Of a stretch of DNA of 35,237 nt, positions 1 through 35,237 are shown piece after piece. The notes beneath the pieces were generated by a model. That model saw only the letters and a list, made by a program, of their open reading frames with translations, had not been told where the DNA came from and did not search any database. Where the stretch lies: IMG/VR virus record IMGVR_UViG_3300035187_002201, positions 1 through 35,237 of that record; one strand, 5' to 3'. Position 1 is the first letter of the stretch; the number at the start of each line of letters is the position of its first letter. Position numbers and translations under genes: made by a program. The DNA is from a virus.

Positions 1-1305
1 CTCGCAAATGCCATTGTTTTGCCCTTTTTGAGCTGTGATTCTAGCGTCTGCATCTGTATCAGTGTACTGTGTGATTGTGCTTGCGATTGTGCCTGTGGTG
101 ATAGAAATCCCTGTACCTGCACTAAAAGCACCTCTCGCAAGAGTATCGCTGAAATACTTATTTGTTGCACCTTCTGAGAGATCATCTGTATCAAAAGAAG
201 CAAGGGAAACAGTCGCATCGATACGATCTTGAGCATCACTATTTACAAAGCTGATGCCTGTATGACTACCATTTGCCAAGGCTGTGCCTGCTGCATCTCT
301 TGCCATCTCATCGGTATATGCACTTGGGATCGTTGGCAAATCTCTGAGCTCGCTATATGATCCACTGAATGATGTTGTCGCACCTGTGAGTAGGTTATAA
401 ACATATTTTGAGTTGCTTGTATATTGTGAAACGGTGTTATTCGCAAAAGCTGTACGACCTGCAAAGACAAGGCCAATTAAATTTGTTTGGCTTGCATTGA
501 TGCCATCGCAATCAGCTAAAATGCACTGAGTAGGAGTAGCAAGACTCGATGAAATCGCAACACCACCAAAAGAGCATCTATTAAAATAAATCGTGGCTGT
601 TACGGTGGATGCAATAGTCACAGCTCCAGCAAATTCGCAATCTTCAAAAGTGATAAAATTTGCAGTCGCATTTGTGATTGTTGTGGTGCCTAAAAATGAA
701 ACATCTTTAAAAATGTGTCTGCCTTGAGTACCATCAATCAAGGTGTTTCCCTCAATTTGTAGGCTTCTAATTCTGATTCTTGTACAGTCAACGCCGCTGA
801 TTGTCAGACCTCGACCACCAGCGAGCTCGCAAATATCACCAACACCACCAGCAGGTGGCAAGATTAAAAAATTGCTTTTTGTGAGTGATAAGGTTGATCC
901 ACCATATGATCCACTAGATACAAAAATAACATCACCTTGACCAAAAGAAGCATCATCATGAATAGCTTGAATGTCATTGACACCATCATTTACATAGAAA
1001 GAATTGCTGTAAAGCCTATTGGCTTCAAGTGATGCAATATCACTTTCAGCTGTATCGACTCGACCGTCTAGTGTGTTGATGTCGCTTTCAACTGTATCAA
1101 CTCGACCTTCAAGTGTTGTCAAGTCAGTATCTGTTGCCTTGGCATCAAGTGATGTTTGCAGCGTTGATGTCCAATATTGACGATTGGCATTTGAGCCTGC
1201 ATTGATGTTGTCGGTTGTCAAGACAACTACACCTGTTTGACCATTTACAGAATCAACAGCACCACCGCCGCCACCACTAACAGGAGGTTTGATAATAATA
1301 GCCAT
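1..1305 (-). CDS. tail fibre / receptor-binding protein with beta-solenoid domain (3' end outside window)
   Basis: An open frame runs from ATG at 1305 (preceded by AAAGG) to base 1 without a stop, so 435 residues are visible and the C terminus is missing. The N terminus has a Gly run (residues 11-15) and VNGQTGVVVL, common at the start of phage fibre proteins. Residues about 57-97 form a coiled coil with a repeated GRVDT-ESDI unit. Residues about 110-280 are short beta-prone rungs with repeated Cys, Asp and Asn (EDCEF, FNRCSF, ILADCD), like a right-handed beta-solenoid. Residues 373-391 (TDDLSEGATNKYFSDTLAR) match a motif recurrent in phage fibres. It is the last visible gene of the tail operon, as expected for a host-recognition protein. 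Depolymerase activity is possible but not shown. Confidence 0.8.
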   Translation of the reverse strand, partial: MAIIIKPPVSGGGGGAVDSVNGQTGVVVLTTDNINAGSNANRQYWTSTLQTSLDAKATDTDLTTLEGRVDTVESDINTLDGRVDTAESDIASLEANRLYSNSFYVNDGVNDIQAIHDDASFGQGDVIFVSSGSYGGSTLSLTKSNFLILPPAGGVGDICELAGGRGLTISGVDCTRIRIRSLQIEGNTLIDGTQGRHIFKDVSFLGTTTITNATANFITFEDCEFAGAVTIASTVTATIYFNRCSFGGVAISSSLATPTQCILADCDGINASQTNLIGLVFAGRTAFANNTVSQYTSNSKYVYNLLTGATTSFSGSYSELRDLPTIPSAYTDEMARDAAGTALANGSHTGISFVNSDAQDRIDATVSLASFDTDDLSEGATNKYFSDTLARGAFSAGTGISITTGTIASTITQYTDTDADARITAQKGQNNGICE

Positions 1306-1306
1306 G

Positions 1307-1687
1307 TTAAACAACCTTTCTATTGAATGCACAAATCAATTTTAGATCATCACCACTTGCACCCTTTTTATAGGCGATAGTTGTGATTGCTCCTCCTTTT
1401 GTACCACCGCATTGAATATCAATAGCACCACCAGCCAAAACAAAAATTTCATTTGTTGTACTATCTGATGAAGTAGTACGAGCACGAAGTTTAAAGAAGG
1501 CGGTTGATGATCCTGGATTATAGACGCTAATGTCACAAAAAGCGAGATCTGCATCAAGTGCTGATCCTGTTGTGCTATCAATGAAATCGCTTGAGTTTAG
1601 ATCAGTCCAATCGGTGGATGAGTTGGATGCAGTACTTTTGCAAGCGATAAATTCACCTGTTTGAATTTGGTATTGGAGACGATTCAT
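1307..1687 (-). CDS. small predicted beta-rich virion protein, unknown function
   Basis: A 126-residue protein starting at ATG 1687 with AAGG just upstream. Its ATG overlaps the stop of the preceding 53-codon gene (ATGA), and it ends one base before the tail fibre ATG, so it is translationally coupled inside the tail operon. The sequence is rich in Ser, Thr, Gly and Ala with alternating hydrophobic residues (FFKLRARTTS, EIFVLAGGAIDIQ), suggesting a beta-sandwich. No catalytic motif, signal peptide or membrane segment is seen. Position between the tail-tip protein and the fibre suggests a fibre-attachment or accessory virion protein; this is inferred from position only. Confidence 0.7.
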   Translation of the reverse strand: MNRLQYQIQTGEFIACKSTASNSSTDWTDLNSSDFIDSTTGSALDADLAFCDISVYNPGSSTAFFKLRARTTSSDSTTNEIFVLAGGAIDIQCGGTKGGAITTIAYKKGASGDDLKLICAFNRKVV

Positions 1688-1845
1688 TTTGCCTTCTTTA
1701 TGATGATAGGTTGATCTTCGATGACAACGATTTTTTTAGTAGTCTTTTTATTGTCATCTTTTTGCTCTAAAATAGCAATTCTCTCTTCTAGTCTCTCGAT
1801 GAGATCGGCAAGATATCGCATAGTCAATTGTGTTTTTTCACTCAT
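1684..1845 (-). CDS. 53-residue coiled-coil protein, unknown function
   Basis: A short gene with ATG at 1845 and TGA at 1684-1686. AGGAG lies eight bases upstream of the ATG, a stronger ribosome site than most neighbours have. It overlaps the end of the 879-residue tail protein by 8 bases and the start of the next gene by 4 (ATGA), the same coupling seen along the operon. Residues about 8-30 (MRYLADLIERLEERIAILEQ) form an amphipathic heptad helix, and the tail is Lys-rich (DDNKKTTKK, IIIKKAK). Its size and coiled coil would suit a small virion linker or trimerisation helper; function is unknown. Confidence 0.65.
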   Translation of the reverse strand: MSEKTQLTMRYLADLIERLEERIAILEQKDDNKKTTKKIVVIEDQPIIIKKAK

Positions 1846-4477
1846 AGATAAAACTCCTATCTATATAAGCTCTTTTAGTGTGATGAGATTGAGCATTTAA
1901 GTATGTTGTAGGTTGGATGATGCCACCTGCTGACATGCCATGAGTAGCAGTAAAGGTGATTTGATTTCCACTGATAGATGCAATGGTCTTTGTCAAGGTG
2001 GTTGCTTCTGATCCTTGTAAAACATAATCAACGATATCGCCAACCTTAAAATAATTGATATCAGCATCTGAGTAAAAATCAGCTTCAATCTCAATTGTGG
2101 TTGTATTGATGATTGTAGCAATCTTTGCTGATGCATTCCAAGATGGAGAAGAATCGCCCAAGTGAATAAGCTTTAATTCAGTACCTTCTCCCATAAGATC
2201 GATGCTGATCGATTGCACCATAGCGATCTTATTTGATACTCCATAAGCATCAGTATAACCCTTGAGAAAATCGCTACTGATTTTTAGATATGATCCAACA
2301 TCTAAAGCAAGGCCTTTGCCTGTACCTATGGAAAGATGCCACATTCTGACGGCTTGACCATACAATCTGAAAAGCCTTGCATAGGTAGGCAAAAAGTTTT
2401 CTAAGAAATCGCTTGCATTTGTGCCGCCTAAAATGTCGCTAGTGATGCCATATAAATCAAGCTCCATCGATTTGGTTTCACCTGCTAGTCGATTGATCGC
2501 ATCGTAGTTATTAACGATTCTAGTTGTTGGCTCTTCTTGATGCATGTCATATCTAAATTTGAATTGAGTTACGATATCCTCGAAGTTTGACCAATATGGA
2601 GGCTTGCTTGCTAGGAAATCGCTATCTGATAAAGCCGTTTGATCTTCATCGGCTTCATGCCCCAAAAGCACCAAAGAGATGCGAGGATTAAAGCTATCTC
2701 TATTCATGACAATACATGCACCCATCGTTTTAAGCATTGGATCAAGTATTTCTCTTAAAGTGAGTTCATCAGCAGGTAGCGAGAACATCCAGTCAGTGAT
2801 CCCACTAGCACTATTCAAGCTCAAAAATGATTGCTCATCAATCATGCTTGAGTTCAAATTGCATCCAGTTAATTGCAAGTCGTAAGTTCCATTGATTGCA
2901 CCACCTCCACCACTTTCTAAGAGTTGTAAAATAACTTCACCAGCTGGTCGTCTAGTGATGATCAATCCCTTTGAAATCTCTATTGGAGAGCCTTCACCAA
3001 GCCAATCGCCAAAAGGTGGCAACCTTCTATTTTCTGAGATGTTCATATCAAGATGCAAGAGATATGCACCGCCTAAATCTTCTTCATGTGTAGCTAGTGC
3101 ATTAACTACATCTTCTCCAATTTTTATTTGTATTGCATAGAGATTGCCATCAGCTTCAGTTGGCAAGCCTAAAGAGTCTTGTACTAAAATATAAGGTTCA
3201 TCTCTATCTCTCCAACCTAAAGCAAATCCTCGAATATCATAGAACACTGGATCACCTCCACCACCAGTGCCGGGAAAGCTTGTTACTGTAAATTTCAATC
3301 CTAAATCAACTTGATAAGGCCTGTTGTCTTGCATCTCTAGGATTGGAGCTAAAGATCCTAAAAAGCTGATGCCATATGAAATACATTGTGGATCAGGTGC
3401 GACATATAGCAATGGAACATCAAATGAATATTCTTCATTGCTTGCTTGTTTAAGAAGATCGGAGCTATCTGAAAACACCATATCATCATCAGCATCAATT
3501 CCATTTATTCTTAAAATATATCTTCCCATTCGCTTAAAAATGCTAAATGCCCCAACTCGTCCAACAGTAAGCTTAAAATGATCATTCAATATGCTGATGA
3601 CTTCATCATGTGTTTTTAGACCTGGATCAATGGTTAAATATGGCAAAAATCCAATAGCATGAAATTCTGGCCTCATAAATTTTAAAGGCGATAGCTGATT
3701 TCTGATATCTCCATAATAATGGACGCCTTGAGCCAATCTAGTTTTCTGAGTACCTGAAGAGACCTTATTGTCAAGCATGGCAGTCATAGGCAAGATTGAA
3801 ATAGTAACTGAGTTTAAGCCTTCAATCGTTGGAGAGCTTTCTATGATGCCTTGAAAAATGATCTGATTGTCCCAAGTGTTGCCGTTCTGATCAACTGAGC
3901 AAGCATAGATTTTTGCTTGCCTACCTCTCCAAGATACTAGCTCACTTGAGACGATAGGCGTATCAGTACCGCCCAAATAAATCTGATGTTGTTGTCTAAA
4001 CCCCAATCGGTGACTAGTTGTTATCGTATAGATGCCACCGCTTTCAGATTGAGAAGTACAATAAAAACTCTCTGATCCAATATGCAAAAGATGAGGATAA
4101 CTTACTGATGGATTGCTATCAACTACTAAATCAGGCGTATTATCTGAGCGTAAAACATTTGCAACAAGTTGACCATTCCAAATAGAGCTTGATCTTGATA
4201 GACGGCTAAAAATAACATGTGGATCAATGCTTGACCCTCTCATCCTATCCATAGCTAAAGAGATTGAGATTGGTTGATATGTGGCAACGCCTCCACTCGG
4301 TTCTATTTCCGCTTGATATGGAGTGATTGACTGGATGCAATCTAAATCAATATATGAGAGATCATAAAGGGATGATGCTGTGAATGGATTTGCTCCCATA
4401 TAAAAGCGAGTCATTAAGCCTTGTATCTCCAAGCCAAAGACGCGATAACCTTGATCATCTTGCAATTTAAAAGCCAT
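1838..4477 (-). CDS. large tail-tip / central hub protein
   Basis: An 879-residue protein, the largest in the tail block, placed after the tape measure and three smaller tail-tip genes and before the fibre. That is where siphoviruses encode the central hub or tail-associated protein (lambda J or Tal position). It is beta-rich. It has a hub-like middle section, HDEVISILNDHFKLTV and later LREILDPMLKTMGACIVMN (near residues 590-610), recalling the repeated loading domains of tail-hub proteins. The C terminus has a short repeated beta unit (TTTIEIEADFYSD, ITFTATHGMSAGGI). No peptidase or lysozyme motif was recognised. ATG at 4477 overlaps the preceding stop (TAATG). The hub assignment rests on size, position and these weak resemblances. 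Confidence 0.6.
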   Translation of the reverse strand: MAFKLQDDQGYRVFGLEIQGLMTRFYMGANPFTASSLYDLSYIDLDCIQSITPYQAEIEPSGGVATYQPISISLAMDRMRGSSIDPHVIFSRLSRSSSIWNGQLVANVLRSDNTPDLVVDSNPSVSYPHLLHIGSESFYCTSQSESGGIYTITTSHRLGFRQQHQIYLGGTDTPIVSSELVSWRGRQAKIYACSVDQNGNTWDNQIIFQGIIESSPTIEGLNSVTISILPMTAMLDNKVSSGTQKTRLAQGVHYYGDIRNQLSPLKFMRPEFHAIGFLPYLTIDPGLKTHDEVISILNDHFKLTVGRVGAFSIFKRMGRYILRINGIDADDDMVFSDSSDLLKQASNEEYSFDVPLLYVAPDPQCISYGISFLGSLAPILEMQDNRPYQVDLGLKFTVTSFPGTGGGGDPVFYDIRGFALGWRDRDEPYILVQDSLGLPTEADGNLYAIQIKIGEDVVNALATHEEDLGGAYLLHLDMNISENRRLPPFGDWLGEGSPIEISKGLIITRRPAGEVILQLLESGGGGAINGTYDLQLTGCNLNSSMIDEQSFLSLNSASGITDWMFSLPADELTLREILDPMLKTMGACIVMNRDSFNPRISLVLLGHEADEDQTALSDSDFLASKPPYWSNFEDIVTQFKFRYDMHQEEPTTRIVNNYDAINRLAGETKSMELDLYGITSDILGGTNASDFLENFLPTYARLFRLYGQAVRMWHLSIGTGKGLALDVGSYLKISSDFLKGYTDAYGVSNKIAMVQSISIDLMGEGTELKLIHLGDSSPSWNASAKIATIINTTTIEIEADFYSDADINYFKVGDIVDYVLQGSEATTLTKTIASISGNQITFTATHGMSAGGIIQPTTYLNAQSHHTKRAYIDRSFIYE

Positions 4478-5094
4478 TATACTTGCTCCTTGTAAAGCTC
4501 ATAAGATCCTATCATATCCAGCTTGCAATCAACACAATCGATTTTCAAAGCAAGCAAATTGCCACGATATGTACTAGGTAAATAAAGAGGCCTTGCGAAG
4601 TTGGTTTGAATCGATGATGTGCCTGTTGTATCAGATGAGCTTGAGACAATAGCTGACTTGAAATCAGCTAAAATAACAAGCTCTCCATTCGTATCTGATA
4701 GAACACATCCATTATCTATTATATCTTGCGTTGTGGTTGGATTTCTCACAAGTGAAACGGTGATAGATATAGGATCATCACTAGATGCATATTTGAAAAC
4801 AAAGCCAATGTACTCGCAATTCTTTGATGACTGATGCAAGTGAATGTATGTTTGATTGCCCTTTGGGATATGTCTTAAATTAGTTATATCTGTAATAGCA
4901 TGCGATTGGTTATAATTCCAAGAGTTTGGATTATCTCTTGATGTGTAGGCTATTGCTGATTTTCTACCTTTGGCAAATGCTAGATGATTTAAAGCATTTG
5001 CTATTTGTGAGATTGTAGCACCAAGCACAGGCTGAGAGATTGAAACCTCTTGATCTAGTGGAGCTTGTCTAGTTGTTTGAGAGATAAAAGCCAT
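4477..5094 (-). CDS. tail-tip region structural protein, unknown
   Basis: The chosen start is ATG at 5094 (MAFISQ), giving 205 residues. It overlaps the previous stop as TGATG and has a G-run (GGGGGG) just upstream. A TTG start 12 bases earlier is open but less likely. The next gene downstream starts with the similar MAFKLQ. The protein looks beta-rich (YIHLHQSSKNCEYIGFVFKY, ITVSLVRNP, LALKIDCVDCKLDMIGSYEL), as a galectin or jelly-roll module of a tail tip would. No enzyme motif or transmembrane segment is visible. Function is inferred only from its place between tape measure and hub. Confidence 0.6.
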   Translation of the reverse strand: MAFISQTTRQAPLDQEVSISQPVLGATISQIANALNHLAFAKGRKSAIAYTSRDNPNSWNYNQSHAITDITNLRHIPKGNQTYIHLHQSSKNCEYIGFVFKYASSDDPISITVSLVRNPTTTQDIIDNGCVLSDTNGELVILADFKSAIVSSSSDTTGTSSIQTNFARPLYLPSTYRGNLLALKIDCVDCKLDMIGSYELYKEQV

Positions 5095-6167
5095 CACGCC
5101 CCCCAAAGAGAAATAGATTGAATTGGAGATGATATTAAGGTTGGATCAAGTGGATCACCTGAGAGCAAGGGATTGATTCTAAGTGGTCTTAATCGATATG
5201 TTAAATTAACTAAGAAAGCATCAAAACTTGATGGATATTTAGTCAAGATTGAAATCCACTTGCCCGTCTCTCCAGCATCAACAACAATCTTATTTGACCA
5301 TAGATAAAACTCATAATCATAGGCTGATGGATTGATAACATACATGTTAATCACAAGGTTTAAATTCAATGTGATTGCTCCCTCCCATTGTGGAAGATTG
5401 GGAGTCATTGCGATCAGGTCTTGATAAGAGAATGTCTTTTGAGGATGAATTGATCCACCGTTAAATGTGTTAGTTGTGCCTCCATCAGCATTTACATCAA
5501 TCGCTGATGCTGTGAATAACATTCTAGGCCTCTTTTGCAATAGCCTAAGATTGCTCAATAGTTGCCTACCTTTTGCAGACGATAAAGGTTTGTCACTTAT
5601 AAAAGCATCATCACCTATTGGGTAAAAATAGCCAGCTCCATTTGGTTGATATACAGCACCATCTGAAACAGACGATAAAGGCAAAGCTTCAACGCAAATA
5701 GAATTTACTTGTAAATGTCCTTGTACCGTCATTTGCACAAGCATGTATGAAGTTGAATTGCTGATGCTTGCGAATGTGATTGATCCTTGATAATAGGCCG
5801 TCGTGCTAGGAGTTAAATTAAGAGTTAATGTAGCCGTTGACGCCCCCGCCGTTATCGTAACATAAACATAATTTGAGCCAGTGTGAGCTTGTGCATTGAC
5901 TGTGATTTGAAAAACTTTGTGAGCGGTGCTGATAGTTGGCATCCTCCAATAACAAGCTATTTTAGCATTTTGATTGCCTGGATTATAATACAAAATCCCA
6001 TCATCAAACTTTTGCTCAATCATCACCCCTGCACCATAATGAGCATGAAGATAATTTTGCATCTTGCCAATGTTGACAAGTGCATCAGCATCATTTGAAA
6101 TCTCTTTCCCTGAAACATAGAGAAATGGATCAAGCGAAACAATGGGATTTAAAATAGAGTTAGTCAT
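5094..6167 (-). CDS. tail-tip region structural protein, unknown
   Basis: 357 residues from ATG at 6167, which has GGAG eight bases upstream and overlaps the preceding gene by 8 bases. An upstream ATG at 6215 would overlap by 56 bases and lacks a ribosome site. The middle (about residues 75-160) is a Thr/Ser/Ala-rich run of alternating hydrophobics (VFQITVNAQAHTGSNYVYVT, TLTLNLTPSTTAYY), typical of a beta-sandwich or carbohydrate-binding-like module. The C terminus is Pro/Leu-rich (RLRPLRINPLLSGDPLDPT). It belongs to the tail-tip gene group; a distal tail or upper-baseplate role is possible but unproven. Confidence 0.6.
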   Translation of the reverse strand: MTNSILNPIVSLDPFLYVSGKEISNDADALVNIGKMQNYLHAHYGAGVMIEQKFDDGILYYNPGNQNAKIACYWRMPTISTAHKVFQITVNAQAHTGSNYVYVTITAGASTATLTLNLTPSTTAYYQGSITFASISNSTSYMLVQMTVQGHLQVNSICVEALPLSSVSDGAVYQPNGAGYFYPIGDDAFISDKPLSSAKGRQLLSNLRLLQKRPRMLFTASAIDVNADGGTTNTFNGGSIHPQKTFSYQDLIAMTPNLPQWEGAITLNLNLVINMYVINPSAYDYEFYLWSNKIVVDAGETGKWISILTKYPSSFDAFLVNLTYRLRPLRINPLLSGDPLDPTLISSPIQSISLWGA

Positions 6168-7341
6168 GCTCGATCTCCATAGTGATTGGTACTCTTCTTC
6201 TGATAACTCCATCATAAGCGAGATCTGCTGATATGTCTGTTATAGTGCCAACGATAACCCCTTGATCGCCGTTATTTTCACTTGTATGAGTGAGAGAATA
6301 AGCAGGATTTGATGAGGTGATATCATTCGTTATCCTTGCTAGTCTAGGATCTCCAACGCCTTGAATGAAATTGATCTTTGCTCCCTTGTAAAAGTAAGCT
6401 CCTAAAGTATCGCTAAAAAATCGATAGTCATTCTGAATATCAGCATAAGCATCTAAATGGAAAGTCAATCGAGATTTAACATAATTGCCTATGAAGTTGG
6501 ATGTAAAGCCACCGCCTATTTTCCGTTGATATTCACTCACTCGATCGTATGCTATATGATGATCTTGAAATGGTCTTGATGGATATAAGACGCCTGGCAT
6601 CACATGATCAGCGATCAATGCTTTTCTTCCATAGAGAGAAACCCATTGCTCATTTCCACTAAATCCAAGCCTATCTCTGAAATCTGTATCAACCCATGAG
6701 AATGATGGATTGGTAAAGGTTGACATTCTCACCACATGCCCATCATCTCTCAAAATCCATTGATGAGCTTGTGCAAAATAAAATTCATCCCTTGATTGTA
6801 GGCAATATTGACCATTGCCCGATCTGATCGATAAGAGAGAAACCATATCTTGAGCAAGTGGAAAATTTGGATATAAGAATGGAGATGCTACACCTGATTC
6901 GGTATAGCTGATTTTTCCATAGTTTGAATTGCCACTTTGCCAAAAAATTAAGTTGCCTCGTTGCCAGTCATTGGGAAACACAGCAGGCGATTCATACATT
7001 TCAAGATAATCATTATCTAACCCCCAAATCTCACCACCGCCCGCATTTGTGTTGATGTCCATTGTATGCAATGGAGAAACAGCCCAATTAATACGATCTT
7101 GCTTATCAATGGAAATCGTCCATGTTGAGCCTGATATGTCAGCTTCTAAGTCATGTTTGAGAGAATAGCTTGAGCTCATCCCTTGACCGTTTAGAAACTG
7201 AATAGGATTATCAAACACGATCTGAGATGCTGATGGCAAGCTGATGTCTTGTCCTTCCGTTGTGTACAATGTACTTGTGAAAGGCCTTGCATCAAAATCA
7301 GTCATCAATGCAAAATTTGGAGCAAATTCATTTCTAGGCAT
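6160..7341 (-). CDS. tail protein downstream of the tape measure (possible distal-tail-like protein)
   Basis: 393 residues from ATG 7341, overlapping the end of the tape measure gene by 8 bases. This is the slot where siphoviruses carry the distal tail protein or lambda M/L-type tip proteins. It is rich in aromatic and Asp/Asn residues (WQRGNLIFWQSGNSNYGKIS, FRDRLGFSGNEQWVSLYGRK) and predicted beta-rich, with no transmembrane or enzymatic motif. DFRDRLGFSG resembles short motifs I associate with phage tail proteins, but I cannot confirm a family. The role is from position. Confidence 0.55.
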   Translation of the reverse strand: MPRNEFAPNFALMTDFDARPFTSTLYTTEGQDISLPSASQIVFDNPIQFLNGQGMSSSYSLKHDLEADISGSTWTISIDKQDRINWAVSPLHTMDINTNAGGGEIWGLDNDYLEMYESPAVFPNDWQRGNLIFWQSGNSNYGKISYTESGVASPFLYPNFPLAQDMVSLLSIRSGNGQYCLQSRDEFYFAQAHQWILRDDGHVVRMSTFTNPSFSWVDTDFRDRLGFSGNEQWVSLYGRKALIADHVMPGVLYPSRPFQDHHIAYDRVSEYQRKIGGGFTSNFIGNYVKSRLTFHLDAYADIQNDYRFFSDTLGAYFYKGAKINFIQGVGDPRLARITNDITSSNPAYSLTHTSENNGDQGVIVGTITDISADLAYDGVIRRRVPITMEIEHD

Positions 7342-9475
7342 TTAATCTTACCATCCCTCTGTTTGAGTTATTGATTTGTCTTACAATACGATCAGCAAAT
7401 GCTCTTTCAGCGGCCGCCTTTGTATCATAGATGACTGATCCACCGAAGTTAATATTAAAAACCATTGGCTCGGATTTACTTGCTTCTGGTCTAGTCGGTG
7501 CTTGTGCTTGTGCCAAACCAGTCGGTGAAACACTAGCTGAAGATCCACCACCTCCACCGCCTCCCATAGCTTTTGATGAAACCCCAGCAATAGCACCAAC
7601 CCCAGCAAATAAAGCGGCTGATTGAAAATATTGACTAGCAGAAACACCACCGACAGGCCCCAAAGCTAAAGCTGAAAAACCCATAGCGGTTGCAAAGATT
7701 GATCTTGCGATTGCCTCTTGTGCTAAGCCTTCAAGTGTTGCCTTGATTGCTTCCTCCATTGATTGAGCCCCCATAATTGCACCAGCAACAGATGCAGCAA
7801 ATGCTTGAGTTGTAGCCGTTGCCATTTCACCCATTTGAGATGATGCATAACTCTCAATTTTAACTCGTTGATTTGCATATCTCTTTTGAATTTCAGCTTT
7901 AGCAAGTTCATTATCCTCAACGGATCTCAATTCAATCTCTTGATTTTTTGCCAATAGATCAAGTTGTTTTTTGTATTCATCTTTGCCAGCCTCAATATCT
8001 AAGATTGCAATCTTATCCCTTAATTCTTGTTGCTTTTGTTGATATTGTATGCTTGCTTGATATGTTGCCTCTTCGTGTGCTATTTGTTGATTGATTAAAT
8101 CTTGATTGATCCTTGCTTGCTCTGAGATTTTAGCTTGCTCTTGTGCAAGTTGTTGATCATTTATCCCTTGAATTGCTAGTTGATATTGTTTTTCAGCAAT
8201 TAACAATTGATTTTTATTATTTTTATTTAATTGTTGAGCCGTCTTGTAGTTGTTTTGAGCAAGTGCTATTTGCTCATCAAGGCCTGATTTGGTTAATTGA
8301 ATTTCAAGTGCATTGATCTGAGATTGCTCAGATATGATTTGCATTTGCCTTGCCTTGAAAGCATCTGATCTTGCTTTTTGCTCACTCTTTAAACGATCAG
8401 CTTCAGCTTGTTTGATTTGCTCGATTTCTTGCTGATTTTTGATCTCTTTGAGTTGGAGTAAGTCGCTTGATTGTCTAGCCTTGTTTTCTTCCTCAATGAC
8501 TTTAGTCAGTGCTTGAATCTCTTTGGTTGTCTTGCCATGTTGATCAGCCAATCTTTTCTCAATGCTCAAATCTCTCTCTTTTTGCAAGATCGATTTTTCA
8601 TAGGCTGATAAGGTGGAGGTATTGAGTAAAAGATCGCTATATTCTTTTTGAATTTCTAACTGTGCTTTGAGTGCATCTGTTGCCTCTTGCTCAGTCATCG
8701 CTAAATCTCTTTGATACTCTTGAGCCTTTTGTATAGCTGGCAATGCAATCTCATAACCTTTAGTCAATTCATCTTGAGCCTTAGCAACGGCTTTATCAGC
8801 TTCTGCAAGTCGCATCTGAGAGGCTATTAAATATTCATCAGATTTCAGTCGTTCATTCGTTTGAGATGCATATCTTCGTTGTTCATCAGCAAGCATCTTT
8901 TGAGCCTTAATTTGCTCGGTATAAACCTTTGTCAAGCCTGCATTCTTCTCATTCAAAATCTCAAGTTTTAATCTTGCCTCTGAGTTTAGAGAAATAAGAT
9001 CTTTTAGCTGATCATTGGTTGGCTTGATACCTTTATCAGCAAGTTCTTCCATCTTAGCGGTAAGATCACTAGCCGCCGCCGTTACTGCTGCTTCAATTTG
9101 CTCAGCTTCTTTGGCCGCTCCACTAAATTGATTAAATGCTTCTATTGCCAAAGCTAAAGCTCCAGCTATTGCTGAAATAGGTCCAAGCATTCCCATAAAT
9201 GCAACTATTCCACTTTTGCCACCATTTTCTAAGACTTCACCCATTGCACCAAAGCCGTCAACTAAGCCACCAACAGACTCGCCAAGAGAATTGAAAGCTT
9301 CACCCATGACGCCGCCTTGTGCTGCTACGATTGCACCAACACCTTTAAAAGACTCTCCAACCCCCTTAACTGATTCGCCTATCTCAGATGCTGATCCTTG
9401 CACCTTCTCAAGGTTTTTCTGTGCTTGTTGGACGCCTTCAACCTCAACATCAATCACAACTCTATTTTCTGCCAT
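7334..9475 (-). CDS. tail tape measure protein
   Basis: 713 residues from ATG 9475 (MAENRV); a GTG 12 bases earlier is open but has a weaker ribosome site. The sequence has the tape-measure pattern: a Gly/Val/Ala-rich N-terminal section with a hydrophobic segment (about residues 80-115), a very long Gln/Glu/Lys/Ala helical middle (about 120-560) with continuous heptads, then two hydrophobic stretches near 570-640, a Gly run and a C-terminal end (FNINFGGSVIYDTKAAAERA). It follows the G/GT chaperone genes and overlaps GT by 14 bases, the standard order. Length sets tail length; at about 0.15 nm per residue it would suit a tail near 100 nm. Confidence 0.9.
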   Translation of the reverse strand: MAENRVVIDVEVEGVQQAQKNLEKVQGSASEIGESVKGVGESFKGVGAIVAAQGGVMGEAFNSLGESVGGLVDGFGAMGEVLENGGKSGIVAFMGMLGPISAIAGALALAIEAFNQFSGAAKEAEQIEAAVTAAASDLTAKMEELADKGIKPTNDQLKDLISLNSEARLKLEILNEKNAGLTKVYTEQIKAQKMLADEQRRYASQTNERLKSDEYLIASQMRLAEADKAVAKAQDELTKGYEIALPAIQKAQEYQRDLAMTEQEATDALKAQLEIQKEYSDLLLNTSTLSAYEKSILQKERDLSIEKRLADQHGKTTKEIQALTKVIEEENKARQSSDLLQLKEIKNQQEIEQIKQAEADRLKSEQKARSDAFKARQMQIISEQSQINALEIQLTKSGLDEQIALAQNNYKTAQQLNKNNKNQLLIAEKQYQLAIQGINDQQLAQEQAKISEQARINQDLINQQIAHEEATYQASIQYQQKQQELRDKIAILDIEAGKDEYKKQLDLLAKNQEIELRSVEDNELAKAEIQKRYANQRVKIESYASSQMGEMATATTQAFAASVAGAIMGAQSMEEAIKATLEGLAQEAIARSIFATAMGFSALALGPVGGVSASQYFQSAALFAGVGAIAGVSSKAMGGGGGGGSSASVSPTGLAQAQAPTRPEASKSEPMVFNINFGGSVIYDTKAAAERAFADRIVRQINNSNRGMVRLNA

Positions 9476-10402
9476 TGTTGATCTCACTCATCTGTCTTTC
9501 ATTAAGACGATTTTTTAACAATTGATGATGATAGTATAATAAATCTACTGCTTCAACAATAGCACAAGTTGGCGATGGATAAGATGTTTTTATGTCAAAT
9601 AGTCCATTCGTATGACTAAAGAAAGCATTTACGATTGGAGTAGCTAGATTGGCAAGTGCAACAGGACACGATCTTATTTTGAGCTCGCTGAAAGCTTCAT
9701 CGCTATCAGGTGCAACTCGATAAGCAGGTACAAATAAGCCTTGCTCATCCTCATCTAAATAAGGCAATCCCTTTTGAAACTTGCCTCCACAATTCCCCCT
9801 AAGTTGTCTTAATCCTGGCTTAGATTTACATTGCTCACACCCCCAAGATCTCCCTTTATTTTGAGATAGCCATATTGAGGATGTGATCGCTATTTTCCCT
9901 CATCACCTAAAAGAGAAATTCTTTGAACATGAGCTACGATCTCAGCGATTGTTTGAATACGATGATGATCAGGTTTGATTGATTGGATTGCATCCCAAGC
10001 ATTGCCGTCAAAGCCTTCAATCTTGACCAATGCTTTTTTAGCCGTTTCAGCATATACACGATTGAGATAGGCTTGATACTGAGCAAAAGCATTCTTCTCT
10101 TGATCAGATAAAGAGTCTTGCCAATATGCTCGCTTTTTTTGATCATCAGGCTGTTCAACAAAAAGCATTCTTCCAAGTTCTGATCTAGTATATGCACCAG
10201 CCTTAATCTCAATCTCTTCTCTATCAGACGGAGAGAGAGGCTTGATAAAGAAGTAGGTTGGAGCTTGATCTTGCTTGACCTTGAGAGAATCAAAATCTCC
10301 TTGAAGATAAGCGGTGATTTCAGCCGGTGTCATATCTAAAGCTGGATCACAAGAAACAGCAATTTTAATCTCAATGTTTGTTGTTGTGCTGAATTTTAGC
10401 AT
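9462..10402 (-). CDS. tail assembly chaperone GT fusion made by -1 frameshift
   Basis: Joined product: residues 1-170 are the G frame (10402 to 9893), then a one-base backward slip on GGGAAAA moves ribosomes into a frame open from 9899 to the stop at 9462-9464, adding 143 residues (about 313 in all). The T frame has no ATG near its beginning, only a TTG at 9767 deep inside, which argues that it is reached by frameshift. The T part starts IAITSSIW and has a Cys cluster (WGCEQC, then GNCGG and later IRSCP) before an alpha-helical end (AIVEAVDLLYYHHQLLKNRL). In lambda and many siphoviruses GT bridges the tape measure and tail tube protein during assembly. The T frame ends inside the start of the tape measure gene. 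Confidence 0.8.
9890..10402 (-). CDS. tail assembly chaperone G (zero-frame product)
   Basis: 170 residues from ATG 10402 with AGGA upstream, directly after the tail tube gene and before the tape measure. The protein is mixed alpha/beta with charged helices (EEIEIKAGAYTRSELGRML, YQAYLNRVYAETAKKALVKI) and no enzyme motif, as expected for a tail chaperone. Its last sense codons are GAG GGA AAA followed by TAG, containing a canonical slippery heptamer. Most ribosomes should terminate here and make G; a minority should continue as GT. The family assignment rests on synteny and the frameshift site rather than on recognised sequence similarity. Confidence 0.8.
   Translation of the reverse strand: MLKFSTTTNIEIKIAVSCDPALDMTPAEITAYLQGDFDSLKVKQDQAPTYFFIKPLSPSDREEIEIKAGAYTRSELGRMLFVEQPDDQKKRAYWQDSLSDQEKNAFAQYQAYLNRVYAETAKKALVKIEGFDGNAWDAIQSIKPDHHRIQTIAEIVAHVQRISLLGDEGK
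9893..9899 (-). promoter_or_regulatory. programmed -1 frameshift slippery site GGGAAAA
   Basis: On the minus strand the heptamer G-GGA-AAA sits in the correct X-XXY-YYZ phase, immediately before the TAG of G. The -1 frame has a stop just upstream (9900-9902) and is then open for 145 codons. A 5-bp ATAGC/GCTAT pairing with an 18-base loop starts right at the slip site and might stimulate it, but this is weak. Confidence 0.8.
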
Positions 10403-10403
10403 C

Positions 10404-11696
10404 TTAAATTCCTAGTGCAATTCTCACAGGTGAGTTGGCTGGCTGTGTTGTACCTACATCACCACCGAATCGGCTTTGTTTGTAGGTTAATACTTGCTTC
10501 ACAATCTCACCAGCTACATCATATTTATTTGGATCAACGGTCAAATAACCAGCTGGGATGAATAAAGCCATGCCTTTGCCATCGCCAACAGGTCCAGTAC
10601 CTATTAACACTTGACGGATTGTTCTATCTGAAAAATCTGATGCTAAAGTTGTATTTGCTGATGATAAGGTCAAGGTGCATTCAACATCAACATTTGAAAC
10701 CTCCATATCAGACATTCCGAGAATAGAGTTTGAATAGCCTTTAGGTGTTAAAGTGTTGGCAATATTAAATGTAAAGCCTTCAGCATCCAATGCAATTCTT
10801 GAAAGCTCTTCGCCTGTTGTGCCTACTACATTGGTTCGTGAGTAGGTGACGGCATCAGAAACAACAGCATAAGCATTTCTAAAATGCTGAGTAGCACCAC
10901 TTAAAACAACTGGCTCAACTGGACCTGTTGCATTGCTATGATCGTCTTGAATTAGAGCGGCTTGGAAGGTAAATTCACCCATCACACGACCACCATTTAC
11001 AGAGATATTTAAGCTTGCAAGCTTGCAACCATAGGCATATGTACGGAAACCAACGCCGTCAACTCTAAAGCATAAAGATGAAACCACTTGACCGCTTGAA
11101 GTACCATAAGGCACATACCATGTCTGCATTGGATAAATAGCTGTTGGATTTGCACTAAATGCAGGAGAAACCCCAATCTTACCAGCACCACCACGATTAT
11201 TTGCTGTTACTGATGAATACTCGCAACGACCATTGATGAGAGAAGAAACAACACCACCGATCTTATAGTTTGTATTGGTAGTTGTTGGAGTAAATACATT
11301 CTCATCATCAGCTGTTACTGTATCGCTAGAAGTAAAGCCAGCGAGATTTGTAAGAAAGCCAGCATTCAAAAGCTTGCCTAAGCCTGTTGATGCATAGGTA
11401 TTTGCACCAGTTCCGACGGTGGTAAAATCGATAGTGACTTGTACTTGACCAGTTCGTCTTTGTACTCGACTTGATCCACTCCAAACAGTATCAGGTTCAG
11501 GAGGCAAGCCATGAGGTCCGTCTCTTGTTTCAAGTCGTTCATTTGCAACAACATCACCATAAATCACAACTGGATCTCTTTCACATGGTAAAGAAATGAA
11601 AGACAAGCCACTGAAATCAGGCAAGCCAGTTGATGATGATAAACTTCCAAAAGTTGCTTCAGTTGCTACCGATAGCGATCTGTGTGTGACTGTCAT
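10404..11696 (-). CDS. major tail tube protein
   Basis: 430 residues from ATG 11696, just after the tail terminator gene and directly before the chaperone pair, the conserved place for the tail tube gene. It is Gly/Ser/Thr/Val-rich and predicted all-beta, with repeated hydrophobic strands (RTGQVQVTIDFTT, GCKLASLNISVNGGRVMGEF, GMSDMEVSNVDVECTLTL), matching a tail tube fold. The length is larger than many tube proteins, so an added decoration domain is likely. No sheath gene lies next to it, which favours a non-contractile tail. Confidence 0.8.
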   Translation of the reverse strand: MTVTHRSLSVATEATFGSLSSSTGLPDFSGLSFISLPCERDPVVIYGDVVANERLETRDGPHGLPPEPDTVWSGSSRVQRRTGQVQVTIDFTTVGTGANTYASTGLGKLLNAGFLTNLAGFTSSDTVTADDENVFTPTTTNTNYKIGGVVSSLINGRCEYSSVTANNRGGAGKIGVSPAFSANPTAIYPMQTWYVPYGTSSGQVVSSLCFRVDGVGFRTYAYGCKLASLNISVNGGRVMGEFTFQAALIQDDHSNATGPVEPVVLSGATQHFRNAYAVVSDAVTYSRTNVVGTTGEELSRIALDAEGFTFNIANTLTPKGYSNSILGMSDMEVSNVDVECTLTLSSANTTLASDFSDRTIRQVLIGTGPVGDGKGMALFIPAGYLTVDPNKYDVAGEIVKQVLTYKQSRFGGDVGTTQPANSPVRIALGI

Positions 11697-11697
11697 G

Positions 11698-12153
11698 TCA
11701 ATCCTCCAAATAAAGAAGAGTAAAAGGTAAAATTAAAAGATAGCCTACTTGAGAAGGATCATTTTGAATTTCTTGAGTAGTGGCTTGATTAGGTATTAAA
11801 GAAACGATACCAGTTGATGAAAAATCATAATCAGGTTGTTTCAAGGTGTCGATCAGCTTGCTTGAATCTTCAGCTATCATCCGTTCAAGTAAGCCTCGAT
11901 CTCCTCCGATATCATATCTTATTCTCAAAGATAGCTCAATTCTCTTTCTTCCACTGATGCCAGCTTGACCGTCATCTTGAGCAAGAGCATTGAAAGCGAT
12001 ATCAAACAAGCGATTTTGATTTGATCTGCTCTCAAGTGATAGCGTGTTGCCTTGAGCGTCTTTGATGCATACAAAATGATGATAAGCATCAGTCTTTGGA
12101 GTGATAGCCTCAATTCGATCTATGAGATGATCTAGTGCTTCATATATGCCCAT
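11698..12153 (-). CDS. tail terminator-like protein
   Basis: 151 residues from ATG 12153 (MGIYEALDHLIDRIEAITPK), which has GGAG eight bases upstream; a TTG at 12165 would add four residues. N-terminal helix, then strands around RIELSLRIRYDIGG, and a beta C terminus (VGYLLILPFTLLYLED), the layout of lambda U/tail-completion proteins that cap the tail tube. It lies between the neck gene and the tube gene, with one base between coding regions on one side. Assignment is by size, fold pattern and order. Confidence 0.65.
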   Translation of the reverse strand: MGIYEALDHLIDRIEAITPKTDAYHHFVCIKDAQGNTLSLESRSNQNRLFDIAFNALAQDDGQAGISGRKRIELSLRIRYDIGGDRGLLERMIAEDSSKLIDTLKQPDYDFSSTGIVSLIPNQATTQEIQNDPSQVGYLLILPFTLLYLED

Positions 12154-12154
12154 G

Positions 12155-12664
12155 TTATTCTCCAAGTAAATTTGATTTAACTATTTGCACGAGTTGATCA
12201 ACCTCTTTGGGAGCAAGACCAATAAAGCCACGATCTTGATTAACTGCATAACCATAATCTTGCACAGGTGGCAAAAGACCAATAGTGAATTTTGTGTTGG
12301 TTGCATCAAGTACTACAAAGTTTTGCATCATCATCCCTGATAGAGTTAAATCAACTGAGGCCGTCTGACCTTCAATCGCATTTGATCGCTTGCGAGATTT
12401 ATCTTTATATTCAGCATAACCACCAGCAAAAAACATGGAATTAGGTTTTTTAACTCCGCCTTTAGGCTTTAATCTTTTGTAGGTTGTTGATTTATATCCG
12501 ATATAAATAGGCTTTGTTGAGTATGCTCTAAACTTGTTTAAATTATAATCCAATCCCTTGTAAATTCTGATTTTGATGATTGCTAAGATATCTTGTGCAA
12601 TTCCTATCATCATAGGCTTAGTCAGATTTAAGGCTGGCAAGTTTAGGCTTAATGTTGCTTTCAT
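12155..12664 (-). CDS. neck / tail completion protein (HK97 gp10- or gpS-like)
   Basis: 169 residues, basic. The N-terminal helix (MMIGIAQDILAIIKIRIYKG) is followed by a section with FRAYSTKPIYIGYKS and a Lys-rich loop, the arrangement seen in virion-morphogenesis (gpS) and gp10-like neck proteins, which often carry FxxYS-like motifs. It starts exactly at the end of the connector gene (stop TAA adjacent). Expected role: joining the head connector to the tail. The family match is by pattern and position and is not certain. Confidence 0.6.
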   Translation of the reverse strand: MKATLSLNLPALNLTKPMMIGIAQDILAIIKIRIYKGLDYNLNKFRAYSTKPIYIGYKSTTYKRLKPKGGVKKPNSMFFAGGYAEYKDKSRKRSNAIEGQTASVDLTLSGMMMQNFVVLDATNTKFTIGLLPPVQDYGYAVNQDRGFIGLAPKEVDQLVQIVKSNLLGE

Positions 12665-13615
12665 TTACCATCTCATATTTCTTGAAGGGATAAACTGAGC
12701 TTCATATTCCCCAACAACTCTGCCAGCAAAATTCCCACGAATATCAGAGCTTGCACTTACTCGCTGATTGTTTTCAGTAGTTTGAATGATGCCATCTGTA
12801 TTCAAATCAAGGCTGATTGTTTTCATAGAAAGATCAGCAAGTTCAATTCCCCTTGCTCTCATTTTTTCACTTAAATCGATATTGCCATTAAGCTCATGCA
12901 CACGAGCAATCGCAAGATAGGAATGAGCCTGCAATAAATCATGTGAATTGTGTATATCATCTTCATCAACATCTCTCGGTACGATTAAATCTCTTACATA
13001 TAAAGCCAGCTCATCAAGTGCTGATGATATTTGCTCTTCAAAGCCGTTTGCCCGTCTAGGTGCTAGATCAGCAATATGAGGAAATATTGAGCATAGCTTA
13101 TTATGATCTAAGCCAGTATCAAAAGGACGAGGCACAATCTTTAAAGATCCTTTTTCAACTCTATTGATCGTTTGTGTGCCTTCGCTTTGCACATACTCAA
13201 CAGCATAAGCGATTGTTTGCTTAGATGCAGTAACATTGGAAGATGAGCAAGTATAAAGCCAACTAGCAAATTGAATTGTTGAGTTTGCAGTAAAAGAAAT
13301 ATCTCTTGGTAGTGGATCAGCTAAAATCAATTGTGTGCCAGTGATACGAACGATCTTAATTGAGAAGAATGTATCTGCATCAGTGAGTAAAAAAGCATCT
13401 GATTGAAATTGCTTTAAGGCTGATGCTGATGCTGACAAAGTCATAACTCGTCTATCTCTATCTAAATCAGTAGCTACTAAATCAGATCGACCTTGAGTCA
13501 TAGCACTTGTGATCGTGCTTCCATCGAGATAGAAGGCAATTGATGGAGTTCCACTGATTGGATGTGGAGCTTGCCAAATGAAATTATAATTTTTGCCTTG
13601 TTGTGCTTTTCTCAT
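12665..13615 (-). CDS. head-tail connector (adaptor) protein
   Basis: 316 residues. The ATG at 13615 overlaps the stop of the MuF-like gene (ATGA). The N-terminal 150 residues are beta-rich (SIAFYLDGSTITSAMT, SIKIVRITGTQLILADPLP), and the C-terminal half is helical (FEEQISSALDELALYVRDLI, DLLQAHSYLAIARVHELNGN, EKMRARGIELADLSMKTISL). Helical bundles of this kind occur in gp6/DUF1320-type connectors that sit under the portal. The added beta domain makes it longer than a plain connector. It lies between the MuF-like and neck genes. Confidence 0.6.
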   Translation of the reverse strand: MRKAQQGKNYNFIWQAPHPISGTPSIAFYLDGSTITSAMTQGRSDLVATDLDRDRRVMTLSASASALKQFQSDAFLLTDADTFFSIKIVRITGTQLILADPLPRDISFTANSTIQFASWLYTCSSSNVTASKQTIAYAVEYVQSEGTQTINRVEKGSLKIVPRPFDTGLDHNKLCSIFPHIADLAPRRANGFEEQISSALDELALYVRDLIVPRDVDEDDIHNSHDLLQAHSYLAIARVHELNGNIDLSEKMRARGIELADLSMKTISLDLNTDGIIQTTENNQRVSASSDIRGNFAGRVVGEYEAQFIPSRNMRW

Positions 13616-14535
13616 GTTGTTATGTCCTTTATCTCACTATCTGAAACCACCGTTAAATTGTTGACCTTTAGAAATCCCTTGCTCACTGGAGCCCATGAAT
13701 GTCGGCAATTATAGCCACCGCCTGAAGTCAATGGAGGACCACTTGAAGGTTGCCCATTGTCAAGCTTGATGATCTGCTTTTTAGATAGCACTTTTCCAAC
13801 AAGCTTGCGACAAAATGGTCTAGTGATCCCATCTTTAGGCCCAACATAAATGAAGTTCTCTAAGCCAGCTTCATCAGCATTTAAAGCATTGATAGATCTC
13901 CCAAATTCAGCGATCTTCGTTCTTGCTTGAGTAGTGCCAACGCCAACTGATTTATCAAAAGCAACTCTCATCTGATCAAGCACCGGCTTTGAGCTACCAA
14001 CAATAATCGCCGTTGTTGCCATGTTGCGAATTGCACTACTAAGAGAAGGCAATATCTGAGCATCAAAAACTTGTGATGAAGTTTGCTGAGCAATAGCTTG
14101 AATGAGATTTGGAGGTGCTGATTTAAACTCAGGATCAATCGCAAGAGTTGCCTTATTGATCAATTCCACTATGTCCACTTGAGACCGCTCAAAATATGTC
14201 AAGGCGTCTCCCATGCCACTTGAGATTAAAAATGATTTAAGCTCATCAGGTGACATACTAACAAGCATTTGGCCTTGACCTTGTTGCACCATTTCAGCGA
14301 TTGCACGATATAATCGATTGGTCGCTTTTTTCATCTCTTCCTCAAATGTTTTAGCTGAATTAACCTCTTTAACAAGGACATCCAATCTCATTTTAAGCAA
14401 GAGTTTTAATTGTGGATTGCGTTCATCAATCCATTGTTTTCTGATATCCTCTATTGCCTGTTGATCTGCATCACTAGCTTCTGCTAGGTGCACCATATTA
14501 TTGATAGAATTAAGGCAATAAGGACAATTAAGCAT
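13612..14535 (-). CDS. MuF-like minor head protein
   Basis: 307 residues. The C-terminal part has the MuF signature: YVGPKDGITRPFCRKLVGKV (about residues 228-247), then a GQPSSGPPLTSGGGYNCRHS motif (Cys and His conserved in Mu gpF/SPP1 gp7 relatives). These proteins sit inside the head near the portal and may enter the cell with DNA. The middle is helical. The N terminus starts MLNCPYC, a CxxC pair outside the usual domain. ATG 14535 has no clear ribosome site and may be coupled to the capsid gene that ends seven bases upstream. An ATG at 14496 is an alternative start that would remove the CxxC. Confidence 0.8.
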   Translation of the reverse strand: MLNCPYCLNSINNMVHLAEASDADQQAIEDIRKQWIDERNPQLKLLLKMRLDVLVKEVNSAKTFEEEMKKATNRLYRAIAEMVQQGQGQMLVSMSPDELKSFLISSGMGDALTYFERSQVDIVELINKATLAIDPEFKSAPPNLIQAIAQQTSSQVFDAQILPSLSSAIRNMATTAIIVGSSKPVLDQMRVAFDKSVGVGTTQARTKIAEFGRSINALNADEAGLENFIYVGPKDGITRPFCRKLVGKVLSKKQIIKLDNGQPSSGPPLTSGGGYNCRHSWAPVSKGFLKVNNLTVVSDSEIKDITT

Positions 14536-14542
14536 ACGAACA

Positions 14543-15574
14543 TTAAGCTAAACAATCAGTCAAGAGGAAACCATAATTTTGAGCGATGATCTTATCCTGA
14601 TGGGTGTGTTCCATCCAAACAGTGCGTTTTGTCATAGCAAGATCATCATAAGCACCTGAAGAATAACCTTCATATACAAAATTGAGAGCGGCTACTGGCA
14701 TAACCTTAACACCATTCTTATTTGCAATTGCATCAGAGCCTTTCATGATACCCATGAAAACACTATCATCAGTCCATACTTGAGCTTCAGAAGAAGTTAA
14801 GCCAGCATTTGCTGTTTCTTTACGAGCTTGACCAACATGAACATTTGGGATGCCTAAGACTTCTTTGAGAACGGAAATCACCATGTCATCTTTCATCAAG
14901 CGATTGCCTGATGCTGTACCTGATGGAGTACTACCAGCGGTGAAAAAGCCTCTTACTTCAGCATTGCGAGATAATGCACGAAGAGCACCATAACCAAGTA
15001 CTAAAGTATCAGGCAAGATACCATGAGAATTTGCACGAATAACATCGATCAAAGCATGAAGATCAGTTAAAGGTTCAGCACCAGCTTGATTCCATTGTGT
15101 ACCATTTGAGCCGCTTGCCAAAGATGCGAGATCGGAGGTGTAAGAGCCCCAATTGCCAGCACCAAACAAGAGATTGGCCAAACGAGTTTCACGATTGAGC
15201 AACATTGATCTTTGTACTTTTCTAAAAGATCGTTGTTCTTCATTGCCTGGATATTGTGAATACTTGATATCTTCAAGAGCAATTTCATCACTTAAAGAAT
15301 AAATCTTTGCTGAGAAGGTTGTGCTTGAACGGTCAAAGTTGCCAATGCGTTGACGATCTGCACCAGGTGCTCTTTGTGCATCAACATCAGGAGAGCCCAT
15401 GAAGTTGCGTGTTTCTTCGATCAAGAGAGTACCTGTTGGACCAATTGCTTTGACATCAACATTTTCAATAACTTGATCGGCGATCAGTTGTCCATCGCTA
15501 GGAATTGCTTCAATGGCAAGGTTGCGAAGGATTTCGTTGACTGGATGAATATTGCTATAACTAGAATTTGCCAT
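14543..15574 (-). CDS. major capsid protein
   Basis: 343 residues from ATG 15574 with AGGAG upstream. It shows the Mu T/HK97-type capsid layout: an N-terminal arm, a section ERQ-like with SSTTFSAKIYSLSDEIALED, a helical spine (RKVQRSMLLNRETRLANLLF), DTLVLGYGALRALSRNAEVR near the middle, and a C-terminal axial domain (SVFMGIMKGSDAIANKNG, KRTVWMEHTHQDKI). It follows the decoration protein gene and the protease/scaffold gene, in the normal assembly order. Expected to form the capsid shell after scaffold-assisted assembly. Confidence 0.85.
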   Translation of the reverse strand: MANSSYSNIHPVNEILRNLAIEAIPSDGQLIADQVIENVDVKAIGPTGTLLIEETRNFMGSPDVDAQRAPGADRQRIGNFDRSSTTFSAKIYSLSDEIALEDIKYSQYPGNEEQRSFRKVQRSMLLNRETRLANLLFGAGNWGSYTSDLASLASGSNGTQWNQAGAEPLTDLHALIDVIRANSHGILPDTLVLGYGALRALSRNAEVRGFFTAGSTPSGTASGNRLMKDDMVISVLKEVLGIPNVHVGQARKETANAGLTSSEAQVWTDDSVFMGIMKGSDAIANKNGVKVMPVAALNFVYEGYSSGAYDDLAMTKRTVWMEHTHQDKIIAQNYGFLLTDCLA

Positions 15575-15578
15575 TTGA

Positions 15579-15971
15579 TTAGACTCCTAAAGAGACATTG
15601 AAAAAGATTTCGATTTCTTCATTTGCACTTGCTGCGGTATTTGCAACATTTGGCAAGAAACGACCAGCGATGATTTGAGTATTTGCACCTGTACCATCAT
15701 AAGCATACACTTTGCCAGCGGTACCAGGTTGAACAAAAAAGTGAGTGCCTGCTGTGATTGTACCACCAGCAACAACACGAGAAACGCCGCTGATGCATAC
15801 ATTGATAGCATCACCACTTGCACCAGCAAGTTGAGCAATACCAACAGGGACATCAGTTGACGCGGTGCAAGGAGTTACTTTTGCATCGCTATCGAGCTTA
15901 ACCAAGGTCAAAGCGGTGATAGATGCAGATGCGATAAAGGTCTTATAGATAGCATGATTATTTAAGCTCAT
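15579..15971 (-). CDS. capsid decoration protein (DUF2190-like)
   Basis: 130 residues, small, all-beta and Ala/Gly/Thr-rich. VPVGIAQLAGASGDAINVCI and VAGGTITAGTHFFVQPGTAG follow the pattern of DUF2190 capsid stabilising proteins: a value/state line followed by GTAGKVYAYDGT. The ATG at 15971 is preceded by AAAGGAT. It lies between protease/scaffold and capsid genes, where decoration proteins are usual. It should bind the outside of the shell and strengthen it. Confidence 0.8.
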   Translation of the reverse strand: MSLNNHAIYKTFIASASITALTLVKLDSDAKVTPCTASTDVPVGIAQLAGASGDAINVCISGVSRVVAGGTITAGTHFFVQPGTAGKVYAYDGTGANTQIIAGRFLPNVANTAASANEEIEIFFNVSLGV

Positions 15972-15976
15972 GATTA

Positions 15977-16645
15977 TTATCCTTTGAAATGTTTGATGTA
16001 AGCATCAGGTTGTTCGTTCTTCATGACATTTAAGGCTTCTGAAAATGTGATGCCTTTTGTCTTTTTGATTTCATTCACTTGATCGATAAAGCTGATCTCT
16101 TGAGCGGTGCTAGCATGCCCCTTTTCAGAAAGGTTGATCGCTTGATTTGCTTTTCTTTCACTGAATGATTGCCAAATAGCTGGGAATTTATCCTTGATAT
16201 CATAGGCTGATTCAACGGCGGAAATTTCACTAGGTGCAATCTTGCCAGTGTTAAGCAAGCCGTCAACAACAAGCTTTCTTTCAGCTTGATGCTTTTCAGC
16301 TTGTAAGGTCTTGACTTGTTCAGACAAAGAAGTGACTTGTGCATGTAGCTCATTCATCAGTTTGGCTTGTGCCTTTTCAGATAAAGCGGTGGCTTCAGAC
16401 ATTTTCTTTTCATCTTCCATCATCTTTTTATCTTCTTCAGCCATCATCTTTTTTTCATCTTTTTTGGCATATTCGCCTTCAAGTGAAATCTCGATCTCGC
16501 CTTCTGATTCGTCTTTAGTAAGCTCATCATTTTCTGACTTGACGCCTTCCAACTGAGCTTCTAGTTGCTTGACTAGTTGATCTTTTTCTAGCACTAAAGC
16601 CACGAGTTGATCAGCTGTCATAGCCTTTAATTCTTCTGGATTCAT
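15977..16645 (-). CDS. nested scaffold protein from an internal in-frame start
   Basis: Within the protease gene an ATG at 16645 (residue 325, MNPEELKAM) has GGAG six bases upstream, an excellent ribosome site in the middle of an open frame. It would give a 222-residue protein with only the scaffold part: helices, a long heptad region (VTSLSEQVKTLQAEKHQAER) and a C-terminal helical domain. Nested scaffolds made from the 3' part of the protease gene are known (lambda C/Nu3, Mu I/Z). The nested product is inferred. Confidence 0.65.
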   Translation of the reverse strand: MNPEELKAMTADQLVALVLEKDQLVKQLEAQLEGVKSENDELTKDESEGEIEISLEGEYAKKDEKKMMAEEDKKMMEDEKKMSEATALSEKAQAKLMNELHAQVTSLSEQVKTLQAEKHQAERKLVVDGLLNTGKIAPSEISAVESAYDIKDKFPAIWQSFSERKANQAINLSEKGHASTAQEISFIDQVNEIKKTKGITFSEALNVMKNEQPDAYIKHFKG

Positions 16646-17617
16646 TATGTTCTCCATGAGTAAAACACGACTGATTTTATTTTTAGATTGAGCTGGTCTA
16701 GCCGTCAAGGTGACAGCTTGAAGTTGAGCAAATCCGATTGGCTTTGGATCATCTTCCCTTGCATAAATATCACCTACTAAAAATTCAGGTGATGGATATA
16801 AAACGCCTTCACTAGCTTTCACTAGATCGAGGCCTGCTTGAGTATATAGAGGTTTTACATAAAGTGCATCATCTTTTACATATACATCAGAGATTTCACC
16901 GTATGCCATAGATTGAGCTGGATCAGTTGGCCCGTTATCCATAAAGGGAGATGATTGATGATTCCAATCGATGATAACAGGATCTTCATTGAGCCTTGCC
17001 TTGAATACTCTTACGATCTCAGCAAGGATCTCAGGCGTGACATCTTGAATCGTCTTCCCATTGATGCGACTGTTGACTTTACCAACAGAAAGCACCTTAA
17101 TGTCTGATCCTGGATATAAAGCAATTTCTCCCAACCTGATTCTTTCTCTAAATACCTTAATGTCAGTACGATTGGAGGACGGCAAGGAAGATTCTGACAA
17201 TGCCTTTTCTTTCTCATCAGCTCTCTCCATTTGTGCTAAAATTTTCTTTGCCCAAGTATAACCAGCATCACCGCCCCAACCATCCCAAGCTTGTCTACCT
17301 TTACCATATTCAGCCCATGTTGAGCCTTGCTTGTCGACTTCGTGCCTTGTGAAATAGGCAACCATTCGCTTAATGGTATCAGGTGATAAGGTAACGCCGT
17401 TAGATAAATCTCTTGCTCTAGCAATCCCAACGGCTGTCATCCCTCTTTTTGAAGGTGGCTGTTCAGCTCGTTTCTTTAATGCTCTGATTGCTGCATCTCT
17501 TGCCCCTTGAGGTGGAGTAAAATCTATTCCATCATATTTCTTAGGTGCATTGAGATAAGCATTAAATCTTCTATTCATCAATCTTTGTTTAGCAAGTGAT
17601 ATTTGTTTCTCGTTCAT
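15977..17617 (-). CDS. prohead protease (Mu gpI-like) with N-terminal extra domain and C-terminal scaffold
   Basis: 546 residues; ATG 17617 overlaps the portal stop (ATGA). Three parts are visible. Residues 1-135 hold a module with GMTAVGIARARDLSNG and YFTRHEVDK, then WGGDAGYTWAKKI, which I know from other phage structural proteins but cannot assign a role. Residues about 150-315 match Mu gpI-type protease: VIIDWNHQSSP with H220, AYGEISDVYV, and GVLYPSPEF with S276. Residues 325-546 are a charged coiled coil (scaffold) with a Lys/Met/Glu-rich patch and a helical C terminus. The protease should cleave scaffold and capsid during maturation. Confidence 0.8.
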   Translation of the reverse strand: MNEKQISLAKQRLMNRRFNAYLNAPKKYDGIDFTPPQGARDAAIRALKKRAEQPPSKRGMTAVGIARARDLSNGVTLSPDTIKRMVAYFTRHEVDKQGSTWAEYGKGRQAWDGWGGDAGYTWAKKILAQMERADEKEKALSESSLPSSNRTDIKVFRERIRLGEIALYPGSDIKVLSVGKVNSRINGKTIQDVTPEILAEIVRVFKARLNEDPVIIDWNHQSSPFMDNGPTDPAQSMAYGEISDVYVKDDALYVKPLYTQAGLDLVKASEGVLYPSPEFLVGDIYAREDDPKPIGFAQLQAVTLTARPAQSKNKISRVLLMENIMNPEELKAMTADQLVALVLEKDQLVKQLEAQLEGVKSENDELTKDESEGEIEISLEGEYAKKDEKKMMAEEDKKMMEDEKKMSEATALSEKAQAKLMNELHAQVTSLSEQVKTLQAEKHQAERKLVVDGLLNTGKIAPSEISAVESAYDIKDKFPAIWQSFSERKANQAINLSEKGHASTAQEISFIDQVNEIKKTKGITFSEALNVMKNEQPDAYIKHFKG

Positions 17618-19023
17618 CTGATTGCTCTCAGTCTTTCAGCCATAGCTAAAGCTGGATTTTGTGCAACAGCACGATCTTGTGCCGTCCTTGTTGCCTCAAT
17701 TGGCAATTGACCAGCACCGATCTTTTGTCTGATTGCTCTCTCAAGATCATCATCAGGCGTCAATAATTGAGCTTGTACCAATGATGGCAAGCTTGCAAGT
17801 GCTTCTGCTAGTGCATCGGTATCTAAACCACTATGCACCAAGCGAGGCAATTTAGTTGCTTCAATGTTGCCATAATTCCACCGAATGAGACGGCCAATAG
17901 TTCCGCCCCCTCGTCTATCTTGCCCACTGATTGCACTAGCCACCAAGTCAAGAAAATTGATACATGCTCTTCTAAATACCGATAGATGCACCTCTCCAAC
18001 TGATCTTGATCCAGTGTCAGAGATTCCCAAATTCATAAATTGAGCCATAAAGGCTTGTGAGATTTGATTGTCACATTCTTGAATAACTTGTAAAGCACCA
18101 TTAGCATCAAAGCCAGATGATCCTCCATAGGTATCAAAAGACACAATATTATTTTCTACTAGATAGCTTTGCTCTTGCACTACATAAGCTTGAGCTTGTT
18201 GTTGTGCTTCATTGATCATTGCCTCAACATCACCACTTGAAATTCCCATCTGATCAACGGCTTGACGATTGACTTTGACGATTGGAGTAGGCACAGCCCA
18301 CTTTTCAAGACCAATTGCCATCAGTGTTGCCGCTCTTTGCTTTTCTTTCCACCACCACCAACAAGGACGCAACAAGCCAATGCCTTCGAAGTTTGACCCT
18401 GTACGATTGAGAGTCAATAGTAAAAGTTTTGATGCTGGAATAGGTTCAGGAGTAACACCGCCAACCATGATTTGAATAACACCATCAAGATTTTGTTTAT
18501 CCACTGATAACCATTGCTGATGAGATGAAGGTTCACGATCAGCATATCTCTTTAAAAATACCTTCTCTTTTCCGATGGAGTCTTTAGCAACACAGTAAAT
18601 CTCTTCTGCATATCTCCAACCATGTGGAATGAATTCTAGCAAATAATTAAGCTGATCCTCAAAGCTGATCTCCATCATGCCTGGATAACTCTTAAAGCCA
18701 AAAGCCTCGTTGGCAAATCGTGCTAGTTCTTCGCTTGTTTGATCACCATCTCGACCGGCCTTAAATTCCCATTTTGCTGATAATAAAGTTTGCTTAACCA
18801 GGCTCCATGATCGTCTGATAATTGGATCAGTTGCCAACATGTCCTCAGCTTCTCGCGTCCATGAACGACCTGATAGAGCTGGATTTTGTTCTTTCCCTGT
18901 GATGTAGCCGCCTTGAATAGATGTTCCACTGATACCATAAGCTTGATATTGTGGCCGTTCTTGCGATAAATATGGCATCTCTTTGGTTGAGCTTGTCATT
19001 GTCATATATGGATAAACCGTCAT
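17614..19023 (-). CDS. portal protein (Mu gp29 / DUF935-like)
   Basis: 469 residues from ATG 19023, which has AGGTG six bases upstream; ATG 19029 and GTG 19032 sit on the ribosome site itself and are less likely. The N-terminal half has TDPIIRRSWSLVKQTLLSA, typical of DUF935 portals. The core has NFEGIGLLRPCWWWWKEKQR followed by AATLMAIGLEKWAVPTPIVK, the conserved portal wing and helix. The C terminus has RDRRGGGTIGRLIRWNYG-like residues (GQDRRGGGTIGRLIRWNYG) and helical ends. Forms the dodecameric ring for DNA entry and exit. Confidence 0.9.
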   Translation of the reverse strand: MTVYPYMTMTSSTKEMPYLSQERPQYQAYGISGTSIQGGYITGKEQNPALSGRSWTREAEDMLATDPIIRRSWSLVKQTLLSAKWEFKAGRDGDQTSEELARFANEAFGFKSYPGMMEISFEDQLNYLLEFIPHGWRYAEEIYCVAKDSIGKEKVFLKRYADREPSSHQQWLSVDKQNLDGVIQIMVGGVTPEPIPASKLLLLTLNRTGSNFEGIGLLRPCWWWWKEKQRAATLMAIGLEKWAVPTPIVKVNRQAVDQMGISSGDVEAMINEAQQQAQAYVVQEQSYLVENNIVSFDTYGGSSGFDANGALQVIQECDNQISQAFMAQFMNLGISDTGSRSVGEVHLSVFRRACINFLDLVASAISGQDRRGGGTIGRLIRWNYGNIEATKLPRLVHSGLDTDALAEALASLPSLVQAQLLTPDDDLERAIRQKIGAGQLPIEATRTAQDRAVAQNPALAMAERLRAIR

Positions 19024-19072
19024 AAACATCACCTAAAGGAATATATCAACTTATCATATTGCATAAAATGCT

Positions 19073-19081
19073 ATTATATCA
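19073..19081 (-). promoter_or_regulatory. extended -10 promoter for the portal-to-fibre operon
   Basis: Minus-strand TGATATAAT (TG at 19081-19080, TATAAT at 19078-19073). No good -35 is seen, as often for extended -10 promoters. Transcription would start near 19066, about 43 bases before the portal ATG. It lies between the divergent genes for portal and the 202-residue membrane protein. Confidence 0.5.
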
Positions 19082-19158
19082 AATAAAAATTTAAATTGCT
19101 AGATGCTAAAAGGCAGAAAAGCACCTAGCGTCACTCTAAACACTCATATCTTAAACAC

Positions 19159-19767
19159 ATGAAAAGAGAAAATATGTGCATAATTGATGATGAATTTTTT
19201 ATCACCACCGCTGGCAAGATCTATTTTAAAGGCAATACTTACGAGGTGGAGGCTTGCGATTTCAAAGAAGGCTCTAAACTGATCATTCACTATGGAGAAA
19301 AGAAAGTTGAAAAGCTACTCAAAAAAGACACTAAAATTAAGTTGGTACCTGATCAGTTTATATATCAGAAAGAAGAAGATATGTTTTTAGCACCACTAGA
19401 CGAGCCGATGATTATTGCACAAGCTCAACCTATCCAACCTACTCAATCACTTGTTGAATTGCCACCTGAGATCAATCAATTTGAGCAACTCATGAAAATC
19501 ACAAAAGACAACACACCTCTAGCGCTCATCATCCTAATCGTATTGATGTTTCAAAAGATGCAAAAGAAAGAACGAGATGATAAAGATCATGCGCTCGTTT
19601 GCGACTTTGAAAGAAAAGAAATTGAGAAAAAGATCAGCATCTTAGAAAGCAAGTTAGACACTCAAGCCAAAGATCAAGCTAAAATCCTTGTAGGTGATGA
19701 TGATCTATCTGATCGATTGGATAAGGTGGAAGAGAAGATTAAGAAGATCAATGCTTCTTTGCCTTAA
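19159..19767 (+). CDS. membrane-anchored coiled-coil protein, unknown
   Basis: 202 residues, the only plus-strand gene in the 25 kb left block. Residues about 1-75 form a beta-rich, Lys/Asp-rich domain; 76-110 are a Pro/Gln-rich linker; about 119-135 (PLALIILIVLMFQKM) form a single membrane segment; and 140-202 are a charged coiled coil. ATG 19159 has no clear ribosome site; ATG 19174 (MCIIDDEF) has AAAGAG nearby and may be the true start. It is convergent with the recombinase gene, overlapping it by 20 bases. A cell-envelope or lysis-related role is possible; it could also be a moron. Not recognised. Confidence 0.6.
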   Translation: MKRENMCIIDDEFFITTAGKIYFKGNTYEVEACDFKEGSKLIIHYGEKKVEKLLKKDTKIKLVPDQFIYQKEEDMFLAPLDEPMIIAQAQPIQPTQSLVELPPEINQFEQLMKITKDNTPLALIILIVLMFQKMQKKERDDKDHALVCDFERKEIEKKISILESKLDTQAKDQAKILVGDDDLSDRLDKVEEKIKKINASLP

Positions 19768-20344
19768 CTAGAGGCTTTTTTAATGGAATATTCAGATGTT
19801 CTAAGACGGTATATATAGAAGCTCTTGATAAGCCAGTGAGCTCACATATTTCTAAAATAGGTTTTCCTTGTTGATAGTACTCTTTGACCGCAAATTTTTG
19901 CATGAGCAATTTTCTTGATAGACCTTTGGGACGGCCTCCAATTCGTCCCCTCTCTCTTGCTGCTCTCAATCCTAAGATCGTTCTCTCTCTGATCAAGCCA
20001 AGCTCCATTTCAGCCAAAGCCCCGAAGATGTGGAAGATAAAGACGCCCATGTGCGTGCTTGTATCAATACCATCGCTTGTCTTAAAATGGCATCCCTTAG
20101 CCTTGATCTTTTCTACTAGATCGATCAAATCTTTCATTGATCTACCAAGACGATCAAGCTTTAAGCATACCAATGTATCGCCTTTTTTAAGAGCGTTTAA
20201 AGCCTTCTTGAGTGCTGGGCGTTCTTTAGTCTTGCCAGTCATCTTTTCTTGATAGATATCATGACAACCAACCGACTTTAAAAAATCAATTTGAAGATCT
20301 AAAGATTGATCTTCTGTGCTAACTCGTGCATATCCGATAAGCAT
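19748..20344 (-). CDS. serine recombinase, resolvase/invertase type
   Basis: 198 residues. The N-terminal catalytic domain has YARVSTEDQ with nucleophile S9, KLDRLGRS (R65, R68) and IDTSTHMGVFIFHIFGALAE, then helix E and RERTILGLRAARERGRIGGR. The C terminus is a Hin-like helix-turn-helix (ILEICELTGLSRASIYTVLE) at about 165-185. This is the small Hin/Gin/Tn3 type, about the normal length of about 190, without the large integrase extension. AGGA precedes the ATG at 20344. It could invert DNA (for example fibre variants), resolve dimers, or be a transposon remnant; no partner sites were seen. Confidence 0.9.
   Translation of the reverse strand: MLIGYARVSTEDQSLDLQIDFLKSVGCHDIYQEKMTGKTKERPALKKALNALKKGDTLVCLKLDRLGRSMKDLIDLVEKIKAKGCHFKTSDGIDTSTHMGVFIFHIFGALAEMELGLIRERTILGLRAARERGRIGGRPKGLSRKLLMQKFAVKEYYQQGKPILEICELTGLSRASIYTVLEHLNIPLKKPLVKAKKH
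19761..19781 (+). terminator. possible short Rho-independent terminator
   Basis: Plus strand GCCTT-aacta-GAGGC (four Watson-Crick pairs and one wobble) followed by six T residues, right at the end of the plus-strand membrane protein gene. The stem is short, and it lies in the 3' coding end of the convergent recombinase gene. Confidence 0.35.
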
Positions 20345-20382
20345 ATTTTTTCCTTGATGAGAGTATAAAATAATAACAATCT

Positions 20383-20868
20383 CTACCGTTTTTTTATATT
20401 CAACTTATTTCTATTTTTTTCACTCGTAGAACGATTGATATAAAATCTCTCATCGATACCATACTGATGAAATAAGTTTCTCATGCGATCCCTACTGATA
20501 TCAAACAATCTCGCAAGACCAGCAAATGATGAAGCTTTATCTAAAGCCTTCAATATCTCATCTTTTGAGATTGCCTTGAGCTTAGGCTTATCTTTAACTT
20601 TAGAATGGCGGTGCATTTTTTCTTTTTTGATACCAAGCTGATCGCATTTAAATCTCACGGCTGAGATAGTCACGCCCAACTCAGAAGCGATCTCTTTCCA
20701 AGTCCTATCTGATGAAACAGCCTTGATAAGATCTGCATCGCCAATTCTCTTTGACTGAACGCCCCTTTGTGGCTTTGTGTATTTACCACAATAACCTTGA
20801 TAAACCTCGCCTCTCTCGATCATATCCTCGATCATGCACAATCTAGGATCTAAATCATATTGTCTCAT
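20383..20868 (-). CDS. double helix-turn-helix DNA-binding protein
   Basis: 161 residues from ATG 20868, chosen because GGAGG lies five bases upstream; an earlier ATG at 20880 adds four residues. Two similar helix-turn-helix units are visible: about residues 50-75 (TWKEIASELGVTISAVRFKC) and about 110-135 (SFAGLARLFDISRDRMRNLF), each ending with a Tyr/Leu-Gly-Ile. The linker and C terminus are Lys/Arg-rich. It overlaps the 65-residue gene by 14 bases. It could be a phage transcription regulator or small packaging/accessory DNA-binding protein; no known family is certain. Confidence 0.65.
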   Translation of the reverse strand: MRQYDLDPRLCMIEDMIERGEVYQGYCGKYTKPQRGVQSKRIGDADLIKAVSSDRTWKEIASELGVTISAVRFKCDQLGIKKEKMHRHSKVKDKPKLKAISKDEILKALDKASSFAGLARLFDISRDRMRNLFHQYGIDERFYINRSTSEKNRNKLNIKKR

Positions 20869-21052
20869 CTGATCCTCCATCCATCTTTAAAACAGCCTTT
20901 TTTAATCGCCCACCATATCGCCTCTCAAAAGATCTGATCTTAGATATCACCTCTTGATCAAGGATGTGATGCACCCTTTCCAACTTCTCGGATGTGCCTA
21001 GAATAAATCCTCCATCGATCCACAACTGAATCAGTAATTTGTTTCCATACAT
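20855..21052 (-). CDS. 65-residue hypothetical protein
   Basis: ATG 21052 has AGGAG six bases upstream, so it is very likely translated despite its size. It starts one base after the methyltransferase stop and overlaps the following HTH gene. The sequence begins MYGNKLLIQLWIDGGFILGT, then a helical basic part (LERVHHILDQEVISKIRSFE, RRYGGRLKKAVLK). No domain was recognised; the pattern suggests a small DNA- or protein-binding accessory gene. Confidence 0.6.
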   Translation of the reverse strand: MYGNKLLIQLWIDGGFILGTSEKLERVHHILDQEVISKIRSFERRYGGRLKKAVLKMDGGSDETI

Positions 21053-21053
21053 G

Positions 21054-22073
21054 TCAATCTCCTAGATGAAACAACGGTTCATGATTGCTTATTCTCTCAA
21101 TAGATTTGCGATGATAGTTCTCATCCCTTTCAATGCAAATGAAACGGCGATTTGCGTTCATGCAAGCGATGGCTGTTGTACCGCTACCACTGCAATTGTC
21201 TAGCACTAGCTCGCCTTCGTTTGTGTAGGTTTTGATTAGGTATTCAAAGAGGGCAACGGGCTTTTGGGTTGGGTGTTGCCCCCGTTCACAGTCAAAATAT
21301 AAAGTGTTTCTAGGATAGTTTTCATACTCTGTTTTTATATGTTCGTTATGTATCTTATTTTTAAACTTCCCTCCATACATATCATAGGCTAGATTATTCT
21401 TCTTAGAAACAAATTGCTTTTTTACACGATCGTCAAAGTTAAAAGTATAAGGTAATAAAATTTGTTTCTCTTTCATAGATTGCAAAGTCTCATAATTCAA
21501 ATAGCCCTGCATCTGATCAATCTTGAAACACTCAATCAATTGATCATAAGTTTCTTTTGTGCATAGATCGAATTGTGAAGTTGCTACATAAAAGCTATGT
21601 TCCGCCTTTCTATGTCCTAGCGTTTCATTTATCCTTTTAATCCCTAGTCCTATGAACTCTTGAACTTGCTTAAAGTACGCTCGTAATTCCTTGTTAAATT
21701 GTATCTCTATATCATCTTTTCTAGGTGGTCTAAACACAAGTACATTCTCAAAATATCTATGTGGTTGAATACCTGTTAAGCCTAGATTTGATTGCATGTT
21801 CTTTATCCACACATAATCGTGATTAAACCATGTTTTACGATAACAAATTAACTCAGCACAAAACACGCCTTGAGCCGTCAAAACGATAGCCCCGTTATCC
21901 TTGATTACTCGTTCATACTCAGCCCAAAGCCTGCCCATGTCAATGATACTATCCCATTCGCAAGCGGTTGTACCATAAGGCAAATCGCAAAGTATCATAT
22001 CAACCGACTTCGATGGAATTGACGGCATCAGGTCAAGGCAATCGCCTAAATGGATTTTGTTTTCTTCTAGCAT
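21054..22073 (-). CDS. DNA methyltransferase (beta-class, amino-group)
   Basis: 339 residues. Catalytic motif IV is DLPYGTT (residues 30-36), near the N terminus; the AdoMet motif I lies C-terminal, LDNCSGSGTT (291-300), after HPTQKP (267-272). This circular order is that of beta-class N6-adenine or N4-cytosine methyltransferases. Between them, residues about 125-245 form an extra segment with LGIKRINETLGHRKAEHSFY and a following TSQFDLCTKETYDQL, a probable DNA-recognition insert. No restriction enzyme gene is adjacent, so this is likely an orphan that protects phage DNA or marks it. AGGGA precedes the ATG at 22073; it overlaps the upstream gene by 7 bases. Confidence 0.9.
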   Translation of the reverse strand: MLEENKIHLGDCLDLMPSIPSKSVDMILCDLPYGTTACEWDSIIDMGRLWAEYERVIKDNGAIVLTAQGVFCAELICYRKTWFNHDYVWIKNMQSNLGLTGIQPHRYFENVLVFRPPRKDDIEIQFNKELRAYFKQVQEFIGLGIKRINETLGHRKAEHSFYVATSQFDLCTKETYDQLIECFKIDQMQGYLNYETLQSMKEKQILLPYTFNFDDRVKKQFVSKKNNLAYDMYGGKFKNKIHNEHIKTEYENYPRNTLYFDCERGQHPTQKPVALFEYLIKTYTNEGELVLDNCSGSGTTAIACMNANRRFICIERDENYHRKSIERISNHEPLFHLGD

Positions 22074-22345
22074 TTGTTGTCCCTAGCAAGTGAAAGAATA
22101 GAATAGCCTGCTATGTCCATATAAGGACTTTCACCAAGTGGATCATTATCCCTTGCAATCCTTGAGATTTTATCAAGCATACGAATGATGACATGCAAGT
22201 CCTTGTATTGCTCAACCTTAATCCCATTGGGATAAAGCAAGGATAGAATTTGAGTTGTCTTATCAAAGGCGTTGCCATAGGCTTCATCTTTGATAGATAA
22301 GATTTGTGCTAGATCATCAGTGATCTTCTTGAATTTATCTTGCAT
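22067..22345 (-). CDS. MazG-like / DUF1599-type small protein (probable)
   Basis: 92 residues, all helical. The pattern SIKDEAYGNAFDKTTQILSL and then MLDKISRIARDNDPLGESPY-MDIAGYSILSL resembles the nucleotide-modification-associated DUF1599 family (KxxxYG near the start, a DKxxRI and then an E...D.aGY.iL end), which is MazG-like. Members occur in phages next to nucleotide or DNA-modification genes, and this one is next to the methyltransferase. The family match is from memory of the pattern and not certain; enzymatic activity is unknown. Confidence 0.55.
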   Translation of the reverse strand: MQDKFKKITDDLAQILSIKDEAYGNAFDKTTQILSLLYPNGIKVEQYKDLHVIIRMLDKISRIARDNDPLGESPYMDIAGYSILSLARDNKC

Positions 22346-22346
22346 T

Positions 22347-23747
22347 TTAATGACTTCTCATCGCTTTGATATGTGATTGCACCAAGTTAAGCTTGCTCTT
22401 GACGGTTGGAGATGTAGTAGGCACAGGCTTATCAGCTATGATCTCGCTATCTCTCCAAAGCCAGTTAATGACATCGTATCTCAATGCGTCTAGTGGATCT
22501 TCTCGACCGTCCTTTTTAGGTGTTTCCTTGCCATCCCAAGCATAGGATAAGATCGCTTTTCTAAATGAATTTCCCATAGCATTTGCTCCTCTTTCCCAAA
22601 CCTCAGAGGTGCATAAAATCCTTCGTTGATGGATTAGCCGTTTAACTCGTTGAATACCGTTTAAGATATCCGTTCGTATTGGATCAGTACACCATCGAAA
22701 AGGCATTCCTATGCCACCTTGATCAGCTGACTTTGAAAGTTCATGAAAGGCTGATTGAGCGGTACGATCTGATCTAGCTGATCCAGCCTTATCACCACTT
22801 GCACCATCAAGCAAAATTCGATTGGGATATTTCTTAGCCATATCTCTAGGACAAGCAATCTTTAATATCTCTTTGGCAAGCTCTGAAAGAGTGATCTCTT
22901 GTGGATTGATCTCAGCACAGATGACATCAGCTTCTAAAATAGGATCATGAGTTAAGATCAGAACGGACGGCTTTCTAAAGCCAAAGTCAATGACAATCCT
23001 TGATGACATGCTCTGATCATATCTCCAATTGCTGACAACATGGGATAAAGTCCATTCGCTATATATCACGCCTTGAGGTGGTCTAGGTTGATTCTCGACC
23101 ATTGCCAACCGTTCGCTTTCAGGCAAGTTCTTGACTGCATCAAACCAAGCTTCAGATAAGTTGGCTTTGTTGACATGGCTTGCATAAAAGATTGGAGTGC
23201 ATCCAGCCTTCTCAGCAAAACTCACCCACCATGCATCCCATACAGGCAAGCCTACCATGATCAGCTTAGGCGATGGACCTGATCTAAGACGACCAAGTGT
23301 CTTTTGTGCTACTTCTTCAGAGAGAGTTTGGCACTCATCAATCAAGGCAAGACCACTTGTGATATTAAGACCCTCAAGCGGGTTATGTGTCGCATCTCTT
23401 GTGCCTGGTCTAAAGTAGGATCTACACCAAACAACATGCCCATTTGGAGCAATCCATTTGCCGTCTTGTTGATGATAGACCCAACCATAAGGAGCAAGCC
23501 ATTTCTCAAGTTCTGGACCAAGCACTGATCTATATCGTGGAGCGGTATCAGTGACTAAGAGAGATGACTTATTGGGATGAATACTTGACCAAGTCCACAA
23601 GGCAAAGACTAAAGCTGAAGTCTTGCCACTGCCCCAACCTGCTCTCACTGCAATGAAGGCATCATCAGAGTAAATCAAGCGATCAACTAGATCGATTTGC
23701 AGGGGATTGAGTTTTAGTTCAATATCAATCTTCTTCGTCTGTGCCAT
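22347..23747 (-). CDS. terL: terminase large subunit
   Basis: 466 residues from ATG 23747; in-frame ATGs exist at 23759, 23771 and 23795, and the true start is uncertain because all overlap the small terminase gene and none has a strong ribosome site. Motifs: Walker A AGWGSGKT (residues 36-43), Walker B ALIDEC (134-139), and the RNase H-like nuclease: VIDFGFRKPS with D254, then LLDGASGDK and EDPLDALRYDV near the C terminus. This is the DNA-packaging motor and cleaving nuclease, partnered with the small subunit encoded just upstream. Confidence 0.95.
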   Translation of the reverse strand: MAQTKKIDIELKLNPLQIDLVDRLIYSDDAFIAVRAGWGSGKTSALVFALWTWSSIHPNKSSLLVTDTAPRYRSVLGPELEKWLAPYGWVYHQQDGKWIAPNGHVVWCRSYFRPGTRDATHNPLEGLNITSGLALIDECQTLSEEVAQKTLGRLRSGPSPKLIMVGLPVWDAWWVSFAEKAGCTPIFYASHVNKANLSEAWFDAVKNLPESERLAMVENQPRPPQGVIYSEWTLSHVVSNWRYDQSMSSRIVIDFGFRKPSVLILTHDPILEADVICAEINPQEITLSELAKEILKIACPRDMAKKYPNRILLDGASGDKAGSARSDRTAQSAFHELSKSADQGGIGMPFRWCTDPIRTDILNGIQRVKRLIHQRRILCTSEVWERGANAMGNSFRKAILSYAWDGKETPKKDGREDPLDALRYDVINWLWRDSEIIADKPVPTTSPTVKSKLNLVQSHIKAMRSH

Positions 23748-24261
23748 GGTCGTTCTCATTTGGGAGTTCATGCTTGATCTCGATCGTTTGACCATGCTTC
23801 TCTTTTTGCACCTGTTGGATCACATTGATGATCACCTTGCTATCATCGCTCTTTGTATTCATATCAATCGTTTGCTTTTCTCCAAACTCAGAAGGGAATT
23901 TGCGAGCTAGTAGCCATTGAGATGCTCTGACATCGTTCTCTGAATGTCGCTGGATATTCTGAAGATGCTTGATCTTTAAAGAGATTTCAGCTCTCTTGAT
24001 ATCAGCCACCAATTCAGGATCATTCTTCATCCAGCCATTCCAAGTACTATATGCAACACCAACAAGGGAAAGAGCATCACCTTGAGAGAGGCCTTGAGAT
24101 ATAAACTCAAGCACTTGCTCGATTGATATCAATCGCTTTTGCCTTGCAATTTCAGATTTATCCTCTTGTGGCTTTTTTGATAGTGCTGTGCTATTTTTGC
24201 CAGCTTTAGAATCAACTATATCATTTTTAACGGTCTTATCGGTGGTTTTAGTCTTTGCCAT
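23725..24261 (-). CDS. terS: terminase small subunit
   Basis: 178 residues. A flexible Lys-rich N terminus is followed by a helix-turn-helix (LEFISQGLSQGDALSLVGVA, YSTWNGWMKNDPELVADIKR) at about residues 51-90, then helices with WLLARKFPSEFG, a pattern typical of small terminases of this kind. The C-terminal tail is acidic. It lies immediately upstream of the large subunit, and together they recognise and cut the packaging site. It overlaps the ribbon-helix-helix gene by 14 bases. Confidence 0.85.
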   Translation of the reverse strand: MAKTKTTDKTVKNDIVDSKAGKNSTALSKKPQEDKSEIARQKRLISIEQVLEFISQGLSQGDALSLVGVAYSTWNGWMKNDPELVADIKRAEISLKIKHLQNIQRHSENDVRASQWLLARKFPSEFGEKQTIDMNTKSDDSKVIINVIQQVQKEKHGQTIEIKHELPNENDHGTDEED

Positions 24262-24487
24262 GATCTAGCTTTCTGATGATCTTAGTTGTGATTTTCTCAA
24301 TAGCATCATCATCATCGATTTCAAGAGCAAGATCAATCTCATCTCTTTGGAGACCGTCAAGCAATATCTTTTCAGCCAACTTAGAAATCTTAACTGAATG
24401 TCTATCGCTGATTGTGTCTAGTAGGCTGATCAGCTTAGTTGATACATATAGACTTAAAATCGATTTGCGATCTTTAGGCTTCATCAT
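24248..24487 (-). CDS. ribbon-helix-helix-type small regulator
   Basis: 79 residues, ATG 24487 (or 24484), overlapping the SSB stop. After a basic start, SILSLYVSTKLISLLDTISD then HSVKISKLAEKILLDGLQRD has the strand-helix-helix pattern of MetJ/Arc-type DNA-binding proteins, followed by an acidic C-terminal helix. It may control the late or early operon. Coupling to SSB (ATGA-type overlap) suggests it is co-expressed with replication genes. Confidence 0.6.
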   Translation of the reverse strand: MMKPKDRKSILSLYVSTKLISLLDTISDRHSVKISKLAEKILLDGLQRDEIDLALEIDDDDAIEKITTKIIRKLDHGKD

Positions 24488-24768
24488 AGAAATACAACCT
24501 CAGAGGCAATCACTTTAATATATTGCTTGCCTTCATGTTCGTTGATAACGATGCGACCAATAACGGTGATCTTGTCACCTTTCTTTGCTTGACTCTGAAC
24601 GATCTTCGCAAAGTTGCCCCACATTTCACAATTAAACCAGGTGGTCTTCTCTTCGCCTTTGATCTTTTCACTATAGGCAACTGAGAAATTAACTACCTCT
24701 TTATCGCCAAAGCTTTTGAGTTGCGGATCGTTGCCAAGTCGTCCGATAAGTGTAAATCGATTAAGCAT
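24484..24768 (-). CDS. ssb: single-stranded DNA-binding protein (short)
   Basis: 94 residues. The N terminus MLNRFTLIGRLGNDPQLKSF matches bacterial SSB, with conserved TTWFNCEMWG (about 42-51), then KGDKITVIGRIVINEHEG-like strands. The OB fold is complete, but the acidic, disordered C-terminal tail of host SSB (partner-binding) is absent; the protein ends with SEVVFL. Such short SSBs are common in phages. It shares 8 bases with the previous gene. It should coat single strands made by the replisome and the RecT-like annealase. Confidence 0.9.
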   Translation of the reverse strand: MLNRFTLIGRLGNDPQLKSFGDKEVVNFSVAYSEKIKGEEKTTWFNCEMWGNFAKIVQSQAKKGDKITVIGRIVINEHEGKQYIKVIASEVVFL

Positions 24769-25045
24769 CTTTTTTATCCTTTAGTTGTTTGTACAAGTTT
24801 TGAATTTGCTTGATATGGTCTGTAGTGATTTTGGCTTTAGATAGATCAGCGATCTTTTCCTCAACCTCTTTATCTGAGAAATATTGTTGCTCAATTGCAT
24901 TGGTATGATCATTGATCATATCGCCAAATATGATATTGATGCAGACCTTTAAAGCTTCAGCGATATCAGATGCATCGTCTTTGAACATGGCATCAACGAC
25001 TTGCTCAAGGCAAATCAGCCTGTTGATGAGTTTGATATTTAACAT
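24761..25045 (-). CDS. 94-residue helical protein, unknown
   Basis: ATG 25045 with GGAG upstream, the first gene of the minus-strand block. It is mainly helical (LINRLICLEQVVDAMFKDDA, TTDHIKQIQNLYKQLKDKKD). No domain was recognised. It shares 8 bases with the ssb gene, so it is co-translated. It may be an early regulator or a replication accessory protein. Confidence 0.55.
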   Translation of the reverse strand: MLNIKLINRLICLEQVVDAMFKDDASDIAEALKVCINIIFGDMINDHTNAIEQQYFSDKEVEEKIADLSKAKITTDHIKQIQNLYKQLKDKKDA

Positions 25046-25062
25046 AATTTTGTCTCCTGCTT

Positions 25063-25115
25063 TGTGTTATATAAACACATGAAAGTATAATATTATATAA
25101 TATTATATAATAATT
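25063..25115. promoter_or_regulatory. divergent control region with palindrome and 10-bp AT repeats
   Basis: Between the ssb-side operon and thyX. A perfect 6-bp inverted repeat TGTGTT-ATATA-AACACA (25063-25079) is followed by a plus-strand -10-like TATAAT (25086-25091; TTGTGT lies 18 bases upstream). Then comes an array of roughly 10-bp tandem units TATAATATTA (25086-25115), giving several overlapping -10-like hexamers on both strands. A strong GGAG for thyX follows at 25120-25123. The palindrome is a candidate operator. Confidence 0.4.
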
Positions 25116-25129
25116 TTCTAGGAGAAAAG

Positions 25130-25801
25130 ATGAAGATAAATGTATCAGATGGCTTTGTTGAATTGGTTGACCATATGGGAGATGATTTAGCAATAGTGAA
25201 TGCTGCTCGTGTCTCTTATGCTGGAGCAAGTGATGAATGGACTGATCGAGATGAAAGGCTTTTGCAATATCTTTGGGATCACAATCATTCATCTCCCTTT
25301 AGACATGGCAACATAAAATTTAGAATTAAGGCACCAATCTTTATTTTAAGACAATGGATGAAACATCAAGTTGGCTGTGCATGGAATGAGCAATCAGCAC
25401 GATACACCAAGATTGAAGATAGCTTCTTTTATCCTGAACATTTTAGACTGCAAGACACTAAAAACAAGCAGGGATCAAGCGGATATTTAGATGATGATCA
25501 AGATATGAATGCTCTGGTCTTAGTCGCTGAAAGCTATAATCTGGCATACAACAATTATGAAAAGTTGCTTGAAATGGGAGTATGTAGAGAGCAAGCGAGA
25601 ATGATTTTGCCCGTTGGGATTTATAGTGAATGTATTTGGTCGGCTAGTACTCAGGCGATCATGCACTTTTTAAAGCTCAGAATGGATAGTCATTCTCAAT
25701 TTGAAATGCAAGAATTTGCTAAAGCTGTATATACTATCGCATCAACTATTTTCCCAAAAACGATGGAGCTTATCGATGCAATGCCTCAGATGCCACAATG
25801 A
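25130..25801 (+). CDS. thyX: flavin-dependent thymidylate synthase ThyX
   Basis: 223 residues. It has ILRQWMKHQ then WNEQSARY (residues about 72-92), the ThyX FAD/substrate motif, and LPVGIYSEC with R157, plus MHFLKLRMDSHSQFEMQEFA near the C terminus. The usual motif is RHRx7S; here it reads KHQx8S (S89), one residue longer, a form I have seen in some phage ThyX proteins. It makes dTMP from dUMP using methylene-tetrahydrofolate and reduced flavin. AGGAG lies just before the ATG. It leads an operon with a dCMP deaminase that feeds it dUMP. Confidence 0.9.
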   Translation: MKINVSDGFVELVDHMGDDLAIVNAARVSYAGASDEWTDRDERLLQYLWDHNHSSPFRHGNIKFRIKAPIFILRQWMKHQVGCAWNEQSARYTKIEDSFFYPEHFRLQDTKNKQGSSGYLDDDQDMNALVLVAESYNLAYNNYEKLLEMGVCREQARMILPVGIYSECIWSASTQAIMHFLKLRMDSHSQFEMQEFAKAVYTIASTIFPKTMELIDAMPQMPQ

Positions 25802-25958
25802 AATCAAATCAACCTTAGCAGGCTCAAGTATGGAGTACCACTATTGCAAGAGTTGTCGAGCAATACTTGATCAGAATGCAATCATCATCGCATACGATGA
25901 TATTTCTTATGATGAAAGTTGGGATGATATCACCAAAGACGAGGACGAAGATGAATAG
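25776..25958 (+). CDS. 60-residue zinc-ribbon protein
   Basis: ATG 25776, inside the end of thyX (overlap 26 bases), has GGAG seven bases upstream. The sequence has two CxxC pairs, CLRC (residues 3-6) and CKSC (about 24-27), separated by a short hairpin (SSMEYHY), a zinc ribbon. The C-terminal third is strongly acidic (DESWDDITKDEDEDE). Such small proteins in phages often bind DNA or RNA polymerase; the role is unknown. Confidence 0.65.
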   Translation: MQCLRCHNEIKSTLAGSSMEYHYCKSCRAILDQNAIIIAYDDISYDESWDDITKDEDEDE

Positions 25959-26427
25959 TTTTTTTGATGTATGCTGGCTTGTGATGGGAATGATCTTTAA
26001 TCCCAATCAAGTTAAGCAAGATCTAAGCTGGGAAAAGATGATTTCTAAGTCAATCCCAAGTAGAATGAGAGCTTGCCAACAAGTTGCATCTAGTGCTGAA
26101 AAGATGGGCGTTGATCCTTACCTGATGATTGCCCTTGCTTTTCATGAGAGCCGTTTTCAAGGTGGCTTAGTATCATCTGCAGGAGCTCAAGGCATCATGC
26201 AAGTAAAAAAAGAATTTTTCCATTGCCCGGGATGTAGTGAGATTGAGTATGGTATCAAGGCATATCAAACATGGCTTATCGCAAGTCAAGGCGATGTTTG
26301 TCTTGCTCTCGGTCGCTATACAGTAGGCAATAAAGGCCAGTGCGGAAAGAGATCTAAAGCGATCATCAAACTTGCTTCTGAGATTGCTTGTCTTGCGTCA
26401 AAGGATGATGATTGCTATGAGTGCTAA
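25951..26427 (+). CDS. lytic transglycosylase / lysozyme-like protein
   Basis: 158 residues from ATG 25951 (GAGG upstream, overlapping the previous stop). After a hydrophobic N terminus (FFDVCWLVMGMIF) that could be a signal or membrane segment, the SLT-type domain is clear: IALAFHESRFQGGLVSS with catalytic E66, GAQGIMQV (78-85), and a C-terminal part with AYQTWLIA and RYTVGNKGQC. It cuts peptidoglycan glycan strands. In this position it may be the endolysin or act at infection; no holin or spanin could be confirmed. Several Cys residues suggest folding outside the cytoplasm. Confidence 0.8.
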   Translation: MNSFFDVCWLVMGMIFNPNQVKQDLSWEKMISKSIPSRMRACQQVASSAEKMGVDPYLMIALAFHESRFQGGLVSSAGAQGIMQVKKEFFHCPGCSEIEYGIKAYQTWLIASQGDVCLALGRYTVGNKGQCGKRSKAIIKLASEIACLASKDDDCYEC

Positions 26428-26857
26428 AGATAAAGCATTTTTGAGCATGGCTGAAATCATGGCTGGTCTTTCACCATGTAGTCGAGCAAAGGTTGGAGCG
26501 GTGATTGTTAAAGGTGATGTGCCCATCATCTCTTCATTCAATGGTATTGCTCGCAAGCAAAGCGGCCTTTGTGGAGGTGCTGATTGTCTTAGAGATAGAT
26601 GTCAAATAGCTAGTGGATCAGAAAGCCAAATAGGTTGCCACCATGCTGAATTTAATGCGATTGCGAATGCTGCTAGAAATGGAATTGCAACTGATGGATG
26701 CTCGATTTATGTAACCGCACCACCTTGTTTAATGTGTGCTAAGTTAATTCATCATGCTGGTATCAAATCAGTTATTTATGAAGATCGAGATAATAGGTGG
26801 ATCTCAACAGGTGAAGAGTATTTGAAAGCCAACGGTATTGATATTTTTAAGATTTAG
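26417..26857 (+). CDS. dCMP / cytidine-type deaminase
   Basis: 146 residues from ATG 26417, overlapping the previous stop by 11 bases. Zinc site: HAEFN with H76 and E78, then APPCLMC with C104 and C107, the standard deoxycytidylate deaminase signature (H-A-E, P-C-x-x-C). Two further clusters (CGGADCLRDRC, residues about 52-62) resemble the second zinc site of T4-like dCMP deaminases. It converts dCMP to dUMP, which ThyX then methylates. It ends the ThyX operon, before a stem-loop terminator. Confidence 0.85.
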   Translation: MSAKDKAFLSMAEIMAGLSPCSRAKVGAVIVKGDVPIISSFNGIARKQSGLCGGADCLRDRCQIASGSESQIGCHHAEFNAIANAARNGIATDGCSIYVTAPPCLMCAKLIHHAGIKSVIYEDRDNRWISTGEEYLKANGIDIFKI

Positions 26858-26862
26858 ATATA

Positions 26863-26929
26863 TCAGCCTCAATCTTAGTCTAAATTCTGAATGATGGGTT
26901 TTGCTCTAAAAGAGAGGCTGAGATTTTTT
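26863..26929 (+). terminator. stem-loop plus T-run at end of the ThyX operon
   Basis: Plus strand TCAGCCTC (26863-26870) pairs with GAGGCTGA (26914-26921), followed by six T residues (26924-26929). The loop is long (43 bases), so it is not a classic tight terminator, but its place 6 bases after the deaminase stop and the T-run suit termination. It belongs to the stem-loop family described below. Confidence 0.5.
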
Positions 26930-26944
26930 ATTTCAGATAGAGTA

Positions 26945-26993
26945 GCCAGCTCTTAAAGTAATTTCCAAACTAAAGTCCTAGGAGAGAGCTGGC
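26945..26993. repeat. stem-loop GCCAGCTCT / AGAGCTGGC
   Basis: A perfect 9-bp inverted repeat (26945-26953 and 26985-26993) around a 31-base loop, with the motif CAGATAGAGTA directly upstream on the plus strand. Nothing codes here. Confidence 0.65.
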
Positions 26994-27044
26994 AAATATT
27001 AAACACACAACAAGCAAAAATTATTTCAGATATATCAGCCTTGA

Positions 27045-27338
27045 TTATTCTTCTTCAATATCAAATGGTTTAAACATTTTTTGATCATCAGGCATAGACA
27101 CATAAACGCCAATAATATCTGATCTATTTAATCTGAAAGCATCTGAAAACACTGGAGTATTTATGCGATCATGGCTTTTAGGTGTTACTTCTGTTACTTC
27201 TATCAAATCACCAGCCTTTAGTTCTGTTTCATCTTTAGCAACTCCTAGAACTTTAAATAATTCTGAATGCATTCTAGTGTCTTCCCATTCTGCTATAACA
27301 TATCCACTCATTGGTCTAAGATAATTTGCTGTTTTCAT
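27045..27338 (-). CDS. small GroES-like protein (possible co-chaperonin), unknown
   Basis: 97 residues from ATG 27338, with GGG six bases upstream; an ATG at 27344 adds two residues. The layout, YLRPMSGYVIAEWED, then LFKVLGVAKDETELKAGDLI, and a C-terminal LNRSDIIGVYV, follows the 10-kDa co-chaperonin pattern (RP at the start, a V-x-x-GD centre, a DI-L/G-V end). Phage T4 gp31 shows that phages can carry such proteins. The pattern is suggestive only. It stands alone between stem-loop arrays, with its own leader hairpin, which suggests a moron expressed by itself. Confidence 0.5.
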   Translation of the reverse strand: MKTANYLRPMSGYVIAEWEDTRMHSELFKVLGVAKDETELKAGDLIEVTEVTPKSHDRINTPVFSDAFRLNRSDIIGVYVSMPDDQKMFKPFDIEEE

Positions 27339-27358
27339 GTTCATCCCTTTCAGATAGA

Positions 27359-27416
27359 TCAGCCTCGATTTGAGTTTAGTATTTTACAAGTTTCTTCACT
27401 GAAAAAAAGAGGCTGA
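27359..27416. repeat. stem-loop TCAGCCTC / GAGGCTGA, second copy
   Basis: The same 8-bp arms as the hairpin at 26863-26921, with a 42-base loop of different sequence. On the minus strand it lies in the leader of the GroES-like gene, 20 bases from its ATG. Confidence 0.65.
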
Positions 27417-27423
27417 GATTAGT

Positions 27424-27475
27424 TCCGCTCAAGGTGCTTCGCATCAACAAATTCACTTCAAAGAGGTGGAGCGGA
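27424..27475. repeat. stem-loop TCCGCTC / GAGCGGA
   Basis: A perfect 7-bp inverted repeat with a 38-base loop directly next to the stem-loop at 27359-27416. Arm length and loop size are close to the other members, with different arm bases. Confidence 0.55.
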
Positions 27476-27482
27476 TAACCTT

Positions 27483-27524
27483 AAACAGATAGCAAGCCTA
27501 TTTAATTTCAATATACTTGAAATT
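27483..27524 (-). repeat. second copy of the initiator gene 3' end (NFKYIEIK-stop)
   Basis: Reads NFKYIEIK-TAG on the minus strand at 27498-27524, in frame and directly after the stop of the endonuclease gene. The last 27 bases match the end of the initiator gene (28323-28349) except at four third-codon positions. Similarity continues past the stop (ATCTGTT-like stretch). Confidence 0.8.
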
Positions 27525-28280
27525 TCATAAAAGATCATAAATCTTAGAAGATGTAAGCCTCCCAACAATCCATCCATCTTGTAAATAATTCAATAAAACT
27601 GACTGATCAACTTTTCTTTGTCTTGTGTTGATGCGATTAAAGTTTAAAGCTTTTGATATAATCTTATCATTTTGTTTTTTGATGATAATTGTTGATGAGC
27701 AGGTTAATCTATATCCGTCAAGCATGTACTTCAGAAGGTCGCAAGAATAAATAAAAATCGTATGATGATCTTTCTTGATCTTCAATTTTTTATTGCCAGC
27801 ATTGTTGTTTCTTCCTTTTCCAATGCCACCTCTTCCACCTGGAACAAGATTATACATGCAACCAAGTTGACTCGAATACCTTTCGATTGAAATGTTATTT
27901 ACTAGGTTTTTTTCTAGATTAAAGGCGTCTTCTGATGATGTACAAAATTTTAAAACAAATCTTAAAAACGACTTTCTACCATACTCTTTAACCGCTTTTT
28001 GAATCTCAATTCCTCCACCTAGATAATTTCTTAATACATATTCCAATGTATACATTGATCTATATTTTCCATTAACACGCTCTAAAACAGTTCTCTTCCC
28101 AATATAGAAAAAGCCATTGGTTTTATTCACAACAAGATAAACATAATGATAGCTGCCATCATCCCCCAAGATTGGAGTGATGTTATCATCAAGGTTGTTG
28201 ATAATGCTTTCAACAAAGATTTGTGCTTCATCATGAATGAAATTGATATCACCTGATGAGTAAGTTGGATTGATTTTCAT
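27525..28280 (-). CDS. GIY-YIG homing endonuclease
   Basis: 251 residues. The nuclease domain begins at about residue 44: YVYLVVNKTNGFFYIGKRT (VYL 47-49 and YIG 59-61 stand for GIY and YIG), then a basic middle and EDAFNLEKNLVNN, whose Glu suits the metal ligand. A YNLVPGGRGGIGKG segment follows, as in phage Seg-type enzymes, and the last about 80 residues are Lys-rich DNA-recognition sequence. AGG is six bases before the ATG. It sits directly downstream of the initiator gene, and a second copy of that gene's end follows its stop, as expected of a mobile endonuclease cassette. It would cut initiator alleles lacking the insertion. Confidence 0.85.
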   Translation of the reverse strand: MKINPTYSSGDINFIHDEAQIFVESIINNLDDNITPILGDDGSYHYVYLVVNKTNGFFYIGKRTVLERVNGKYRSMYTLEYVLRNYLGGGIEIQKAVKEYGRKSFLRFVLKFCTSSEDAFNLEKNLVNNISIERYSSQLGCMYNLVPGGRGGIGKGRNNNAGNKKLKIKKDHHTIFIYSCDLLKYMLDGYRLTCSSTIIIKKQNDKIISKALNFNRINTRQRKVDQSVLLNYLQDGWIVGRLTSSKIYDLL

Positions 28281-28306
28281 GCTTTGCCTTTTTGAAGAGT
28301 GATCAT

Positions 28307-28349
28307 TAACAGATTGATCAGGTTATTTGATTTCAATGTATTTGAAATT
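28307..28349 (-). repeat. first copy of the initiator 3' end and flank (direct repeat of 27483-27524)
   Basis: Contains the true gene end NFKYIEIK-TAA and downstream CTGATCAATCTGTTA. Together with the copy at 27483-27524 it forms direct repeats flanking an endonuclease cassette of about 820 bases. Confidence 0.75.
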
Positions 28350-29774
28350 GTCTTGAATGGTTTTTGAGCATTGATTGATCTGAGATGTTGAGCAGATGAT
28401 GAAATTCATCTGAGGCCTGATCTTAATGATCTCATCAATCTCATTGTGTAGGTATTGCATAAACTTGTTGGTTTGGTTTGAATGCCCATAGATGATCATG
28501 TACTCCACATTTTCCACAAGCAGATCAACCTTGATATCTACAAAGCCTTCATTCTGCTTTGCATATCGATCATAGAGTTGCCTTCTGAGTTGAGCTAGAT
28601 AATCAAAGCTCCCAAAGAAAAGAGAAGGACAGCCAAATCTTCGATCATCTTCATTTTCCATTTGATAAAGAGCATACTTCATGATGCCTACTGCAATATG
28701 CTCAGTTGCTGATTTTGAGCCATGAATGAAGAGCTTTTGATTAACTGGGATTGTTGTTGCATTGACAATCAAATCTCTTTCAGCTTGTGAAACCTTGCCT
28801 TTAAAGTTTTGTAAGCTCATGTCAATCTGACTTTTAAGCAGCAAGACTTTCTCACTGTTTAAAGCTCTGATGATTTTGCATTGCCTTGAAAGCTCAACAT
28901 TGAATTTCTTAGGTAGTGCTTGATGATTGCAATATCCCATCTCTTGATTGATCTTATAATGCTCAGGTGCTTCAGGCCAATTTGCTTTAAGCTTTGCCAC
29001 TGGTCTTTCTCCAATGTGAATGACTTCATCTTTTAGGAGATTTTTCATGTGATCCCATCTAGGAGTATGAGCATCAGAAAAACAAAAATCATTCTCAGAC
29101 TTCACGCGTGCGTCTTGCTTAATTATAGTTTCTTTCTCTCTTAATAATGTATGGTCAAAATTGCCTAACAATTCGGCATTTTTGCCTAACAATTCGGCAT
29201 TTTTGTCCATAGGTATGTCCATTTTTGTCCATAGGGTATGGACATTTTTGTCCATAGGGGTATGGACATTTTTGCCTATTAAATCGGCGTTTTTGTCCAT
29301 AGGGGTAACAGTCGCATTTAACACATGATCTAAGACTGATTGAGCAATTTCTTTGATCATCAAATTGCTTGCTTGAGGTGGCAAAATATCTTGATTGACC
29401 TCATTGAAATCAGCCCATGATTTCCAATATCTCAAGATCAATTTTGATGTAAAGCACCAAGTATTGCTCTCATACTCTTTCTTGCTCTCATCCTTCTCAG
29501 TTGGCTTTGTGTTGTTCTCTTTGTGCAAAAAGCCATGCTCGCAAAGTGTTTGACATGTTCTTCTGATCGTTCGTTCATTGATACCTAGTGATCTTGAAAT
29601 CTCAGAATATCTTTGCTTGATTGATAGATTTTTGAGATTGGGATAAACATCATAAAGCTCTAAAAGCAACATGATAACTCTTTGGCCGTTGGGAATGGAT
29701 CCCATTGTCTTGCACCTGTTAATATTGGAGGCAACGCCCCAGCTGGTAACATTCTTTGAAAATAACTTGCTCAT
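28323..29774 (-). CDS. replication initiator protein with internal iteron array
   Basis: 483 residues. The N terminus has a winged helix-turn-helix (NLSIKQRYSEISRSLGINER, RTIRRTCQTLCEHGFLHKEN), the fold used by many phage and plasmid initiators. Residues about 155-205 are a low-complexity repeat (PMDKNADLIGKNVHT, PMDKNVHT, KMDIPMDKNAELLGKNAEL) encoded by the iteron array, as in lambda O. The C-terminal half is a mixed domain (FGCPSLFFGSFDYLAQLRRQ, NFIICSTSQINQ) that likely contacts the DnaB-type helicase. AGGAG lies four bases before the ATG. It is transcribed divergently from the helicase operon. Family recognition is by architecture. Confidence 0.7.
   Translation of the reverse strand: MSKLFSKNVTSWGVASNINRCKTMGSIPNGQRVIMLLLELYDVYPNLKNLSIKQRYSEISRSLGINERTIRRTCQTLCEHGFLHKENNTKPTEKDESKKEYESNTWCFTSKLILRYWKSWADFNEVNQDILPPQASNLMIKEIAQSVLDHVLNATVTPMDKNADLIGKNVHTPMDKNVHTLWTKMDIPMDKNAELLGKNAELLGNFDHTLLREKETIIKQDARVKSENDFCFSDAHTPRWDHMKNLLKDEVIHIGERPVAKLKANWPEAPEHYKINQEMGYCNHQALPKKFNVELSRQCKIIRALNSEKVLLLKSQIDMSLQNFKGKVSQAERDLIVNATTIPVNQKLFIHGSKSATEHIAVGIMKYALYQMENEDDRRFGCPSLFFGSFDYLAQLRRQLYDRYAKQNEGFVDIKVDLLVENVEYMIIYGHSNQTNKFMQYLHNEIDEIIKIRPQMNFIICSTSQINQCSKTIQDNFKYIEIK
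29161..29310. other. putative replication origin: seven iterons inside the initiator gene
   Basis: Units starting TTGCC or TTGTCC at 29161, 29182, 29203, 29225, 29248, 29272 and 29293; spacings 21, 21, 22, 23, 24, 21. The two TGCC units at 29161 and 29182 are identical. Units at 29225 and 29248 are TGTCCATA-n3/4-TATGGACA dyads; TGCC units end GGCA or GGCG. Each is separated by a T5 stretch. The three odd lengths add to 69 bases, preserving the reading frame. Placement in the initiator gene matches lambdoid origins. Confidence 0.65.
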
Positions 29775-29804
29775 ATCTCTCCTTGTTTGAGCTTGATTTA
29801 ATTT

Positions 29805-29833
29805 ATTGTAAATATTATATTGACAAGTGTCAA
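29805..29833 (-). promoter_or_regulatory. leftward promoter for the initiator gene
   Basis: Minus strand TTGACA (29833-29828), 17-bp spacer, TACAAT (29810-29805). Start near 29798, about 24 bases before the initiator ATG. It overlaps the rightward promoter, with the -35 boxes facing each other. Confidence 0.8.
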
Positions 29834-29848
29834 TGTATTATTTACAAT
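29820..29848 (+). promoter_or_regulatory. rightward promoter for the regulator-helicase operon
   Basis: Plus strand TTGACA (29820-29825), 17-bp spacer, TACAAT (29843-29848). Start near 29855. The -10 is overlapped by the palindrome ATTTAC-AATA-GTAAAT (29840-29855), a candidate operator for the adjacent HTH protein. Confidence 0.8.
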
Positions 29849-29893
29849 AGTAAATGATTTTTTTAATCAATCGTTTTGTCAGAAGGAGATATG

Positions 29894-30139
29894 ATGACAA
29901 AGACAAATATCAAAATTAAGGAGCTAGTTTATCTAGGCTTCACCGTTTCAGATCTAGCTTTAAAACTCGGAGTTACTAGACAATGCATGTATAACTATCT
30001 TGATGATGAATATAGTTGCAAGCTCGCAATCGCAAGAAAACTTGAGGCAATCACAGGGATCAGTCATCAATTCTTTATGTATCCAGTGCCAACAGCATTG
30101 CAATTCTTACCAGGAGCAAATAACAATGGCACTAAGTGA
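29894..30139 (+). CDS. Cro/XRE-like HTH regulator
   Basis: 81 residues from ATG 29894 (GGAG five bases upstream; ATG 29891 is too close to the ribosome site). The helix-turn-helix is VSDLALKLGVTRQCMYNYLD (about residues 16-35), followed by KLAIARKLEAITGIS, the usual XRE helices. It is the first gene to the right of the symmetric promoter pair, like Cro, and may repress both promoters through the ATTTAC-type sequences. It overlaps the helicase start by 14 bases. Confidence 0.75.
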   Translation: MTKTNIKIKELVYLGFTVSDLALKLGVTRQCMYNYLDDEYSCKLAIARKLEAITGISHQFFMYPVPTALQFLPGANNNGTK

Positions 30140-31916
30140 ATCAGAAATTGCTCATTGGAGAGGCTTCAACAATTGGCAAGTGGTTTCAAAGCAATATGAA
30201 ATCACTGATCGCAATAGATGGAATAATGAATATGCTGAATGGAGAGCAAAGAATGATGCTATCAGTGCTAAAAATCCATTAAGCCATACTGAATTTCAAA
30301 GGGATTATGCTCATCTATTGCAATCAAAGAATGGTACTGTGCCACTGATAGAGAATAAGCCTGCTCAACCTGATCCAATGCTCAAGGCATCTCAAAGGTT
30401 TGATTATAACATGCAAAAGCTTTGCTCTGTCTATGGCTACTTTTCAGAGGCAGATCTTCGCATTCCATTTATCAGAGCAGCAAGACTTATCAAAACTACA
30501 TGGCTTCAATATGGTCAAGTAACAGAAAATAAAGATGAGCCTCTCTTTATCAGATCAAATCCCAATGATCCAAATAGTGAGCTTGTTTATAATACATATC
30601 GAGCAAAGCTATCAGGCCTTAGAGATCATCCAGCTAAGGATTGCATCTTTAGAATGATCACAAATGAAGATATCTTTTTCAATGATACTTTGATCGCTAT
30701 TTTTAGAGTTGCCAAGAGCTTGCGAGCTCAAAATAAAATAGTTGATCTATGCTCTGTTCATGATGAATATCGTATGCAATTTGATGTGCTAAAAAAAGAC
30801 TTGCCACAATTGACTGATGTTGATTGGATTGCTGATGTACTGACAACAATTGAATATAACTATGATACTTTATCAAGTGAAATCTTTGTTGAAGAAACGG
30901 TCAATCAGCATATCAAGTGGTATATTGCAGCAAGGACAAGTTATCTTGATGATCTTAAGGCTCAGCTATTAAGGCAAGGCATCTCTTTGGCATGGCTAGA
31001 CGAAAACTATCAAAAGCATATGCAAGTATTAAAAGCGATGACTCCCATGAAGATTGAGAGTTTCAGTAGTCAAATTGACGAGGCTTTAAGCATGATGGAG
31101 AATAGGTCTGATGGCATCAGCACCGATCTAAAAGACCTCGACCACATGATGAAACTTAGGAATGGATGTCTTTATTATATCGGAGGTCGTCCAGGTATGG
31201 GAAAGACGGCGTTGTCATTGCATTTTCTTTTGCTCTCCCAATTGCGAGATCAGAGAAAAAAGGTTTTATTCTTTAGCCTTGAGATGAGCAAAGAGCAATT
31301 GATCAATCGATTGATTTGCTCAGTTGGAGGCATCAACGCCAATATGCTTAAAGACAAAAGATTAAGCGATTTAGATCAAGATACTTTTGAGCAATACTAT
31401 TTAGCAGCTAAAGCGATTAAGGCCTTAGACATAACTTTGATTGATCAAGGCGTTGATACAATCACATCTCTTCAATCAACTTGTGAGCAAGTGAAAGATA
31501 GGGATAAGAATTTAGGCTTGATCGTAGTTGACTATCTCCAATTGTTAAAGGGATCAGGACAAAATAAAAACCAAATCAGAGAGCAAGAAGTCAGTGAGAT
31601 CAGCAGAGCCTTAAAGCTTCTTGCCAAGAAGTGCGATTGTCCAGTGATTTGCTTAACTCAGCTTAATCGTCAAGTCGAGGGGAGACATGAAAAGAGACCA
31701 AGCCTAAGCGATCTTAGAGAGTCAGGATCACTTGAGCAAGATGCTGATGCTGTGCTTATGCTTTTTAGAGCTGACTATTATGACAAGGATGCATCGCCAA
31801 ACCTAGAGATTATCGTTGCAAAGAATAGGCATGGCTCATTGGGAACAGCAACAGTTGAATTTGATAGAGAAACTCAAAGAATTTCAGATCTCCCATTTTC
31901 TCAGACTAAATGGTAA
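30126..31916 (+). CDS. dnaB: replicative DNA helicase, DnaB family, with N-terminal extension
   Basis: 596 residues from ATG 30126 (AGGAG upstream). Walker A GGRPGMGKT (353-361), then FFSLEMSKEQLINRL, Walker B LIVVDYLQLL, and SDLRESGSLEQDADAVLML are standard DnaB C-terminal motifs. The DnaB N-terminal helical domain begins only at about residue 165; E. coli DnaB is 471 residues with Walker A near 231, so this protein carries about 120-165 extra N-terminal residues of unknown role (aromatic and charged, WRGFNNWQVV, NRWNNEYAEW). It should be loaded by the initiator encoded across the promoter. Confidence 0.9.
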   Translation: MALSESEIAHWRGFNNWQVVSKQYEITDRNRWNNEYAEWRAKNDAISAKNPLSHTEFQRDYAHLLQSKNGTVPLIENKPAQPDPMLKASQRFDYNMQKLCSVYGYFSEADLRIPFIRAARLIKTTWLQYGQVTENKDEPLFIRSNPNDPNSELVYNTYRAKLSGLRDHPAKDCIFRMITNEDIFFNDTLIAIFRVAKSLRAQNKIVDLCSVHDEYRMQFDVLKKDLPQLTDVDWIADVLTTIEYNYDTLSSEIFVEETVNQHIKWYIAARTSYLDDLKAQLLRQGISLAWLDENYQKHMQVLKAMTPMKIESFSSQIDEALSMMENRSDGISTDLKDLDHMMKLRNGCLYYIGGRPGMGKTALSLHFLLLSQLRDQRKKVLFFSLEMSKEQLINRLICSVGGINANMLKDKRLSDLDQDTFEQYYLAAKAIKALDITLIDQGVDTITSLQSTCEQVKDRDKNLGLIVVDYLQLLKGSGQNKNQIREQEVSEISRALKLLAKKCDCPVICLTQLNRQVEGRHEKRPSLSDLRESGSLEQDADAVLMLFRADYYDKDASPNLEIIVAKNRHGSLGTATVEFDRETQRISDLPFSQTKW

Positions 31917-31927
31917 ATATTCATCAC

Positions 31928-31979
31928 TTTGTAAAAATATTATTTAATTTTGTAAAAAAGTTATTGACATTTGTAAAAA
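31928..31979 (+). repeat. three TTTGTAAAAA repeats spaced exactly 21 bp
   Basis: Copies at 31928-31937, 31949-31958 and 31970-31979, starts 21 bases apart, so all lie on one face of the helix. The third lies in the spacer of the promoter below. TTGTAAA also occurs at the symmetric promoter (29807-29813). Confidence 0.7.
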
Positions 31980-31992
31980 AATCATTTACATT
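31964..31992 (+). promoter_or_regulatory. promoter for the recT-like operon
   Basis: TTGACA (31964-31969), 17-bp spacer, TACATT (31987-31992). Start near 31999, about 24 bases before the first downstream ATG. It is overlapped by the triple repeat, so it is likely regulated. Confidence 0.75.
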
Positions 31993-32022
31993 AAACATAT
32001 CAAGACAAGCAAGTCAAACAAC

Positions 32023-32244
32023 ATGATCATCAAGATCAGAAAGCAGCACAAAATGCAACATTCACCAAAATGCGGATTATTCCCAACAGTCGACAAACGA
32101 CACCTAGAAGAAGGCATGCGCCAAGAGTATCAAGCTCAACTCAAAGCAGAGCAAAGAGCAGCATTCATTAACAATGTTGGCCATTTCTTGCTAGTAGCCG
32201 TTTTTCATAGCATTTGGATTTATTTCGGTTTTTTCTGGAGATAA
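32023..32244 (+). CDS. 73-residue membrane protein, unknown
   Basis: A basic N terminus (about residues 1-20), a charged helix (about 28-48, EEGMRQEYQAQLKAEQRAAF), and a C-terminal hydrophobic, aromatic segment (about 52-72, FLLVAVFHSIWIYFGFF) that should be a membrane helix. No ribosome site is clear at ATG 32023; an ATG at 32053 is an alternative. First gene after the regulated promoter. Possible superinfection or host-takeover protein; function unknown. Confidence 0.5.
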   Translation: MIIKIRKQHKMQHSPKCGLFPTVDKRHLEEGMRQEYQAQLKAEQRAAFINNVGHFLLVAVFHSIWIYFGFFWR

Positions 32245-32248
32245 CAAA

Positions 32249-32488
32249 ATGGACACAATCACAAGATTAAACATCAGACAGCTCGACCTTCTTGGTGTTC
32301 TCATGCACAGCCTTAATCATCTTTGCATCGATTGGACGATTGACTGTGACGACATTGAAATCGTTGTATCTGAAGATCAGATGATCACTTTAAAGGTAAA
32401 AAACTTTGGCCTGCCTGCAGATTGCCATGCCAAAGACATCTATGCTCACATCCTAAATCAACTCAACTCACTCACCAAAAAGGTATAA
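32249..32488 (+). CDS. 79-residue hypothetical protein
   Basis: ATG 32249 has GGAG eight bases upstream, so it is probably translated. The order is an N-terminal helix (RLNIRQLDLLGVLMHSLNHL), two strands (IEIVVSEDQMITLKVKNF) and a C-terminal helix (IYAHILNQLNSLTKKV). No family recognised. Lies between the membrane protein and the recombinase in the same operon. Confidence 0.6.
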   Translation: MDTITRLNIRQLDLLGVLMHSLNHLCIDWTIDCDDIEIVVSEDQMITLKVKNFGLPADCHAKDIYAHILNQLNSLTKKV

Positions 32489-32492
32489 AAAA

Positions 32493-33356
32493 ATGGCAGT
32501 TTTCAAAGATGTACAAGATATCGCTGACTCAATGGATAGCCTTGTAAAAATCGCAAACTTTCTTGCTCATGGCAGCTGGACACCTCAAATTATTGTGCGC
32601 GCATATCTCACCTATGGCATCAAATACGGTTGGAATATCGCTCAAACAATGGAAAATTTGCATGTCATGCAAGGTGGCAAATTGGCTTATCAAGTACATG
32701 CTTTCATTGGTTTGGTGTTGTCATCAGGCAAAGCAGATCGCATAGATACAGTAGAGAGCACAGATAGACTATGTACTATCGAATGCAAGCGCCGCGATAG
32801 CAAAACCGTGCATCGCATCACTTTTACCATTGAGATGGCACAACAAGCAAACTTAACCAAGTCGCCAAATTGGCAAAAAATGCCTAAGCAAATGCTTCAA
32901 GCTCGTTGCCGCACCATGGCTTTGCGAGAGGTTTTTGCAGATGTGATCAGTGGCTATGATGCAGTGGAGATGATCGATTCAGCATGGGATATGACTGAGG
33001 AAGAGAAGCTCAGAGCCATGGACGAGGTACAAGATACAGCTATCGCTGATTCTGTTGCTCATGAAAAAATGAAGGCAGACCGCAGACCAGGTACCAAAAA
33101 AGCAGGTGCAGATGTTTCTAAGATGCCTCAGCCTGTACAAGTGCAGCCTGTACAAGTGCAGCCTGTACAAGTGCAACCTGTGCAGCCTGTGCAGTCGCCA
33201 CCGATAGGTCAAGAGCCTTTGTTTCCAAGTGATCAAAAGAAAGCTATTGAGCAGCAGGCTTATAGAGATAGAGATTTAGATGTTCATCGGTGGAGAGATG
33301 CAGACATGGACGAGGATGATGTTAAGGATTGGCGGGAGTCTTGGAAGGTTAAATAA
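32493..33356 (+). CDS. RecT/Bet-like single-strand annealing protein
   Basis: 287 residues. The core (about residues 1-170) has TPQIIVRAYLTYGIKYGWNI, MQGGKLAYQVHAFIGLVLSS and the helical NWQKMPKQMLQARCRTMALR-EVFADVISGYDAVE motif, the usual end of RecT-type annealases. A Pro/Val/Gln linker (about 213-235) made by a 15-bp tandem repeat joins it to an acidic C-terminal tail (DLDVHRWRDADMDEDDVKDW). It should anneal SSB-coated strands during replication or recombination. No partner exonuclease gene was recognised in the window. It ends 8 bases into the convergent reductase gene. Confidence 0.8.
   Translation: MAVFKDVQDIADSMDSLVKIANFLAHGSWTPQIIVRAYLTYGIKYGWNIAQTMENLHVMQGGKLAYQVHAFIGLVLSSGKADRIDTVESTDRLCTIECKRRDSKTVHRITFTIEMAQQANLTKSPNWQKMPKQMLQARCRTMALREVFADVISGYDAVEMIDSAWDMTEEEKLRAMDEVQDTAIADSVAHEKMKADRRPGTKKAGADVSKMPQPVQVQPVQVQPVQVQPVQPVQSPPIGQEPLFPSDQKKAIEQQAYRDRDLDVHRWRDADMDEDDVKDWRESWKVK
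33129..33194 (+). repeat. 15-bp tandem repeat encoding PVQVQ
   Basis: Three exact copies of CAGCCTGTACAAGTG (33129-33173) followed by a degenerate copy and two shorter CCTGTGCAG units. In frame, so it lengthens a flexible linker without breaking the gene; copy number may vary between isolates. Confidence 0.85.
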
Positions 33357-35237
33357 GGCAGACACCACCTGCACAGGCAGGATCCACTTGTGCAGGCTCA
33401 ACATAGCCACCAAGATTTAAATCAACATTTGACCAATCAGCATTAAGCAATTTGTTATATTTTTCAATCATTTGAGCATCATCTTTATTTACTGATTGAT
33501 AAGGTGCATTTTCATATACATGATCACCATAGTCGGATAAAAGAGATATACCTCTCACTCTATCCCTCAAATCCCAAATTCGATTTGTGAGATCATCCCA
33601 TTCATCAGCCTTGACCGTGCAGGTATTGCTCACATTGTGAGTAATTTTTCTTTGATCGATTTCTCTCATTGATGTAGTCGGTGCAACCCAATATTTTTGA
33701 ACCAATTCGACATTTGTTAAAAAGGCATTTGCATTTATATCTGATCGCAAAACAGCTTCATCTGGTGCTTCACATGCAAAAGACACAATACCAACTTGTG
33801 CATCTCTATCATCGCACACCTCAGGCAACTTGTTTAAAATCTCTTGCCAAATTGGATTTATTTTATTGATGCGCATAGTACGAATATACTTTTTTGCATG
33901 ATATGGATGGATGCCAGCTGAACAGCCTGCCACTGTGGACGAGTTGCCACTTGGTTTAATCGTGGTGCATCTTAAAGCCGCGTTAATCCCAATCAAATCG
34001 GCGATTTTTTTATTTTCTTGCTGAATAAGACTTGCACCATGTTGGAGAGCAAGAGGATGTAAACTAAGATCAGGTTTGCTCATCATGCCTGTCATAGACA
34101 CGCCTAAAAGTGCATCTCTCTCTATGATCTTTTGTGTGATTTCTCCAAGATATCCCGCTCTTGTGTAGCTAGCTTGGATCGTGCCTAAAAACGCAGCAGC
34201 TTTACAGGCTTCATAAAAATGATCAGTATCTCTCACATTTGGAATAACAATTTCATTAAGATTGCAAACAGCCCAACCACTATGAGAAATCCCATTTTCA
34301 TCTTTAAATGTTGGATACAATCCAATCTCACCACATGGATTTGTCGCATGCTCTTGACTACTAGCAAAGAAGAATCCAGGTTCTCCGAATTGCTTGGCAT
34401 TCTCGATGATCTGCTTAAAGAAATCTTTCTCTTCTGTACCATCCAAGACAATTTGCGCGCTGATATTCGCATATGCTCTTTGAGGTTGATCGATCCACCA
34501 AGAGCCCGTTTTTGCAGTCATCATCTCTTCATCATCAGGTGAAAAGAGAGCAATCGTTGCCGCTCGTCTTGAGCTCAAAAGAGCAGCATGTGATATGTGC
34601 ATGAAGATATCAAAGCATTGAATTGATCGCAGTTTCTCTTGGCCTTGATCCACTGCCAAATCTAAAAGTGATTTAACTTTTTCAATCGCTGTTTTGAGTA
34701 CTTGAGGCCCTGGAGCTACTCCACCGATAGAGATGGGAGCACCCTCTGGTCGTACTCTATCATAATGGAAATTGATGGCATATTGACCCTTGCCATCATG
34801 TGGTAGGTAGCTTGTGATCAAGGCATCGATTGCATCAGCCCATCCCTCGATTGAGTCTTCAACAACATGCACAACAGACAATCTTGAATCTCTTTGCTCT
34901 TTGGTAATCAGTGCAGGCAATCTTGCGATATGTGGCTTTTGCACTGAAAAACCGACACCGCACCCGCTCATCAAGAGCCAAAAACCTTCAGCAAAAAATC
35001 TTGGTCGATCGACATAAGAAGCAGTACAATTGTACATTCTCATGTTGTTTCTCTCAATGGCAACACCTGCAAATTGTGTTGAGCGCTGAGATGGGAATAT
35101 GATTTTCTTAAATACAAAATCTTCAAAAACCTTGTCAATTTGTGGCTTCAAAGATGGGAATTTTTTTGAGTGCATATCTCGAACGCGAATCATCGCATCA
35201 ATATAGTTTTCTCTAGTGCCGTCTGATTTGATCTTGG
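33349..35237 (-). CDS. nrdJ: adenosylcobalamin-dependent (class II) ribonucleotide reductase, 5' end outside window
   Basis: Visible are 628 residues; 614 of them follow an internal Met at 35193, and the frame stays open to the window end. Numbering from that Met: C56 (MYNCTASY), NPCGEI (285-290) with C287 as the radical cysteine, C310 as the likely second redox cysteine, TTIKPSGNSSTVAGCSAGIH with HPYHAKKYIRTM near the middle, and a C-terminal CxxxxC (ACAGGVC) for re-reduction. This layout is that of monomeric B12-dependent ribonucleoside triphosphate reductases. It supplies deoxynucleotides and needs no oxygen. It converges on the RecT-like gene. No cobalamin riboswitch is within view. Confidence 0.9.
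   Translation of the reverse strand, partial: KIKSDGTRENYIDAMIRVRDMHSKKFPSLKPQIDKVFEDFVFKKIIFPSQRSTQFAGVAIERNNMRMYNCTASYVDRPRFFAEGFWLLMSGCGVGFSVQKPHIARLPALITKEQRDSRLSVVHVVEDSIEGWADAIDALITSYLPHDGKGQYAINFHYDRVRPEGAPISIGGVAPGPQVLKTAIEKVKSLLDLAVDQGQEKLRSIQCFDIFMHISHAALLSSRRAATIALFSPDDEEMMTAKTGSWWIDQPQRAYANISAQIVLDGTEEKDFFKQIIENAKQFGEPGFFFASSQEHATNPCGEIGLYPTFKDENGISHSGWAVCNLNEIVIPNVRDTDHFYEACKAAAFLGTIQASYTRAGYLGEITQKIIERDALLGVSMTGMMSKPDLSLHPLALQHGASLIQQENKKIADLIGINAALRCTTIKPSGNSSTVAGCSAGIHPYHAKKYIRTMRINKINPIWQEILNKLPEVCDDRDAQVGIVSFACEAPDEAVLRSDINANAFLTNVELVQKYWVAPTTSMREIDQRKITHNVSNTCTVKADEWDDLTNRIWDLRDRVRGISLLSDYGDHVYENAPYQSVNKDDAQMIEKYNKLLNADWSNVDLNLGGYVEPAQVDPACAGGVCLI

Follow-up and report, generated by a model that had tools for sequence, protein, structure and literature searches.

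Why does a phage replication initiator gene end twice, once before and once after a homing endonuclease gene, and which of the two ends is its own? The question is raised by a virus record of 35,237 bases (IMGVR_UViG_3300035187_002201, positions 1 to 35,237), analyzed here over its whole length and referred to as the window. We consider it probable that a free-standing GIY-YIG homing endonuclease cassette has re-supplied the gene end that it displaced, in the way of the mORFs of fungal mitochondria. At the level of sequence, comparison with relatives establishes where the insertion lies, which of the tails is native, that the cassette is absent from relatives, and that the locus is a mosaic.

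Two ends of an initiator gene and the endonuclease between them

The initiator gene (28323..29774, minus strand; 483 aa, hereafter type A) ends in NFKYIEIK-TAA and is divergent from a DnaB-like helicase gene (30000-31916, plus strand). It is labeled an O-like replication initiator because of this place beside the helicase gene and because of weak profile matches (PHROG replication initiation O-like, E = 3.7e-4; Pfam HTH_36, E = 0.0035, below the cutoff). Seven relatives were found in viral_contigs, at 80-96% over the best segment, and none was found in named phage records. The stretch 29161-29303 (minus strand) of the gene encodes repeated PMDKN, LIGKN and LLGKN stretches, the sequence and arrangement of which vary among relatives such as L003 and L007.

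The tail of this gene is present in two copies. The proximal copy (28349-28323, minus strand), AATTTCAAATACATTGAAATCAAATAA, encodes NFKYIEIK-TAA, and the distal copy (27524-27498, minus strand), AATTTCAAGTATATTGAAATTAAATAG, encodes NFKYIEIK-TAG in frame straight after the endonuclease TGA. They are equal at 23 of 27 bases, and all four differences fall at third codon positions, as claimed in the preliminary description of this DNA, which on re-reading also proved right in the coordinates, frame and sequences of both tails. When the whole window was scanned without gaps on both strands, the next best matches to the tail were 19/27 (two places) and 18/27 (three places); with the next best place at only 19/27, the pair is not a matter of chance. 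The same description held that similarity extends past the stop. This stands in part: the BLAST match falls one base short of the end of the stop codon, and what recurs beyond is a spaced promoter-like element, which past the proximal stop has TGTTAA instead of TGTTTAA.

A leader of 42 bases (28281..28322, minus strand) and the endonuclease gene (27525..28280, minus strand; 251 aa) lie between the tails. The protein matches Pfam PF19835 (SegE_GIY-YIG) with 29.6 bits at a cutoff of 25, PF01541 with 22 bits, just under the cutoff of 22.6, and the PHROG homing endonuclease family phrog_314 (E = 3e-17). A structure model built from nine sequences (mean pLDDT 82.6) ranked the I-TevI catalytic domain (1ln0_B) first, with a middling Z of 6.5 over 86 of 94 residues and an rmsd of 3.0; the next row had a Z of 2.4. 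A plain Foldseek search with the model returned nothing at E <= 0.001, and a PDB sequence search returned 0 matches. As read from the alignment, Y48, I60, G61 and N144 are invariant in all nine endonucleases and a glutamate is present in eight; a tyrosine is among the catalytic residues of GIY-YIG enzymes. Arginine, glutamate and asparagine are further catalytic residues named in passages of PMC2988022, and a fixed catalytic arginine could not be assigned in the nine-sequence alignment.

The endonuclease matches 294 named-phage records, all at <60% identity and none covering 80% of it; among the best 20 of the 294 the coverage is at most 49%. Close named-phage relatives were likewise not found for the portal (18 records) and the helicase (1363 records), all of which were at <60%. 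In bacterial genomes, 193 stretches match the endonuclease patterns and none is a relative. No Rfam family matches at gathering score anywhere in the window, and in 27300-28600 there are only four weak, unrelated matches at E <= 1. Judged from its sequence surroundings, the gene is a free-standing homing endonuclease gene: no intron match surrounds it, and empty alleles exist.

Empty alleles, the native end and the insertion point

The preliminary description predicted a single gene end in relatives that lack the endonuclease. All six endonuclease-free type-A records (L002, L003 and L005-L008) bear this out. They are six of the eight type-A initiator records, the window counted, and their single ends join straight to sequence of the kind found after the distal copy of the window. 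None of the six has both tails. Their tails carry AAG, TAT or TCT, and TAG, as does the distal copy, where the proximal copy has AAA, TAC and TAA. With six of six empty alleles resembling the distal copy, the earlier proposal that this copy is native and the proximal one imported or recoded holds; the six amount to about four lineages, because L005-L007 are near-identical.

A degenerate pattern of the tail matched nine records in viral_contigs, once in each; two matches occur in the window alone. Six of these records are empty, two (L009 and L010) hold remnants behind the same endonuclease, and one (L004, which is also L038) has the recoded tail. L004 is thus the sole other owner found of the recoded tail (1/9), and it bears an endonuclease of the same family; an endonuclease-free owner was not found among the nine.

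The two tails change allegiance at the same base. When the final 60 bases are compared with L008 and L003, the first mismatch of the proximal copy comes at -28, counted from the gene end (position 28350): it has GAC for GAA, a change that is not synonymous (E to D). The distal copy begins to match the empty alleles at this same base, -28, and the match runs on downstream; 27525-26928 of the window is 97.8% identical to L008. The recoded and putatively imported stretch, the final 28 bases of the initiator, accordingly spans 28323..28350 (minus strand), and the displaced native end is a 28-nt remnant at 27498..27525 (minus strand), the first base of which (27525) is common to the endonuclease TGA. 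When 825 bp are deleted at -28, the joined sequence agrees with L008 and with L002 at 194/200 positions, for each the single best of 46 junctions. The ungapped test against L003, which carries a small downstream length difference, gave its best value of 174/200 at -35 and elsewhere and 173 at -28, which is not singled out.

The divergence of the tail depends on the allele with which it is compared. Over the final 30 nt the window differs from L003 at four positions, against 10 over the preceding 600 nt (0.5 per 30); for L002 the counts are likewise four, and 12 upstream (0.6 per 30). These two empty alleles have 0 differences from each other in the last 30 nt. Against L008 the four tail differences are hardly an excess over background, since there are 40 in about 530 nt upstream. 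A type-C locus has the same pattern on a smaller scale, with TTGAAATCAAGTAA on the left, TTGAAATCAAATAG on the right and TTGAAATCAAATAG in the empty L093, and only two tail changes. Recoding as a general rule was rejected, on the L008 comparison and on a pair of alleles with a PAPS-reductase gene, whose five synonymous tail changes in 30 are not above the gene background of 5.65 per 30. Type-B junctions could not be placed because there is no close empty relative (L083 is at 75%).

We propose that an 825 bp cassette entered the initiator gene at a single point, -28 from its end. It would have consisted of the short leader, the endonuclease gene and, ahead of them, a recoded version of the 28 final bases that it displaced. 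The native gene end would thereby have been stranded downstream, and with it the promoter-like element that marks the operon end. In mixed infections the enzyme would cut empty initiator ends, and repair of the break would copy the cassette into the cut allele. The recoded tail would keep the initiator whole and may make the occupied allele a poorer target. Resistance through recoding is a guess, because TTGAAAT is kept in the recoded type-A tail.

Mosaic history and other occupants of the operon end

The first 180 nt of the endonuclease gene (28101..28280, minus strand) form a conserved block. Among eight genes of this first family, DNA identity is 73-100% in each of the first three 60-nt bins and drops abruptly to 40-68% in the fourth for every pair except two close ones. 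From this alignment, the block is likely to be a crossover region. In coordinates relative to the endonuclease start, no difference separates the window from L014/L004 between -209 and +116, and a single one separates it from L009 between +80 and +912. The history first proposed, with a putative donor phage, is supported in its outline and was too simple in its detail: the left half is common to L004 and the right half to L009.

The leader points to an earlier host gene. In its final 24 bases (28281-28304) it is similar to the end of the coding sequence of type-B initiators, with a score against the tail of L015 that was reached by 0/2000 random 24-mers from the window and a score against that of L019 reached by 2/2000. 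The leader is the same in L014/L004 and similar in L030. This likeness suggests that the cassette once stood behind a type-B initiator. L009 retains just 40 bases before its endonuclease, which we infer to be the end of a type-B initiator because 37 of the 40 match L019; the contig stops short of the region in question, and no type-A initiator turned up in it.

These shared segments also allow the two-tail arrangement to have been assembled by recombination, with the duplicate resulting from two separate insertions. We regard this as rather unlikely, and as a variant of homing rather than its opposite. One parent would have been L004-like, with the recoded tail and a different endonuclease, and the other L009-like, with the endonuclease of the window behind a type-B-like end and then the type-A remnant; they would have crossed inside the shared 5' block. 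The identities to the left and right, which overlap from +80 to +116, agree with such a cross, as does the position of the block as the most conserved part of the eight genes. Moreover, L004 has the recoded tail but lacks a type-A remnant, which leaves room for the window to have been joined from two halves by recombination instead of being the original insertion. However, L004 and L009 could equally derive from a window-like ancestor by recombination, and both breakpoints lie at -28, which is expected of one insertion and would be a coincidence for two. Because both fall on the same base, one insertion is the history that we favor; L004 and L009 would then have arisen later by recombination, although the reverse order is also conceivable.

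Insertion into this initiator, as the preliminary description had it, is supported, but it is not peculiar to type A: the same operon end is occupied behind three initiator types. The 22 related endonuclease loci comprise 13 behind a type-B initiator end, three behind a type-C initiator, one behind a type-A initiator (L004), one behind a PAPS-reductase gene (L030), and one (L017) behind an HTH gene that itself lies behind another type-A-like initiator. Three (L009, L010 and L018) have no readable upstream gene; in L010 and L018 the contig breaks off within the endonuclease gene. Types B and C are about 22-24% identical to type A over the longest alignments. We surveyed 16 type-B initiator loci, six of them on contigs already known from the endonuclease loci, and all seven type-C loci, and empty ends exist for type B (L083) and type C (L093, whose contig ends 48 bases past the stop). 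Under the proposed homing insertion, the same family would have reached the ends of the three initiator types, probably via recombination through the shared endonuclease 5' block.

The operon end has other occupants. A second endonuclease-like family lies behind type C in L089, L090 and L092 and ends in KIE(R/S)K-stop, which resembles the displaced KIEIK-stop. Its genes in L089 (4378-5490) and L092 (4354-5520) match phrog_314 weakly (E = 5e-4) and Pfam not at all, and carry an in-frame array of ADEAVK/ADETVK-like repeats, the number of which varies between phages. The PAPS-reductase gene occupies the same place without an endonuclease in L079 and L080 and with one in L030/L084. This PAPS-reductase-like gene, at 4329-5201 in L079 and 4298-5170 in L084, has TGAAATGAATTTA on its left side in L084 and TAAAATGAATTTA in L079, with TGAAATAAATTTA on its right side in L079; from these sequences it looks as if flanked by copies of the promoter-like element.

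In the window, the promoter-like element TTGAAAT-N-TGTTTAA is at 27480..27511 (minus strand). The window has two matches, where 0.29 are expected in shuffles. Besides the one at 27480..27511, an element lies at 26998-27029, and the element also recurs elsewhere in these phage genomes. In the 21 alleles compared, the operon end carries it or a close variant. There the last operon gene terminates at (T/A)TGAAA or no more than about 14 bases from it, and TGTTTAA or something close to it comes next at a spacing that hardly varies. As the search pattern was permissive, the presence of the element is less telling than its place. A sigma-70 consensus scan of 26850-28420 found no match at the element and fewer sites than in shuffles (3 vs 7.7), so that the term promoter-like refers solely to place and recurrence.

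A hairpin (27424..27475, minus strand) follows directly behind the element. Its stem letters vary and the pairing is kept: across 10 sequences, 3/7 predicted pairs have changed on both sides, with the co-changing stems CCGCTC/GAGCGG, CTGCTC/GAGCAG and CAGCTC/GAGCTG. A GCG(A/T)AG box accompanies the hairpin in 9/10 aligned sequences, and the hairpin has no Rfam match at gathering score. Hairpins of the same kind lie behind the elements of L002, L007, L011, L015, L017, L019, L030, L079 and L083.

The variety of occupants suggests a different account, in which the operon end serves as a site for cassettes in general: units with their own TTGAAAT promoter-like element would be swapped by recombination between repeated elements, with the endonuclease as just one passenger. 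A PAPS-reductase gene that comes alone or with an endonuclease, the HTH gene of L017 and the second endonuclease-like family, all at one place, would fit such a site, as would the fact that inserts end at or near the promoter-like element. It is nevertheless an unlikely substitute for homing: by itself it leaves the recoded 28-base tail unexplained, half of this tail lies upstream of the element, and endonucleases are most of the inserts observed.

Two further accounts fare much worse. Had the initiator end been duplicated locally, with the endonuclease inserted between the copies later and the upstream copy drifting, both copies would encode the same eight residues, as they do; this is improbable, given that none of the endonuclease-free type-A records has two tails and that the differences are mostly in the gene-attached copy and not in the free one. 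Hardly credible is the intron-like alternative of the preliminary description, or an intein, in which RNA or protein would lose the insert and the distal copy would be the true end: the distal copy does continue the endonuclease frame past the TGA, but the proximal copy, stop codon included, already completes the gene, stops precede the distal copy, and Rfam yields no intron family.

Relation to known homing systems

The homing insertion that we favor has counterparts in mitochondria. According to the passages on mORFs in PMC3630166, Glomus atp6, atp9, cox2 and nad3 carry an inserted C-terminal end, an endonuclease ORF and, downstream, the native end matching relatives; Allomyces atp6 is cited there as the first reported case. 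As in those genes, the endonuclease ORF of the window comes after the gene, which has been joined to an inserted C-terminal end; it is the native end downstream that matches relatives, and the differences between the ends are largely synonymous. Unlike in the mORFs described in these passages, the host gene is a phage replication initiator and the family recurs behind three divergent initiators. The tail is also shorter, 28 bp against 51-238 bp in the mORF table of the same source, and the phage case is known from sequence alone. Duplications of the C-termini of cob and atp6 with endonuclease ORFs nearby appear in passages of PMC6279837.

Among phages, the locus resembles the T4 Seg endonucleases and intronless homing, as treated in passages of PMC2988022, in having a free-standing GIY-YIG gene beside phage genes, a patchy distribution and co-conversion of flanks; SegE is the nearest Pfam family here. 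Free-standing enzymes of the T4 type cut hundreds to thousands of bp from their own gene (PMC2988022, same passages), whereas the insertion here lies at the altered tail. The text of this T4 homing review contains neither 'duplicat' nor 'remnant'. There is also a likeness to the HEG islands and HEG domain shuffling in passages of PMC10448857, with endonucleases at the borders of exchange next to essential genes and with swapped domains; those passages describe no displaced gene end in a HEG-bounded phage exchange. 'Duplicat' is likewise absent from the portions of PMC12724721 covered here. Across open-licence literature (titles, the starts of abstracts, and passages), we found the mitochondrial cases and no phage case of a tail-replacing endonuclease.

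A wider reading can be offered tentatively. Within one phage group, the locus may be part of a modular tail-replacing homing system that lives on initiator genes of three classes (about 22% identical in their aligned parts), at the 3' end of each. In this system the constant endonuclease 5' block would serve as a crossover handle, the rest of the gene would be swapped, the end of the upstream gene would be rewritten, and cargo such as PAPS reductase would share the site. If true, such a system would drive the replacement of whole initiator types between phages.

Tail-restoring homing is known from fungal mitochondria, and the same logic now appears in phages, where alleles of three kinds are available: empty, occupied and half-shared (recombinant). 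This arrangement suggests a way in which a selfish endonuclease may settle at the end of a replication gene without costing its carrier much. The alleles offer a natural set of sites for asking whether silent recoding shields a carrier from its own endonuclease, and they point to a link between homing and the exchange of whole replication initiators.
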